Origin: an uncultured Methylobacter sp.
GTDB lineage: Bacteria > Pseudomonadota > Gammaproteobacteria > Methylococcales > Methylomonadaceae
Assembly (NCBI GenBank): GCA_903832775.1
Contig: CAILCX010000004.1
Span: 1-64,000, forward strand
Reading direction: 5' to 3'
Length of the DNA: 64,000 nucleotides
Position numbers and translations under genes: made by a program. This document shows, piece by piece, positions 1 through 64,000 of the stretch. Each line of letters begins with the position of its first letter. Position 1 is the first letter of the stretch. The notes under the pieces were generated by a model. That model saw only the letters and a program-made list of their open reading frames with translations. It did no database searches and had not been told where the DNA came from.

Positions 1-46
1 TGCTCCAGCGTGGGAATGCAGACCCAGACGCTCCAGCGTCGTCATT
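1..46 (-). repeat. Partial copy of GC-rich palindromic intergenic repeat
   Basis: The first bases read as the reverse complement of the double-hairpin repeat found at about 273-318 and 3761-3806. They contain the CCAGCGTGGGAATGCAGAC core followed by GACGCTCCAGCGTC. The copy is cut by the window edge, so its full length is unknown. It lies in opposite orientation to the other two copies. It is a non-coding repeat; no function can be read from it. Confidence 0.7.
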
Positions 47-177
47 AAAATTACTCATAGTCCCTACGGATTTTTTATAGGGTGCTTTTTCATGTCCTCT
101 CAGATTAACCGACTCATAGCTGCATTATTGTTTTAAGCTTAGGGATGGGTATGAGATGGTTTTAGTTACTTTGCCAA

Positions 178-390
178 TAACTCACTTTTTCAAAAAGGGA
201 AAGCTGGTGTGTTTGCAACTGTTATCTTGGGGTATTTGTAATTATGTTATGGGGTTATGGTTTTGCGGTTACGACGCTGGAGCGTCTAACACTGCATTCC
301 CACGCTGGGGCGTGGGAACGATAGCCAAGTCGAATCGAGGTTGTGTTAGCCTAAGCCTCGATTTCGTTGCACTTCATCGAGGCTACTTTT
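178..390 (+). repeat. Composite intergenic repeat, left copy
   Basis: About 200 bp that align over their whole length, with many substitutions, to 3672-3868 in the same orientation. It contains a small hairpin (GACGC/GCGTC, 273-286), a second hairpin (TTCCCACGC/GCGTGGGAA, 297-318) and a third module (AGCCTCGAT/ATCGAGGCT, 354-384) followed by TACTTTTT, which resembles an intrinsic terminator on the plus strand. The third module also occurs alone at about 1245-1274 and 2235-2263. A short ORF across it (156-401) is a translation of the repeat and is not called as a gene. It may be a degenerate miniature mobile element; no transposase or clean terminal repeats are seen. Confidence 0.75.
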
Positions 391-411
391 TCAAAATATA
401 ACATTGTATTT

Positions 412-891
412 CTAGGGCATTTCATCGGCTAATTCTAGAACCGTTTGTATTAGACTCTCGCTCAAATAAACTGGACTGGCGGCTATTTGTTCCAGCAAGG
501 GTGCAATATGCGGTATTAATCCGAATCGTTTGGCTTGGAGTAATACGCCTAAGGAACCTATTGTATTGATCTGATTTATTTTTGCAATCTTACGGCCGCG
601 CTTGTCATCAATGAGTAAATAATCTGCAGTTATTTCTTTGTAGAGCAGCATGGCTTCAGTTTCACCTGCATCGGCAAATACATCCAGATAGATATATCAT
701 TGCATATCGACTCTGCGAATTTTGTCTTTAAGATAACTTTGCAGTAGTGCAGATTGGGGTTTATCAGGCGCCGTTACTTCATTAAAAATAGTGGTGGGCA
801 CCAGTACATTGCCAAATATTGCATCCAACAAGTTGAGGCTGTCGCAAAAGGCAAGTGCGATAAGTTCAGAGGCATCGGCTACCAAAATCAT
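412..891 (-). pseudogene. DUF3368 PIN-like toxin gene interrupted by an in-frame TGA
   Basis: Read through, this frame gives a 159-residue protein of normal DUF3368 length (PIN-domain-like nucleic-acid-binding family, usually a VapC-like ribonuclease toxin). The first 64 residues contain the PIN-type start (VADASELIALA, first acidic residue D6) and LVPTTIFNEV. An in-frame TGA follows at 697-699. Beyond it the same frame carries GETEAMLLYKE and LLIDDKRGRKIA, the conserved acidic centre of the family. It is therefore one gene with a nonsense codon, not a frameshift or two genes. The ATG overlaps the stop of the upstream UPF0175 gene (TAATG), the usual antitoxin-toxin arrangement. The toxin is probably inactive unless the TGA is suppressed or is a sequence error. 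Confidence 0.8.
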
Positions 892-1127
892 TACAGATTA
901 AATCCTGCCAACTCTTCAAGCAATTCATCCCGAGTGATATTAATGATGGGTATGTTATTGGTTTTGCAAAGGGTCATAAAGTCATAGAGGTTGATCTTGG
1001 CTAATTCTGCTGCTTTTGCCAAAGTTACTCTTTGCTTTGATACAGCCACGCTTTGAACTTCTTGCTGGATATCGGTTGCCGATTGAAAGGTAATAAAATC
1101 GTTAGGTAAGTCTATTGCTATTTGCAT
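891..1127 (-). CDS. UPF0175 family antitoxin
   Basis: A 78-residue protein matching the UPF0175 pattern: an N-terminal strand (IAIDLPND), a central helix-turn-helix-like stretch (VTLAKAAELAKINLYDFMTLC), and a C-terminal acidic tail (TRDELLEELAGF). UPF0175 proteins are encoded just upstream of DUF3368 proteins as presumed antitoxins that bind DNA and neutralise the toxin. Here the stop overlaps the start of the DUF3368 frame by one base. The antitoxin looks intact while its partner carries a nonsense codon, so the pair is probably decaying. The ATG at 1127 is the only sensible start; the ribosome binding site is weak. Confidence 0.8.
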   Translation of the reverse strand: MQIAIDLPNDFITFQSATDIQQEVQSVAVSKQRVTLAKAAELAKINLYDFMTLCKTNNIPIINITRDELLEELAGFNL

Positions 1128-1220
1128 AATGGGTTTCCAAGTCGATTACTTGTATAGGATGGGCAAAAATGTAACGTTGCTCAATTCATATGTCAAAACA
1201 GGTGCCTCGATAAAACTAAA

Positions 1221-1280
1221 TGGAATCAAGGTTGTGTAGTCTAATCCTCGATTTCGTTGCACTGCATCGAGGCTACTTTC
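1221..1280 (+). repeat. Short hairpin repeat (CCTCGAT...ATCGAGG module)
   Basis: A second copy of the module seen at 330-388. It contains GGAATCAAGGTTGTGTAG, then CCTCGAT at 1246-1252 and ATCGAGG at 1266-1272, then CTACTTTC. The spacing between the arms is the same as in the other copies. It lies between the UPF0175 gene and the Rpn gene, in the same orientation as the other copies. A further partial CCTCGATA lies at 1205-1212. Confidence 0.7.
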
Positions 1281-1313
1281 TATAAAAAACTATTTAAATA
1301 CCATCTGTTAAAA

Positions 1314-2207
1314 TTATTCGTTACCGGATTTTTGTAAAATTTGTTTAATTTCTGCTTCTGATAATCCTGTAACCTTAGCGATTATTTCAATTGATGTACC
1401 TTCTTTTGCTAAGTTGAAGGCTATAATTTTTGTTGTCTCATTTATGCCTTCTGCTTTTCCTTCATAGTAACCGTCACCAAATGAGGACTCAAACATGCTG
1501 GCTTGGTAATGCAAATCGTCTTTGTATTGTTCGTAGGCTTTTTGTTCATCTTCGGGCAGTTTCATGATATTTAATTTTTCTTCTGCTTCTTTTAAGCCTT
1601 TTGCGGTGAAGTTTTCTTTGATTTCTTCATTTTTTAAGAAGTAAATCCATTCATCCAGGGTATCTTTGGCGATGTCGTTAAAGCGGTTTATTTTGATCAG
1701 GTAATATTCTGGATAAAGTGATTCTACGCTGTCTTTTTTAAACAGTTGTTTTTGTTTTTCATTGAGCTCCAGTAGGTCATGATTATGTAAACCTATAAAG
1801 CGGGTGGTGCCTTTGTAAATATAGTCGGTGCCACTGCCAAGATCAAAATAAAGAATGTTGATTGAAATGACTTTGGTGATACCGGCGTAGGATTGGCTTT
1901 CTTCCAGATGTTCTATGGCTGTTTTTGATACGCCATAAAAAATCCGCTGTAAGTAATCATATTCCCGATCATATTGTATTTCTATGATGATTATTTCTTG
2001 TTTGTGATTGCGTACTTTTAAATCAACCCGGTTAAATTTGCCATGCGTGTAGTCTTTATTAGTCTCACTTTCCAGTACATCCAGGATGGTAATGTCTTCT
2101 TTAAGCAACTCACTTAAAAACCCTTCCAGAATTCCAAAGTTGGCTTTGCTACGCAGCAAGCGTTTGATGGCCCAGTCGAAGGTAATTAATTTTCTTTTAT
2201 TAGCCAT
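1314..2207 (-). CDS. Rpn family PD-(D/E)XK nuclease / putative transposase
   Basis: A 297-residue protein with the layout of the Rpn/PDDEXK_2 family (recombination-promoting nuclease, formerly annotated as transposase). The N-terminus FDWAIKRLLRSKANFGILEG is typical. The probable catalytic core is D62 (RVDLKV) followed by E76-x-Q78 (IIIEIQYD). The C-terminus (GKAEGINETTKIIAFNLA, then TGLSEAEIKQIL) is the usual short helical tail. E. coli Rpn proteins are DNA endonucleases that raise RecA-independent recombination; the function here is inferred from family. It is complete and stands alone between two copies of the short hairpin repeat. ATG at 2207. Confidence 0.85.
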   Translation of the reverse strand: MANKRKLITFDWAIKRLLRSKANFGILEGFLSELLKEDITILDVLESETNKDYTHGKFNRVDLKVRNHKQEIIIIEIQYDREYDYLQRIFYGVSKTAIEHLEESQSYAGITKVISINILYFDLGSGTDYIYKGTTRFIGLHNHDLLELNEKQKQLFKKDSVESLYPEYYLIKINRFNDIAKDTLDEWIYFLKNEEIKENFTAKGLKEAEEKLNIMKLPEDEQKAYEQYKDDLHYQASMFESSFGDGYYEGKAEGINETTKIIAFNLAKEGTSIEIIAKVTGLSEAEIKQILQKSGNE

Positions 2208-2224
2208 TTTAAAACCCTGTAATC

Positions 2225-2270
2225 TTAGTCTAAACCTCGATTACGTTACACTTCATCGAGGCTACTTTCA
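2225..2270 (+). repeat. Short hairpin repeat (CCTCGAT...ATCGAGG module)
   Basis: A third copy of the module: CCTCGAT at 2235-2241 and ATCGAGG at 2255-2261, followed by CTACTTTC. It sits immediately upstream of the Rpn gene start and downstream of the HEPN gene stop, in the same orientation as the other copies. Confidence 0.7.
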
Positions 2271-2297
2271 AATTATCCTGCTAATGAATACAACCCT

Positions 2298-2777
2298 TTA
2301 TATCAGGCTCAATTTTCGAGCATAAGCCGCGAAGTGCAATTGAGTCTCTACCAAAATATGGACACCCTGCAAGGCCTGATGTAATGCATCTAAAAGATCG
2401 TCTGCCGATTCTATGTATTCGTGTACCAATCGATTTCTTAGTTCACGAAGTTCGACCCAGGACTGGGTTGACTCAATCCAGCCAAGTTTTTCTGCACGAA
2501 GTAGGTTGTCAAGTTGAGACCCTGTTTTTTCAAGACTTGCGCGTAGTATTGCAGGCAAAAGTTTGTCGCCCAAGGTATCTTGCAATCGACCATAGCGCGA
2601 TACGAAGGCATCAAGCATTTCACTGTATTCATCGTTATTTTCAAGTGAATCAACCCATAAAACATCTATATCCAGTGATCGAAGTCGCTCTGCTGTTCGT
2701 TCAAGGTAACGCGCTTCTTTTGCAGTGACCCGAATTAGCTGAGCCAGAATAAATTGCTGATCTTGCAATTTTGTCAT
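2298..2777 (-). CDS. HEPN domain toxin (HepT-like ribonuclease)
   Basis: A 159-residue all-helical protein with the HEPN signature R-x4-H-x-Y at R114, H119 and Y121 (RNRLVHEY). Upstream is the family segment RYGRLQDTLGDKLLP, and RAEKLGWI lies before the catalytic motif. HepT toxins are metal-independent RNases that cleave mRNA or tRNA and are silenced by a cognate MNT nucleotidyltransferase, in known cases by AMPylation of the Tyr in the motif. Its ATG overlaps the stop of the upstream MNT gene by four bases (ATGA at 2774-2777), so the two are translationally coupled. All key residues are present, so the toxin is predicted to be active. The specific target cannot be read from sequence. Confidence 0.85.
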   Translation of the reverse strand: MTKLQDQQFILAQLIRVTAKEARYLERTAERLRSLDIDVLWVDSLENNDEYSEMLDAFVSRYGRLQDTLGDKLLPAILRASLEKTGSQLDNLLRAEKLGWIESTQSWVELRELRNRLVHEYIESADDLLDALHQALQGVHILVETQLHFAAYARKLSLI

Positions 2778-3073
2778 AAAACAATACCGTTGCGTAGCGC
2801 CTGCTCATGAATGGGGAGTGGCGGGCTAAGTGCATCTTTAATTAATACATCAACCTTGCGGCCACCCAGCTTAATGTAAAGGCAAGCTGCCAAGCGACAT
2901 TCTATTTGGATTCGTTGTGCCAGAACACAGTCAGAGTGAATGAATAAATCGATATCTCCACCGCGCTGCGTATCATCAATACGGCTTCCAAACAGTCGAA
3001 CAATAGCTTTTGCTCCAAGTTGGCTAGCAACCTCTGTTTTGATAATGTCACGGGTTTTGTCATCAAGACGCAT
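2774..3073 (-). CDS. MNT-domain nucleotidyltransferase antitoxin
   Basis: A 99-residue minimal nucleotidyltransferase with the GS-x9-D-x-D motif (FGSRIDDTQRGGDIDLFI; G29, S30, D40, D42) and a third acidic residue in KVDVLI (D75). MntA-type proteins inactivate the HEPN partner by adding AMP. The ATG at 3073 is chosen over an upstream GTG at 3100 because AAGGAG lies 6-7 bases before it. It forms a two-gene operon with the HEPN gene by an ATGA overlap. The active-site residues are complete, so AMPylating antitoxin activity is a reasonable inference. Confidence 0.85.
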   Translation of the reverse strand: MRLDDKTRDIIKTEVASQLGAKAIVRLFGSRIDDTQRGGDIDLFIHSDCVLAQRIQIECRLAACLYIKLGGRKVDVLIKDALSPPLPIHEQALRNGIVL

Positions 3074-3219
3074 CTGCTGCTCCTTTGTTCGATAAGACAC
3101 TTAAGCCCACCAATAAGCTCTAAATTTGTGTTTGCTTCCGTTTAGGATTAAAACATCCGTACTGCTAGTTATGAATTTTACGTCTCACTTACTCATTGAT
3201 CAGTTACCAAAGCATCAAT

Positions 3220-3267
3220 AAGGTCGAGTAGCCTCAAGGGGGGGGGCCTTGGGGGCTACTCGACCTT
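3220..3267. repeat. Long inverted repeat with G9 tract in the loop region
   Basis: A perfect 14-bp inverted repeat (AAGGTCGAGTAGCC at 3220-3233, complement at 3254-3267) encloses a shorter inner stem (CAAGG/CCTTG) and a run of nine G (3238-3246). It ends one base before the stop codon of the MNT gene at 3269. It may serve as a transcription terminator or mRNA-protecting structure for that gene, but there is no clean T tract on either strand. The G tract is prone to length errors in sequencing. Confidence 0.65.
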
Positions 3268-3268
3268 T

Positions 3269-3574
3269 CTACTTGCTGATAGTTATAGCTGGTTCTTTTG
3301 ATTGAATATGTATAGGTTGCCAATCATAGGGCGGCGCATGAAAAATAATATCTATTTTCTGCATACCTAATCGTTGTTGTAAGGCACCATTCAATTGTAA
3401 TGTTTTTAAAACAGGATTATCTGTCTTTTCAGGCAAGGTGATAAATAAATCAATGTCACCCCCCTTAGTGTCATCGTCAGCTCGTGATCCAAATAAATAA
3501 ACGTGAGCATCATCGCCAAATATCATTGCGGTTTTTTGTTTGATAATAGCTTGTTGTTCTGTTGTATGTCGCAT
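3269..3574 (-). CDS. Orphan MNT-domain nucleotidyltransferase
   Basis: A 101-residue minimal nucleotidyltransferase: FGSRADDDTKGGDIDLFI gives G29, S30, D40 and D42, with D75 in KIDIIF. It resembles the MNT antitoxin at 2774-3073 in layout but belongs to a different subgroup by sequence. No HEPN gene follows it; the stop is directly next to the hairpin at 3220-3267. It may be a remnant of a second HEPN/MNT pair or may act on the neighbouring HEPN protein. The ATG at 3574 is used. The protein ends normally and carries all active-site acids. Confidence 0.8.
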   Translation of the reverse strand: MRHTTEQQAIIKQKTAMIFGDDAHVYLFGSRADDDTKGGDIDLFITLPEKTDNPVLKTLQLNGALQQRLGMQKIDIIFHAPPYDWQPIHIQSKEPAITISK

Positions 3575-3671
3575 GAAATTATTAATTCAATAATTAAGTG
3601 GCATCAATATAACGAAACGGTATCTTGTATGTAAAGCTTAATCGCGCTAACCCTGGTGTGATTAAACTTTA

Positions 3672-3868
3672 CAACCACTTTTTTCAAGGGGACCGAGGTG
3701 ATTTAACTGTTATGGTGGGATATTTGCCAGTTTTTTATGCGCTTATGGTTTTTTGGTTACGACGCAGGAGCGTCTAGGCCTGCATTCCCACGCTGGAGCA
3801 TGGGAACGATAAATGTATCCTTAGGCCTTATCCTCGATTCCGCTGCACTTCATCGAGGCTACTTGCAT
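3672..3868 (+). repeat. Composite intergenic repeat, right copy
   Basis: Aligned end to end with 178-390 and in the same orientation: a shared lead-in (CTTATGGTTTTTTGGTTACG here), the GACGC/GCGTC hairpin at 3761-3774, the TTCCCACGC hairpin at 3785-3806 with one arm mutated, and the CCTCGAT/ATCGAGG module at 3832-3858. The two copies bracket the toxin-antitoxin and Rpn genes. The right copy is more diverged in its hairpin arms. Confidence 0.75.
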
Positions 3869-3885
3869 ACGAACGATAAATACAA

Positions 3886-4674
3886 TTACAAAATACTACA
3901 ACTAACACCTTCAAATACTGCGCAGGTTAATCTGCCAGAAGCGTAGGCACCTGTATCCAGTGCAATTCGATTATGCAGGATTTCTGGCTCTTCGGTAACG
4001 GAGTGGCCATGGACAATAATCTTTCCGTGAAACAAGTTGCTAGTTAAAAACTCTTCGCGTATCCATAACAGGTCTTCAGGTCGTTGACGCTGTAATTTAA
4101 CTTTAGGCCTGATACCCGCATGTACAAAATAATAGCCACCAATCTCATAATTAAGTTCCAGGTGCTGAAAAAAACTAACATGCGAAGCTGGTAATTTATC
4201 CGTAAGCTCATTACGTAAGCGCTCTAAATCTTTTGATGTGGGCACGCCACTTACGTTAATGCCATAACTGACCAGGGTTGATAAACCCCCAAATCTGAAC
4301 CAGTCATGAGCAATTGACACGTCTTTGCTCAATAAGAACTGCAATAATATCTGTTCATGATTGCCCAGTAAAAATACTTTCTTAAAGTCGGGGAAATTAT
4401 CTTCCAATAAATTATCAACAACCTGTTTGGAATGCATTCCTCTATCTATATAGTCTCCCAGATAAACCAGAGTTTTGCTGCCTTCATAAGCCGATGCGTC
4501 ATGATTGATTTTTTGCTGCAGCTCCTGCAATAAATCTAATCGACCATGAATATCTCCAACACAATATATTCTCTGATTGGCAGGCAAACCAACCGAGAGA
4601 GATTCTTTTTGTCTGGAACTAAAGATTTTTCTGAGTAAAGATTTCAAGAGCGAGGGAGAATTTTTTCCAGTCAT
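3886..4674 (-). CDS. PPP-family metallophosphatase (serine/threonine protein phosphatase)
   Basis: A 262-residue protein with the three PPP metal-binding motifs: GDIHG (40-44), GDYIDRG (73-79) and GNHE (104-107). HGHS follows near the C-terminus, then the LDTGA segment. This is the bacterial PrpA/diadenosine-tetraphosphatase-like type, a two-metal phosphoesterase of about normal length. It is the last gene of the exopolysaccharide group and overlaps the preceding gene by 56 bp in another frame. The ATG at 4674 lacks a Shine-Dalgarno; a TTG at 4770 would add 32 residues without family similarity. Its place beside a tyrosine autokinase suggests it controls phosphorylation of the export machinery, but PPP enzymes mostly act on Ser/Thr, so the substrate is unknown. 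Confidence 0.75.
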   Translation of the reverse strand: MTGKNSPSLLKSLLRKIFSSRQKESLSVGLPANQRIYCVGDIHGRLDLLQELQQKINHDASAYEGSKTLVYLGDYIDRGMHSKQVVDNLLEDNFPDFKKVFLLGNHEQILLQFLLSKDVSIAHDWFRFGGLSTLVSYGINVSGVPTSKDLERLRNELTDKLPASHVSFFQHLELNYEIGGYYFVHAGIRPKVKLQRQRPEDLLWIREEFLTSNLFHGKIIVHGHSVTEEPEILHNRIALDTGAYASGRLTCAVFEGVSCSIL

Positions 4675-5329
4675 CAGGAGAATAAGCAAATGCCTGTTCG
4701 GCAATAGGTTGAGCTTCAGCGTGTTGCGCAATAAATTTAACGAGCTGATCAGGTTGAAAAGTCCAGGCAACAGGGATTTGTTTTAGCCATAACTTCTGCA
4801 TTTCATCATTAAATTCATTATAGTATTGATAACTAAATAATAAACGCTGTATTACCAAATCAGGTTCGACACGTCCTGCATAAATAGACAAGCGCAGGGC
4901 ATCTATGATTTTTTCAGGGGGTTGCTTTAACAATTTATCTACTGCAGCCAACCGGAACCAGGCATAAGGATCGACGGGCGAGCGTTTTAATCCCTCAATA
5001 ATCGAGGTCTGCGCCTGATTAAGTAACTCCTGTTTTTTATCAGCCATGTTTGCAGGCGTTGCATTTATCTGTGCCAAATACAATATTGCCTGTGCTTGCC
5101 TATACTCCGGATTATCATACCAGGCCAGCGCATGGTTAAAATCATCAATACTTTTTTCATAAACCTGTATGGGCAGATTCTCTTGCGTTTGCTTTATCGC
5201 AACTTCCGGATACAGTGCATATAAACTGGCGACCAATCTGGGCACCGCTAAAATTAACAGCCCACAACAAACTATCATGCCCACTATGGCAATGATACGC
5301 TCACTTTCAGGTTGCTTGGCTTTTAACAT
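4619..5329 (-). CDS. Membrane-anchored TPR-like protein of the EPS locus, unknown function
   Basis: A 236-residue protein with one transmembrane helix near the N-terminus (about residues 10-32) and a periplasmic helical region (for example YRQAQAILYLAQ, then DPYAWFRLAAVDKLL) that looks TPR-like. No catalytic motif is visible. It starts 8 bases after the autokinase stop and its end overlaps the phosphatase gene, so it is co-transcribed with both. Such proteins in EPS loci may scaffold the kinase or polymerase, which is inference. The ATG at 5329 is used. Confidence 0.65.
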   Translation of the reverse strand: MLKAKQPESERIIAIVGMIVCCGLLILAVPRLVASLYALYPEVAIKQTQENLPIQVYEKSIDDFNHALAWYDNPEYRQAQAILYLAQINATPANMADKKQELLNQAQTSIIEGLKRSPVDPYAWFRLAAVDKLLKQPPEKIIDALRLSIYAGRVEPDLVIQRLLFSYQYYNEFNDEMQKLWLKQIPVAWTFQPDQLVKFIAQHAEAQPIAEQAFAYSPDDWKKFSLALEIFTQKNL

Positions 5330-5337
5330 GTATAGCG

Positions 5338-7587
5338 TTAGCTCGTATAATAATTGCTATAACGGGAATAGTGATAATAATAACCCGAATCGCCATAGCC
5401 ATAACGACCATATTGTTGCAAATTAACTTTCTGCAATACAATTCCTGCAACATTTGCATGCCCATCTTTGTTTAATAAATGCAATGCACTATGGACTACT
5501 TTTTTCGGTGTCGAATCCCAATTTAATACGAAAATAGTCTTGTCAACCAAGCCACTTAATATTCGGGTATCGGGTACCGCCATAATGGGCGCTGAATCCA
5601 GGATGACTAAATCAAAATGCTCGCGTAACCCGTCAATAATCGATTTCATTCTTTGCGAAGCAAACAGGTCGATCGGATTAACATAGGCCGATTTACCACG
5701 GGTTAAAATCTTCATACCCGTTTCTGCATCAGTAATCAGTACGTCATTGATTGACAGCTCATGATTCATCAATAAGTCGGTTAAACCCAAGGTACTTTCT
5801 TTCAGATTAAACATTTTACCAATGGTAGGTCGGCGTAAATCAGTATCAACCAAAACTACGCGCTGCCCGGCACTGGCTGAATGTCGGGAGATTAAGGAAG
5901 ACAGTGTCGATTTACCTTCGCCGGGCACCGCAGAGGTAACCAAGATCGACTTTACCTGTGCGTCCGGATTAAGCAGACTGAGGGAAATGCGCAGAGTGTT
6001 AACTGCCTCAGCCAAAGCAGAATGCGGCTTGGCCAGTAAATACTCATGTGGCTGACCCGTTATGCCGGCTATCTTGGGCACAATACCCAATGTCGACATA
6101 TTGAACAACTCCTGGATTTGTTCAGGAGAACGGACGCCGGGATTAAGCATTTCCCGTACAAACACCAGAAAAACCGCAAAAAATACCGCGCCTAGCACAC
6201 TGGCCATAAGCATCATGTTTTTCTTTGGAAATGACGCGCCCAAAGGAATTTCTGCAAATGAGATTACCCGCGCATCTGCCTGAGCAATACCTTGCGTTGA
6301 GGCAGTTTCTTTAAAGCGACCCAGGAAAGTTTCAAATAAGGCTTTGTTGGCGGTGGCTTCGCGCTCCAAAGCATGCAATTGAACTTCAGCCTGATTACTG
6401 CCACTGGTTTTGGATTCCATCTGCCTTAAACTACCTGACAAGGAACCTTCACGCGCACGGGCAACTTCCAAACTGTTTCGTAAACCGGCGGCAATTTTTT
6501 TAACTTCAGACCTTACTTTAGCTTGAATATCTTCCAGTTCGGCCTGCATTTGAATCATGCGTGGATGGCGTTGGCCAAATTCCACCAGCATTTCAGAATA
6601 CTTACGCTGCACTTCCGATTCTTGTTGTCTTAAACTTGAGATCAAAGGCGAATTCAGTACTTCAGCGACATTGTCAACATCACGACCGCTTCTGGCGATG
6701 GCTTCTACTTGTTGATACTTGGCTTCGGCTTCGGCGCGCTGGGCTCGGGTAATGATTAACTGGCTGTTGACTTCAGACATTTGTTGCTGAGAAAGTCCCA
6801 CTTCCTTGCTAACTTCCAACAACTCATGAGTTTTCCGGTATTGCTCTACGGCACGCTCTGAAACTTCAACTTTTTGTTTCAATTCACCTAACTGACCATT
6901 CAACCAGTCAGTCGCTTTTTTAGTTGCATCAAATTTGGCCTGTAACTGTCCAATGATGTATTTATCTGCAATCTCGTTAACTATTTTAGCGGCTAACTTT
7001 GGATCTTCGGCTTCATAGGCTACGGTAATAACTTGCGAACGCTTGACTTGTGAAACTGTCAGTTTTTTAAGAAAGGTATCGGTTAATCGGGTCGAATGCG
7101 CCTCTTCCTTTTCTTCCGGTGTCCGACTATCGATAGTAACCAACCCAATCGCTTCTTGCCACTCTTCAGGTATTATATTTTTAAGACTGTACTGTGCGAA
7201 AAAACCTGGCTTTTTAAGCTCCGGATTAAACTCTGCATATTGTTCTAAATGTAAGTTATCAATAACTTTTCTAGCCAACTCCCTTGATTTAAGTACTTCC
7301 ATTTCGCCAATAACGGCTGCATCACCGTTCAGATTACCGGTCATAACTTCTTCAATATCGACGACCTTGGCAGCATTAATGCCAATCAGCAATTGGGTAG
7401 TTGCAGTATAACGGGGTACTAACTGAAAAATAATCAATGTCGCCACAATGCTTAGCAAAAATATGACGCTCATTAACAATCGCCGGCTAAGCCACAGGGT
7501 ATGAAAAACGTCACTCAGTGACATATCAGTATTGAGTTCTTGCAGCGATTCGCTGGTCATTAAGGATTGTTCTTTGGAATCGTGCAC
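5338..7587 (-). CDS. Polysaccharide co-polymerase / tyrosine autokinase (Wzc/GumC-EpsB type)
   Basis: A 749-residue inner-membrane protein. TM1 is at about 36-56 and TM2 at 456-478, with a long periplasmic coiled-coil region between (about 225-430) typical of Wzz/GNVR domains. The cytoplasmic BY-kinase domain carries Walker A (SAVPGEGKST, 552-561), Walker A' (VVLVDTDLRR, 577-586) and Walker B (LVILDSAP, 660-667). The C-terminus has ten tyrosines within 726-747, the autophosphorylation cluster. Family members set polymer chain length and couple polymerisation to the outer-membrane exporter. The start is uncertain: GTG at 7587 has a weak GAGA, and ATG at 7560 has no clear site. It leads the group that includes the TPR-like and phosphatase genes. 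Confidence 0.93.
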   Translation of the reverse strand: MHDSKEQSLMTSESLQELNTDMSLSDVFHTLWLSRRLLMSVIFLLSIVATLIIFQLVPRYTATTQLLIGINAAKVVDIEEVMTGNLNGDAAVIGEMEVLKSRELARKVIDNLHLEQYAEFNPELKKPGFFAQYSLKNIIPEEWQEAIGLVTIDSRTPEEKEEAHSTRLTDTFLKKLTVSQVKRSQVITVAYEAEDPKLAAKIVNEIADKYIIGQLQAKFDATKKATDWLNGQLGELKQKVEVSERAVEQYRKTHELLEVSKEVGLSQQQMSEVNSQLIITRAQRAEAEAKYQQVEAIARSGRDVDNVAEVLNSPLISSLRQQESEVQRKYSEMLVEFGQRHPRMIQMQAELEDIQAKVRSEVKKIAAGLRNSLEVARAREGSLSGSLRQMESKTSGSNQAEVQLHALEREATANKALFETFLGRFKETASTQGIAQADARVISFAEIPLGASFPKKNMMLMASVLGAVFFAVFLVFVREMLNPGVRSPEQIQELFNMSTLGIVPKIAGITGQPHEYLLAKPHSALAEAVNTLRISLSLLNPDAQVKSILVTSAVPGEGKSTLSSLISRHSASAGQRVVLVDTDLRRPTIGKMFNLKESTLGLTDLLMNHELSINDVLITDAETGMKILTRGKSAYVNPIDLFASQRMKSIIDGLREHFDLVILDSAPIMAVPDTRILSGLVDKTIFVLNWDSTPKKVVHSALHLLNKDGHANVAGIVLQKVNLQQYGRYGYGDSGYYYHYSRYSNYYTS

Positions 7588-7750
7588 GGTTTTCTCGATG
7601 TGTTTAGAGGGGTGATCCGGAAACTGAAAAAGCAGACAACTACTTTATCAACAAAAAGAGGGGGATCTTTACAGGGCGATAATGTAATGCCAAAAAATGC
7701 TTATGTCGATAAGGCTTAGAAAAATTCATTAAAAAAAGCACTTGGTAAAA

Positions 7751-7779
7751 AGCCTGATTACAAAACTTGTAATCAGGCA
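7751..7779 (-). terminator. Intrinsic terminator downstream of the Wza-like gene
   Basis: A perfect 11-bp stem (GCCTGATTACA at 7752-7762 and its complement at 7768-7778) is followed on the minus strand by TTTTTACC. It lies 12 bp after the Wza-like stop and 164 bp before the autokinase start, so export and kinase genes are separated by a terminator. The interval 7588-7750 probably also carries a promoter for the autokinase. Confidence 0.8.
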
Positions 7780-7790
7780 ATTGCAACCAT

Positions 7791-8369
7791 TTAGAAAAAG
7801 CGCTCTTTTACATGAATCACATCACCCGGCAAAACTTTTTCGTCCATCTTAAGGGTAAGTTCGCGTTTTTGTGGATCATTCATGCGAATGACTTCGACGT
7901 GATCTTCTTTAGCCCGATAGGTATAACCACCGGCTATGGCTACGGCATTAAGATAGGTCATGCCATCAACATAGGGATAAGACTTGGGTTGCTTAACCTC
8001 GCCCAAAATATAAAAGGGTCGATAATTAAGCACTTGTACGCTGACACGGGGATTAAGCAGATAGTCGGGCATTAACTTTTTGGTAATACCTTGTTCAACC
8101 TGTTTTGCCGTTAAATCTTTGGCATTGACATCACCAATTAAAGGCAAGGAAATCTGCCCGGAACCATTGATAGTGTAATCACCGGATAAATCTTTTTGAT
8201 TAAACACGGTAATCTTTAACAGGTCACCTGAACCCAGTCGATACTCTTGATTTGATGAAGTCGATTGAGTTTGAAGCTGCTCGCTAGATTCTTCTGCCCA
8301 TAAGACAGAAGAATATAAAACGCCACACAACATTAATGCCGAATAATTTTTAATAGTATGCTGCTTCAT
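7791..8369 (-). CDS. Polysaccharide export outer-membrane protein (Wza/GumB-like)
   Basis: A 192-residue secreted protein with a signal peptide (hydrophobic segment at about 8-25, probable cleavage after LWA). The Poly_export domain follows (YRLGSGDLLKITVFNQKDLS and IDGSGQISLPLIGD-like strand), then an SLBB domain (RPFYILGEVKQPKSYPYVDG). It is short compared with E. coli Wza and closer to the GumB/EpsA class; no lipobox is clear. It forms the periplasmic/outer-membrane part of the EPS channel. It lies 52 bp after the beta-barrel gene, probably in one transcript, and ends in the terminator at 7751-7779. Confidence 0.9.
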   Translation of the reverse strand: MKQHTIKNYSALMLCGVLYSSVLWAEESSEQLQTQSTSSNQEYRLGSGDLLKITVFNQKDLSGDYTINGSGQISLPLIGDVNAKDLTAKQVEQGITKKLMPDYLLNPRVSVQVLNYRPFYILGEVKQPKSYPYVDGMTYLNAVAIAGGYTYRAKEDHVEVIRMNDPQKRELTLKMDEKVLPGDVIHVKERFF

Positions 8370-8421
8370 TCTTGTTCACAAAAACATGAAGGGATATCGT
8401 AATAAAGGGACGACATAACTA

Positions 8422-9711
8422 TTAGAACTGACCTCTTAAATTGAGCATGACTTGATGCACTTCGTAGTTACTGAATGAATAATTCACGTCGCGACTTTGA
8501 TAATTGTAGGACAAATCGGTAGATAAATTCCTGTTCAAAAGGTATTTAGCGCCCAAATGACCGCCGTAAATCTTGTCATTACGGTTTATTGTACTCGGAG
8601 CAATAAAGCCTTGATAGTCGTTGTTGGTGAAATTACCGCCACCACTCAGAATCACATTACGCATTAACTCGTGATCAGCGCCTAAACTAACACCTGAAGC
8701 CAAAATACCGGCAACCCCTTCTTGAGTGGTTTCCAGAATATCATGACTAAATCTTCCATTAACGGTAGTTAACGCGGTTGGACGCCATTTCAAATTAACG
8801 AAGCCGTTGATTCCGGATATTTTCTTTAATCTTGGATCGGTATAATCACGTTGTAAGTAACCCACTGACATATCGCCAGTAATCAAGTCAGTCAAATCAA
8901 AGGCCAAGCCACCTAAGGCGTTGTAACCGGTTGAATTACGGTTATAGGCTGTGCCGGTACCGTTTGACTTTACCAAGCCATCATAATCTGCTTCTTTATA
9001 AACAAATTTCACATAAGCTTCATATTCCGGCTGAATTTCATAGCCCAAACGTATGGACGGTGCATATTCCCAACGATTACGAGTTGACATCAACAAAGGC
9101 GCATTATCCAGCGAAGTCAGCAGATCCTGGTAGTCATAGCGAGTAGCATCTGCGCCGCCCTTGACTGAAACACGGTTCAACTTTTGAGTATAGAAGCCAT
9201 CAAATACTTTGGTGTCATAAAAAGTTGGACCCTTGCCGGCAATCTGATCTGGGGAGCCGCGATTTTCATGTAGGCTATTGTAGGCAAAACCGCCATCTAA
9301 GTGACTGTTACGCATCACGTCCAATCGACCATCCAGGCGGGTTTTCAAATCTTGGTAATTGTTTTGGTCTGGCTGGGTAGCATACTGGGTCAAATCAGAG
9401 TCAAAATTTAAATTAAGCGCATGTCTATTCCAGTTTGAACGGACATCCACCCCCGGTCTGAAATGAGCAACATAGCTGTCGACTTCTTTTCTGGACGTCT
9501 TGTCGGTCATGTAAATATTGGAGTCATATTGATTGGTTATATCCAATTTAGGTAAAACGGTAAAAGAGCCGGCGTGTATACCTTGTTGGGCATAATCTGA
9601 CATTTGACGCTCACTAACAACCTCAGCGTCGTCTTTACTATCATAAGCCCAAGCGCTTCCGCAACTTGCCGCACTTAGCATTGATATGATTAACAGGTTT
9701 TTTTTGTTCAT
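8422..9711 (-). CDS. Outer-membrane beta-barrel protein of the EPS locus
   Basis: A 429-residue protein with a signal peptide (residues 1-22, ending SAWA). The rest alternates aromatic and polar residues, as in transmembrane beta strands, and ends in a C-terminal Phe (VMLNLRGQF), the usual BAM recognition signal. It resembles the putative beta-barrel porin group found next to GumB-like exporters in EPS loci. Its likely role is to form or assist the outer-membrane pore for the polymer, since the Wza-like protein here is small. It stands first in the minus-strand pair with the export protein. ATG at 9711. Confidence 0.8.
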   Translation of the reverse strand: MNKKNLLIISMLSAASCGSAWAYDSKDDAEVVSERQMSDYAQQGIHAGSFTVLPKLDITNQYDSNIYMTDKTSRKEVDSYVAHFRPGVDVRSNWNRHALNLNFDSDLTQYATQPDQNNYQDLKTRLDGRLDVMRNSHLDGGFAYNSLHENRGSPDQIAGKGPTFYDTKVFDGFYTQKLNRVSVKGGADATRYDYQDLLTSLDNAPLLMSTRNRWEYAPSIRLGYEIQPEYEAYVKFVYKEADYDGLVKSNGTGTAYNRNSTGYNALGGLAFDLTDLITGDMSVGYLQRDYTDPRLKKISGINGFVNLKWRPTALTTVNGRFSHDILETTQEGVAGILASGVSLGADHELMRNVILSGGGNFTNNDYQGFIAPSTINRNDKIYGGHLGAKYLLNRNLSTDLSYNYQSRDVNYSFSNYEVHQVMLNLRGQF

Positions 9712-9775
9712 TATTATTAGCTCCCAGCTTAAAATTTATAGATCGCTCTTTTACTACTTAGGTTTAAGCTCGCGA

Positions 9776-10513
9776 TTAAGAGCAACTGGCGGCAACACAA
9801 TTATTGGTTGCAGTCTGAATATCGGGTACCAAGCTAGGATCAAGAGTCGTAACCTTGGCGACTATGGCATCTGCAAGAATCGCTAATAAAGCAGGATTAC
9901 TGCTACCCAACAAGTTCATGGCTGCCTTGGCAGCATCAACCTTACAGGTAGCATCTGCTCCACAACTATCGAATTTCTTCTCAAAATCAGTGACAATTAC
10001 GTTGTCTGTAAGAGTAATGTTACTGGTTGTAGATTCTGACTTGGAGTCCGGTGTTTGAACTACAGCGGGAGCAGAAAGCACTGAAGTAATAATCGCTTCT
10101 GTAATCGCCATCGCCGAGTCTGGATCAGCTTCAACTGCGGCTTGAGTAATGGCGCCTGCTTTGGAAGGAACGGCCTTAACTACCGCTGACGCAATAGTTG
10201 CTGCAGATGAAGGCTGAGCCTTTACAACTGCCTTTACAATGGCTGCCGCTTGCAATGGTGCGCCTTTGGCCGCGGCTGAAGCAATAACTGACGGCAATAA
10301 CTCAGGTATCTGAGCGTTAACCACGGCTAAAGCTATGCTTGCTGCCAAGCCCGGATTTGCTTTTGCAGCCGCTTGGATAAGCGCTGCCGCCTTTTGAGGA
10401 TTAGCTTTTATTGCATTGACCACATCAGATTCGACACTGGCAGCCACCGTAAACGACATCACTAATGCCATGATAATTAATAAAAACTTTGATTTATTAA
10501 TTGAAATATTCAT
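9776..10513 (-). CDS. Secreted Ala-rich repeat protein, function unknown
   Basis: A 245-residue protein with a signal peptide (hydrophobic 9-26, cleavage near AAS). Residues 31-152 form about eight degenerate units of 15-16 residues with the pattern A-V-V-K-A-x-P-x-x-A-A-A-I, predicted to be helical. A Thr/Ser-rich linker follows, then a C-terminal region with four Cys (SCGADATCK, NCVAASC) that could form two disulfides. No known enzyme motif is seen. It lies 64 bp upstream of the beta-barrel gene on the same strand, so it may be exported or surface-bound in the EPS matrix. ATG at 10513. Confidence 0.75.
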   Translation of the reverse strand: MNISINKSKFLLIIMALVMSFTVAASVESDVVNAIKANPQKAAALIQAAAKANPGLAASIALAVVNAQIPELLPSVIASAAAKGAPLQAAAIVKAVVKAQPSSAATIASAVVKAVPSKAGAITQAAVEADPDSAMAITEAIITSVLSAPAVVQTPDSKSESTTSNITLTDNVIVTDFEKKFDSCGADATCKVDAAKAAMNLLGSSNPALLAILADAIVAKVTTLDPSLVPDIQTATNNCVAASCS

Positions 10514-10889
10514 ATTTATATACCACTCATTTAATGTTACATTGATTTTTCACATCCAAAATAACTGAATGCATTGGCAACTCTTCCTGTACGTTTTTAA
10601 ATTATAGGTATAATTAGCCTCTTTGTCTAATTGGATGCTGTAATACCAACAAACAATGACAACTAAAATCACATACAAATCCGCTATATTTTAATATAAA
10701 CCCTTAATTTCATAATGTTAGCATATCACAGCCACTTTCCATCCCATTCTATTTGCTGTAAGGAAATCAGACATCAAACGCACCAATATAAAATCAAGAA
10801 CCCAGCTATTAATTCGCCCTCGTTTGTTTTGCTTGCTTTAGCAAAGTCGATAATACTTAACCGTTTATTGGGCTTCAATATTTACAGCT
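10514..10889. other. Divergent intergenic region in the EPS locus
   Basis: 376 bp between the start of the Ala-rich protein gene (minus) and the O-antigen-ligase-type gene (plus). It is AT-rich and should contain promoters for both directions. I see no strong hairpin or recognisable operator. A 60-codon plus-strand frame at 10715-10897 has no family resemblance and is not called. Confidence 0.5.
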
Positions 10890-12239
10890 ATGTTTAAAAT
10901 TTTTCTATACGCCATATTATTATCACCTATTCCCTTTGGCTGCAATCGACCATGGGCATGGAGTTTCTTTGCTGTACTATTGGCAGTAATAGGGCTAATC
11001 ATTTTTGCTACGACACTATGTAAGCGCTCTGAACTACGTCTAAGCCTAAAAGCTGTTAAATATCCGCTTTACCTAGCCTGCATTCCTGTTGTGTGGATTA
11101 TATTTCAACTTTCTAATCTCTCACCTAAAGACTGGACACATCCCTTCTGGCCACTAGCAGTAGAACAGTTACCTGGATTTTTTGAGGCTCACGTCAGCCT
11201 CATGCCACAAGAAACAGCTACCGCACTCATGAAGTTGCTTAGCTATTTTTTAGTATTTTTTCTCAGTCTGCAATTTAACCGTAACAGTGAAAATGCCGCA
11301 CACACCTTTAAATGCCTGGCTTATGCCGGCTTGATTTATGCCATCTATGGTTTGGTCATTTATTTAGGACATTATGAGACTTTATTGTGGTTTGTTACCT
11401 GGGCGCCTCAGAACGCAGTAACCAGCACTTTTGTTAACCGTAATTCCTATGCCACTTTTGCCGGTTTAACCTTGCTCTGCGGCTTGCCATTATTGTTTGA
11501 TAAAATTCAGTCTTGTTTTCAGTATGGCGTTAATAGCCATTATGGAAGACAATATTTTTTCGAACATGTTTTTATTCGTGGCTGGCTTCCCTTGCTGATC
11601 ATTATTATCATTGCAACAGCCTTATTTTTAAGCCAATCACGCGGTGGTTTTTCAAGCACCACTTTAGCTGTAACGATGTTTTTTATTATCTTACTTTTGA
11701 GTCGCCGAATAAAAAATAATGCCGCAATTATCACTTTCGTCATTATTATTGGCATTACCTCGCTGGGCGTACTTTGGCAAAGTGGCGATAAAATAATTGA
11801 TCGTCTTGATGCCACCTCACTCGATAACGAAGGCCGCTTTTTGGTTTATGATATTTTGTATAAAGCTAACGCTGAAAATCGTTGGCTTGGCGTCGGTTAT
11901 GGAAGCTTCTTCAAAAGTTTCAGGTTGTATCGTGATGAATCCATTATTGGTTATTTTGATATGGCACATAACACATATTTGGAGAATATTTTTGAATTAG
12001 GTTTACTGCAGGCTTCTGCCTTGTTTATCTCTATAGCCCTAGTAGCACTAATCTGCCTTCGTGGCATTTGGGTAAGACGCAAAAACTGGATTTATCCGGC
12101 CATTGGTTTTTCTGCAAGTCTTTTGGTTGGGGCTCATGCCTTGGTAGATTTTAGCCTGCAAATACCAGCTGTCGCTTATACTTACGCATTGATAATGGGG
12201 GCGGCAACGGCACAAGCCATACCCTCTCGAAAAAAATAG
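10890..12239 (+). CDS. O-antigen ligase / Wzy-type polymerase family membrane protein
   Basis: A 449-residue polytopic inner-membrane protein with about ten to twelve hydrophobic segments. It has the family landmarks FVNRNSYATFAGL (the N-R-N-x-Y motif before a TM), LSQSRGGF, and the large periplasmic loop ending GVGYGSFFKSF, then HNTYLENIFELGL. WaaL/Wzy-family proteins polymerise or transfer undecaprenyl-linked glycans. In an EPS locus with Wzc and Wza partners, the polymerase role is more likely than LPS ligation. It reads toward the WecA-like gene with 202 bp between them. ATG at 10890. Confidence 0.85.
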   Translation: MFKIFLYAILLSPIPFGCNRPWAWSFFAVLLAVIGLIIFATTLCKRSELRLSLKAVKYPLYLACIPVVWIIFQLSNLSPKDWTHPFWPLAVEQLPGFFEAHVSLMPQETATALMKLLSYFLVFFLSLQFNRNSENAAHTFKCLAYAGLIYAIYGLVIYLGHYETLLWFVTWAPQNAVTSTFVNRNSYATFAGLTLLCGLPLLFDKIQSCFQYGVNSHYGRQYFFEHVFIRGWLPLLIIIIIATALFLSQSRGGFSSTTLAVTMFFIILLLSRRIKNNAAIITFVIIIGITSLGVLWQSGDKIIDRLDATSLDNEGRFLVYDILYKANAENRWLGVGYGSFFKSFRLYRDESIIGYFDMAHNTYLENIFELGLLQASALFISIALVALICLRGIWVRRKNWIYPAIGFSASLLVGAHALVDFSLQIPAVAYTYALIMGAATAQAIPSRKK

Positions 12240-12441
12240 AAAAAATTGCCCCTAAATGTATTTACTAATCCTACGTAGTAGTACATCATACATCCATAAT
12301 AAGTGTAGGGATGAAAGCAATCATTAATTAATGATCCATCTTCAGCAGGAAACCCAGCCACAAAACCCAACCAAACATCTGTCGTGTTACTGATACTTCA
12401 CGTGCCAATTCAATATAAACTGGAAACAGACAGCATAGCTT

Positions 12442-14316
12442 ATGCAAATAGACCATTTATTTAAATATCTTGCCGTTTTTGGCGTTTCCTATGTCATCGT
12501 CTTTATTTTTACACCGCTGTTCATAAAAATCACTCCTAAATTTGGCCTCATAGATTACCCTGACAGCCGATGCGTACATTCAAAACCGACCCCCTTAGCG
12601 GGTGGTGTAGTTGTTTTTCTGGGCTTTCATGTGGCTTGCTTTACCCTATATCAATATTTTTGGAAGGAATTTTCCGGTCAATTAAATTTTGATTGGTGGT
12701 ATGCTTTTTTTCTTGCCTCATCATTTTTGTTAGGTATAGGCCTAGTTGATGATCGTTTCAATACATCTCCTATCCTTAAATTAGTCGGCCAATCTTCCGC
12801 AGCTTTAATTCTTTATTTCTTATCAGATTATCAAGTTAACTTACTTAACCTGGATTTTGATTTTTTATGGGGAATGCTATTTGTACTTATCTGGAATCTG
12901 ACGATTATAAATGCCTTTAATTTAATTGATGGTTTAGATGGTTTATGCTCAGGCTTAGCCCTTATTTCTGGCATTGGACTTGCCACAATTTTTATTTTTC
13001 GTGGCTTCCCCGGAGACGCTTTAGTTTGCATAGCCTTGATAGGCAGCTGTTTAGGTTTTTTACGTTATAACTTTTTTCCGGCAAAAATATTTTTAGGCGA
13101 TACCGGTAGCATGTTTTTAGGCTTTGCAATTGCCAATATCAGCTTGCAAGCCGGCGGCAAAGGCTCAGTTTCTTTAATCATTGCCGCGCTCTTTTTTGTT
13201 GCCGGCGTGCCTGTTTTAGATACCTTACTGGCAATATGGCGCCGGTCTATACGCAAATTATTAGCCAAGAACAATTCCGATGCAACACCGGTAAAAATAA
13301 TGGGCGCAGATCGTGAGCACCTGCATCACCGCTTGCTTAATTCAGGGGCAACACATAAGCAGGTCGCTTATATTTTATATGCCGTCAACATTGTTATTAT
13401 TGCTTTAGGTATTATCTATTTTATTTATAAAGACCTTGCAATAGGTCTGTTTTTAATCGCACTTATCATCTCTATTTATTTATTATTCCGTTATATATTA
13501 AAGATAGAATTATGGGAAACAAGCCGACTTATTACAGAAGGCTTCTCCAACTCTAAATACACCGATTTTAACTTGGCATTATATCTATTATTTGATGTCG
13601 CCTGGATGAGTGTAATGGTTTGGCTTTCCGGCTTTCTTGTTTTAAATGGCGAGCAACCGTTTAGCTCACTGGGAAAATGGGCAAACAGCCTGCCACTATG
13701 GATTGTGCCCACTTTTATTTTGATGTTCGCATCTAATACTTATATTAAAATATGGCGTAACAGTTCATTTAAGGATTTTCTATTACTAAGCCTGGCTATT
13801 ATTATTGGGGCTTTATTCAGTTTGGCTATATTTTTTAGTTTAAATTCCAATCTGAATTTTCTAGCCACAATTAATCAAGCTTGTTTATTTATTTTATTTA
13901 CCCTATTGGGTATTTTAGGAATACGAATCCCTTTTCATTTGTCACGAGAATGGATAATAGGTAATCACAGCCCCATTATTAATGCTACTCCCAGATCTAA
14001 TATTTTATTGTATGGGTCGGGGCAAGTTGCAGGTTTATATTTGCGAGCCCATTATCTTAATCATGAAAATCATCATGAAAATGATTTTATAATTGGATTT
14101 ATTGATGACAATCCATCTATTAAAGGGAAGTATACTTATGGCTTACCTATTTTAGGTGGTGTAGCTGAACTTGAAAAAGTTGCGCAAGAAAAAAATATTA
14201 ACGGCATTATCTTAACCATACCTCTATCTGATGAGAGCCTTGGTTTATTAAAGAAGTTATGTCTTAAACTGAATATTACTTTATTCAAGTGGAAAACAAC
14301 GATAATTCAACTATAA
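12442..14316 (+). CDS. WecA/MraY-like phosphosugar transferase fused to a CapD/WbpM N-terminal region
   Basis: A 624-residue membrane protein with two parts. Residues 1 to about 355 are a polyprenyl-phosphate N-acetylhexosamine-1-phosphate transferase: VDDR (102-105), NLIDGLDGL (160-168), FLGDTGS (217-223) and HLHHRLL (293-299), the catalytic and Mg-binding loops of the family. Residues about 375-500 add four TMs, and 515 to about 600 form a Rossmann fold (LLYGSGQVAGLYLR, then FIDDNPSIKGK) like the N-terminal half of CapD/WbpM proteins. The catalytic epimerase/dehydratase domain of CapD is absent. The transferase would start lipid-linked repeat-unit synthesis; the added half may bind a nucleotide or regulate. 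No break is seen. ATG at 12442. Confidence 0.88.
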   Translation: MQIDHLFKYLAVFGVSYVIVFIFTPLFIKITPKFGLIDYPDSRCVHSKPTPLAGGVVVFLGFHVACFTLYQYFWKEFSGQLNFDWWYAFFLASSFLLGIGLVDDRFNTSPILKLVGQSSAALILYFLSDYQVNLLNLDFDFLWGMLFVLIWNLTIINAFNLIDGLDGLCSGLALISGIGLATIFIFRGFPGDALVCIALIGSCLGFLRYNFFPAKIFLGDTGSMFLGFAIANISLQAGGKGSVSLIIAALFFVAGVPVLDTLLAIWRRSIRKLLAKNNSDATPVKIMGADREHLHHRLLNSGATHKQVAYILYAVNIVIIALGIIYFIYKDLAIGLFLIALIISIYLLFRYILKIELWETSRLITEGFSNSKYTDFNLALYLLFDVAWMSVMVWLSGFLVLNGEQPFSSLGKWANSLPLWIVPTFILMFASNTYIKIWRNSSFKDFLLLSLAIIIGALFSLAIFFSLNSNLNFLATINQACLFILFTLLGILGIRIPFHLSREWIIGNHSPIINATPRSNILLYGSGQVAGLYLRAHYLNHENHHENDFIIGFIDDNPSIKGKYTYGLPILGGVAELEKVAQEKNINGIILTIPLSDESLGLLKKLCLKLNITLFKWKTTIIQL

Positions 14317-14359
14317 GCCCTTAAAGAGCGTAACAATCAACAACCGTTTCAAATTTAAG

Positions 14360-14398
14360 TAGCCGAACAAGACTAAGTTAAAGATTCTTGATCGGCTA
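14360..14398. terminator. Probable bidirectional terminator between convergent genes
   Basis: A 13-bp inverted repeat with one mismatch (TAGCCGAACAAGA at 14360-14372 against 14386-14398) between the convergent WecA-like and NifJ genes. There is no long T run on either side, so termination would be weak or Rho-dependent. Confidence 0.5.
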
Positions 14399-14430
14399 GT
14401 CTAAAGTGGGGCAATGCCCACGCACCATGT

Positions 14431-17400
14431 CTAAATTTTTCGGGTTATCCGCATATCCGGCAAAAACTCATGCTCGTCACGAGTCGCCATTTCTTCGTAC
14501 AAAGCCCATTTTTGATTAACCACTTTTTGCGCAAACGTCATTAGCTTGTCAGCTTGCTCCAGGTTAGTCAGTCGTAAACTACTGTAACGAATTTCATTAT
14601 AGGCATAATCCTTTAGCGGTATGGTCGGACGCAATGAATCCAGTACAAACGGATTTTTACCCATTCCACGTAAGGTCGGATTGTAGCGATACAAAGGCCA
14701 GTAGCCCGATTTAACCGCCAGTTCCTGTTGTTCAAGGCCATTTTCAAGATTGATGCCATGGGCAATGCAAGGACTATAAGCAATAATCAACGACGGACCG
14801 TTATAGGCTTCGGCTTCGCGGAAAGCTTGAAGCGCCTGCTGCGGACTGGCGCCCAGCGCAATTCTGGCCACATAAACATTGCCATAAGCGATTGCTTGCA
14901 AAGCCAGGTCTTTTTTGGCCGTCATTTTACCCCCCGACGCAAACTTGGCGACGGCACCGATAGGGGTAGATTTGGACGCTTGGCCACCAGTGTTGGAATA
15001 CACCTCAGTATCCATAACCAGTATATTGACGTCCGAACCTGTAGATAGCACCTGATCAATACCGCCGTAATCGATATCATAGGCCCAACCGTCGCCGCCG
15101 ATAATCCAGATACTACGTCGTACAAAATGATCGATAATCGACAATAACTCTCTGGCTTTGGGCAGATCGAGCTTTTCTAGTTGCTCACGTAATTGCACAA
15201 CCCGTTTGCGTTGTTGGCGAATTTCACTTTCCTGACTTTGCGGTGCGGCAAGTATTTCGTCAACCAGCGTTACATCCAATTGCTCTCGCAATTCTGTAAT
15301 CAAGCGTCTGGCCATAGAGACATGTTGATCGGTAGTTAATCTAAAACCGTAGCCAAACTCTGCATTATCCTCGAACAAGGAATTAGACCAGGCCGGACCT
15401 TTGCCTTCATCATTTTTCGACCAGGGCGTGGTGGGCAAATTGCCGCCGTAAATCGAGGAACAGCCGGTGGCATTGGCCGCAAGAATACGATCGCCAAATA
15501 ACTGACTGATCATTTTCAAATAAGGCGTTTCACCGCACCCCGAACAGGAACTGGAAAACTCAAACAACGGTTGTAGAAATTGCACGCCGCGAATATTCGA
15601 AAAATCAACCCGAGCACGATCGTTGTAAGGCAAGCTTTCAAAAAAAGCCACGGCATTTTTCTCGACTTCCATATGCTTGGCTTTGGGCGTCATGTTGATC
15701 GCTTTAAGGCTGGCATCGGTTTCAGAAACGGCTGGACAGGCTTTGACACATAATCCGCAACCGGTGCAATCTTCCGGAAATACTTGCAATGTGTAACGGG
15801 TATCGGGGAAACCACGCGAGGTTACATTGGCGGTTTTAAAGCCTTGGGGCGCCTGTTCCAGACAGCTTTTGGTGTAAAACTTGGCGCGAATCGCGGCATG
15901 TGGACAAACCGCCGAACAGTTACCGCACTGGATACAAACATCAGATTCCCAAATAGGAATATCCTGAGCAATATTGCGTTTTTCCCATTGGGTCGTGCCC
16001 GTTGGATAGGTACCATCAACCGGCAAGAAACTGATTGGAATCCAGTCGCCCCGCCCTGCAATCATTTCTGCGGTAACTTCCTGAACAAATTGGGGAGCCT
16101 TGGCAAATTTTCCGGCTCTTGTATCAACCAGTGCTGTGACTTTTGAAGGCAGGCTGACTTTGTGCAAATTGGCCAGCGACTGATCGATCGCTTCAAAGTT
16201 TTTTTGCACAACTTCAGCGCCTTTACGGGCGTAGGTTTTTTCGGCGTAGTGTTTGATTTTTTCGATCGCGGCATCTTTGGGCATAACCCCGGACAACGCA
16301 AAAAAACAGGTTTGCATGACGGTATTGATACGTCGGCCCATGCCGGTTTGACGGGCGACTTTGACCGCATCAATCACATAAAAGTCGATGGCTTTGTCCA
16401 GCATTTCTTGTTGTAAATGAATCGGCAATTGATCCCAAATCTGGTCGGCATCAAAAGGGCTGTTTAACAGAAAAGTTGCCCCGGGTTTGGCCCTGGCCAA
16501 AATATCAGTGGTTTCAATAAAATTAAAATCGTGGCAGGCAACGAAGCTCGCCGATTCAATCAGATAAGGCGCTTCAATGGGTTCCGGACCAAAACGCAAA
16601 TGCGATACCGTTTGCGAGCCGGCTTTTTTGGAATCATAGACAAAATAGCCCTGGGCAAAATACAAAGGATCATCGCCGATAATTTTAATACTGTTTTTAT
16701 TGGCACCGACGGTACCATCAGCACCCAAACCGTAAAATAGCGCACGCACCACGTTATCAGGTTCAATATCCAGATGTTCTGTAACTTCAAGACTGGTAAA
16801 GGTCACGTCATCGTTAATACCAATGGTAAATCCGTTTTTAGGCTGATCAGCTTGCAGCTCCTGATAAACTCTGGCTACCATTGAAGGTGTAAATTCCTTG
16901 CTGGACAAACCGTAACGGCCGCCGATAATACGCGGCATGGTTTTAAGCTCACCCCGGGCAAAGGCCTGACTTAACTCGGTGATTACGTCTTTATAGAGTG
17001 GTTCGCCGCTACTGCCCGGCTCTTTAGTTCTGTCCAGCACTGCAATATGCCGAACAGAGTCCGGCAGTGCCGCAAGAAAGTTTTTAGTATTAAACGGACG
17101 GTATAATCGCACTTTAAGCACGCCGACGTTAGCACCCTTTTCATTCAATACTTTTGCAGTGCTGACCGCCGTTTCAACACCGGAACCCATCAGGATAATA
17201 AGGAGCTCCGCAGTTGGAGAACCAAAGTATTCAAAGGCTTTATAACTTCGACCGGTAACCATTTCAAACTGTTTTAAAACCTGGTCGAAGATATCAACCG
17301 TGCGTTCATAGTAGATATTGGAGCTTTCGCGGGACTGGAAATAAGTATCCGGATTCTGCGCTGTACCACGCATCATCGGTTTATCAGGATTTAAAGCCCG

Positions 17401-18012
17401 ATCGCGGTGCGCAAATACCAGCGTATCGTCGATCATGGCCCGGATTTGATCGTCTTCCAGCAAAGTGATTTTGTTGACTTCGTGAGACGTTCTAAAGCCG
17501 TCAAAAAAATGTAAGAACGGTATTCTTGCTTTTAAGGTAACCGCTTGCGACACTAACGCCATATCATGCGCTTCCTGTACATTACTGGAAGCCAGCAATG
17601 CAAAGCCAGTCATACGCACACTCATCACATCCTGATGATCGCCAAAAATAGACAAGCCCTGCGTCGCAAGCGAACGTGCCGCGACATGAATGACGGTGGA
17701 GGTCAGTTCCCCGGCAATTTTGTACATATTAGGGATCATTAACAACAAACCCTGCGAAGCGGTAAAGGTTGTTGCCAAAGCACCGGTTTGCAAGGCGCCG
17801 TGTAAAGCCCCAGCCGCTCCGCCTTCGCTTTGCATTTCGGCAATGGTCGGAATGCCACCCCAAAGATTGGTTTTATGCTCTGTCGTCCATTGGTCGCAAA
17901 ACTCGGCCATGGAAGAAGAAGGCGTGATAGGGTAAATTGCACAGACCTCGTTGGTTCTGTAGGCAACATAGGCAGCCGCTTCGCCGCCGTCGATCGTAAC
18001 TTGTTTGGCCAT
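14431..18012 (-). CDS. nifJ: Pyruvate:ferredoxin (flavodoxin) oxidoreductase, single-chain NifJ type
   Basis: A 1193-residue fused-domain PFOR. It oxidises pyruvate and CoA to acetyl-CoA and CO2, passing electrons to ferredoxin or flavodoxin. In order it has the N-terminal pyruvate-binding domain (IYPITPSSSMAE), the transketolase-C-like domain, the EKR region (MTGRR-type TGMGRRINTVMQTCFF), two [4Fe-4S] motifs (CIQCGNCSAVC, about 693-703; CTGCGLCVKAC, about 749-759), and the TPP domain with CSGCGETPY and GDGWAYDIDYGG. The ATG at 18012 has AGGAGA seven bases upstream; a TTG at 18045 would overlap the upstream gene. It lies 22 bp after the GltD-like gene in one operon. Full length and intact. 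Confidence 0.95.
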   Translation of the reverse strand: MAKQVTIDGGEAAAYVAYRTNEVCAIYPITPSSSMAEFCDQWTTEHKTNLWGGIPTIAEMQSEGGAAGALHGALQTGALATTFTASQGLLLMIPNMYKIAGELTSTVIHVAARSLATQGLSIFGDHQDVMSVRMTGFALLASSNVQEAHDMALVSQAVTLKARIPFLHFFDGFRTSHEVNKITLLEDDQIRAMIDDTLVFAHRDRALNPDKPMMRGTAQNPDTYFQSRESSNIYYERTVDIFDQVLKQFEMVTGRSYKAFEYFGSPTAELLIILMGSGVETAVSTAKVLNEKGANVGVLKVRLYRPFNTKNFLAALPDSVRHIAVLDRTKEPGSSGEPLYKDVITELSQAFARGELKTMPRIIGGRYGLSSKEFTPSMVARVYQELQADQPKNGFTIGINDDVTFTSLEVTEHLDIEPDNVVRALFYGLGADGTVGANKNSIKIIGDDPLYFAQGYFVYDSKKAGSQTVSHLRFGPEPIEAPYLIESASFVACHDFNFIETTDILARAKPGATFLLNSPFDADQIWDQLPIHLQQEMLDKAIDFYVIDAVKVARQTGMGRRINTVMQTCFFALSGVMPKDAAIEKIKHYAEKTYARKGAEVVQKNFEAIDQSLANLHKVSLPSKVTALVDTRAGKFAKAPQFVQEVTAEMIAGRGDWIPISFLPVDGTYPTGTTQWEKRNIAQDIPIWESDVCIQCGNCSAVCPHAAIRAKFYTKSCLEQAPQGFKTANVTSRGFPDTRYTLQVFPEDCTGCGLCVKACPAVSETDASLKAINMTPKAKHMEVEKNAVAFFESLPYNDRARVDFSNIRGVQFLQPLFEFSSSCSGCGETPYLKMISQLFGDRILAANATGCSSIYGGNLPTTPWSKNDEGKGPAWSNSLFEDNAEFGYGFRLTTDQHVSMARRLITELREQLDVTLVDEILAAPQSQESEIRQQRKRVVQLREQLEKLDLPKARELLSIIDHFVRRSIWIIGGDGWAYDIDYGGIDQVLSTGSDVNILVMDTEVYSNTGGQASKSTPIGAVAKFASGGKMTAKKDLALQAIAYGNVYVARIALGASPQQALQAFREAEAYNGPSLIIAYSPCIAHGINLENGLEQQELAVKSGYWPLYRYNPTLRGMGKNPFVLDSLRPTIPLKDYAYNEIRYSSLRLTNLEQADKLMTFAQKVVNQKWALYEEMATRDEHEFLPDMRITRKI

Positions 18013-18034
18013 GGTAAATCTCCTGGCAATGCGC

Positions 18035-19651
18035 TTATTTATCAATCATGTGAATGGCAGCAGTCGGGCATTGCAACGTGCAAGCCGTACAACCGGTACA
18101 GACACTATAATTGACCGAGTAATATTTTCCTTTGCCTAGCTTGAGTATCGCGCCTTCCGGGCAAGCACCATAGCAACCGTCACATTGGAAACAGTTGCCG
18201 CAAGAATAACAACGACTGGCTTCGTAAGTAGCTTCTTCCAGCGTCAGTCCCCCCAACACTTCGTCAAAGTTTTTGTTACGGATTTGCGGCGACATGGTTG
18301 GTTGTTCAGACTGCACGGCATCAGTGCTGTACCAAAGATTCAGCTCTTCGTGCAGGACAATATGTTTCTTGGCGGGATGCTGATATTGAGTGCCACGCAA
18401 GTAGGCGTCGATATTTCTTGCGGCTTTTTTGCCGTGTCCGGTGGCAATAGTAACGGTGCGCAAACTGGGCACCATATCACCACCAGCAAAAACGCCTTGT
18501 GCGGCGGTCATCATATGGTCGTTAACCGGAACCACGCCATCACTTTGAGCATCAATTTCCGGAAAGGTTTTTAATAATTCGGAATCGATATTTTGCCCTA
18601 GCGCCAAAATCAAAGTATCGACTTCAATGATTTCAAACTCGCCACTGGGTTGTGGGCGACCCGCGTCATCCAGCTTCATAATTTCAACCTGGATATGGCT
18701 ACCATCAATGCCTACAATGGAGCGCAACCAATGAAACACCACGCCTTCTTCCATGGCTTCGGCCGCTTCAAAATCATGCGCCGGCATGTTTTTACGGTCA
18801 CGCCGATAAATGACCATAGTTTCCGCACCCAGTCGTTTAGCGGTTCGCGCGGCATCCATTGCAGTATTGCCGCCGCCATAAACAGCAACCCTTTTGCCTA
18901 GATTGGACGCTTTGCCCAATCCGATGTTGCGCAGAAAAGTCACTGCATCCCGGGTGTCGCTTTCACGATATAAAGGTATATCAATCGAACGTCCAATATG
19001 GGCGCCGACCGCTACAAAAACCGCATCAAATTTACCCGCTTCCTTTTCGGCTCGCAGGTTTTCAACTTTATGATTCAAGGTGATTGTTACGCCCATATCG
19101 GCAATACGTTTCACTTCAGCGGCCAACACTTCACGCGGCAAGCGATAAGACGGAATACCAAAGTGCATCATGCCGCCCGCTATCGGCCCAGCATCTCTGA
19201 TTTCAACGCCGTGGCCCAAACGGGCAAGATGATAGGCAGCCGACAAACCACTAGGCCCTGCGCCGACTACCAACACACGCTTGTTGGATTTTTCACCGAC
19301 AATTTTAGGTGTCCAGCCCTGTTCAAATGCCATGTCGCCCAGAAAACGCTCAACCGCATGGATACTCACTGCGCCATCCACAACCACCCGATTGCAGGAG
19401 GACTCACAAGGATGGTAACAAACACGGCCATGAATGGCAGGCATCGGATTGCTTTCCAGTAATAAATTCCAGGCTTCCTCAAACCGTTTGGAATGCGCCA
19501 AATCGAGCCAGCCCTGGATATTTTCACCGGCCGGACACGCGTTATTACACGGCGGCAAATAGTTTTCGTAAACCGGCATACGCCGTTGCAGTGGCCCCGT
19601 ACCTGAACTCAAGGTCAGATCGGGGGGATTGGTCATATCGTGGTGATTCAT
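18035..19651 (-). CDS. GltD-like NAD(P)-dependent flavoprotein with C-terminal ferredoxin domain
   Basis: A 538-residue protein. An N-terminal Cys-rich Fer4_20 domain (C35, C39, C78, C82, C86) precedes an FAD fold (GAGPSG, 130-135) and an NAD(P) fold (GGGNTAMDAAR, 259-269), as in glutamate synthase small subunits. Unlike GltD, it ends in a two-cluster ferredoxin: C487, C490, C493 and C497, then C518, C521, C524 and C528, plus extra C481 and C484. No GltB is nearby. Encoded directly upstream of PFOR, it probably moves electrons between ferredoxin and NAD(P)H. A GAGGG sits about ten bases before the ATG. Confidence 0.88.
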   Translation of the reverse strand: MNHHDMTNPPDLTLSSGTGPLQRRMPVYENYLPPCNNACPAGENIQGWLDLAHSKRFEEAWNLLLESNPMPAIHGRVCYHPCESSCNRVVVDGAVSIHAVERFLGDMAFEQGWTPKIVGEKSNKRVLVVGAGPSGLSAAYHLARLGHGVEIRDAGPIAGGMMHFGIPSYRLPREVLAAEVKRIADMGVTITLNHKVENLRAEKEAGKFDAVFVAVGAHIGRSIDIPLYRESDTRDAVTFLRNIGLGKASNLGKRVAVYGGGNTAMDAARTAKRLGAETMVIYRRDRKNMPAHDFEAAEAMEEGVVFHWLRSIVGIDGSHIQVEIMKLDDAGRPQPSGEFEIIEVDTLILALGQNIDSELLKTFPEIDAQSDGVVPVNDHMMTAAQGVFAGGDMVPSLRTVTIATGHGKKAARNIDAYLRGTQYQHPAKKHIVLHEELNLWYSTDAVQSEQPTMSPQIRNKNFDEVLGGLTLEEATYEASRCYSCGNCFQCDGCYGACPEGAILKLGKGKYYSVNYSVCTGCTACTLQCPTAAIHMIDK

Positions 19652-20130
19652 AGCTGCTTAACCCTCAGTTGTGTTCAGGTTTATTGCCATTCATTAATCT
19701 GCAATGGCCAGTCATTCAGAAACTTTAATATTTAGATGTAGTCGTTTTATGCTCACTGATCAATTGGCCAGAAGAGCCGAAATAGATTAACCAAGCCGTA
19801 GCGATAGCTTAAAAACCCTGATTTGAAACTAAAACCCCAAGTTTGGCAAGCTAAATTACTTAGTCATTTTAGAATTTGATTTTGGGGATATGGTTGACTG
19901 GTAAAAAATACGTCAAGTCGAATCAAACGTAAGCTCTGATCCACTAAAGCTGGCTAAATGCATAAGGAATTTTTTGACTGAAACACTTAATTCAAATTCA
20001 TGGAAAATATTAAAGGCCATTTTCCAAAAGGCAGCTGAAGAATATAAACTTGCAATATAACCACCCAACACGAAATATGCACAACGCATGAGTTAAAATA
20101 ATACAAGTCATCTATTTTATGATGATTTTT
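19652..20130. other. Intergenic region upstream of the GltD-like/PFOR operon
   Basis: 479 bp without a convincing gene. It contains a short hairpin (TGGAAAAT at 20001-20008 and its complement at 20019-20026). The part nearest 19651 should hold the promoter of the PFOR operon. I see no FNR-like or other recognisable operator. Confidence 0.5.
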
Positions 20131-20724
20131 TTATTCCTTTAGCCAAAAGGTCATGGGTTTAGGTGTTTCGTCGGCTTCATCCAAATCCTTCCAGGTATAA
20201 GTCGTTGCCAATTCTGGATGCTTGACGTAGCCGCGTTTATTCCAAAATTGATCCAGTGGCACATAATTGGCTGGTCGCCTTGGATGATCTGCCGGTCTTT
20301 CTACACAACAAAAACAAATATGTTTAAAGCCACCCAAATCCTCGGCATGGGCCTCTCTTTGCTCAAAAAACCGGACACCAATTCCTAAACCACGATAATT
20401 TTTATTGAGCACTGATTCACTACAATAAAAAATATCGTCAAGATTGTAGCCGTTTTCAACAAAGGGTTTTTTTAACTGTTCAGTCTCATGCTTCATTGGA
20501 ATTGCAGTCGATGCACCAACCACTTTATCGCCATCAAAAGCGATGACGATAACGCTTTCCGTGCAATCTATATAGGTTTGTAAATATTTCTTCTCATACT
20601 CAAAATCGCCATCGTACAAATACGGAAAGTCGCGAAACACTTCGATTCTGAGTCGGGCAAGTTCCGGAATGAATTGTTCCAAAGCTTCTCCACTCCATCT
20701 TTCTATACGAATATTTTTGGCCAT
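20131..20724 (-). CDS. GNAT family N-acetyltransferase
   Basis: A 197-residue single-domain protein with a GNAT fold. The beta4 strand and acetyl-CoA loop are at about 104-120 (CSESVLNKNYRGLGIGVRFF, the Q/RxxGxG/A-type motif being YRGLGIG). FCCVERPADHPRRPANY lies where substrate-binding residues are expected. The substrate cannot be inferred. It stands alone between the PFOR operon and the divergent GH17 gene. ATG at 20724. Confidence 0.8.
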   Translation of the reverse strand: MAKNIRIERWSGEALEQFIPELARLRIEVFRDFPYLYDGDFEYEKKYLQTYIDCTESVIVIAFDGDKVVGASTAIPMKHETEQLKKPFVENGYNLDDIFYCSESVLNKNYRGLGIGVRFFEQREAHAEDLGGFKHICFCCVERPADHPRRPANYVPLDQFWNKRGYVKHPELATTYTWKDLDEADETPKPMTFWLKE

Positions 20725-20917
20725 AATGATACGAAGAAAAAATCGTGCATTCTATCCGAATGCCAATAATTTGCGTAGCTTTAGCTTTAAAAAACCAATA
20801 ACTCGCAGTCCGTTGCGTTTTCAAAGTATTACAATTATGAGATGATGGTCATAGATACACGGGATGTGCGGAAGATTCCACGCCTCATTAAACACCTCTG
20901 ACTTAACTCTAATCTTT

Positions 20918-22615
20918 ATGAAAACTGCTGCAACCACTTTTTTAATTATCTTGCTTACCGGTTTACTGGGTTGGGTGACTAATTTGCCCCAGGATGTTGG
21001 CGCTGATGTGCCATCAGGAAAACTGAACAGCCTCTCATTTGCGCCGTTTCGTGAAGGACAGGGACCGATTGATAAGAAATTCCCAACCGCCGAACAAATT
21101 GACTCAGACTTGCGCCTGATGGGTGAAAAAACCCACTCAATTCGGACTTATGCCAGTGCCGAAGGCAGTATGCCGGAGATTCCTGCACTGGCAAGAAAAC
21201 ATGGCTTAAAGATGATCCAGGGCGCCTGGCTTGGTGGCTTAAAAACGGATAATAAAATAGAAATAGACGAAGTTATTCGCTCAGCCAATGCAAATCCGGA
21301 TGTCGTGAATCGGGTTATGGTGGGCAATGAAGTTTTGTTACGCGGAGATTTGAAACCGGAACAGTTAATCGAATATATCAGAGAGGTTAAGAAATCGGTT
21401 AAACAACCGGTTTCTTATGCCGACGTTTGGTCTATGTACATGAAGTACCCAGAATTAATCAAAGAGGTGGATTTTATTACCATCCATATTTTACCTTATT
21501 GGGAAGATGAACCAATCACTGTGGAACAGGCACCAGCACATATTGAACGCATCTTTAAACAAGTTCAAAAAGAAGCTGAAGCCATTGCGCCTGGCAAACG
21601 TATTTTAATTGGCGAATCCGGATGGCCAGGTGAAGGTCGTCAACGTGGTTGGTCGGTGCCCAGCGTGGTTAATGAAGCTAAATTTATTCGCGCCTTAATT
21701 GAAGTGGCCACTAAAAACGGCTTTGATTACAACATCGTCGAGGCCTTTAACCAATCCTGGAAAAGCGAACTGGAAGGCGTTGTGGGTGCAAACTGGGGGC
21801 TTTATTCGGTTGATCGTAAGGAAGTTTTTCCCTTAACCGGCAAAGTTTATGAAAACCCTGACTGGTTAAACAGCATCATCGCTTCCGCAGTGCTTTTACT
21901 CATTATCGTTGCTTATAGCTGGAAACGGTTACAGGTTTTATCCTGGATGCGAGTTGCGATTTTTTTGGTGTTCGCGCAAACACTAACCTGGTTGCTGGTA
22001 ACTATGGTTGAACATCTCTGGTACACCAGTTATAGCGACTGGCAACGCTTTACTACCCTTTTAATTGTCGGCTTAAATGCCATAATGGCAGGTTTGATTT
22101 TGCAACGCGGCTATGGTCTTTTGGGCAATCAAACCATTAATCGAAAATTTGGCGCCTGGTTATATACTTTATTCATTCTATTTGCTAGCTATGCTGCTTA
22201 TAAAACCTTTGGCCTGGCGGTCAACGGGCGTTATATCAGCTTTCCCACCGAGGCAGTATTTATTCCGGTTGTCGGAACTTTTGGCTTAATGATCTTCAGT
22301 TATTTGACCGAACAATCTTGGTCCTTTAAAAACATGGAAATCAATCGTCTGACAGGCCACCTAAAACCCAAAGCGGAACAAGATAAAATTATTGGTTACA
22401 GTCTGGTTGTTGTAGGCCTGTTGCTGATAATCTGGGAAACCAAAGCTTTTATAGTTAGCCGCGACTTCATCCAGGCTTATCCTGATCTTATCGAAAGAAC
22501 AGGCATAGCTTTAGTGTTTTCGGCAACCAATTGTCAATTGGTGATATGGCTAATGAGTCTTGCCATGTTGGCATTACCCTTACTGATAAATGAGGACAAA
22601 AAGAACTTATCGTAA
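20918..22615 (+). CDS. Membrane-bound glycoside hydrolase family 17-like protein
   Basis: A 565-residue protein with an N-terminal membrane helix (about 5-20), an extracytoplasmic GH17-type domain (about 35-320) and a C-terminal block of several TMs (about 325-560). The GH17 catalytic pair is visible: the acid/base in VGNEVLLRG (E138) and the nucleophile in IGESGWPG (E233). Related proteins occur with beta-glucan synthases and act as beta-1,3-glucanases or transglycosylases. No glycosyltransferase-2 partner is adjacent. The start is uncertain: the ATG at 20918 places the membrane helix at the N-terminus, and an ATG at 20864 adds 18 residues; neither has a good ribosome site. Confidence 0.8.
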   Translation: MKTAATTFLIILLTGLLGWVTNLPQDVGADVPSGKLNSLSFAPFREGQGPIDKKFPTAEQIDSDLRLMGEKTHSIRTYASAEGSMPEIPALARKHGLKMIQGAWLGGLKTDNKIEIDEVIRSANANPDVVNRVMVGNEVLLRGDLKPEQLIEYIREVKKSVKQPVSYADVWSMYMKYPELIKEVDFITIHILPYWEDEPITVEQAPAHIERIFKQVQKEAEAIAPGKRILIGESGWPGEGRQRGWSVPSVVNEAKFIRALIEVATKNGFDYNIVEAFNQSWKSELEGVVGANWGLYSVDRKEVFPLTGKVYENPDWLNSIIASAVLLLIIVAYSWKRLQVLSWMRVAIFLVFAQTLTWLLVTMVEHLWYTSYSDWQRFTTLLIVGLNAIMAGLILQRGYGLLGNQTINRKFGAWLYTLFILFASYAAYKTFGLAVNGRYISFPTEAVFIPVVGTFGLMIFSYLTEQSWSFKNMEINRLTGHLKPKAEQDKIIGYSLVVVGLLLIIWETKAFIVSRDFIQAYPDLIERTGIALVFSATNCQLVIWLMSLAMLALPLLINEDKKNLS

Positions 22616-22649
22616 TAATAAAGTTATCGTGAGTATGACTTTGAAAAAC

Positions 22650-22676
22650 CGGAAGTATCAATAACGGCTACTTCCG
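22650..22676 (-). terminator. Intrinsic terminator for the J-domain gene
   Basis: An 8-bp stem (CGGAAGTA at 22650-22657 and TACTTCCG at 22669-22676) followed on the minus strand by GGTTTTTC. One arm overlaps the last codons of the J-domain gene. It lies between convergent genes and may also slow plus-strand transcripts. Confidence 0.65.
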
Positions 22677-23666
22677 CTCTTTCTCCAACTTTTTTAAAGC
22701 AAGCACAGCTTCCGCCAAACCTTGATTGGCCGCCTTACGGTATAAATCCGCCGCTTGTTTTTTATTTTTTTCTACACCGACACCCTTTTCAAAAACACCA
22801 CCAAGACTGTATTGCGCCTGGGCATGTCCTTGCTCAGCCGCTTTGCTGTACCAGGATAAGGCAATTTTATTATCTTGAGCTACGCCCTGCCCTTTTGCAT
22901 ACATTTGGCCCAGGTTATATTGCGCAATACTATCGCCCTGTTGAGCAGCCCTGTAACACCAGTCAACGGCTGTATTATAGTTCTGCTCCACGCCTTTACC
23001 CGTCGCATACATAAAACCCAATTTTGTCTGGGCTTCGGCATTGCCTTGCACGGCTAACTGCGAATAAAGGCTAAAGGCGTTTGTCATTTCTCCTTGCTTA
23101 ACCAATTGATTGGCTGATGCTAAGAGCTCTGAAATCTCTTGAGCTGTTTGTATTTTGGGAGCTGGCGTTGGTTCCGGGGCATAAATATAGTCTTTATTTA
23201 TTGCTAACAAGCTCGCCACAACAATCACAAAACCAACAAACCCAAATATTTTTTTTGAGGCAGTGACTGTCATTTTTACCCCTAACTGATTAAGAAAAAC
23301 ACGTAAATTTGCCCAGTTATTTTTGATGCCTGTAAAAAAATCGGCCGGGTAGCTTTTTTGTTCAACGTCTGGTAATGCCAGGTAAGCTTTTTTAAACGTG
23401 TCCATTATCCGTTGGGCTTCAAACGAGGCGTATTCTTTTTCTTTCTTGAGTATCCACTGATCGTGCTCGTCTCTCTTATCGGAGTCTGATAAAATCGCAT
23501 AAGCACCATTGATGTCTTTTATGATACGAAGCGCTTCATTTAACCCGCCTGAATACTTATCAGGATGATAATTTTGAGATAACGCCTTATAAGCTGCTTT
23601 TATAACGCTTAATGGCGCATTTCTCGATACACTCAAAGTATCATAATGAGTTTTAAACTTAGCCAT
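22668..23666 (-). CDS. J-domain protein with one TM helix and Sel1 repeats
   Basis: A 332-residue protein: N-terminal J-domain (about 5-70, HPD at 34-36), a linker, one transmembrane helix (about 140-156), and a C-terminal region with three Sel1-like repeats plus a partial fourth (about 205-325; A-x-x-x-L-G-x-M-Y-x-x-G-x-G-V type). The J-domain would stimulate a cytoplasmic DnaK, while the Sel1 repeats lie across the membrane and bind protein partners. No DnaK is encoded nearby. It has its own terminator. The function is unknown beyond membrane-linked co-chaperone. Confidence 0.83.
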   Translation of the reverse strand: MAKFKTHYDTLSVSRNAPLSVIKAAYKALSQNYHPDKYSGGLNEALRIIKDINGAYAILSDSDKRDEHDQWILKKEKEYASFEAQRIMDTFKKAYLALPDVEQKSYPADFFTGIKNNWANLRVFLNQLGVKMTVTASKKIFGFVGFVIVVASLLAINKDYIYAPEPTPAPKIQTAQEISELLASANQLVKQGEMTNAFSLYSQLAVQGNAEAQTKLGFMYATGKGVEQNYNTAVDWCYRAAQQGDSIAQYNLGQMYAKGQGVAQDNKIALSWYSKAAEQGHAQAQYSLGGVFEKGVGVEKNKKQAADLYRKAANQGLAEAVLALKKLEKERK

Positions 23667-23757
23667 AAGTATGGACTTGCTAAATTTCCAAATTAATACG
23701 GTACAAAATTTTGCGTCGCTATAAAATCAAATTTTGATATAACTATCAGGACAGTAC

Positions 23758-24591
23758 TTACTGATCAACAAGCTTTATTTGGCTTTTATCAACAGTAATT
23801 AATTGATCTTTATAAAGCGCACCTATCGCTTGTTTAAATACTTTTTTACTGACCCCAAAACTTGCATAAATCGCTTCTGGAGGACTTTTATCACCCAACA
23901 TCAAGACACCGTCATTGGCTTTAAGTTTGGCAACAATGGTATCTGTAAGCGATAAGACCTTGCCATAACCCGGCTCATGTAGACTTAAGTCAATTTTGTG
24001 ATCTTCGCGTATCTGCTTAATATAGCCATCGATTTTCTGGCCTTTTCTGACAGGTTGATACAATTCATTTTGATATAACATCCCCCAATGGCTGTTATTA
24101 ATGATGGCTTTAATGCCCAAGTCCGAGGTGCCGGCAATAATTAGCGACACTTTTTGACCCACTTCAAAGTCTTCAGATTCATCGCTCAGAAATTTATCAA
24201 TCTTGGTGGTCGCTGCAAGACGGTTTTGATCGTCGAGAAACACTTTAACCAGATAAGACCGACCTACTTCCATCTCATGGTATTGCTCGCCAAATGGAAC
24301 CAATAAATCTTTAGGCAAACCCCAATCCAGAAACGCGCCAACATAATTTAGCGAAACCACTTTCATCCAGGCGATATCATCGACCTGAGCTAGCGGTTTT
24401 CTACTGGTTGCGGCAAGATGTCCCTCAGAATCCACGTAAACAAACACATCGAGGCTATCACCAACCTGGCAATTAGCAGGTAGTCTTCTATCTGCCAACA
24501 ACACTTTTCCAGAGGTTCCATCATCCAGATAGACATCAGCGCCTTGTTGTTTAACTACGTTCAGCTTATTGATTTTGCCGATATTGATCAT
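23758..24591 (-). CDS. CvfB/YitL-like S1 RNA-binding protein
   Basis: A 277-residue protein with the layout of the CvfB family: several S1-like OB domains (for example MKVVSLNYVGAFLDWGLPKDLLVPFGEQ, shown in parts as VGAFLDWGLPKDLLVPF) and a C-terminal winged-helix domain (IYASFGVSKKVFKQAIGALY). CvfB proteins bind RNA and affect virulence or translation in Firmicutes; in proteobacteria the role is unclear. It lies 144 bp after RapA on the same strand and may be a separate unit. ATG at 24591. Confidence 0.8.
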   Translation of the reverse strand: MINIGKINKLNVVKQQGADVYLDDGTSGKVLLADRRLPANCQVGDSLDVFVYVDSEGHLAATSRKPLAQVDDIAWMKVVSLNYVGAFLDWGLPKDLLVPFGEQYHEMEVGRSYLVKVFLDDQNRLAATTKIDKFLSDESEDFEVGQKVSLIIAGTSDLGIKAIINNSHWGMLYQNELYQPVRKGQKIDGYIKQIREDHKIDLSLHEPGYGKVLSLTDTIVAKLKANDGVLMLGDKSPPEAIYASFGVSKKVFKQAIGALYKDQLITVDKSQIKLVDQ

Positions 24592-24735
24592 AATTTATTG
24601 GATAGATTTTGAGATTAATTGATATCCATCGCTTATACAGCAATAAACCTTTTTAATTCACCACTAACGCACAAAGAAAACTTCGTACTTTTAATGGTGA
24701 ATCTTTTTAGCATTGTTTCCGGTAATTATTCAGTA

Positions 24736-27570
24736 TCAACTGGTAATCACAAAGCGCACGGCATCCAGTCTTAGTTGCGCTGCCTGAATATTTTCATGCG
24801 CCAGCATGGTCATATCTTTCAGTTGCTCAATTTCTTCAGCACGAATGGAAGGATTGACTTTTTTCAATCTGACCAATCTTTTGATTTCATTGCTTAATGA
24901 TTCGAGCATTGTGTTGGTCGCCTCATCAACTAACTGCTGCATATCCGCTTTGGCTTTTTGTTCGGCTATACCTAACAGGTTAATAAGATGCAATCTTTGA
25001 CTTTGTAAAAACACCATAATTTTGTGTTTATCAAATTTAATACCGGACTCAATCAGATCACGGTGCTTAATGACCGCACTCAAATCTTTTTGATTTTGAT
25101 CAATCAATATCCGTATAGGAGTATGGGGCATAAATCGGCCAATTTGTAATTCAGCAGGCGCACTACACTCGACAATAAACAAACACTCCATCAAATATTG
25201 TCCGGCTTTAAGATTAGGGTGCTTAATAACGCTAATCGCGGCATTGCCGGTTTCACTCGATAACACCATGTCCATCGACGCGGTAACCAGCGGATGTTCC
25301 CAGGTCATAAACTGCATATCCTCGCGAGCCAAAGCAATCTGCCGGTTGATGGTTATAGTCATGCCATCTTCTGTCAAACCCGGAAAATGCGAAACCCGTA
25401 AATGATCACTGGGTTTAATAATAAAACAATCGGGCGAATGAAACTCCGTCTCCACACCGTAACACTCGAAAATATCCTCCATATAAGGCCAGAGCACTCC
25501 TTCCTTCTCATAATCATTCAGTTGTTCTATCAATTCATCAGCCAATTCCTTACGACAGGAATTTAACTCCAACAATTGATCACGACCGTTATGCATATGC
25601 TCTTCAAGCTCAGTGCCAAGCTTCTGGGTCTTGACAATAAACGCATCAATAACTGCTTGGGTTTCAGCGCTGGCAATAGCATCTCCAGACAAGACAGAAA
25701 CCAGTTCATCATGCAAAATATCTGCAACGCGCTGTGCAGAAGAACTATTAGCCCTAAAGGCGTTCAAGCCTTCATCATACCAGCGATACAAAACGGCATT
25801 ACCGGTATGCTCCAGATACGGCACATGAATCTGAATGACATGTTTTTGTCCTATGCGATCAAGACGACCAATTCGTTGTTGCAATAAATCAGGGTTAATC
25901 GGCAAATCCATTAAAATCAGATGATGTACAAATTGGAAATTTCTACCTTCACTACCAATTTCAGAACAAATCAAGAGTCGCGCCGCGCTTTCGGGATCAG
26001 CAAAATAAGCCGCCGCACGATCACGCTCGATAATACTCATGCCTTCATGAAATACCGCTGAAGCAATGCCGGCACGATTTCTCAGCGTCAACTCCAAATC
26101 AATCGCGGTTTGTGCCTGTTTACAAATGACCAGGGCTTTTTGTCCTGCCAATTGTTTAACCTTGTCCACCAACCACAGATATCGCGGGTCTTGTTGCAAG
26201 TCTTCGACATTTGCCTGCCCCGCTAATACGTAACCATGCCGTTCGCGCTCAGGAAAGCCCTGCACTGTTTGTCGCGAATTTCTGAATAAAATTCTTCCAG
26301 TGCCATGATGATCAAGCAATACTTTAATTAACGCAGCTCGTGCCGACGTGGATTTATCTGGATCGTTAAGGTTTTTTAACAAACCATCAACATTATCATC
26401 CTTTAAAAGATCAGTGAGATGCTGCTGTGCCGCTTCATCCAGCGCTTCCTGTTCCAACAACAATTTAGCGGCATTGGCAACCGGCTCAAATAAGCGTTCT
26501 TCTTCAACAAAAGCGGCAAAACTGTAAAATCGGTCTGGATCAAGCAATCTTAAACGAGCAAAATGACTTTCCGCGCCCAGTTGCTCGGGCGTAGCTGTCA
26601 ATAAAATCAAGCTGGGCGAAATCTGGCCCAACTGTTCAACAAACTGGTAATCTGCACTTGGAGCCTCTTCACTCCATTCCAGATGGTGTGCCTCGTCAAC
26701 TATCACCATATCCCAACCTGCAGCCAAGGCCTGTTGCTGACGACGTGGATAATTGGAAAAAAATCGCTGACTGCACAAAATCAGTTGTTCGGTCAAAAAT
26801 GGATTGTCCGCTTCAGCATCCGACTCGTCGGCATCAGTAAGCATGTCGTCTTCGGCATAAGTATCAAGGCAACGAGCTTCGTCAAAAATACTGAAGCGTA
26901 AATTAAAACGCCTTAACATTTCCACCAGCCATTGATGTAACAAGGTTTCAGGTACAATAATCAACACCCGGTTACTTAAGCCATTAATCAATCGATGATG
27001 CAAAATCAAACCGGCTTCAATCGTTTTACCTAATCCTACTTCATCTGCCAGCATGATTCTGGGGGCAGACCTGTTAGCTGCTTCATGGGCAATAAATAAC
27101 TGATGAGGGATAAGCGAAGCACGCCCTCCTAACAAGCCTTTAACCGGTGATTGCTGATGCTGTTGCAATTTACGCCAGGTTTCATAACGCAATAAAAACC
27201 AGGCTGAGGGATCAACCTGACCGATAAACAAACGATCCTGAGGCTTGTTGAATTGTATGTGATGATTCAGTTCAACTTCTTCAACCTGGACCTCTTGTCC
27301 ATCCTGGTCTTTGCCAAAATAACTAATCAAACCGTCTTCTTCAACTAAGCGGGTGACAGTCACTTTCTCTTCATCAATCGATTCGATAACATCGCCTGGA
27401 GAAAAACGAACACGCGTTAACGGCGCATTATCCTGGGCATACATACGTCTTTCGTCACTTGCCAGGAAAAGCACTGTCACTCGCTTATGAGCCACGTCGA
27501 GAATAAGACCTAAACCAAGTTCTGACTCGGTGTTACTAATCCAGCGTTGACCGGGTATAAATTGTTCCAT
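24736..27570 (-). CDS. rapA: RNA polymerase-associated ATPase RapA (HepA)
   Basis: A 944-residue SWI2/SNF2 ATPase that recycles stalled RNA polymerase. N-terminal Tudor-like domains (about 1-110) precede the helicase core: Walker A LADEVGLGKT (174-183), DEAH (292-295), then RLLICSEIGSEGRNFQF and the QRIGRLDRIGQ motif VI. The C-terminal Spacer and RapA-C regions follow. Length is close to the E. coli protein. It is flanked by a CvfB-like gene and a terminator from the glycosyltransferase. ATG at 27570; the ribosome site is weak. Confidence 0.95.
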   Translation of the reverse strand: MEQFIPGQRWISNTESELGLGLILDVAHKRVTVLFLASDERRMYAQDNAPLTRVRFSPGDVIESIDEEKVTVTRLVEEDGLISYFGKDQDGQEVQVEEVELNHHIQFNKPQDRLFIGQVDPSAWFLLRYETWRKLQQHQQSPVKGLLGGRASLIPHQLFIAHEAANRSAPRIMLADEVGLGKTIEAGLILHHRLINGLSNRVLIIVPETLLHQWLVEMLRRFNLRFSIFDEARCLDTYAEDDMLTDADESDAEADNPFLTEQLILCSQRFFSNYPRRQQQALAAGWDMVIVDEAHHLEWSEEAPSADYQFVEQLGQISPSLILLTATPEQLGAESHFARLRLLDPDRFYSFAAFVEEERLFEPVANAAKLLLEQEALDEAAQQHLTDLLKDDNVDGLLKNLNDPDKSTSARAALIKVLLDHHGTGRILFRNSRQTVQGFPERERHGYVLAGQANVEDLQQDPRYLWLVDKVKQLAGQKALVICKQAQTAIDLELTLRNRAGIASAVFHEGMSIIERDRAAAYFADPESAARLLICSEIGSEGRNFQFVHHLILMDLPINPDLLQQRIGRLDRIGQKHVIQIHVPYLEHTGNAVLYRWYDEGLNAFRANSSSAQRVADILHDELVSVLSGDAIASAETQAVIDAFIVKTQKLGTELEEHMHNGRDQLLELNSCRKELADELIEQLNDYEKEGVLWPYMEDIFECYGVETEFHSPDCFIIKPSDHLRVSHFPGLTEDGMTITINRQIALAREDMQFMTWEHPLVTASMDMVLSSETGNAAISVIKHPNLKAGQYLMECLFIVECSAPAELQIGRFMPHTPIRILIDQNQKDLSAVIKHRDLIESGIKFDKHKIMVFLQSQRLHLINLLGIAEQKAKADMQQLVDEATNTMLESLSNEIKRLVRLKKVNPSIRAEEIEQLKDMTMLAHENIQAAQLRLDAVRFVITS

Positions 27571-27721
27571 TTAATTCGCAATAGTAGAAATTGTTAGAAA
27601 TTCAACCATTAAGACAATCTCAACAAGGTCCTGAAAGACGATTCAGAGAGCATTTCTATGGTTAGCGATAGGGCTTTAATTTTTACAATTCTACTATAAA
27701 CCGACACAGTAGATATAAAAA

Positions 27722-27741
27722 AAGCCTGCAAATGCAGGCTT
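27722..27741 (-). terminator. Intrinsic terminator after the glycosyltransferase gene
   Basis: A perfect 9-bp stem (AAGCCTGCA at 27722-27730, complement at 27733-27741) followed on the minus strand by a run of T. It lies 155 bp after the stop of the glycosyltransferase gene. The 325-bp interval 27571-27895 holds this terminator and, nearer 27571, the presumed rapA promoter; no gene is seen in it. Confidence 0.8.
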
Positions 27742-27895
27742 ATAGTGGATAGCTAATTTTTTTGATTGTCTGGGTAAACTTAAACTGGGACGCTTTTAAA
27801 AAAACACCGTGCAAATTAGCTAAATCAAGCCAGGCTTTTTATATCGATAAAATTGAATTTATCCAAGTGTATAACATTCAAACAATTATGTTAAT

Positions 27896-28906
27896 TTACT
27901 TAACAGCAGGAACAAGATTATTAAAAAATTGTTCAGTGCAATTAGCCCACGAATATTGAACGGCAAAGTTTCGACAATCTTCTGAATTTAACTCCAAAGC
28001 ATCATGAACTGCTTTTTGCAAATCCTCATCAAGTTTGCCCACCATATCACTGGTGATTACATCAATCGGACCCGTAACAGGATAAGCGGCAACAGGTATG
28101 CCACTGGCCAAGGCATCCAGCAAGACAATCCCAAACGTATCGGTGCGACTAGGAAAAACAAATACGTCCGCTGCTGCCAAATGTTGAGCCAAGGGTTCAC
28201 CAGACAAAAATCCTACAAAAACCGCCTCAGGAAATCTGGCTTTAAGCTCATTTAACTGGGGTCCATCTCCAACAATAAATTTCGTTCCTGGAATATCCAG
28301 GGATAAAAAAGCTTCGAGGTTCTTTTCAATAGCAACCCTTCCAACAAACATTGAAATGGGTCTGGGCTGTGTTATAAAAGACTTATCCCTAGGATAATAA
28401 AAATCAAGATTTACGCCACGCGACCAGCGTACCAGGCTGTTTTTAAAACCTTTGGCAATCAAATCTTTTTCTAAGGATGAAGTCGCTACCATAACTTTTT
28501 TAGCCGGCCCATGAAACCAGCGCAAAAAACCATATCCCCACGAAACAGGAACTTTAAAACGTAAATTGACGTATTCAGCAAATAAGGTATGAAATGACGT
28601 GGTAAAAGCGAGATTATGCTTCAAGCAATATTTTCTGGCTGCCACTCCCAAAGGACCTTCAGTTGCAATATGAATGCGCTCAGGCTTGAACTCATCAAGT
28701 TGTTTACTTAATTTTCCATAGCAGAAAAGTGCCAAGCGAATGGAAGGATAACTTGGACAAGGAATTGTTAAAAATTGATCAGGAGTAATCATTTTAATTT
28801 GGTGCCCCGATTGCTCGAGACTGGAACAAGTATTATGGATTGTTGTCACAACACCATTTATTTGTGGATGCCAGGCATCAGTGATAAACGCAATTTTCAA
28901 TGTCAT
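27896..28906 (-). CDS. GT4 family glycosyltransferase
   Basis: A 336-residue GT-B fold glycosyltransferase. The N-terminal domain starts IAFITDAWHPQINGVVTTI, the donor-binding domain has MFVGRVAIEKNLEAFLSLD, and the C-terminal motif is FPSRTDTFGIVLLDALASG. In this motif the usual Glu pair of E-x7-E is Asp-x7-Asp. Relatives transfer mannose or similar sugars to lipids. The ATG at 28906 has CCAGGGG upstream and fits the family start; an upstream start at 28948 would add 14 residues. It stands alone with its own terminator. The acceptor is unknown. Confidence 0.82.
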   Translation of the reverse strand: MTLKIAFITDAWHPQINGVVTTIHNTCSSLEQSGHQIKMITPDQFLTIPCPSYPSIRLALFCYGKLSKQLDEFKPERIHIATEGPLGVAARKYCLKHNLAFTTSFHTLFAEYVNLRFKVPVSWGYGFLRWFHGPAKKVMVATSSLEKDLIAKGFKNSLVRWSRGVNLDFYYPRDKSFITQPRPISMFVGRVAIEKNLEAFLSLDIPGTKFIVGDGPQLNELKARFPEAVFVGFLSGEPLAQHLAAADVFVFPSRTDTFGIVLLDALASGIPVAAYPVTGPIDVITSDMVGKLDEDLQKAVHDALELNSEDCRNFAVQYSWANCTEQFFNNLVPAVK

Positions 28907-29343
28907 AAAGCCCCTGGATATTATTTGTTTATTATTATTTTGCAACAATGGAAGCTTGAGTCCCGTTATTGATCTTCAACTGTGCTGCCACTTAAAATTT
29001 ATTTCCTTAGCAGCTACAAGTTGCCGATTATTAATCATATAGGGTCAATATGACTATTTAATGAAATCATGACAAAAAAAATGTAAATATCAGGAAAAGC
29101 CCAGTATCTAGAACCATCAAGAAGCAAATTTCTATCGACTCAATGCGCATTGATTGCAAACAAGACCGTTGTTCCAAACCTAACTACTCTGAACTTAGTC
29201 GAAAAACAGAATTGGGTATTAAGCTCCTTACGAATGAAGAAACGACTAAAACATCATAACAAGGCTGCAGGTTTTCAATCGAACGCATGAAAACCTGAAC
29301 TTTAAACCAATAAAATCAACTAATACATGATTGGTAAATCTGA
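28907..29343. other. Intergenic region with two inverted repeats
   Basis: About 440 bp with no convincing gene. It contains a perfect 14-bp palindrome (TCAATGCGCATTGA, 29140-29153) and a 10-bp hairpin (CAGGTTTTCA at 29268-29277 with its complement at 29288-29297) lying 46 bp past the prfC stop. The hairpin may terminate prfC, but it has no T tract. Confidence 0.5.
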
Positions 29344-30939
29344 TTACAACTCACGCGTCGCACTAAATTTAATGTCTGGCCAGCGCTCTTCGGTGAGTTG
29401 CAAATTAACACGACTGTTAGCGACATAGACCAAATAACCACCACCATCTTCAGCGAGATTATCAAAGGCCTTATTTCTGAATTCTTCCAATTTACCGGGT
29501 TTATCAGAACTTACCCAGCGCACGGCCGAGATGGGAATCGCATCGTAAACACATTCGACATTGTATTCAGATTTAAGCCTGAACGCGGTAACATCAAACT
29601 GCAAAACTCCGACTGCCCCCAAAATAAGATCATTGTTTTTTAAAGGCTTAAATAATTGAGTCGCACCTTCTTCGGTTAACTGCACCAAACCTTTTTGCAG
29701 TGCTTTGGCTCTTAACGGATCTTTCAAGATCACCCGACGAAATAACTCTGGAGCAAAATAAGGAATACCGCCAAATTTTAGCGTTTCACCCTGGCTAAAG
29801 GTGTCGCCAACCTGAATCGTTCCATGGTTATGCAAGCCGATAATATCACCGGGATAGGCTTCTTCCACACTTTTGCGACTATCGGCCTGAAAGGTAATGG
29901 CATTGGCGACCTGAATATTTTTGCCAATACGAACATGGTGAATTTTCATGCCCTTATCAAACTTGCCGGAACACACTCGTAAAAAGGCAATCCTATCACG
30001 GTGTGATGGATCCATATTGGCCTGTACTTTAAAAACAAAACCACTAAACGCTGGTTCTTCGGGCATAACCGTACGCTGTTCGGCTTCTCTGGGGCGAGGA
30101 GATGGTGCATATTCGGCAAAGGCATCCAGTAGTTCAATAATCCCGAAATTATTAATCGCTGAACCAAAAAAAACTGGTGTCAGCTTGCCCGCAAGATAAT
30201 CTTCAAGATGAAATTCGTGACTGGCACCTTTAACCAAATCAATTTCTTCGCGGAGTTCTTCTGCCTGATCGTCAAGTAACTCATCCAGTTTAGGATTATC
30301 CAGACCTTTAATAATCTCAGCGTGGGCGATCTTGCCGCCATGTTGGGCGCTAAATAAATGTATTTCATCTTTATACAGATGATAAACACCTTTAAAGCGC
30401 TTGCCCATCCCAATAGGCCAAGTTATAGGGGCGCATTTAATTTTCAGGACACTCTCAACTTCATCCATTAATTCAATCGGTTCACGCCCTTCCCTGTCCA
30501 GTTTGTTAATAAACGTCAAAATAGGCGTAGTGCGCAGACGGCAAACTTCCATCAGGTTAATGGTTCGATCTTCAACCCCTTTAGCAACGTCTATCACCAT
30601 CAACGCCGAATCCACCGCCGTTAAAGTTCGATAAGTATCTTCAGAAAAATCTTCATGCCCGGGTGTATCGAGTAGATTAATAATGCAATCATTATGATCA
30701 AACTGCATCACCGAAGTTGTTACCGAAATGCCTCGTTCTTTTTCCATCTCCATCCAGTCGGATGTAGCGTGACGAGCTGCTTTTCGGCCTTTTACCGAGC
30801 CGGCAAGCTGAATCGCGCCACCGAACAACAAAAGCTTCTCGGTGATAGTTGTTTTACCGGCATCAGGATGCGAGATGATGGCAAAAGTCCGGCGACGCTT
30901 GGTTTCCCTGGCTTCCAGAGTGTTCAAATGTTCATTCAT
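29344..30939 (-). CDS. prfC: Peptide chain release factor 3
   Basis: A 531-residue translational GTPase that releases RF1/RF2 from the ribosome. The G-domain motifs are SHPDAGKTT (G1), RGISVTTS (G2), LDTPGHEDF (G3) and NKLDRE (G4). The C-terminal RF3 domain ends with [14 protein letters not shown] and FSATREL, as in E. coli, and the length matches. The ATG at 30939 ([19 protein letters not shown]) fits family starts; an upstream start would add 18 unrelated residues. It is a single-gene unit. Confidence 0.96.
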
Positions 30940-31198
30940 TAATAATATGTACTCAATTATGTACGTAGTTTGAAAGTTACCCGATGGGTACAAGTTATCG
31001 GAGCCCCATATATTTTCATTATAACATTACCAATACAGCAACATAGTTTTCCAGACAGATGATAAATGCTGATGCTGCTTCAATTAGACGCCCCCTATCA
31101 AACTATAAATAATAAATTACGAAAAATATAGAAACTAAAAATATAGACATTAGACTTATTACTTTTCAAAGTATTTAATTAAAATTAGGACAAATAAG

Positions 31199-31221
31199 TT
31201 ATCAACAAATTCTGTGGATAA
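31199..31221. promoter_or_regulatory. Inverted pair of DnaA-box-like sequences in an AT-rich gap
   Basis: TTATCAACA at 31199-31207 is one base from the DnaA consensus. TGTGGATAA at 31213-31221 is the exact complement of TTATCCACA. They lie 5 bp apart in opposite orientation within the AT-rich 476-bp intergenic region 30940-31415. That region has no other visible gene or element apart from a small GAAAAA/TTTTTC hairpin near 31384. Two boxes are too few to claim an origin; DnaA regulation or titration is possible. Confidence 0.4.
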
Positions 31222-31415
31222 CGCTGTGCGAAACTTAATGTGTAAGCATATAACTACATAATATTTAACACCTTTCATTAAATCGATCAAATTTTGAACG
31301 ATTCCTTGAGTTTTTATAAACTAATCATAAACGATTAATTTTTCAAATTTCATGCGATTTTTATTCAGTTTTGACAAAATTTGAGAAAAACATCTTTTTC
31401 TTTGAATTTGAGGCT

Positions 31416-32693
31416 CTATTCCCAAAGGTTATCCCGAGTTTCACGCATAAAATAGACAGCAAGCAGACTGATGAAAGCTGCTAATGAAACGTAGCCACCC
31501 ACCCAGCCCAGACCACCTTCAGCGACTAAACGTTGTGCGAGATAAGGGGCAAATGAAGCGCCCATGATTCCACCCAAGTTATAAGCCATCCCCGCACCGG
31601 TATATCGTAACGCTGATGGAAATAGTTCCGGAAGCAGCGCACCCATCGGAGCAAAAGTGGCCCCCATTAGAAATAATTCCAAAGAAAGAAAAGCTGTCAT
31701 TATTATCGGTGAATTGCTTTCCAGCATCGGTTTTAATAGAAAACCTGAAAAGAATGCGAAGCTGCCGGCAACTAGCAAAACAGGTCTTCGCCCGAATTGG
31801 TCTGCCGCCTTGGCGGATATTGGCGTAGCTACAGCCATGAATACTACAGCAATACACAACATACCAAGAAATTGTTGACGAGGAATGTGTAGTGAGGCGG
31901 TTCCGTAACTTAGCGAAAAAACCGTTGAAATATAGAACAACGCATAACAAACGACCATTGCCAATGCACCCATAAACAATGAGACTGTGTGATGTTTTAT
32001 TATGTCCCGAAATGGAAAAACAACATTTTTATGTTGCTGTAACACTCTGGCAAATATTGGCGTTTCAGCCAATGCCAAACGCACATAAAGACCTGCCATC
32101 ACCAGAATGGAACTGGCTAGAAACGGGATTCGCCAACCCCAATCCTTAAATTCCTGCTCGGTCAATAAAAAAGCCAGCAATAAAAAACTGCCGGTCGCAC
32201 AGAGAAACCCAATCGGTGGACCCAACTGCGGAAACATCCCATACCAACCTCGCTTACCAGCGGGTGCGTTTTCGGTTGCCAATAGCGCAGCCCCACCCCA
32301 TTCCCCACCTAAACCTATGCCTTGTCCAAACCGTAAAACACATAACAAAACCGGTGCCCATCCGCCAATAACATCATAACCCGGCAACACGCCAATCAAT
32401 GTAGTGGAAACACCCATAACCAAAAGCGATGCCACCAAGGTGGTTTTACGACCAATACGGTCGCCAAAATGACCGAACAATAATGCTCCCAAAGGCCGAG
32501 TCAAAAAAGCGACGGCAAAAGTAAGAAAAGAGCTAAGCGCTTGAGATGCGGGATTACTGGCGGAAAAAAAAACAGGCCCGATAACTAAAGCCGCTGCCAT
32601 GCCGAAGATATAAAAATCATAAAATTCAATAGCCGTACCAATAAAACTAGCTAAAGCAATACGGGTAACAGAGGGTGGATTAGATTTGTTCAT
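31416..32693 (-). CDS. MFS transporter, metabolite:H+ symporter (MHS) family
   Basis: A 425-residue, twelve-TM transporter. The N-terminal signature IGTAIEFYDFYIFG and the loop GHFGDRIGRKTTL are typical of the MHS branch (ProP, KgtP, ShiA). LRFGQGIGLGGEWGGA in TM4 and a second GRRPV loop between TM8 and TM9 also fit. Substrates in this branch are organic acids, betaine/proline or shikimate; the specific one cannot be inferred. It is monocistronic. ATG at 32693. Confidence 0.88.
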   Translation of the reverse strand: MNKSNPPSVTRIALASFIGTAIEFYDFYIFGMAAALVIGPVFFSASNPASQALSSFLTFAVAFLTRPLGALLFGHFGDRIGRKTTLVASLLVMGVSTTLIGVLPGYDVIGGWAPVLLCVLRFGQGIGLGGEWGGAALLATENAPAGKRGWYGMFPQLGPPIGFLCATGSFLLLAFLLTEQEFKDWGWRIPFLASSILVMAGLYVRLALAETPIFARVLQQHKNVVFPFRDIIKHHTVSLFMGALAMVVCYALFYISTVFSLSYGTASLHIPRQQFLGMLCIAVVFMAVATPISAKAADQFGRRPVLLVAGSFAFFSGFLLKPMLESNSPIIMTAFLSLELFLMGATFAPMGALLPELFPSALRYTGAGMAYNLGGIMGASFAPYLAQRLVAEGGLGWVGGYVSLAAFISLLAVYFMRETRDNLWE

Positions 32694-32810
32694 GAATCCC
32701 TGAACTGTTGTTAACAGTGCCGATTAAATTGTAAAAGTTATTTCCGATTTTGAAACTACGCTGTCGATAGTATTGGAAGAGACACCAAAATCTGGCGAGA
32801 TTAGCAGACA

Positions 32811-32835
32811 TAAAAAAGGGGCGTAAACACCCCTT
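32811..32835 (-). terminator. Intrinsic terminator of the hisZ/purA transcript
   Basis: AAGGGG at 32816-32821 and CCCCTT at 32830-32835 form a stem, followed on the minus strand by TTTTTTA. It lies 39 bp past the stop of the small gene at 32875, closing the purA group. Confidence 0.8.
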
Positions 32836-32874
32836 ACTATTAATCACAAATCAGACAAACTAATATCAAAACGA

Positions 32875-33162
32875 TCAATCCAGCTTGGTCCAATCTTCCA
32901 AAGCTTCGATAATGGCTTTGGCCTGATCCTTACTGGATATATTAAACTTCGATTTTTGTCTGTATTCACCATTTTGTTTCTGATAACGGCGAATGGTGTA
33001 TTTATCCGGACCGTATTCTTCTTTGGCGCGATTCCAGTCTTGATAACGATACATTACCGTAGCCCATGCACCTTTAGTCAGCACTTTTTTATCCAGTTCC
33101 TTAACTGTCTCAATGCCACCATCTTCGTATGTTACGGTCAATTCATCTACAGTTTCAGCCAT
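32875..33162 (-). CDS. Conserved small protein downstream of purA, function unknown
   Basis: A 95-residue soluble, charged protein. It is rich in Lys, Glu, Tyr and Asp (for example GAWATVMYRYQDWNRAKEEY and YTIRRYQKQNGEYRQKSKFN) and ends in an Ala/Glu helix. No TM, Cys pair or known motif is seen. It lies 28 bp after purA with a good ribosome site (CTGGAGAT) and ends just before a terminator, so it is co-transcribed with purA. It is real by context and codon pattern; the function is not known. Confidence 0.75.
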   Translation of the reverse strand: MAETVDELTVTYEDGGIETVKELDKKVLTKGAWATVMYRYQDWNRAKEEYGPDKYTIRRYQKQNGEYRQKSKFNISSKDQAKAIIEALEDWTKLD

Positions 33163-33190
33163 GATATCTCCAGGTTATTATCTTCATCGT

Positions 33191-35685
<2,495 letters not shown>

Positions 35686-35703
35686 ATTTGTGTGTCCACT
35701 CAA

Positions 35704-35729
35704 ACAAAACGCCCCGCAAGCGGAGCGTT
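35704..35729 (-). terminator. Terminator between hflC and hisZ
   Basis: A 10-bp stem with one mismatch (35708-35717 with 35720-35729; loop AA) is followed on the minus strand by TTTTGTTTG. It would end the hfq-hflX-hflK-hflC transcript. It also lies just upstream of the hisZ start, so hisZ must rely on readthrough, attenuation or a promoter overlapping the hairpin. The rest of 35730-35876 shows no gene. Confidence 0.75.
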
Positions 35730-35876
35730 GATTACGGTTTCCCCAAAAGGGAATCTTGTGATAATTACTCTTCAGCCGAAGATCAGTAAAGATTTATATT
35801 TGATGAAAGATAAATGATAAAAAAATTGTCATTAACTTTTAGTCCTTAATCTTGAGCCTTGTAGCTGTAACCTTGA

Positions 35877-36731
35877 TTATTTCTGCTGCTTAAAATACTT
35901 AAAGTAGTCTGAATCGGAATCAAGCACCATCATGCTTGAGCCAGAAAATGTCTTTTTATAAGCATTCAGACTTCGATAAAACGTAAAGAATTCAGTATCC
36001 GCACCAAAGGCTTTGGCATAAATATCCGCAGACTTTGCATCGCCTTCACCACGCAAGATTTCAGCATCCTTGAATGCATTAGCCATAGTAACAACGCGTT
36101 GCCTGTCGGCATCAGCACGAATTCTTTCCGCTGCTTCTGCGCCTTGGGAACGAAACTCACGAGCAACCCGCTCACGTTCGGCTTCCATTCTACGGAATAC
36201 TGAACTGCTGACTTCATCAGGCAAATCAATACGCATAACCTGAACATCAACAATTTCCATACCCAATGCAGCGGCAAGCGGCATGGCGTTTTTAATCAAA
36301 ATCTCACGAATTGCCTGACGATCAGTTGACAACAATTGCTTGATATTTCGCTTGCTAAACTCACCCCGAAAAGCATCTTTAATAATCTGGTCCAGACGTA
36401 AATTAGCTTGATCAATATCCCCGGCAACTACAGTATAAAAAGTAGTCACGTCACCGATCCGCCATTTAACAAATGAATCAACTATTACGTTTTTCTTTTC
36501 AGCAGTTAAAAACCGTTCTGGTTTTGCATCCATTGTTTGGATACGTTTATCAAACTTTTTTACGTTGTTAATAAACGGCAACTTGAAATGTATTCCAGGC
36601 TCATAATCGTTTTTTACAATTTCACCAAGACGAAATTTAATTACCTTTTCTGTTTCACTGACGGTAAACACGCACATCATGCTGATGAATAACAATCCAC
36701 CCAAAGTTACCCATATTTTATTATGTGTCAT
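35877..36731 (-). CDS. hflC: Protease modulator HflC
   Basis: A 284-residue SPFH/prohibitin-family inner-membrane protein. It has an N-terminal TM (about 8-25), then the band-7 domain (FRLGEIVKNDYEPGIHFKLP) and a coiled-coil stretch (RMEAERERVAREFRSQGAEA). HflK and HflC form the large cage around FtsH that limits its proteolysis. Its ATG overlaps the HflK stop (TAATG), so the two are coupled. It is followed by the terminator at 35704-35729. Confidence 0.95.
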   Translation of the reverse strand: MTHNKIWVTLGGLLFISMMCVFTVSETEKVIKFRLGEIVKNDYEPGIHFKLPFINNVKKFDKRIQTMDAKPERFLTAEKKNVIVDSFVKWRIGDVTTFYTVVAGDIDQANLRLDQIIKDAFRGEFSKRNIKQLLSTDRQAIREILIKNAMPLAAALGMEIVDVQVMRIDLPDEVSSSVFRRMEAERERVAREFRSQGAEAAERIRADADRQRVVTMANAFKDAEILRGEGDAKSADIYAKAFGADTEFFTFYRSLNAYKKTFSGSSMMVLDSDSDYFKYFKQQK

Positions 36732-37930
36732 TAGCGTCCCCTTTGCTCACGGCCACGAGTTGTAGTTCGCACAACAGATTGAGGAGTTTCCACAGTTGCC
36801 TGAGGAACTTGTTCAGCAGTACTTTGAGGCACATTGTTTTGCTGGACATTTGGGAGATGCTGGATCATTTTATCCAATGGCAAATACAGCATGTTGTTAC
36901 CACCTTTTACATCAACTAATACGGTATTGGTGCCCGCTAAAACTGATTCCATTGACTCGATATACAGACGCTTTCTGGTTACATCCGGGGCCTTGGCATA
37001 TTCAGTCAGCAATTTTGAAAAACGGCTGGATTCACCTTCTGCCTGGGCAATAACCTGCTCTTTATAACCTTCCGCCTCCTGAATTTTTCTGGCCGCTGCA
37101 CCGCGTGCTTTGGGCACTACATCATTGGAATAAGCTTCTGCTTCATTAATCAGGCGTTGCTCATCCTCACGTGCCTTGATGGCATCTTCAAAGGCATTTT
37201 GTACCTGTTCAGGCGGCTGGGCATCCTGAAGGTTAACACTGGTAATCTGGATGCCGGACTTATAACTGTCCATCACATCCTGAATTTCCTTTTTGATCTG
37301 GGTTACAATTTCACTGCGTCCCTCAGTTAAGACAAAGTCCATTTCACTACTACCGATTACGCCACGTTGCGCGCTTTCTGTAACCTGTTTTAAAGTTGCG
37401 GATGGATTAACGATATTAAAAATGAACTCTTTGGCGTCTTTAACCTGATATTGAACTGCTAAACGCACATCAACAATATTTTCATCTTTTGTAAGCATCA
37501 GCGCTTCTTTTGGAACCGAACCTAATGTTTGTTCACTTCCACCACTACGATACCCGACTTCGATATATCGTTGCTGTTTCACATCAACTACATCAACCCT
37601 CTCAATAGGAGTCGGGATATGCCAGTTTAAACCTGACTGAGTCGTCGCGACATATTTACCAAAACGGGTTTCAACACCATGGGTTCCCTCATCAATAATA
37701 TAAAAGCCACTTAATCCCCACAACACTATAGCTCCAACAGAGACTAACCCGATGCTTTTTAATGGAGGGATGCCTGAAGAACTGTCATCGCCGTCTTTAC
37801 CACCGCCGAAAAAAGCGCCCAGTTTTTCTTGCAATGAACGTATTGCTTCGTCTAGATCAGGTGGCCCTTTTTGGTCTCCACGACCGCTCCACGGGTCTTT
37901 CTTATCGCCGCCAGGCTCATTCCAGGACAT
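36731..37930 (-). CDS. hflK: FtsH modulator HflK
   Basis: A 399-residue SPFH protein with the HflK-type Gly/Asp-rich cytoplasmic N-terminus (EPGGDKKDPWSGRGDQKGPP), one TM (about 57-77), the band-7 domain (GVETRFGKYVATTQSGLNWH), a long coiled coil (VPKARGAAARKIQEAEGYKE) and a Gln/Thr-rich tail. GGAG lies 8-9 bases before the ATG. It forms the FtsH-associated complex with HflC and lies 94 bp after hflX. Confidence 0.95.
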   Translation of the reverse strand: MSWNEPGGDKKDPWSGRGDQKGPPDLDEAIRSLQEKLGAFFGGGKDGDDSSSGIPPLKSIGLVSVGAIVLWGLSGFYIIDEGTHGVETRFGKYVATTQSGLNWHIPTPIERVDVVDVKQQRYIEVGYRSGGSEQTLGSVPKEALMLTKDENIVDVRLAVQYQVKDAKEFIFNIVNPSATLKQVTESAQRGVIGSSEMDFVLTEGRSEIVTQIKKEIQDVMDSYKSGIQITSVNLQDAQPPEQVQNAFEDAIKAREDEQRLINEAEAYSNDVVPKARGAAARKIQEAEGYKEQVIAQAEGESSRFSKLLTEYAKAPDVTRKRLYIESMESVLAGTNTVLVDVKGGNNMLYLPLDKMIQHLPNVQQNNVPQSTAEQVPQATVETPQSVVRTTTRGREQRGR

Positions 37931-38024
37931 ACATTTGCTCCGTATTGATTAGATTCATATTTTATATTCTATCGTAAATGTCAGTGAAAGGCGAAAAGCA
38001 AAAAACACAACCACCGGTGCAGGT

Positions 38025-39290
38025 TTAAACCACTTCTTCAGTTTTAACGGATTTAAGTAAGCCCAAATACTTGGTATCAAGCTCAATAATCAATTCACAA
38101 CCGCCAAAATCATCAGTTTTCTCACTAATTATTGTGGCACAAGCAAACAACTTGGCTCTTATAGCACCTTGATCAGGCTCCAAATAACATTTTCTTTGAA
38201 CTTTTGTATTTGAAAATATTTCAGCCAACGCCTGAAAAAGCAAATCAACGCCAACTCCGGTTTCTGCAGATATCCATACTCGCGTAGGATTACCCAAATC
38301 ATCCCGATCAATTTTAGGGTGAATGTCATTAAGCAAATCAATTTTATTGAATACTTCAAGCTGCCTGACTTCATTGGCCTCAATATCTTCTAGAACCTGA
38401 TTGACCTGATAAATTGTCTCGACCCGGTCATCATTACTGGCATCAATGACATGCAATAATAAATCAGCCTCACTGGCTTCCTGCAAAGTAGATTTAAATG
38501 CCGCAACCAGTTCATGCGGCAAATGACGAATAAAACCTACTGTATCAGCCATAACAATCTCGCTGTTATTGGGCAGTTGGCAGTTGCGTAAAGTTGGGTC
38601 GAGTGTGGCAAACAATTGATCTGCAACGTAGATATCAGATCCTGTCAACCTGTTGAACAGCGTTGATTTACCCGCATTGGTATATCCCACCAAGGATACA
38701 GAGGGGACTTCGGCTTTTTTTCTTTTGCTACGTCCTTGATGTCTTTGTTTTTCAACTTTATCCAGACGTTGTTGAATCTGTTTTATGCGCAACCCCAGCA
38801 AACGCCTATCAGTTTCCAACTGTGTTTCACCTGGACCACGTAGGCCGATACCACCTTTTTGGCGCTCCAAATGCGTCCAACCTCGAACCAGACGAGTTGA
38901 TAAATGCTGCAATTGAGCTAATTCAACTTGGAGTTTGCCCTCAAAAGTTTGAGCGCGCTGGGCAAAAATATCCAGAATCAGACCATTTCTGTCGACAACC
39001 CGAACGCCTAAATAGCCCTCAAGATTTCTTTCCTGGCTAGGAGAAAGTGCGTGATTGAATAATACAATATCAGCTTCCTGGGATTCGATAACCCCTTTAA
39101 GCTCTTCAAGTTTACCTTTGCCGACGAAATATTTTGGATCCGGCTTGTTTCGGCTACCAGTTACCACATAAACAGGGTCTGTTCCGGCTGACTTTGCCAA
39201 TTCTTTTAATTCTAAAAGATCTTCATACCTGGAACGAAGTGTTAGATGAACGAGTACTGCCCGTTCACCTGATTCAGGACGATCAATCAA
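38025..39290 (-). CDS. hflX: Ribosome-splitting GTPase HflX (TTG start)
   Basis: A 421-residue Obg-like GTPase. The HflX domain (SRNKPDPKYFVGKGKLEEL, then LFNHALSPSQERNLE) and the linker motif (GGIGLRGPGETQLETDRRLL) precede the G domain: GYTNAGKSTLFN (G1), DTVGFI (G3) and NKID (G4). HflX splits stalled ribosomes under stress. The start is a TTG at 39290 with GAGGT seven bases upstream, and the resulting N-terminus (IDRPESGERAVLVHL) matches the E. coli start; no ATG fits. It lies 106 bp after hfq. Confidence 0.94.
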   Translation of the reverse strand: MIDRPESGERAVLVHLTLRSRYEDLLELKELAKSAGTDPVYVVTGSRNKPDPKYFVGKGKLEELKGVIESQEADIVLFNHALSPSQERNLEGYLGVRVVDRNGLILDIFAQRAQTFEGKLQVELAQLQHLSTRLVRGWTHLERQKGGIGLRGPGETQLETDRRLLGLRIKQIQQRLDKVEKQRHQGRSKRKKAEVPSVSLVGYTNAGKSTLFNRLTGSDIYVADQLFATLDPTLRNCQLPNNSEIVMADTVGFIRHLPHELVAAFKSTLQEASEADLLLHVIDASNDDRVETIYQVNQVLEDIEANEVRQLEVFNKIDLLNDIHPKIDRDDLGNPTRVWISAETGVGVDLLFQALAEIFSNTKVQRKCYLEPDQGAIRAKLFACATIISEKTDDFGGCELIIELDTKYLGLLKSVKTEEVV

Positions 39291-39396
39291 TTAATTACCT
39301 CGAGATACTTGACCCTGGTTGAACGATTAACTTCTTGGAATAAACCGGCACTTATCAATCTTTGATAAAGTGTAGAGCACGCATCATTTCGATTGA

Positions 39397-39636
39397 TCAT
39401 TCTTCTATAGATTCAGGTTCATGGGTCATTTTGACTGCCTTACTTGGAACTATAGTAGAGATTGCATGTTTATAGACCATCTGACTGGAGGTGTTTTTTA
39501 ACATAACTACATACTGATCAAACGAGTCTACTTTACCTTGTAACTTTATTCCGTTAACAAGGAAAATAGAAACAGGGGTATGCTCTTTTCTAAGAGCATT
39601 TAAAAAATTATCCTGTAAATTTTGACCTTTTGACAT
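39397..39636 (-). CDS. hfq: RNA chaperone Hfq
   Basis: A 79-residue Sm-like hexameric RNA chaperone. It has the proximal-face residues ([19 protein letters not shown]), the Sm1 segment ([18 protein letters not shown]) and Sm2 ([12 protein letters not shown]), as in E. coli, with a short acidic C-tail (residues 67-79). AGGAG lies 7-8 bases upstream of the ATG. It heads the hfq-hflX-hflK-hflC group; miaA, often upstream, is not found here. Confidence 0.97.
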
Positions 39637-39962
39637 CCTATTTCTCCTTATTATTTAATATCTATTGATTAAGATAACTGCAAATTCTTATCAACACAAA
39701 TCAATAGTCTTGATTTGAAAATTTTTTTATTAAAAAACCTCGAATGTTGCTAATTGCATCTTAATTTAACTTGCAACTGATTGAAATAATGGGGGGGTAT
39801 TTTTTTAATTCAAGCGCATAAATAAACTTTAATGAACAGATGTCAAAATTAATTTACCACTTTATTTCATAAAGAGCCGGTAAATTTAGAATCACACCTT
39901 AACTCAACCCAATTTCATAAAATTTTTTTCAGTCACAATCAAGCTAAAGTGAAAAACAATTT
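39637..39962. other. AT-rich intergenic region upstream of hfq
   Basis: 326 bp between the fumarase stop and the hfq start. It holds the presumed hfq promoter and a run of G near 39790. No clear terminator with a stem and T tract was found after the fumarase gene, and no gene. Confidence 0.5.
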
Positions 39963-41486
39963 TTAATTAACAACGACAGGAATCTTTCCGATTTTAGTTT
40001 GCCAAATCTTTGGAGCGAATTCATGCACAGAGTAACCTTGCACATCCACAGCCACCATAACAGGCATATCTTCAACCACAAACTCATGTATAGCTTCCAT
40101 ACCCAAATCTTCGAAAGCAACAATACGCGACTTGCGAATAGCCTTTGACACCAAATACGCTGCACCGCCAACCGCCATCAAATAAACAGCTTTATGCTTT
40201 TTAATAGCGGCAATTGCTTCAGGGCCACGCTCAGATTTACCGATCATCCCAAGCAAGCCAGTTTTATTGAGCATCAAATCGGTAAACTTATCCATGCGTG
40301 TAGCTGTTGTTGGCCCTGCAGGGCCAACAACTTCATCACGAACCGGATCGACCGGTCCTACGTAATAAATAAATTTATTGGTAAAATTGACACTTTCAGG
40401 CAATGACTCACCACGCTCAAATAATTCCGCCATGCGTTTATGTGCAGCATCCCTACCAGTCAACATAGTTCCGCTAAGCAACAAAGTTTCTCCAGGTTTC
40501 CAGGTTTCGAGATCAAGTCGTTTCAGTGTATCAAGATTAACTCTACGAGCAGTATTGCCCGCGCTCCAGGTGATTTCAGGCCAATCTTCAAGGCGTGGAG
40601 GGTTAAATACTGCAGGACCACTGCCATCCAAAACAAAATGCACATGTCGAGTAGCCGCGCAGTTTGGAATAATAGCAATTGGCTTATTAGCTGCATGGGT
40701 CGGATAATCATTGATTTTAATATCGAGTACAGTGGTCAGTCCACCCAAGCCCTGCGCACCAATACCCAAAGCATTAACCTTGTCATACAATTCGATACGC
40801 AACGCTTCGACTGCGTTACAAGGGCCACGAGCAATTAACTCCTGAATATCAATTGAACCCATGCAAGCCTGTTTAGCCATTAACATGGCTTTTTCAGCGG
40901 TTCCACCAATTCCAATTCCCAAAATACCTGGAGGACACCAACCGGCCCCCATAGTGGGAACGGTTTTTAAAACCCAGTCAACAATATTATCTGACGGATT
41001 TAACATGGCAAATTTTGCCTTCGCCTCGGAACCACCACCTTTTGCAGCAATCTCAATTTCTAAAGAATTACCTGAAACAACCTCCATATGTATCACCGCC
41101 GGAGTATTGTCTTTTGTGTTGATGCGCAAACCTGCCGGATCATCCAGTATAGACGCGCGCAAAATGTTATCCGGATTTAGATAAGCACGTCGAACACCTT
41201 CATTGATCATATCAGCAATGTTCATGGTCGCATCCCATTGAACTTCCATGCCTATCTTTAAAAAAACAGTGACAATTCCGGTATCTTGACAAATCGGGCG
41301 ATGACCTTCTGCACACATCCTTGAATTGATCAAGATTTGCGCAATCGCATCTTTTGCAGTAGGATTTTGTTCCTTATGATAGGCTCCATGCATGGCATTA
41401 ATGAAGTCCAAAGGATGATAATATGAAATATATTGCAGAGAATCAGCAATACTCTGAATAAGGTCATCTTGACGAATAACAATCAT
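39963..41486 (-). CDS. Class I fumarate hydratase ([4Fe-4S], FumA/B type)
   Basis: A 507-residue single-chain enzyme interconverting fumarate and malate. The N-terminal fumerase domain (RPICQDTGIVTVFLKIG; GGGSEAKAKF; GIGIGGTAEKAM) and the C-terminal beta-like domain (LLSGTMLTGRDAAHKRM, GPAGPTTATRMDK, MIGKSERG) are joined as in FumA. The conserved Cys in ICQDTG, the Cys near GWCPPG and the one in IPNCAATRH are candidate cluster ligands. AAGGAG precedes the ATG at 41486. It is monocistronic. Confidence 0.93.
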   Translation of the reverse strand: MIVIRQDDLIQSIADSLQYISYYHPLDFINAMHGAYHKEQNPTAKDAIAQILINSRMCAEGHRPICQDTGIVTVFLKIGMEVQWDATMNIADMINEGVRRAYLNPDNILRASILDDPAGLRINTKDNTPAVIHMEVVSGNSLEIEIAAKGGGSEAKAKFAMLNPSDNIVDWVLKTVPTMGAGWCPPGILGIGIGGTAEKAMLMAKQACMGSIDIQELIARGPCNAVEALRIELYDKVNALGIGAQGLGGLTTVLDIKINDYPTHAANKPIAIIPNCAATRHVHFVLDGSGPAVFNPPRLEDWPEITWSAGNTARRVNLDTLKRLDLETWKPGETLLLSGTMLTGRDAAHKRMAELFERGESLPESVNFTNKFIYYVGPVDPVRDEVVGPAGPTTATRMDKFTDLMLNKTGLLGMIGKSERGPEAIAAIKKHKAVYLMAVGGAAYLVSKAIRKSRIVAFEDLGMEAIHEFVVEDMPVMVAVDVQGYSVHEFAPKIWQTKIGKIPVVVN

Positions 41487-41974
41487 CTGGAGCTCCTTTG
41501 TTCTAAGGATATTTTGAAATTTAACGCTGTATTATAGACTGAATATATGAATTAAATCCAAAATACACCGTAAGCCAATGTTTTTATTGAATATACTGAA
41601 AAATCAACTATGCAACAATTATCAAACCATGAAAATAGGCAAGCAAATTAAAAAAATTAATTTTTTAGATTTTATAAACAATTTTATATTAGCAGGAAAC
41701 AATGAGCTAACATATAACAACCTAACTAATTACTGACTTTACAATATCAATAAAAGCTGGTTGCATATGATTATCAGAAATAGATTGTAATATTTTCTGA
41801 CATTTAGGATTTATGAGTGAGGGTAATATACGATATATCGTATCTTATAGAATAATGAGTGTAATCTTGTTATTTTGCAATCACAATAAAAAAACAATAC
41901 ATCACAGAATTAAAACCGAGAACAAAGGATTAAAATTAACTTTAGTAATGTATTGTCAGTTTTTTTCTAAAAAA
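41487..41974. promoter_or_regulatory. AT-rich intergenic region with a 16-bp perfect palindrome
   Basis: 488 bp upstream of the fumarase gene and downstream of ihfB. It contains the perfect palindrome ATACGATATATCGTAT (41828-41843) and a second one, AAAAAATTAATTTTTT (41651-41666). Either could be an operator for fumarase or a promoter element; no regulator family can be named. A short plus-strand frame at 41813-42004 overlaps ihfB and is not called. Confidence 0.45.
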
Positions 41975-42280
41975 TCAGTCAACTATTTTACATTTTTCGC
42001 GTGAAGCATCGACACGATCCCTAAGCTCTTTTCCAGGCTTAAAGTGCGGTACATGTTTTTTTGATAAGGCTACAGATTCACCTGTTTTGGGGTTACGACC
42101 CATACGAGGAGGACGCAAATGCAGGGAAAAACTTCCAAACCCTCTTATTTCAATTCTTTCACCTGTAGAAAGCGCCTGATTCATTTGTTCAATGATGCAT
42201 TTTACCGCTATTTCTACATCTTTCTGGGCCAAATGAGGTTGATGTTTGGCAAGCGCTTCAATTAATTCTGATTTTGTCAC
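41975..42280 (-). CDS. ihfB: Integration host factor subunit beta (GTG start)
   Basis: A 101-residue HU/IHF-fold DNA-bending protein. It has [10 protein letters not shown] at the N-terminus and the beta-arm signature with the intercalating Pro ([20 protein letters not shown]). The IHF-beta type is supported by its position after rpsA and by [13 protein letters not shown]. The start is GTG at 42280, with AGGA about six bases upstream; the overlapping ATG at 42282 reads straight into TGA. The rpsA terminator lies between the two genes. Confidence 0.93.
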
Positions 42281-42307
42281 ATTCTATCCTGCAAAAACAA
42301 ATAAAAG

Positions 42308-42339
42308 TAAAAGGGATATGCAATTCATGCATATCCCTT
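42308..42339 (-). terminator. Intrinsic terminator after rpsA
   Basis: A perfect 12-bp stem (AAGGGATATGCA at 42311-42322 and its complement at 42328-42339) followed on the minus strand by TTACTTTTAT. It starts 9 bp past the rpsA stop and separates rpsA from ihfB. Confidence 0.8.
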
Positions 42340-42347
42340 CATGATTT

Positions 42348-44009
42348 TTATTTTTCCATCTGTTTAAAGATGTCAGCGAAAGTAGGCGCACCAATCGTTT
42401 GCTGAGAATGATCTTTAATAGTATGAGTTTCCTCGTCGCTATCCTTAGCTTTTATAGACAAAGAAATTGATTTGCTTTTCTTATCTACGCCAATAAATTT
42501 AGCTTCAAGAGAATCACCTTCTTTTAATAAGGTTCTTGCATCTTCAACGCGATCACGTTGAATTTCAGAAGCTCGCAAGTAACCTTCAACATGATCAGCT
42601 AAAGTGATAACAGCACCTTTGGCATCAACTTCTTTGACGGTTCCTTTTACCAGACTACCTTTTTCATGCGTAGCAAGGAAGTTTTGGAAAGGGTCTTGCT
42701 CAAGCTGTTTGATACCTAAAGAGATACGCTCACGCTCAGAATCAACTGCCAAAATAACAGTTTCAAGCTCATCACCTTTCTTGAACTCACGAACTGACGC
42801 TTCACCTTCATCTGCCCAAGAAATATCAGACATATGAACCAAACCATCAATACCGCCGTCAAGACCGATGAAAATACCAAAATCAGTGATTGATTTGATT
42901 TTTCCGGAGATTTTATCGCCTTTATTATGTGTTGCAGCAAATTCGTCCCAAGGATTGGTTTTGCACTGTTTCATGCCCAAAGAAATACGACGACGTTCTT
43001 CATCAATTTCCAGAACCATCACTTCAACTTCATCGCCCAGTTGTACGAGTTTTGAAGGATTAACATTTTTGTTAGTCCAATCCATTTCAGAAACGTGAAC
43101 CAAACCTTCAACGCCTTCTTCGATTTCGACAAAACAACCGTAATCGGTCAGGTTGTTTACTTTACCAAATACGCGTGTGCCGGCTGGATAACGACGAGCG
43201 ATGTTTTGCCATGGATCCTCACCCATTTGTTTCATGCCTAATGAAACGCGGTTCTTATCTTTGTCGTATTTCAGAACTTTAACTTTAATTTCTTGACCGA
43301 TTTCTACACACTCAGACGGATGACGTACGCGTCTCCATGCCATATCAGTGATGTGTAACAGACCATCAATACCACCCAAATCAATAAACGCACCATAATC
43401 AGTCAGGTTTTTAACAACACCGGTGACCACTGCGCCCTCTTCAAGGGTTTTCAGCAATTCTTCTCTTTCTGCGCTGTATTCTTTTTCAACAACAGCACGA
43501 CGAGACAATACAACGTTATTACGTTTTTGATCGATTTTTATAACTTTGAATTCAAGGTCACGATTTTCCAGGAAAGTCGTGTCTCTGATTGGACGAACAT
43601 CAACCAATGAACCAGGTAAGAAGGCACGCAATGCACCCACAGCAACAGTGAAACCACCACGGACTTTGCCATTTATACGGCCAACAATGGTTAACTCTTT
43701 TTCAAAAGCAGTTTCAAGTTCAGACCAAGCTTTGTTTTTCTTCGCTTTATCTCGGGAAAGAAGTGTAGCGCCAAGGCCATCTTCAAATAAATCAAGAGCA
43801 ACCTCGATTTCGTCGCCTATGGAGACTTCCAGTTCACCATCATTATTCAGAAATTGCCATTTTGGAATAACACCTTCTGATTTTGAATGTGTACTGACGA
43901 TGACCATATCGTTTTCGATATCGACAACTGTACCCATTAACATGGCACCAGGACGCATTTCCGTCTTGGTTAGACTTTGTTCAAATAATTCAGCAAAGCT
44001 TTCGCTCAT
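42348..44009 (-). CDS. rpsA: 30S ribosomal protein S1
   Basis: A 553-residue protein with six S1 OB-fold repeats (for example [80 protein letters not shown]), as in E. coli S1. It binds mRNA and helps its loading on the 30S subunit. The ATG at 44009 ([13 protein letters not shown]) fits the family; a further 11 residues upstream do not. It lies 97 bp after cmk, has its own terminator, and sits in the usual cmk-rpsA-ihfB order. Confidence 0.97.
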
Positions 44010-44106
44010 TTTCCATTCCCAAGCCTGTCGAAACTCGAACAAGCCTTTTCTTTATCAAAGTTAAAAAAAGATCACACCCAACATTAAGGTGACCACATAA
44101 AAAATC

Positions 44107-44763
44107 CTAATGGATTAAATTCAGAACTTCCTCAATGACTGCTTCTAACGGCATATCCGAAGAATCAATATAATGCGCATCGTTTGCCATTGCTAATGGA
44201 GCTGTCTTACGCTCACTATCTCGGCGATCACGCTCTTCTATCTCATTTGTAATTTGCACTATGTTAGCATCAATCCCTTTTTCTATCAACTGTTTATATC
44301 GCCTTGCTGCTCTTTCTGAGGCGCTGGCGGTTAAAAACACTTTATTTTCGGCTTCGGGAAACACTACCGTCGCCATATCGCGACCATCCGCCACCAATCC
44401 TGGCAAGCGCTTAAAATCTTTTTGCTTTTGCAATAAAACACGCCTGACCTCAGGATGCACCGCAACTATGGAAGCTGCGTTACCAGTAGCTTCAAGGCCT
44501 AACTGAGCAGTTACATCTTCACCATTAAGCCTAACGACCAACTCATCACCACAATCAAATTCCAACTCCATCGCTTGGGCCAGACTAGCCATTACAAACT
44601 CATCTTGCAGATCAACAGACTCTTTTAAAGCTAAAACAGCCAATGAACGATAAATAGATCCACTGTCCAAATAATGCCAGCCCAACTTTTTGGCCACTGC
44701 CCTGCTAACTGTACCTTTACCTGCCCCACTAGGGCCATCTATAGTCAATACTGGAATAGCCAC
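44107..44763 (-). CDS. cmk: Cytidylate kinase (GTG start)
   Basis: A 218-residue CMP/dCMP kinase. The P-loop is IDGPSGAGKGT, with the CMP-binding segment (DGRDMATVVFPEA) and LID region (RDRRDSERKTAPL) as in E. coli. The GTG at 44763 is chosen because AAGGAAG precedes it and it shares one base with the stop of the aroA fusion (TAGTG), giving translational coupling. A TTG at 44778 would add five residues. It is followed by rpsA. Confidence 0.95.
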   Translation of the reverse strand: MAIPVLTIDGPSGAGKGTVSRAVAKKLGWHYLDSGSIYRSLAVLALKESVDLQDEFVMASLAQAMELEFDCGDELVVRLNGEDVTAQLGLEATGNAASIVAVHPEVRRVLLQKQKDFKRLPGLVADGRDMATVVFPEAENKVFLTASASERAARRYKQLIEKGIDANIVQITNEIEERDRRDSERKTAPLAMANDAHYIDSSDMPLEAVIEEVLNLIH

Positions 44764-46958
44764 TAGTCTTCCTTGCAAACCAAATCCAACCCCAGTCGTT
44801 TTGCCAAATCCCTGAACTCAGGAAATGAGGTGTTCACATTTTCACAATCATGAATTGTGATCGGTGCTTGAGCCCGTAAACCGGCGATTGAAAAAGACAT
44901 CGCTATCCTGTGATCGCCATGTGAAATAACTTCTCCACCACCTATTGATCCACCTTGAATTATCATGCCATCTTCAGTAGAACTAGCATCCACGCCCAAT
45001 ACCTGCAATCCATCTGCCATGACTTGAATGCGATCGCATTCTTTGACCCTAAGCTCTTCCGCTCCGAATAAGCGGGTTTGGCCTTGGGCACACGCAGCCG
45101 CAACAAATAGCACAGGAAATTCATCAATTGCTAAAGGCACCAAGTGCTCAGGAATGTCTATGCCTTTAAGTGGACTATAAACAACATGAAGATCAGCAAC
45201 CGGCTCACCGCCAACAGTACGCTCATTGAGAACCTCAATATTAGCCCCCATCAACCTGAGAATATCAATAACGCCGGTACGAGTAGGATTAATACCAACA
45301 TGCCTTAGCAACAGGTCAGAACCTGGCGCAATAGATGCACCGACCAGAAAAAATGCCGCAGAAGAAATATCGCTAGGCACATCAATATCCGCAGCGGTTA
45401 AACTGCCTTCGGCGGTAATGCTGACCTTATTACCGTTTTGCTGCACCGGATAATTAAAACCGCTTAACATGCGCTCAGTATGATCACGAGTTGGCGCAGG
45501 CTCAGTTACATGTGTTACGCCTTGAGCATACATGCCCGCCAGCAACAAACACGACTTTACCTGGGCACTGGCCATTGGCATAGCGTAATCAATACCGTTC
45601 AACTGACCTGCCCTACCAGTAATCTGCAATGGCGCAGTACCCGTTTCAGTCGTCTTTATATCTGCCCCCATTGCTGACAACGGTTCAGTGACCCTCTTCA
45701 TTGGTCTGCCGGATAAGGATTTATCGCCAGTTAATACCGAGTTAAATGACTGACCTGCCAATAAACCACTTAGTAAACGCATTGACGTTCCTGAGTTGCC
45801 TAGATATAAATCATTTTTGGGCGCTTTTAAACCCTGCTTACCGACGCCGTGAATAGTTAATTCACCATTGACCGGACCTTCGATTTCGACTCCCATGTCA
45901 CGAAAAGCCTGTAAAGTTGCCAGAGCGTCTTCCGCTTCCAGAAAGCCTTTTACATGAGTAACACCGTTGGCCAGGGAACCCAACATGATTGAGCGGTGCG
46001 ACATGGATTTATCACCGGGCACGCGTGCCTCGCCTTGTAATTTACCACCGGGTTGAACTTGAAATGTTATTGATTTTGACATAGTAAACTCAAACTGATC
46101 TAAAAAGCGTTGCCGTGCATTTCTGGCATACGTAAAGGTTTCAAAAAGTTGCCGGGAATCATTATGTTCCAGCAAGCGTTGTATTTTATCCAATTCTCCC
46201 TTTAGCTGTTCAATTAAAGGAATGATTTCGTTTTTATTGGCGGTACAAATATCCTGCCACATGGTCGGATCACTGGAAGCGATTCGAGTAAAATCTTTAA
46301 AGCCACCGGCGGCATATTTAAAAATCTCGCTTTGCTCATCTTTATGTCCCAACATATCAACTAACGCAAAAGCCAAAACATGAGGCAAATGACTGGTTGC
46401 GGCCAGCACCGCATCATGATGATTAACGTCCATCACTGAAACCAAAGCTCCCATTCGCTCCCAGAAACTTTGGATTTTATTTACAGCCTGGGGCAACGTC
46501 TGATTAAGGGGTGTAATAATCAGACGCTTATTAACGAAAAGATTTTCTACCGAGACTTCAACACCACTTTGTTCAGCTCCGGCAATGGGATGGGCAGGCA
46601 CAAAATTCGCCGGTACAACGCCAAAAATTCGCTCTGCCGCCAAGACAACACTACCTTTGGTACTGCCAACATCTGTATAAATAACTGTATCCGACCACAA
46701 TGGCTTTAGTTGCTCAAAAATGCTTTCGACACTAGCAACAGGCGTTGCAATCACTACACAATCAGCGCCTTGAACCGCCTCAGCCAGCTCCAAAAAATAA
46801 TCATCAATAACGCCCAAACGTTTTGCCATTTGAAGATTTTTTTCGTCTGAAACACGACCATAACCAACAATGCTACGACACAAACCTTGCCGCTTTGCCG
46901 CTCTTGCTATCGAACCACCGATTAAGCCAACACCAATAATACAAAGCCGGCTCAACAT
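44763..46958 (-). CDS. Prephenate dehydrogenase / 5-enolpyruvylshikimate-3-phosphate synthase fusion
   Basis: A 731-residue bifunctional protein. Residues 1 to about 290 are TyrA-type: the NAD fold GVGLIGGS (9-16) and the catalytic HPIAG (H123). From about 293 the AroA part begins: PGDKSMSHRS (315-324), LGNSGTSMRLL, and the C-terminal GDHRIAMSFSIAGL. TyrA converts prephenate to 4-hydroxyphenylpyruvate; AroA makes EPSP from shikimate-3-phosphate and PEP. Similar fusions occur in Pseudomonas and Acinetobacter. It is coupled to cmk and follows hisC by 73 bp. Both halves appear complete. Confidence 0.95.
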   Translation of the reverse strand: MLSRLCIIGVGLIGGSIARAAKRQGLCRSIVGYGRVSDEKNLQMAKRLGVIDDYFLELAEAVQGADCVVIATPVASVESIFEQLKPLWSDTVIYTDVGSTKGSVVLAAERIFGVVPANFVPAHPIAGAEQSGVEVSVENLFVNKRLIITPLNQTLPQAVNKIQSFWERMGALVSVMDVNHHDAVLAATSHLPHVLAFALVDMLGHKDEQSEIFKYAAGGFKDFTRIASSDPTMWQDICTANKNEIIPLIEQLKGELDKIQRLLEHNDSRQLFETFTYARNARQRFLDQFEFTMSKSITFQVQPGGKLQGEARVPGDKSMSHRSIMLGSLANGVTHVKGFLEAEDALATLQAFRDMGVEIEGPVNGELTIHGVGKQGLKAPKNDLYLGNSGTSMRLLSGLLAGQSFNSVLTGDKSLSGRPMKRVTEPLSAMGADIKTTETGTAPLQITGRAGQLNGIDYAMPMASAQVKSCLLLAGMYAQGVTHVTEPAPTRDHTERMLSGFNYPVQQNGNKVSITAEGSLTAADIDVPSDISSAAFFLVGASIAPGSDLLLRHVGINPTRTGVIDILRLMGANIEVLNERTVGGEPVADLHVVYSPLKGIDIPEHLVPLAIDEFPVLFVAAACAQGQTRLFGAEELRVKECDRIQVMADGLQVLGVDASSTEDGMIIQGGSIGGGEVISHGDHRIAMSFSIAGLRAQAPITIHDCENVNTSFPEFRDLAKRLGLDLVCKED

Positions 46959-47031
46959 TATTTTGTCACTTTAGGAGTAAATTTATTCTCCACGGAACGA
47001 CTGAAATTGCCCTTACAGGGTTTGCATAAAA

Positions 47032-48144
47032 TCATGATAAAGACACAACTTCTGCCAATGCCTCAATAAACAGTTCATTTTCAGCCGATGTACCAATTGT
47101 AATACGCAAATGATTGGGTAATTCATAAACCCCTACCGGCCTGACAATAACGCCTTTGCGCAATAGAGCCTCATAAACTGGCAGTGCAGGTTTTTTTAAA
47201 TCAACTAACACAAAATTAGCGGCTGATGGAATCCATTCCAGATCCAGCTTTTTGAAGCCTTCTGTTATAAATTGCATACCCTGCTCATTGACAGTAATCG
47301 TATTTTGTAAATGCTCGCTATCAGTTAAAGCCGCTGTCGCTGCGGCTAGCGCCAACATATTATTATTAAACGGTTGGCGCACCCGATTCAAAATATCTGC
47401 CAGTTGCGGACTGGATAAGCCATAACCAACACGCAAGCCAGCCAAACCATAAGCCTTGGAAAAAGTTCGCGTTATTAATAGGTTGGGGTATTTTTCCAGC
47501 CAAGCAGTTGAGTTTTCGACATTTTGATCAGCCACAAATTCGCAATAGGCTTCATCAAGAACACACACACAGGTAACCGGTAGCGCCTTAATAAATGCTT
47601 CTAACGAAGAATGACTTAGCAAAGTACCGGTAGGATTATTCGGGTTCGCTATAAAAACCAGGCGGGTTTTAGCTGTCACTCTTCTCTGCATCGCATCCAG
47701 ATCATGACCATAGTTTAAAGCCGGTGCGACGACTGCCGTTGCACCAACAGCCTGAGTGACCAACGGATAAACAGCAAATGCATGTTGCGAAAAAACCACT
47801 TCAAGATCAGGCGTCAGAAACGCTCGAGCTACCAACTCTAAAATCTCGTTGGAACCATTGCCCAGCGTAATCTGGTTCATATCCAAATTATATTTTTTAG
47901 CCAAAGCAGATTTTAACTCAAAGCCATTACCATCAGGATACAAAGCCAAATCAGGCAAAATTGCCTGTATCGCTGCCAAAGCTTTTTTACCGGGTCCCAA
48001 GGGATTTTCATTAGATGCGAGCTTTATGATATAAGAAAGCCCCAATTCACGCTCCAACTCTTCTATCGGTTTACCGGGGACATAAGGCACAAGCTTTTGT
48101 ACACCTGATACGGCAAGATTGTATATATTATCGCTGTTATTCAT
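47032..48144 (-). CDS. hisC: Histidinol-phosphate aminotransferase
   Basis: A 370-residue fold type I PLP enzyme with the HisC hallmarks: KLASNENPLGP, the PLP Lys K230 in TRTFSKAYGLAGLRVGY, and NPNNPTGT. It acts in histidine synthesis and may also transaminate aromatic keto acids, which fits its place between pheA and tyrA. It lies 65 bp after pheA and before the tyrA-aroA fusion on one transcript. ATG at 48144. Confidence 0.95.
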   Translation of the reverse strand: MNNSDNIYNLAVSGVQKLVPYVPGKPIEELERELGLSYIIKLASNENPLGPGKKALAAIQAILPDLALYPDGNGFELKSALAKKYNLDMNQITLGNGSNEILELVARAFLTPDLEVVFSQHAFAVYPLVTQAVGATAVVAPALNYGHDLDAMQRRVTAKTRLVFIANPNNPTGTLLSHSSLEAFIKALPVTCVCVLDEAYCEFVADQNVENSTAWLEKYPNLLITRTFSKAYGLAGLRVGYGLSSPQLADILNRVRQPFNNNMLALAAATAALTDSEHLQNTITVNEQGMQFITEGFKKLDLEWIPSAANFVLVDLKKPALPVYEALLRKGVIVRPVGVYELPNHLRITIGTSAENELFIEALAEVVSLS

Positions 48145-48209
48145 TGATTATATTGAGAAAAAAGTAGAATGAAAAACTGTTTATTCCGGTTTATGCATGA
48201 TTTTACAAC

Positions 48210-49295
48210 TTAAAGAACAGCTTTAGGATAGGACCCTAACAACTTAAGCATATTAACGTTGTCTTGTAATATGGCCAAAGCTTTAGAGACATCTTCATCT
48301 TCACTGTGACCTTCAATATCGATAAAAAAAACATAATCCCACAACCCCTGACGAGAAGGCCGGGATTCAATATGTAACATGCCGATATTAAAGCGCGCGA
48401 AAGGTTCGAGTATTCTGTGCAAGGCGCCCGGCTGATTTCCTGTAGAAACCACTAATGAGGTTTTATCATTGCCCGTAGAGGCTGATATTTGCTGCCCGAC
48501 AATAATGAAACGAGTGGTATTATCAGAGGTGTCCTCGATATTTTTTTCAATGACATTCAATTGATAAATCTCGGCTGCAACAATACCCGCTATGGCAACT
48601 GTCCGACTATTGGCAGAAGCTAATCTTGCAGCCTCAGTATTGCTATTTACGGCGGTCCGCTTTGCAACTGGCAAATGTTTATCCAGCCATTGCCTGCATT
48701 GTGCCAAGGATTGCTGATGTGAAAAAACTTCCATCACACCATCGAGACTATCACCTAAACCCATCAAATTCTGATGCACCCTAATCTCAACTTCACCGCA
48801 TATTTTTAACGGTGAAGTCAAAAATCGATCCAGCGTATGACTAATAATTCCTTCAGTTGAATTTTCAACCGGTACAACACCGAACTGACAGTTGCCATTC
48901 TCAACCGTACTAAAAATCTCATTAATAGTAGCGGAGGGAACCGTTTTAACTGATGATCCGAAATGTTTGACTGCAGCTTGCTGGGTAAATGTGCCTTCGG
49001 GACCTAAATAAGCGACATCCAGAGGCTTTTCCAAAGCCAAGCACGCAGACATTAACTCTCTAAAAAAATGTGCCGCAGTATCACCTGATAACGGCCCCTG
49101 ATTCAGGTCTTTTATCCTTCGTAATACCAATGACTCTCGATCCGGACGATAAAAAGTTCCTTGCTCTCCCTGTGCAATCTTGGTTTTCGCCACCTCCATT
49201 GCACAAGACGCACGTTGATTCATCAACTGCAAAATCTGCTGGTCGATAGAATCAATTTTATCTCTCAACTCGGAAAGGGGAATAAAAGATGACAT
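48210..49295 (-). CDS. pheA: Bifunctional chorismate mutase / prephenate dehydratase
   Basis: A 361-residue P-protein for phenylalanine synthesis. The N-terminal AroQ chorismate mutase (about 1-90, IDQQILQLMNQRASCAMEVA) is followed by the dehydratase (YLGPEGTFTQQAAVKHFG, with the TTRF motif in DNTTRFIIVG) and a C-terminal ACT domain (GALHRILEPFARFNIGMLHI, ESRPSRQ) for Phe feedback. Order and length match E. coli PheA. It lies 31 bp after serC on the same transcript. Confidence 0.96.
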   Translation of the reverse strand: MSSFIPLSELRDKIDSIDQQILQLMNQRASCAMEVAKTKIAQGEQGTFYRPDRESLVLRRIKDLNQGPLSGDTAAHFFRELMSACLALEKPLDVAYLGPEGTFTQQAAVKHFGSSVKTVPSATINEIFSTVENGNCQFGVVPVENSTEGIISHTLDRFLTSPLKICGEVEIRVHQNLMGLGDSLDGVMEVFSHQQSLAQCRQWLDKHLPVAKRTAVNSNTEAARLASANSRTVAIAGIVAAEIYQLNVIEKNIEDTSDNTTRFIIVGQQISASTGNDKTSLVVSTGNQPGALHRILEPFARFNIGMLHIESRPSRQGLWDYVFFIDIEGHSEDEDVSKALAILQDNVNMLKLLGSYPKAVL

Positions 49296-49326
49296 GGCGA
49301 AAACCTGATTTAATTATTATTTTAGA

Positions 49327-50406
49327 TTAGTGGGTGCGCTCAAATTCGGCCATAAAAGCAATCAAGGCCAGCACACCGTCTACAGGCATTGCATTATAGA
49401 TGCTGGCACGCATACCGCCCAATAAACGATGCCCTTTCAACGCAACCAAGCCATTGGCTTCTGCTGCCGCTAAAAAAGGCTTATCCAGACTTTCGTCCGC
49501 CAAAATAAATGGAACATTCATGCGTGAACGGGACGCTATTTCTACAGGGTTAGAATAGAGTGTCGACCGATCTATCGCTTGATATAAAAGAGCCGCTTTT
49601 GAGATATTGTGTTCTTCAATAGCTTCAACACCACCCTGCTCCTGCAACCATTTAAGCACAAGACCAACCAGATACCAGCTATAGGTCGGTGGTGTGTTCA
49701 ACATGGATTGGTGCTTGGCCTGCTCGGCATAATTGAATACCGGGGGCACTGTTTTAAGTGCATGTCCCATTAAATCATCTCTGACGATAACGACAGTAAC
49801 GCCAGCTGGCCCCATGTTTTTTTGTGTTCCAGCATAAATCAGACCGTACTGGCTGACATCAATCTTGCGGGACAGGATATTTGATGACATATCACAAACC
49901 AAAGGTAAACCTTGACTGTCAGGGCAAGAGTGAAACTCAACACCGTGTATTGTCTCATTTGAGGTGTAATGCAAATAGGCCGCTTGTTTATCAATGTTCC
50001 AAGTGGCTGCACCTGGAATTGTAGTAAAGCTTGTAGATTCAGAACTGACGCTGACAACCACATCACAATAAGCCTTAGCATCACTAATAGCTTTGTCAGA
50101 CCACGCCCCGGTATTAAGGTAGCAAGCTTTGGTGTTTCCGTTAAGAATATTTTGCGGCACCAAAGAAAACTGTGCCGAGGCTCCACCTTGCAAAAATAAA
50201 ACTTTATAATTTTCTGGTACAGCCAAAAGTGTTCGCAAATCAGCTTGGAGTTCTTCAGCAATAATCGAAAAATGTTTACCGCGATGACTCATTTCCATGA
50301 TCGACATGCCGCTATCGCGCCATTCCAGCATTTCCTGTTGTGCTTGTTTCAATACTGTTTCAGGAAATGCAGAAGGACCAGCGCTGAAATTATAAATCCT
50401 GGACAT
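49327..50406 (-). CDS. serC: Phosphoserine aminotransferase
   Basis: A 359-residue PLP enzyme converting 3-phosphohydroxypyruvate and glutamate to phosphoserine, also used for pyridoxal phosphate synthesis. FSAGPSAFPETVL at the start, the Lys in YAGTQKNMGPAGV (K196) and the family length all fit. Its ATG shares one base with the gyrA stop (TAATG). It begins the serC-pheA-hisC-tyrA/aroA-cmk group. Confidence 0.96.
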   Translation of the reverse strand: MSRIYNFSAGPSAFPETVLKQAQQEMLEWRDSGMSIMEMSHRGKHFSIIAEELQADLRTLLAVPENYKVLFLQGGASAQFSLVPQNILNGNTKACYLNTGAWSDKAISDAKAYCDVVVSVSSESTSFTTIPGAATWNIDKQAAYLHYTSNETIHGVEFHSCPDSQGLPLVCDMSSNILSRKIDVSQYGLIYAGTQKNMGPAGVTVVIVRDDLMGHALKTVPPVFNYAEQAKHQSMLNTPPTYSWYLVGLVLKWLQEQGGVEAIEEHNISKAALLYQAIDRSTLYSNPVEIASRSRMNVPFILADESLDKPFLAAAEANGLVALKGHRLLGGMRASIYNAMPVDGVLALIAFMAEFERTH

Positions 50407-53060
50407 TAGGATTCATCACCTGTTTCACCATCCATATCTGATGTTTCATCAGTTTCTTCATGAATTGTCTCATCCAATGTCTCAAAGTCTGTTTCAACAT
50501 CATCTGATAGTTCATCATCGGCATCATCAACGCCAGCCAGACCTTCAATACGATCAACCCCAATTACTTTTTCTTTCTTATCCAGCCTGATAATAGTTAC
50601 GCCCTGGGTATTTCTGCCTACCACAGAAATGCCCTCTACCGGTGTTCGAACCAAAGTTCCACCATCGGTAATTAGCATAATCTCATCATGATCGTTCACC
50701 AGCACTGCGCCAATGACTGCTCCGTTTCGCGCCGAAGTCTGTATTGCGATCAAGCCCTGACCACCACGCTTATGACAGGTAAACTCTTCCAGCTTGGTAC
50801 GTTTGCCGTAACCATTTTCGGTAATGTTCAGTACTGTGCCTTCAGCAGCAATAATCAGGGAAATGATTTTTTGCCCTTCCTGTAAACGCATTCCACGGAC
50901 ACCGGATGCGGTTCTGCCCATGGAACGAACATCGGCCTCATTAAAACAGACTGCTTTACCGGTACTGCCAAACAACAGCACGTTTTGCTGACCATCAGTT
51001 ACCGCAACACCAACCAGCGTATCGCCTTCTTTTAAATCAATCGCGATTTTGCCGTTGGTCCGTTGACGCTCAAATTCTTTTAACGGCGTCTTTTTAACAG
51101 TACCCGCTGAGGTCGCCATAAAAATAAACTTGGTATCAGTAAACTCACGGATCGGCAGCATCGCATTAATTTTCTCGCCCTGCTCCAATGGCAGTAAATT
51201 AACGAAAGGCTTACCTCTGGCCGCGCGACTGGCTACCGGTAATTGATAAACTTTAAGCCAATAAACTTTGCCCAAGGACGAGAAACACAAAATAATGTCA
51301 TGGGTATTGGCAACGATCAACTTGTCGACATAATCCAATTCTTTAGTCGCTGTAGCTGACTTGCCACGACCGCCGCGACGCTGGGCTTTGTAATCAGTCA
51401 AAGGCTGAGACTTGACATATCCTTCATGCGACATGGTTACCACCATATCTTCTTCGGTAATCAGATCTTCATCGGATAAATCCGAATGATTTTGCATGAT
51501 TTCAGTGCGGCGTTCGTCTGAATATTGCTCCTTAATAGCAACAAGCTCTTCCCTGATGATCTCCATCAGGCGAACATCGCTACCCAAAATAAACAGATAC
51601 TCATCAATTTGTTCAAGCAGCTGTTTGTATTCATTGACTATCTTGTCCTGCTCCAGACCTGTCAAACGATGCAGGCGCAAATCAAGAATAGCTTGGGCCT
51701 GTGTTTCAGACAGGCGATAAATACCGTCATGAATACCAAACTCCAGCGCCAGATCTTCGGGTCTTGAACGATCAGCATCGGCACGTTCCAGCAAAGTTGA
51801 CACCAAACCGGCATCCCAACTACGATCCAACAAACTAACTTTAGCTTCAGCAGGATTCATGGCCGCTTTAATCAACGCAATCATTTCGTCAATATTGGCC
51901 AAAGCAACCGCAAGTCCTTCTAAAATATGCGCCCTTTCTCTGGCCCTACGCAGATTATAAATAGTTCTACGGGTAACAATTTCACGCCTGTGATTAATAA
52001 AGGCACTAATAATTTCTCTGAGATTCATGCAATGAGGGCGCCCGTCCAGCAAGGCGACCATATTGATACCAAACACCGTCTGAAATTGGGTTTGCTTGTA
52101 TAGATTATTTAACACCACATCCGGCATTTCACCACGACGTAGCTCAATAACCATGCGCATACCGTCTTTATCCGACTCGTCACGCAATCCGGAAATACCT
52201 TCTAGCTTGCCTTCCTTAACAAGCTCGGCAATTTTTTCAAGTAATCGGGCTTTGTTGACCTGATACGGCAATTCGGTGGTAATAATCGCTTGGCGACTAC
52301 TATCCCCAATATCTTCAAAATGGCAGCGGGCACGCAAATAAATCTTGCCACGGCCTGTGGTATAAGCGTTATAAATACCGGATGCGCCATTGATAATGGC
52401 GGCTGTAGGAAAATCAGGCCCCGGAATATGAGCCATCAAATCATGAACGGTAAGATCAGGCTGATCGATCATCGCCAGGCAGGCGCTAATCACTTCAGTC
52501 AAATTATGCGGTGGAATATTGGTGGCCATGCCTACAGCAATACCCGATGAGCCGTTAATCAATAAAGTCGGCACACGTGTCGGCAATACTTTGGGCTCAG
52601 ACTCAGACTCGTCATAGTTAGGCGCAAAATCGACCGTTTCTTTGTCCAGATCAGCCAGTAGTTCATGGGCTATTCTAGACATGCGTACTTCGGTATAACG
52701 CATCGCCGCAGGTGAATCACCATCAACCGAACCGAAATTGCCTTGTCCGTCAATCAGCATATAGCGCATGGAAAAGTTCTGCGCCATGCGAACCATAGTG
52801 TCATAAACCGCCGTATCGCCATGTGGATGGTATTTACCGATCACATCACCGACAACACGCGCCGATTTCTTATAAGGCTTGTTCCAGTCATTGCCTAACT
52901 CGCTCATCGCGTATAACACACGACGATGCACCGGTTTAAGGCCGTCTCTGACATCTGGAAGGGCTCGACCGACGATAACGCTCATGGCGTAATCGAGATA
53001 GGACTGCTTCATCTCATCTTCGAGATTAACAGGTATTATTTCTTTAGCGAAGTTTGACAT
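50406..53060 (-). CDS. gyrA: DNA gyrase subunit A
   Basis: An 884-residue type IIA topoisomerase subunit. The catalytic Tyr is Y122 (MRYTEVRMS), the quinolone region is [17 protein letters not shown] with Thr at position 83 and Asp at 87 (E. coli numbering holds without gaps), and the GyrA box is QRRGGRGK. The six-bladed C-terminal domain is followed by an acidic tail of about 40 residues rich in Asp and Glu. It heads the supercluster and is coupled to serC. ATG at 53060. Confidence 0.97.
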
Positions 53061-53333
53061 TGATCCCTATTTACACATTGCGCCGTTAATACCTATCGGC
53101 ATGGTTTCATGATTAAGTGCAAACACACTTTTTCCTGGATATTTTTAAGTGCGCCTAGACGATATGAACACAGCCATAGATTATAACAAATTGTCTCAAT
53201 AGTGTCGAAGTTGATAGCGTTTTAAATTTAAACAACTAATCGATAAGATAACTGATTAAAATGCGGCAATTTTGATTTGAATGAGGAATTTTCAGGAATA
53301 ATAAACTTACCGTAACTGATCCATGTCCGCATA

Positions 53334-54053
53334 TTAAACAAATATTTCCGTTAAAAAGTTTTGCATGGACAACCAGGAACGCGCATCGGAAACTGGTTGA
53401 TAAACAGCACCAAAGACAGGGTCATTAGCAAGAGGATTTGTAAACCCATGCATAGTATTGCCATAGCTATGTAGTTGCCAGTCCGCGCCAACTTCGGTCA
53501 TTTCCTCTTCAAAAGCATGAACCTGGTCAACAGGAACCATCGGATCATCCCAACCATGCAAAGCCAAAACCTTTGCTTTTATGGCACAACCCTGGATATT
53601 TTCAGCTGGAAACAATAAACCATGAAAACTGACCACACCTTTAATCTCCGCGCCAGTTCTGGCCAGGTCAAGCACGCACAACCCCCCAAAACAAAAACCG
53701 ATCGCAGCGATTTTACCGTCATCAACCCATGGCATCAGTCTAACTGCAGCCAAAGCCGCCTTCATTCGCTGTTGCAACATAGCTCTATCAGCCATAAAAG
53801 GCTGCATCAGCTTCATATTTTCGTCGGCACTTGAGCCTAATACGCCTTTACCGTACATATCTACCGCAAAACCAACATATCCCATAGCTGCCAGTTTTTT
53901 GGCTTTTTCGGCTACAAACTCATCCCGACCGCACCAGGTATGATTAATTAAGACCGCCGGCCTTCGACCTGTGACCTCATCATCAAATGCAAAAAATGCC
54001 TCCAGCACCACATCGCCATCCAGATAAACTACGGTATTCGTCACTATTGCCAT
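53334..54053 (-). CDS. Dienelactone hydrolase family protein
   Basis: A 239-residue alpha/beta hydrolase with the DLH-type catalytic triad: nucleophile Cys in GFCFGGL (C121), Asp in HGWDDPMVP and His in NTMHGFTNP (H202). Family members hydrolyse cyclic lactones or unknown esters; no degradative genes surround it, so a housekeeping or detoxifying role is more likely. GAGG lies eight bases before the ATG. It is 16 bp after the phosphatase gene and probably co-transcribed. Confidence 0.87.
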   Translation of the reverse strand: MAIVTNTVVYLDGDVVLEAFFAFDDEVTGRRPAVLINHTWCGRDEFVAEKAKKLAAMGYVGFAVDMYGKGVLGSSADENMKLMQPFMADRAMLQQRMKAALAAVRLMPWVDDGKIAAIGFCFGGLCVLDLARTGAEIKGVVSFHGLLFPAENIQGCAIKAKVLALHGWDDPMVPVDQVHAFEEEMTEVGADWQLHSYGNTMHGFTNPLANDPVFGAVYQPVSDARSWLSMQNFLTEIFV

Positions 54054-54069
54054 GATCTAATCCTCGTTG

Positions 54070-54546
54070 TTATTTTAATGTCCTTACAGAATTAAGAAAA
54101 CCGAATGAAGCGGCCTCTATCATATCCAGCACTCTTTCAAAACCGTTGACACCACCATAGTAAGGATCGGGCACCTCGCGCTCATCAAGGTGGGGCGCAT
54201 AAGCCAAGAAATATTTTATTTTATTTCGATATTGCGCTGGACAGTCACTAAGCAGGATTTCATAATTATCATCATCCATCGCCAGCAAAAAATCAAAATC
54301 TTCAAAATCTTCATCGCAAACTTTTCTGGCACGTAGCATCGACAGATCAATACCCCGTTCAATGGCCGCCGCTTGTGATCGTAAATCAGGCTCTTTACCA
54401 ACATGATAAGCATGGGTACCTGCTGAATCGATAACAAATTGAGCTTCAAGATTATTATCATTAACTAATTTTGTAAACACCCCTTCGGCCGTTGGCGAAC
54501 GACAGATATTGCCCATACACACAAAAAGAACTTTAATTTTTTCCAT
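54070..54546 (-). CDS. Low-molecular-weight protein-tyrosine phosphatase
   Basis: A 158-residue enzyme with the P-loop CMGNICRS (C10 to R16, C-x5-R) and the acid Asp in PDPYYGG. EPS-linked relatives (Wzb) dephosphorylate Wzc. This one lies far from the EPS locus in the window, but it could still act on the autokinase at 5338-7587. It is upstream of and close to the hydrolase gene. ATG at 54546 with AGG upstream. Confidence 0.9.
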   Translation of the reverse strand: MEKIKVLFVCMGNICRSPTAEGVFTKLVNDNNLEAQFVIDSAGTHAYHVGKEPDLRSQAAAIERGIDLSMLRARKVCDEDFEDFDFLLAMDDDNYEILLSDCPAQYRNKIKYFLAYAPHLDEREVPDPYYGGVNGFERVLDMIEAASFGFLNSVRTLK

Positions 54547-54634
54547 AGTCTTACCTGATCAAATAATTACTTACATTTCTATTGTAACGTCTGACAAGAA
54601 AAATGGGCAAAGGAAGTCATTAGAACTTTAAAAC

Positions 54635-54994
54635 TCACTCTTTATTTCCATTATCAATAAGCATCAGAATTATCACAAACAAAATAATAACCAGTATCGG
54701 CCAAAAATAAGGCGCCATAATAAAAACAACTGCCAACGCAAACAAGATGGCGAAGAAAAACACAAACAAACCGACCCCTAAAAACAGAATCACCATCAGC
54801 ACACCAGTGACAATCATAACAAACAAGAAAGTGGGTATTGCTGCAAAGCGAACCACTGACTCTGCGACCGGTTCACCATTGAGCATAACACTTAATTGCC
54901 CAACACTGGGGTGAAACAAATAACTCAAAACAGCAATGACAAAGCCGACTATCAAAACCTTGGTTATGAGTTTTTTATTGTGCTTTTGTTGCAT
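54635..54994 (-). CDS. Small multi-TM membrane protein, unknown
   Basis: A 119-residue protein with about four hydrophobic helices (one at 8-25, three between about 48 and 115) and almost no soluble part. No catalytic motif is seen. AAGGCG lies upstream of the ATG. It lies between the phosphatase and gluQ on the same strand, 30 bp after gluQ. The function is unknown. Confidence 0.65.
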   Translation of the reverse strand: MQQKHNKKLITKVLIVGFVIAVLSYLFHPSVGQLSVMLNGEPVAESVVRFAAIPTFLFVMIVTGVLMVILFLGVGLFVFFFAILFALAVVFIMAPYFWPILVIILFVIILMLIDNGNKE

Positions 54995-55024
54995 AAATCA
55001 TCGCCTTGAAAAATGGAAACGTCA

Positions 55025-55912
55025 TTAAAAATCGCAACTGACAACCTGAATATTCTTTAACAAAGTAGGTTTCCAATGAGCAATCGCCCAGTCCAGCAAC
55101 TCAGCTATGGGTGCTTGCTTAAGTTCAACTGGAGGCCTTTGCTTCAACAAGCCTAGCAATTCGAAAATAACTTGGCCCGGCGAAGTTAAAGCTACAGCAA
55201 CTGCCTGAGTCTGCTTACTAAGTTTATAGCCCTGCCTATCGACAATAACAGGCACGTGCATATAAGCCGGAGTATAAAACCCTAACAATTGTTGAAGGTA
55301 AATCTGTTTTGGAGTTTCGGCCAGTAAATCATGGCCACGAACAATTTGGTTAACCTGCTGGAGATGATCATCAATCACTACGGCAAAATGATAGGCAATA
55401 ATATTGTCTTTCCTTTTAACAACAAAATCACCATATTGCCTTGCAAGATCATAGGAAAAGAATCCTTGCATTTGATCCTGAAAATCAATATTTTGGAAAT
55501 CCGTTTTAATGCGAAGCGCATAATCGCTATCGGGCTTTACTTCCCGGTGTCGGCAAATGCCAGGATAAATATCGGGATGCAGCTCACCTCTAGCATTATT
55601 AATCAGTTCTTTTCTGCTACAAGTGCAGGGATAGATCAATTCCCTTACCTGCAAGTCATTGATAAAATATTCATAAACCTCAATATGCTGACTTTGAAAA
55701 GCAATGCTACCATCCCAATGCAGACCAAAGGCTTCAAGAGTTCTTTGAATGCTATCAGCAGAACCTTTTACATTTCTGGGAATATCAAGATCATCAATAC
55801 GTAGCAGCCACAATCCTTGTTGTGAGCGTGCCTGAAGAAAACCGGCAAGAGCGGTATAGAGGGAACCAAGATGCAAAGGGCCGGTAGGCGAAGGTGCAAA
55901 CCGGCCAATCAT
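55025..55912 (-). CDS. gluQ: Glutamyl-Q tRNA(Asp) synthetase
   Basis: A 295-residue truncated glutamyl-tRNA synthetase paralogue that attaches Glu to queuosine in tRNA(Asp). It has RFAPSPTGPLHLGSLYTALAG with the HLGS (HIGH) motif, the Zn-binding CTCS plus later Cys, and KLSKQ (KMSKS equivalent); it lacks the anticodon domain, as expected. It follows dksA by 17 bp, the common proteobacterial arrangement. Confidence 0.94.
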   Translation of the reverse strand: MIGRFAPSPTGPLHLGSLYTALAGFLQARSQQGLWLLRIDDLDIPRNVKGSADSIQRTLEAFGLHWDGSIAFQSQHIEVYEYFINDLQVRELIYPCTCSRKELINNARGELHPDIYPGICRHREVKPDSDYALRIKTDFQNIDFQDQMQGFFSYDLARQYGDFVVKRKDNIIAYHFAVVIDDHLQQVNQIVRGHDLLAETPKQIYLQQLLGFYTPAYMHVPVIVDRQGYKLSKQTQAVAVALTSPGQVIFELLGLLKQRPPVELKQAPIAELLDWAIAHWKPTLLKNIQVVSCDF

Positions 55913-55929
55913 GAGTTGTTTATCCAGGT

Positions 55930-56364
55930 TTAGCCCATTTGTTTTTCGCGAATTTCGTCAAGGGTTTTACAATCTATGCACAAACTGGCAGTAGGTCTGG
56001 CTTCCAGACGACGGATACCAATATCAATACCGCAAGACTCACAAAAACCGTAATCACCAGATTCGATTTCTTTGAGGGATTCATCAATCTTCTTGATTAA
56101 ACGCCGCTCACGATCACGGGTTCTTAACTCCAGACTAAATTCTGATTCCTGAGACGCACGGTCATTTGGGTCAGGAAAATTGGATGCATCGTCCTGCATA
56201 TGATGCACGGTACGATCAACTTCGTGCATTAACTTGCCACGCCACGTTTTAAGAATACCCTCAAAATGTGTTAATTGGGCACTATTCATATATTCTTCGC
56301 CTTCCTTTTCTTGGTAAGGCTTAAAACTGAAAGGTGAATCGCCAGTTTTAGAACTATCGGTCAT
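55930..56364 (-). CDS. dksA: RNA polymerase-binding transcription factor DksA
   Basis: A 144-residue protein. A coiled coil carries the DPNDRAS tip (D65 and D68, the DxxDxA motif) and a C4 zinc finger (C108, C111, C129, C132). DksA enters the RNAP secondary channel and mediates ppGpp effects. AGGAG lies about seven bases before the ATG. It is divergent from the aminotransferase at 56477 and leads gluQ. Confidence 0.96.
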
Positions 56365-56476
56365 CCATTAACTCCTAAGACATGATTAATAAAACCGCGC
56401 ATTTTTAGCAGAATAGAGACAATATAGCAAGATTTATTGGTATGATCTAATGCTTTTAATCGGAGCATCGACTTTT

Positions 56477-57643
56477 ATGAATGAAAGATTAGCTAAACGA
56501 ACCGAAGGAATATCACCTTTTTATGTGATGGAACTGCTTCGGCGTACCAAGGAACTTGAAGCCCAGGGCAGAGATATTATTCACATGGAAATCGGTGAAC
56601 CTGATTTCCCTACATTGCCTACCATTGTTGAAGCGGGCCTTAAACAAATTCGCACTGGCGAGATAAAATATACCGCAGCCGCAGGCTTGCCTGAACTACG
56701 CGATAAAATCGCTAACTTTTATCTTCAGCAATATTCAGTCACTGTTGCCCAAGAACGTATATTTGTAACACCAGGTGCTTCAGGCGCTTTTTTACTGGCA
56801 CTGGGTGCTAGCCTTAACCCTGGAGAAGAACTCTTAATGGCCGACCCCTGTTACCCTTGTAACAGTAACTTTGTTAAGTTGTTTGATGGTAAAACCAAAA
56901 CCATTCCAGTCGATGCTTCAAACAATTATCAACTGACCGGAAAACTAATCAAACAATATTGGACTCCAGCCACCAAGGGGGTGTTGATTGCGTCACCCTC
57001 AAATCCAACTGGAACGATCATTAGTGCTGACCAATTAGAAGAATCGATCCGAACGGTCAACCAGATTGGCGGCTGTTTTTATTCAGATGAGATTTATCAT
57101 GGATTGGTTTATGGTGAAAAAACCAAGTCCGCGCTCGAGTTTAGTGATAACGTTTTTGTAATCAACAGTTTTTCCAAATTTTTTGGTATGACCGGCTGGC
57201 GTGTCGGCTGGTTGATAGTGCCTGAGGAGTTTATAGATGCCACCGAAAAATTAGCTCAAAATATATTTATCGCTACAGCAACCCATTCACAATATGCCGC
57301 CTTAGCTGCTTTTGATCCAAACGCCCTGACTGAACTTGAACACAGACGAGCCGAATTTCAAATTCGACGTGACTTTCTTTACCAAGCTTTGCTGGATCTG
57401 GGTTTTGGAATCCCCATAAAACCGGAGGGTGCTTTTTATATTTACGCCGACTGCTCCAAATTTACCGATGACAGCTACCAGTTCGCCCTGGACTTACTAG
57501 AAGCTGAAGGCGTTGCCATTGCACCCGGCAAAGATTTTGGTGCATATGAAGCTAATCATTACGTCCGCTTTGCTTATACGATATCTATAGATAGAATGTC
57601 GCTTGCCATGCAACGTTTAGAAAAATTCATTAGAAAAGGATAA
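56477..57643 (+). CDS. Class I/II aminotransferase (AlaA/AspC-like)
   Basis: A 388-residue PLP enzyme. It has YTAAAGLPELRDKIA, NPTGTI, and the PLP Lys in NSFSKFFGMTGWRVGW (K234). Alanine- or aspartate-type substrates are most likely; the exact pair cannot be fixed. The ATG at 56477 has a GGAG 12 bases upstream; an ATG at 56450 adds nine residues and has no better site. It is followed after 2 bp by a rhodanese gene. Confidence 0.87.
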   Translation: MNERLAKRTEGISPFYVMELLRRTKELEAQGRDIIHMEIGEPDFPTLPTIVEAGLKQIRTGEIKYTAAAGLPELRDKIANFYLQQYSVTVAQERIFVTPGASGAFLLALGASLNPGEELLMADPCYPCNSNFVKLFDGKTKTIPVDASNNYQLTGKLIKQYWTPATKGVLIASPSNPTGTIISADQLEESIRTVNQIGGCFYSDEIYHGLVYGEKTKSALEFSDNVFVINSFSKFFGMTGWRVGWLIVPEEFIDATEKLAQNIFIATATHSQYAALAAFDPNALTELEHRRAEFQIRRDFLYQALLDLGFGIPIKPEGAFYIYADCSKFTDDSYQFALDLLEAEGVAIAPGKDFGAYEANHYVRFAYTISIDRMSLAMQRLEKFIRKG

Positions 57644-57645
57644 TT

Positions 57646-57969
57646 ATGACCATCGCCCAAGTTTCAGCCTCCGAATTAAAAACCAGAATTGAAAATGAAC
57701 CAGATTTATTTTTGCTGGATGTCAGGGAACCCAATGAGTTCGAGTTTGCCTGCATAGAAAACAGTGTGCTGATACCACTTAATCAAATCCCGCAAAGGCT
57801 GGCAGAGCTTGATCCACACCAAGAAATTGTCGTAATTTGCCATCATGGTGTGCGCAGTTCTCAAGCTTGCATGTATCTTATCAATTCAGGTTTTGAGCAT
57901 ATTACAAACTTAAGCGGCGGAATTGATGCCTGGTCCAGTGTTTGTGATAACTCCGTGCCAAGATATTGA
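57646..57969 (+). CDS. Rhodanese-domain protein
   Basis: A 107-residue single rhodanese domain with the active-site Cys in ICHHGVRSSQA (C65) and the N-terminal LLDVREPNEFEFACI. It transfers sulfane sulfur; the acceptor is unknown. AAGGA lies about six bases before the ATG, and the start is 3 bp after the aminotransferase stop, so it is co-transcribed. It ends at a hairpin shared with lpxB. Confidence 0.88.
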   Translation: MTIAQVSASELKTRIENEPDLFLLDVREPNEFEFACIENSVLIPLNQIPQRLAELDPHQEIVVICHHGVRSSQACMYLINSGFEHITNLSGGIDAWSSVCDNSVPRY

Positions 57970-58043
57970 GCGGATAAACCTGCCGACATTTAGTTTCAAA
58001 ATCATCAAAGCGCGAAATCCTAGCCAGTACAAAAACATTAATT

Positions 58044-58071
58044 CACCACGAAAAAATAAAACTTCGTGGTG
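58044..58071. terminator. Bidirectional terminator between rhodanese and lpxB
   Basis: A perfect 9-bp stem (CACCACGAA at 58044-58052, complement at 58063-58071) between convergent genes. TGTTTTAG follows on the plus strand and AATTAATGTTTTTG on the minus strand. Confidence 0.65.
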
Positions 58072-58082
58072 TGTTTTAGTGG

Positions 58083-59213
58083 CTAAACCGACAACATCTC
58101 CAATACTAATAACGCCATATTTTTAGATCCCCCGCCCTGCCCTAACTGCTTTTTAACTTGTAGCAGATTTTCTCTCATTTCATCAGCGTAAGTATTATCT
58201 GTCAAAATTTGCAATACTTCGGCTGATATCTTTTCAGCAGTGGCCTCATGCTGAATTAATTCTTTAATAAAAGATTTCCCCAAAATTATATTAGGCAATC
58301 CTATAAACGGAATATTGACCAATTTCTTTCCCAACCAGTAAGTTAACGATGAAAGTTTATACACAATTACCATTGGCACAGTTAACAAGGCAATTTCCAA
58401 AGTTGCGGTGCCTGAACTGGTCATCACCGCATCACAGCACTGAATGACATCGTAAGGCTGGCTTTTTATCACCTTAATAGCTAACGATGACTGGCGAAGA
58501 TGGACTTCTAGCATAGCATCACTGATTGAATCAGCTTGCGGCAAAATAAACTGGCAATCGGACAAATCAAACTGTATTTTTTCAGCGGCGGCTAGCATAA
58601 CCGGCAACAGGCGATTGATTTCATTAGCGCGACTTCCAGGTAATAAGCCGACTATCGGTTTGCTTTTATCAAGCCCAAAATGCTTTAAAGCATCATCCCT
58701 GTTAAAACGGGGGCGAATCTTATCGACTGAAGGATGCCCCACGTAACGAACTGGGACTTTTTCAGCATCATAATAAGCTGTTTCAAAAGGAAATATCACC
58801 GCCATCATGTCGATAACCTTGCCATAAGTCCTTACCCGCCCAGGCCGCCAGGCCCAGACTTGCGGGCTCACATAAAACAAAACTTTAATGCCCAAGCCTT
58901 TGGCATAGCGTGCAAGCTTGAAGTTGAATTCTTTGTAATCCACGCACACCAACAAATCCGGACGTTCCTTAGCTACCAATTGCTTCATTAAAGTTAAAGC
59001 ACGTCGTATTTCAGGATAATGCTTTATAACTTCGACAACGCCGATAACGGCAATATTGCCTGAGTCATAGCGAATTTCGATGCCCGCTTGCGCCATTTTT
59101 GAACCGCCCATGCCTATGCCTATAATATCGGGTTGCAGATCTTGCAACTCTAGAAACATATTAGCAGCATGTTGGTCACCGGACGATTCTCCAGCGCTAA
59201 ACAGGATTTTCAA
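58083..59213 (-). CDS. lpxB: Lipid-A-disaccharide synthase (TTG start)
   Basis: A 376-residue GT19 enzyme joining UDP-2,3-diacylglucosamine and lipid X. It has AGESSGDQHAA at the start, FYVSPQVWAWRPGRV, LPGSRANEINRLLP and a C-terminal TSSGTATLE. The start is TTG at 59213, the most upstream in-frame start after a TGA at 59217-59219, with GAGAG about nine bases upstream. It is the third gene after gnnA- and gnnB-like genes (139 bp gap), suggesting use of a modified sugar donor. Confidence 0.94.
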   Translation of the reverse strand: MKILFSAGESSGDQHAANMFLELQDLQPDIIGIGMGGSKMAQAGIEIRYDSGNIAVIGVVEVIKHYPEIRRALTLMKQLVAKERPDLLVCVDYKEFNFKLARYAKGLGIKVLFYVSPQVWAWRPGRVRTYGKVIDMMAVIFPFETAYYDAEKVPVRYVGHPSVDKIRPRFNRDDALKHFGLDKSKPIVGLLPGSRANEINRLLPVMLAAAEKIQFDLSDCQFILPQADSISDAMLEVHLRQSSLAIKVIKSQPYDVIQCCDAVMTSSGTATLEIALLTVPMVIVYKLSSLTYWLGKKLVNIPFIGLPNIILGKSFIKELIQHEATAEKISAEVLQILTDNTYADEMRENLLQVKKQLGQGGGSKNMALLVLEMLSV

Positions 59214-59351
59214 GATTCAAGGCTCTCAATAGAAAAATCATTTGGACCACGAAAAACTCGAAAAATCCCAAAAGAGATGCCAACGTGTAATTCGTCATCC
59301 AATTGATAAATAACTAAATTCGATTGCTTCTTGTTGCTCATGGACATAACA

Positions 59352-60452
59352 TTACACTATTGTCAGAACACCCCGAATAACCGCCACAATCTCCCTGATG
59401 GTGTCATCTTCAAGCGACGGACAAATCGGCAATGCAAAACAGTTGGCTGACACAAATTCAGTCACCGGCAGACTAACGTCGGCATACTCTTCTTTAAACA
59501 CATTTTGCTTGTGCAAAGGCACCGGATAATAAATGGCACAGGAAATTTGTTTATCCTGCAAGGCTTTCATTATCTCATCGCGACGATCACATAAAACCAC
59601 GTACTGATGATAAACATGCTCACCCAAACCGTCTTCAAACGGCGTGGTCAACGGCAAATCAGCCATTAACTCAGAATACAGATGCCCTGCTTGTCGACGA
59701 CCTTGATTATATTGATCGATACGTTTTAACTTGGCTCTTAGGATCACCGCCTGCATTTCATCCAGACGACTGTTGTAGCCAATTACATCATGATAATAAC
59801 GGACATCCGAACCATGATTGTGCAGCATTTTAAGTTTTTTGGCTGTCTCGTCTGAGTTGGTCACAACAAGTCCACCGTCACCAAAAGCCCCCAGGTTTTT
59901 ACTCGGAAAAAAACTAAAGCCAGCAGAATCACCGATAGCGCCGGTTTGTTTGCCGTTAATGGTTGCACCAAATGACTGGCAACAATCTTCAATCAGCTTT
60001 AAATTATGCTGATCGCATAACTGCTTAATTCCAGTCATATCAGCCGGTTGGCCAAACAGATGCACCGGCATAACGGCTTTGGTTTTGGACGTAATCGCTT
60101 GCTCTATGGCCTTTGTCGAGATATTGAAGGTCTTGGGATCAATATCGACAAAAACTGGAACTGCACCGACATACTTGATGGCTTCGGCTGTTGCGATAAA
60201 GGTAAACGCAGTCGTAATCACTTCATCGCCCGCACCAATACCTTCGGCAATCAAGGCAAGATGCAATGCATCAGTTCCCGATGCTACCGCAATGGCATGT
60301 TTAACGCCAAGATAAGTTGCCGCTTCTTTTTCAAATGCCTGAACATTAGGGCCTAAAATAAATGAACAATTTTCAATTGTTTCAGCCAGACCACGCTCTA
60401 TTTCATCTTTAATTTCAAGGTATTGAGCCTTCAGGTTTACCATTGGTATCAT
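59352..60452 (-). CDS. DegT-family aminotransferase, probable GnnB
   Basis: A 366-residue PLP sugar aminotransferase. VASGTDALHLAL, the PLP Lys K185 in FFPSKNLGAFGDGG and NSRLDEMQAVIL are typical of the family. Together with the adjacent GnnA-like dehydrogenase and lpxB it fits UDP-GlcNAc 3-keto transamination to UDP-GlcNAc3N, the GnnB step known from Acidithiobacillus. A WbpE-type role in another polysaccharide is the alternative; no WbpD acetyltransferase is nearby. It starts 51 bp after the dehydrogenase. ATG at 60452. Confidence 0.82.
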   Translation of the reverse strand: MIPMVNLKAQYLEIKDEIERGLAETIENCSFILGPNVQAFEKEAATYLGVKHAIAVASGTDALHLALIAEGIGAGDEVITTAFTFIATAEAIKYVGAVPVFVDIDPKTFNISTKAIEQAITSKTKAVMPVHLFGQPADMTGIKQLCDQHNLKLIEDCCQSFGATINGKQTGAIGDSAGFSFFPSKNLGAFGDGGLVVTNSDETAKKLKMLHNHGSDVRYYHDVIGYNSRLDEMQAVILRAKLKRIDQYNQGRRQAGHLYSELMADLPLTTPFEDGLGEHVYHQYVVLCDRRDEIMKALQDKQISCAIYYPVPLHKQNVFKEEYADVSLPVTEFVSANCFALPICPSLEDDTIREIVAVIRGVLTIV

Positions 60453-60503
60453 ATTTTATGCCTTTATGTTTTTCAATTGTCTATGCCACAAAAGTATCGT
60501 GGT

Positions 60504-61436
60504 CTATTCGCCTAATAACCGGGTAATGGCTATTGCAGTTTCCAACGCCCGTTTACCTGCTTCCCCGGAAACCAGAGGATTGTCACCCGTTTGTATACAG
60601 TTAACGAAATGTTTGATTTCTTCCAGCAAGGCATCCCCACTTTCAAAAACCGACTCTTCTGTTTCTATTTCCGGTATGCCAGGAAACATTTCTTTTGTGC
60701 CGGTTCGGTGTTTGGTTAACACCCGATTTTGGAAATCCACGGAAACGTAAGAAGACGGTCTGAACATCCGCATTTTGCGCTCCATCTTTAAACTAATCCT
60801 ACTGGCCGTAACATTTGCCACGCAACCATTTTTAAACAGCAAACGGGCATTTGCAATATCAGTCCCTTTGGTTAAAACCGCGGTGCCGCTAGCATCGATG
60901 CGTTCAACCTCGGAATTTACCAATGCTAAAATAATATCGATATCATGTATCATTAAGTCAAGCACTACACTGACATCATTGGCGCGAGGATTAAACGGGG
61001 ACAATCGGTGAGATTCAATAAACAGTGGCTTTTCTTCCTGATCCAAGCCCAACACCGCTGGATTGAAGCGTTCCAGATGGCCTACCTGCAAAATCAGATT
61101 ATTTTGTCTGGCAATAGCGATCAACTCATCAGCTTCAGCAACCGTCACGGTAATCGGCTTTTCGACCAACACATGAGTGCAGGCATTCAGAAAATCTTTG
61201 GAGACTTTGTGATGCAATGTCGTAGGAACCACAATACTAACTGCATCAACCTTTCCCAACAGAGATTGATAGTCTGTTAGCACCACAGCACCGTATTTTT
61301 CGGCTACTTCTTTTGCTGCTGCCTCATTAATATCAACAACGGCAACCAATTCACAATCAGGCAGTGAGGCATATTTTTCTGCGTGAAATTTCCCCAGATA
61401 ACCGGTACCGATTACAGCACATTTTAATTTTTTCAT
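60504..61436 (-). CDS. Gfo/Idh/MocA oxidoreductase, probable GnnA
   Basis: A 310-residue NAD(P)-dependent sugar dehydrogenase. The nucleotide fold is GTGYLG (10-15), EKP (92-94) follows, and the family signature VGHLERFNPAV lies near 118-128, with the conserved His in MIHDIDI. GnnA oxidises UDP-GlcNAc at C3 for later amination. Length and the gnnA-gnnB-lpxB order support this over a WlbA role. It is first in the group. ATG at 61436. Confidence 0.8.
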   Translation of the reverse strand: MKKLKCAVIGTGYLGKFHAEKYASLPDCELVAVVDINEAAAKEVAEKYGAVVLTDYQSLLGKVDAVSIVVPTTLHHKVSKDFLNACTHVLVEKPITVTVAEADELIAIARQNNLILQVGHLERFNPAVLGLDQEEKPLFIESHRLSPFNPRANDVSVVLDLMIHDIDIILALVNSEVERIDASGTAVLTKGTDIANARLLFKNGCVANVTASRISLKMERKMRMFRPSSYVSVDFQNRVLTKHRTGTKEMFPGIPEIETEESVFESGDALLEEIKHFVNCIQTGDNPLVSGEAGKRALETAIAITRLLGE

Positions 61437-61665
61437 GTAATTTACTAAATCCCGTTTACTAATGCTCCCGCTATAGGAACAAACTTACTTACGGCTATTG
61501 TAAACTATCACCCTGTATTCAGAAAATTTTGTACTTGGCAAGTTACATAATCCGGTTTTGATGTTAGGATCAAACATTATTTGAAGATTTTTGCCCAGTA
61601 ACTCTCATATTCTTTCAGGACCTTTTATTAAACTTCAGTTTACAGCATGAAAAGGAGATGAGGAG

Positions 61666-63672
61666 ATGACTGATGAACATAATACCGAACCTCTTAAAAG
61701 GGCCGCTCAACTCATCCTGAAAGATGAAATAAGACATCTTCAACTTGTACCTTCTGTCGCGCTTAAATTATTGAAGTTAACCAATGACGATAATGCCAAA
61801 ATTGAAAACTTATCCAGAATTATAGAAACTGAACCTGTACTTGCTGCAAAAATCCTTAAACAGGTTAACTCTGCTGCTTATGCCCTACCCAATAAAACGA
61901 CTTCCCTTAATCGGGCCGTTACTATTCTTGGCTTTTCCACTGTGCGCCAACTTGCACTAACACTACTCTTTTATAACAAACTTATACAACAAAAAACTCC
62001 CCAACGATTTGATTTGTTATTATTTTGGCAACATTGCCTCTATGTTGCCTCGTTAAGTAGAAGAATTGCCGTTGCACTAAAACATCCGGACCCTGACTTA
62101 ATATATACAGGGGGGCTTTTACACGACATCGGCAAAATCGTTTTTGAAAGTTACGGGCGATTAACTTATAGTGATTTCATTGACTCAATGGATAAAAGCG
62201 GACGATCAACACTTGAAGAAGAGCGCCGTTTTTTTGGATTGACTCATTCCGAGATGGGGCATGTTTTCTGCCTTGAATGGCAATTGCCCACTTCAATTAT
62301 GGCCATCGTCGCTTATCACCATAACCAACCTACCGACACATCACATTGCAGTCAATATAAAACAGAAATTGCTATTGTCTCATTCGCAAACTACATTGCC
62401 TGGATACAAGGCATCGGTTCGGCAACTTATGATAGCCATCCCACCTTACAAAGTGCTGTACTAGCAACTATTAACATCGATCAAATAGATCTTGAAGTCA
62501 TACTTCGACAAGTAGATGAGGATATGCAAAGCACCAGGGAGTTTTACAACATTCAGATACCGGGTTTAACCACATTAAGGGCAACACTGGTTAAAGCGAC
62601 TATCAATATGAGCCAAATAAACACAGACCCCCCATCCTCCTCAAATCATTCATCAAACAAGGTACCCTCATCTTGCTTAACCGCGCCCCACCATAGCCTA
62701 AATACTAGTGAGTTTATACCCAGAACTCTGGAAGCGATTCATGAAAAATTCTCTTTTGACCGCAGCATTATGTTCATGATTGATCCTAAACGCCGTTGTT
62801 TAGTGGCCTCTTACTGGTGGCCTAAATCGATAATACCAAACAAAAATCAATCATTTGAAATCGATATAAAAGTCATTAGCGGATTGTTATTGACCTGCCT
62901 GCGAGAAAAAAAAGCCGTCATTATTAATAATAAATTAGAACCCGACAATCCAATATTGCGACACCTTAAAACAAACGAATTTATCACTATACCTGTATTA
63001 CATCACAATCATTTGGCTGGGGTACTATATGCTGACAACCCTCTATCAAAAAAAGCTATGCGACCTCAATTCCTGATCGACATAACCCCTATTGCCTATG
63101 AATTAGGCGTTGCTATGTTTAATGCCAAAAAATATGACCTAGAAAAAAAACATGCTCAGATTGATCATTTAACCCAGCTTTTTAATAAACGCATGGCTAA
63201 CAACTTCCTTATGCCAATTTTTCAAGGAGATAAATCCAAACTGAAAAACATAGCCATCGGCTTTATTGATATCGACAAATTCAAACTATTCAATGACGAT
63301 TGTGGACACCAAGCAGGTGATAATGCCTTAAAGATCGTTGCTGACATATTGAGAAGCCTTACCCGTCCTGGAGATTTCATTGGTCGTTATGGTGGAGAAG
63401 AATTTTTATTTGTCCTTAAGAATACCGATGAAAAAGGCGCTTATGGTTATGCCGAGCGCATAAGATCAGAAATCGAACGCCGAGGCAGGATTATGAGTCA
63501 ACGATTCCAGGGGCATCTGTTAACGGTCAGTATCGGTGTATCTATGTATAGCAAACACTTTACAACTTACAACGAAATGATCGAAGTCGCCGATCAAGCC
63601 ATGTATCGAGCAAAAAACGAAGGTAGAAACAGAATTGTCATTCTACCGGGCATGACATCCGACAAAAAATAA
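61666..63672 (+). CDS. HDOD-GAF-GGDEF protein (probable diguanylate cyclase)
   Basis: A 668-residue soluble protein. An HDOD domain (about 12-280, with HDIGK at 153-157) is followed by a Ser-rich linker, a GAF-like domain (about 350-485) and a GGDEF domain (about 495-665). The active-site loop is GGEEF (576-580), with RPGD (567-570) five residues before it, a product-binding I-site. It should make c-di-GMP under feedback control. A strong AAGGAG/GAGGAG site precedes the ATG. It is monocistronic and may affect EPS output. Confidence 0.9.
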   Translation: MTDEHNTEPLKRAAQLILKDEIRHLQLVPSVALKLLKLTNDDNAKIENLSRIIETEPVLAAKILKQVNSAAYALPNKTTSLNRAVTILGFSTVRQLALTLLFYNKLIQQKTPQRFDLLLFWQHCLYVASLSRRIAVALKHPDPDLIYTGGLLHDIGKIVFESYGRLTYSDFIDSMDKSGRSTLEEERRFFGLTHSEMGHVFCLEWQLPTSIMAIVAYHHNQPTDTSHCSQYKTEIAIVSFANYIAWIQGIGSATYDSHPTLQSAVLATINIDQIDLEVILRQVDEDMQSTREFYNIQIPGLTTLRATLVKATINMSQINTDPPSSSNHSSNKVPSSCLTAPHHSLNTSEFIPRTLEAIHEKFSFDRSIMFMIDPKRRCLVASYWWPKSIIPNKNQSFEIDIKVISGLLLTCLREKKAVIINNKLEPDNPILRHLKTNEFITIPVLHHNHLAGVLYADNPLSKKAMRPQFLIDITPIAYELGVAMFNAKKYDLEKKHAQIDHLTQLFNKRMANNFLMPIFQGDKSKLKNIAIGFIDIDKFKLFNDDCGHQAGDNALKIVADILRSLTRPGDFIGRYGGEEFLFVLKNTDEKGAYGYAERIRSEIERRGRIMSQRFQGHLLTVSIGVSMYSKHFTTYNEMIEVADQAMYRAKNEGRNRIVILPGMTSDKK

Positions 63673-63693
63673 CGACCGTTACAATTTACACAT

Positions 63694-64000
63694 TCACCGT
63701 TTCAAATTGATTACAATCCCTGCACCATCAACTGATTTTCGTTTATCCATTTCCGGTTCTTGGGACATCAACATTTGACCGTCCAAATTTAAAGGATGTT
63801 GTTTGTTTTTACTCTCGGTAGCAAAAATATTTATTGACTCAATCTCCGTAGATCGTTGTTCATTTCTTAACCAAACATTTCCAGATTGATCAAATGGAAT
63901 TGAAAGAATTAATGCTTTCGGAGACTCTGTGACCGCATCAACACGCAACACTGAGGGTTTGTTTTTTTCAGTTTTTTGTTTTGAATTAACGCTACTTTCT
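63694..64000 (-). CDS. Partial gene, C-terminal end of an unknown protein
   Basis: The frame is open from the window edge to the stop at 63694, giving about 102 residues. It begins in a Lys/Ser-rich stretch, then SVLRVDAV, LSIPFDQSGNVWLRN and a Lys/Glu-rich tail ending GAGIVINLKR. No family is recognised. A GTG at 63951 is only an internal start; the true start lies beyond the window. Confidence 0.6.
   Translation of the reverse strand, partial: ESSVNSKQKTEKNKPSVLRVDAVTESPKALILSIPFDQSGNVWLRNEQRSTEIESINIFATESKNKQHPLNLDGQMLMSQEPEMDKRKSVDGAGIVINLKR

Follow-up and report, generated by a model that had tools for sequence, protein, structure and literature searches.

In the stretch of DNA analysed here (64,000 nucleotides, called the window below), a gene for an alanine-rich and apparently secreted repeat protein stands directly before genes for the export of exopolysaccharide (EPS). 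This arrangement raises the question of whether such a protein is a working part of the exporter, a product that leaves through it, or a neighbour of another kind. The original prediction left the choice between a matrix, a surface and a channel-associated protein. It missed what we regard as the main point, namely that most relatives of this protein share a conserved C-terminal tail, [VA]SP[NS], while the bodies that carry the tail turn over.

The repeat protein and its gene

The gene (9776-10513, minus strand) encodes 245 residues from an ATG start to a TAA stop according to the ORF list and its translation, the plus frame is rich in stops, and the protein is present in single copy in its own genome. 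The N-terminus (residues 1-25; 10439-10513, minus strand) is hydrophobic and, judged by eye, resembles a signal peptide without a lipobox cysteine. Eight helical repeat units, delimited by periodicity and by the AlphaFold2 model, cover residues 26-147 (10073-10438, minus strand) and start at residues 26, 41, 56, 73, 88, 103, 118 and 133; the unit at residue 56 has 17 residues and the rest have 15. Over residues 29-150, of which 32% are alanine, the self-identity at a lag of 15 residues was 0.35 and the mean BLOSUM62 score was 1.14. None of 5000 shuffles that preserved the composition reached either value at any lag from 5 to 34, so the 15-residue period is a true repeat and more than a reflection of alanine-rich composition; a lag of 30 stands out too. 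The eight 15-residue repeats that had been predicted are therefore real, with one unit of 17 residues.

The array is followed by a C-terminal helical part, placed by the alignment and the model (residues 153-238; 9800-10057, minus strand), which contains an SESTT stretch and Cys184/Cys190. The protein ends NNCVAASCS, which supplies a second cysteine pair, 239/244; in the alignment the last four residues, ASCS (residues 242-245; 9779-9790, minus strand), replace the [VA]SP[NS] of the relatives. Both cysteine pairs had been pointed out originally, but only one recurs: a pair like 184/190 was found in 9 of 12 aligned homologues (in the same columns in eight, outside them in L106), whereas the tail pair was confined to the window copy among 16 counted.

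AlphaFold2, run on an alignment of 12 sequences, gave a mean pLDDT of 84.1 and a pTM of 0.69, with block means of 95-98 for residues 31-110, 87-93 for residues 111-140 and 75 for residues 141-150. Helices were predicted at residues 39-52, 54-66, 74-84, 86-99, 101-114, 116-129 and 131-147, with more within 160-242. This structure prediction, one of the checks that had been proposed, thus returned a series of short helices aligned with the repeat units, mostly at a pLDDT of at least 95.

It had also been stated that the array matches no nameable family, and this agrees with the family searches. The window protein reached the cut-off of no Pfam or NCBIfam family, known non-surface families included, and the other scanned members likewise gave no family model above cut-off (the ten further proteins of one family scan include L139, which is a barrel and not a member). 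Named Pfam solenoids, TPR among them, were considered and rejected on score: TPR_14 gave 12.4 bits (cut-off 23.5), XPC-binding 19.2 (26.4) and INTS1_R4 13.7 (27). No relatives of the repeat protein were found by sequence among PDB chains or plasmid sequences, and Foldseek with the predicted model gave no match at E 0.001 or better. The fold search returned designed repeats and common helical arrangements. The best structural neighbours were designed helical repeats (8cwy_A with Z 13.7, rmsd 3.5 and 213 aligned residues; DHR4, 5cwb, with Z 11.7, rmsd 2.2 and 129 aligned residues), and as Z values of such size are common among helical repeats, relatedness is not claimed.

The export locus

The position beside EPS export genes that had been described was confirmed by domain assignment of the neighbours. 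An outer-membrane barrel of the BBP2_2 or VpsM-EpsL type (8422-9711, minus strand; PF10082, 2.1e-99) follows the repeat gene directly on the same strand after a gap of 64 bases. Next come a short OPX (Wza-like) protein of 192 residues (7791-8369, minus strand; Pfam and NCBIfam), which carries Poly_export and SLBB only, a Wzc-type polysaccharide co-polymerase (PCP) and tyrosine kinase (5338-7587, minus strand; Wzz/tyrosine kinase in Pfam, and NCBIfam) and a VpsP-like protein (4619-5329, minus strand; NF038257, E 4.4e-7, below cut-off). Wza_C gave no match to the OPX protein at E up to 1 in a Pfam scan of seven locus proteins. When a phosphatase-like ORF (3886-4770, minus strand) is taken to begin at its first TTG, it shares about 150 bases with the VpsP-like gene, and its true start probably lies further inside.

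On the plus strand, away from these genes, lie a divergent Wzy/O-antigen-ligase-like protein (10890-12239; Pfam) and a WecA-type sugar-phosphate transferase with Glycos_transf_4 and CoA_binding_3 domains (12442-14316; Pfam). CoA_binding_3 falls on the C-terminal third of the latter, a seemingly unusual fusion.

By its orientation the repeat gene stands first in the export operon, and because a promoter-like site lies upstream of it, the operon probably starts here. The site (10601-10629, minus strand), 88 bases before the start codon, matches the sigma-70 consensus at 11 of 12 positions; it is a consensus match only, and the stretch holds 7 promoter-like sites on both strands against 2.9 in shuffles. 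A simple scan found no terminator between the repeat gene and the barrel gene as a possible means of raising the dose of the repeat protein.

With a short OPX protein (Poly_export, SLBB) beside a barrel and a PCP, the locus belongs to the composite OPX/beta-barrel export systems, of which VpsN/VpsM of Vibrio is an example (PMC9601211, PMC9603273). The window shares the short OPX protein, the barrel and Wzc with VpsN/VpsM and with WzaX/WzpX of Myxococcus. It would differ in adding a secreted subunit: an extra subunit of this sort is not named in the passages of PMC9601211 and PMC9603273 that matched our search.

Homologues in Methylococcales

A single-sequence search found a homologue in 8 of 151 genomes, and a profile of eight sequences extended this to 19 of 311 genomes of the order Methylococcales, the window's own genome being included in both counts. 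In 17 of the 19 genomes, again with its own, the homologue lies inside a barrel/OPX locus. The survey of EPS loci that had been suggested as a check thus contradicts a consistent location elsewhere, and of the originally proposed roles it is the link to the exporter that these 17 genomes uphold. The homologue almost always immediately precedes the barrel, though in G117 it is separated from a BBP2_2 barrel by one Wzy-like gene.

The two exceptions are G082 (L017, 8578-9249) and G179 (L032, 1336-2184), where the relocated homologue adjoins a QueG-type gene. Since the same type of gene is also found in G186 beside a tailed protein (L104, 3980-4765) and a barrel that are still together, these copies seem to reflect rearrangement rather than separate origin. 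Both genomes also carry a subtilase-like S8 protein (L083, 9080-10336, in G179; L082, 1412-2677, in G082; PF00082 in the scan of L099, which is also G179). Its gene follows one for an ECF sigma factor (scanned in L082) and adjoins the barrel upstream in G179 but is four genes upstream of it in G082. The end of this protease, C-x4-C-S in L099, resembles the CVAASCS of the window, although two related cases are too small a basis for any conclusion.

The repeat protein is the fastest-changing of the three proteins compared. Identity to nine relatives, taken over the shorter length, was 31-39% for the repeat protein, 57-74% for the barrel and 66-80% for the OPX protein. The number of repeats varies up to about 14, which is a rough count from a regular-expression counter that misses diverged units and recovers 7 of the 8 in the window.

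A conserved C-terminal tail

The ends of the first seven relatives were KKPVSPN, TLASPS, KKPASPN, NSASPN, QSVSPN, TLASPN and NTVSPN. A single-protein search of genome contigs gave 147 pattern hits, none of them confirmed, and a barrel profile was used as the anchor in place of the repeat protein. The profile located 36 places in 35 of 311 genomes; 35 places were examined, one contig-end fragment being left out, and 32 were counted, since contig ends truncate the other 3. At 24 of these 32 places the first gene upstream of the barrel on its strand encodes a protein ending in SP, SPN, SPS, SPA, SPQ or SPSS, and 19 of these 24 carry the strict [VA]SP[NS]. Some of the tailed proteins have no alanine repeats at all (97 residues in M. 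luteus, a Lys/Glu-rich protein of 79 residues, and one of 69 residues). The tail is therefore not a mere consequence of homology between bodies, because the count anchored on the barrel includes bodies of these other kinds.

The eight places with no SP-tail are the window, G179, G082, the second barrel of G181, G239, G043, G206 and G305 (a partial barrel). The window copy thus has the homologous body and the place upstream of the barrel that mark the tailed group, and departs from it at the exact C-terminus, where ASCS corresponds to [VA]SP[NS] with cysteine in place of proline.

The specificity of the tail was examined in two ways. Among 784 distinct ORFs of at least 100 residues in loci L001-L209, which were chosen for these genes so that the rate is enriched, 21 end in strict [VA]SP[NS] and the other 763 do not. 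All 21 are the repeat or tailed protein; 20 of them lie in an EPS locus, and the remaining one is the copy that has moved in G082. Looser ends were seen on 13 ORFs, of which eight are the protein upstream of the barrel, four look like chance and one (L160, DDSSP) is uncertain. In three genomes, a DNA pattern for the motif followed by a TAA or TGA stop (TAG being left out) gave 63 hits, against 84 for a reversed control. Sorted by eye, 21 of the 63 have a true Ser codon, and three of these are the known target genes. Seventeen of the remaining 18 are open frames of at most 44 residues, short of the 50 required for an ORF, and the last is a 323-residue protein with a ferredoxin-like start and no visible signal. 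As only one non-target ORF bears the tail, it does not act as a general sorting tag in the three genomes searched.

The tail beyond the order

The barrel profile was also applied to named genomes, where 209 pattern hits gave 190 relatives, and the best 80 of these were examined. Among these 80, an ORF ending in SP[NS] was found at 5 of 55 alphaproteobacterial loci (L114, L122, L130, L136 and L166) and was absent at the other 50, several of which are cut by contig ends. The ends are TPETPVSPN or TPESPASPN in Parvibaculum and a Rhodobiaceae MAG, and DVISPS and DSVSPN in two alphaproteobacterial MAGs; the gene for the protein ending DSVSPN lies two genes upstream of its barrel and was found blind. 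Related proteins of Parvibaculum and Hyphomicrobiales have worn tails (PLSDN, TGSAS, SASGT). A helix array with a low-confidence tail was predicted for a Parvibaculum member; a profile comparison of methanotroph and Parvibaculum bodies gave a probability of 23%, too weak for us to claim that the bodies share an ancestor. At one of these EPS loci (L136, 3041-4693), a gene of the GMC-oxidoreductase type (PF05199) lies between the tailed protein and the barrel, and a GMC-oxidoreductase-like gene also precedes the barrel in L138.

In Caulobacter, Phenylobacterium and Brevundimonas, small exported-looking alanine-rich proteins with other ends occupy the same place. Those of Caulobacter (L145, L153, L157, L159, L161 and L170) end in approximately DPCAGVIAAYCGG, a kept tail with a cysteine pair that is perhaps an alternative tail type.

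At the level of the class, the barrel was found in 11 of 369 genomes, the window's own included, and none of the 10 other loci has an SP-like end within flanks of 1.5 kb, some of which are cut. At the level of the phylum it was found in 62 of 398 genomes; in flanks of the same size, some also cut, an SP-like end occurs at 2 of 29 places besides that of the window (SASPF and SGSPT). The end SASPF belongs to a protein with alanine-rich repeats in another class (G804, L181), and in the order of G804 (48 genomes) only L181 and L185 were found.

When presence of the tail was mapped on a tree of 117 barrels, 13 changes were needed against about 30 for shuffled labels, with 0 of 500 shuffles as low. 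This clustering is aided by near-copies, and the tree includes a label set by hand (L136), some barrels entered as two rows and the uncertain L160 (DDSSP).

A proposed tail-docked subunit and its alternatives

The reading we favour, to which we give slightly less than an even chance, is that the repeat protein serves the composite OPX/beta-barrel translocon as a dedicated, secreted accessory subunit and docks there by means of its tail. The protein would be exported by Sec into the periplasm, where the free C-terminal tail, at the end of a helix or a flexible linker, could dock from the periplasmic side on the BBP2_2 barrel or on the short OPX ring. This would bring the slender helical body to the mouth of the channel, where it may gate, guide or retain the outgoing polymer. 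Selection on the polymer or the surface, by phage or grazers, would account for the fast divergence and the changing number of repeats. In the window tail, the cysteine that stands in place of proline could pair with Cys239, as a local variant of the same tail. Docking is supported by the retention of the tail next to barrels in a large part of the order, and in some Alphaproteobacteria, on bodies that turn over. Against it, the window copy ends in ASCS, so the tail is not absolute; 8 of 32 places in the order, the window among them, are untailed, and in G082 and G179 a homologue lies away from the barrel. The absence of an SP[NS] end at 50 of 55 alphaproteobacterial loci, the other ends seen in Caulobacter, Phenylobacterium and Brevundimonas, and the counts of 0 of 10 in the class and 2 of 29 in the phylum also speak against it. 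It could also be recognised by something encoded elsewhere. A broader and more tentative proposal, for which the chances are closer to one in three, is that [VA]SP[NS]-COOH is an undescribed docking code: each genome would have one tailed Sec-exported subunit whose last four residues plug into the BBP2_2 barrel/OPX translocon, on a body that is swapped between a helical solenoid, short helices and a disordered Lys/Glu-rich chain, in Gammaproteobacteria and some Alphaproteobacteria.

The nearest competitor, which we consider unlikely though still deserving weight, is that the protein is cargo, which passes out through the export machine or together with it and remains in the EPS layer as a matrix protein or polymer anchor, its tail serving as a passport or for attachment to polymer as proposed for GfcA. 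It is alanine-rich, fast-evolving and variable in repeat number like surface proteins, and Larson et al. (PMC8592465) suggest that GfcA may be modified with O-antigen and directed to GfcD, to which it might carry polymer. However, its body lacks the Ser/Thr-rich, mucin-like make-up of GfcA, and one tailed exported protein per genome (in three tested), together with tight operon linkage, suits a machine part at least equally well. A translocon-docked role is likelier than a free matrix protein because the tail is conserved while the body turns over. The same turnover bears on a role in biogenesis, in which the protein would be needed in the periplasm as a chaperone or escort during assembly of the barrel or the OPX ring and stay outside the working channel. 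The position of the gene immediately ahead of the barrel and in its orientation, the predicted alpha-helical scaffold and a short tail that could bind an assembling partner would all fit. Chaperone bodies, however, are usually conserved, and here the body is the fastest part and is replaced by proteins of 69-79 residues of other make-up, which makes this role improbable.

Two further explanations seem to us very improbable. The protein could be a low-complexity hitchhiker that drifts in the operon with no special function, as its divergence, its alanine-rich composition and its absence from some loci might suggest; its kept position, an exact C-terminus found in two classes, the confident fold prediction and the cysteine pair in 9 of 12 homologues argue otherwise. 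Slightly less probable still, and disfavoured, is that the tail acts as a general sorting signal at the C-terminus, as PEP-CTERM does, with an exosortase-type enzyme as its reader. The barrel does score, below cut-off, against EpsL-type exosortase-associated families (74 bits against TIGR03014 EpsL, cut-off 275), and an exosortase occurs in 20 of 28 tested genomes, the window's own included. Yet none was found in the other 8, among them the tail-bearing G010, G034 and G181, and the three genomes searched for tails ending at TAA or TGA stops hold no other secreted-looking tailed protein. A PEP-CTERM end consists of the motif, a hydrophobic transmembrane helix and then basic residues, whereas the repeat protein and its relatives stop at their motif with neither hydrophobic stretch nor basic end, so membership in that group was rejected.

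Comparison with GfcA/YjbE and significance

GfcA is the nearest functional parallel, but judged from sequence and neighbouring genes the repeat protein is not of the GfcA/YjbE family. It shares with GfcA and YjbE of E. coli (the group 4 capsule operon gfcABCDE-etp-etk and the yjbEFGH operon) the features of a small, low-complexity protein, exported as far as its N-terminus indicates, that is encoded by the first gene before an outer-membrane barrel in an EPS operon. The YjbE/GfcA family model, which we take to be present in Pfam as YjbE, gave no match at E up to 1 in Pfam or NCBIfam. The gfc operon starts with the GfcA gene and encodes an outer-membrane barrel as well as homologues of Wza and Wzc (PMC8592465), and deletion of gfcA abolishes the capsule of EPEC and can be complemented (PMC3853201). 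The GfcA/YjbE group was termed uncharacterised in 2024 (PMC11494523), and the yjbE passages of PMC8117528 concern an insertion between yjbE and yjbF and have no bearing on the role of YjbE. GfcA, as described in PMC8592465, has 101 residues, is rich in threonine (30%) and has GfcB, GfcC and GfcD as partners. In contrast, the window protein has helical 15-residue repeats, relatives with the [VA]SP[NS] tail and a BBP2_2 barrel directly after it, 64 bases on, with no genes of GfcB or GfcC type in between. By analogy, it may work somewhat like GfcA/YjbE.

A literature search, with subscription journals mostly outside its coverage, returned nothing relevant on an alanine-rich or tailed exporter subunit. 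Small exported EPS accessory proteins are a known kind, and a tail carried on exchangeable bodies appears to be new. Subunits of this sort are missed by sequence searches because their bodies diverge and the scanned members match no family model above cut-off, and a four-residue tail on unrelated bodies offers a precise and cheap test as well as a marker for finding them. The finding touches the questions of how OPX/beta-barrel systems carry polymer across the outer membrane and what role small GfcA-like proteins play, and it bears on the formation of EPS in methanotrophs.
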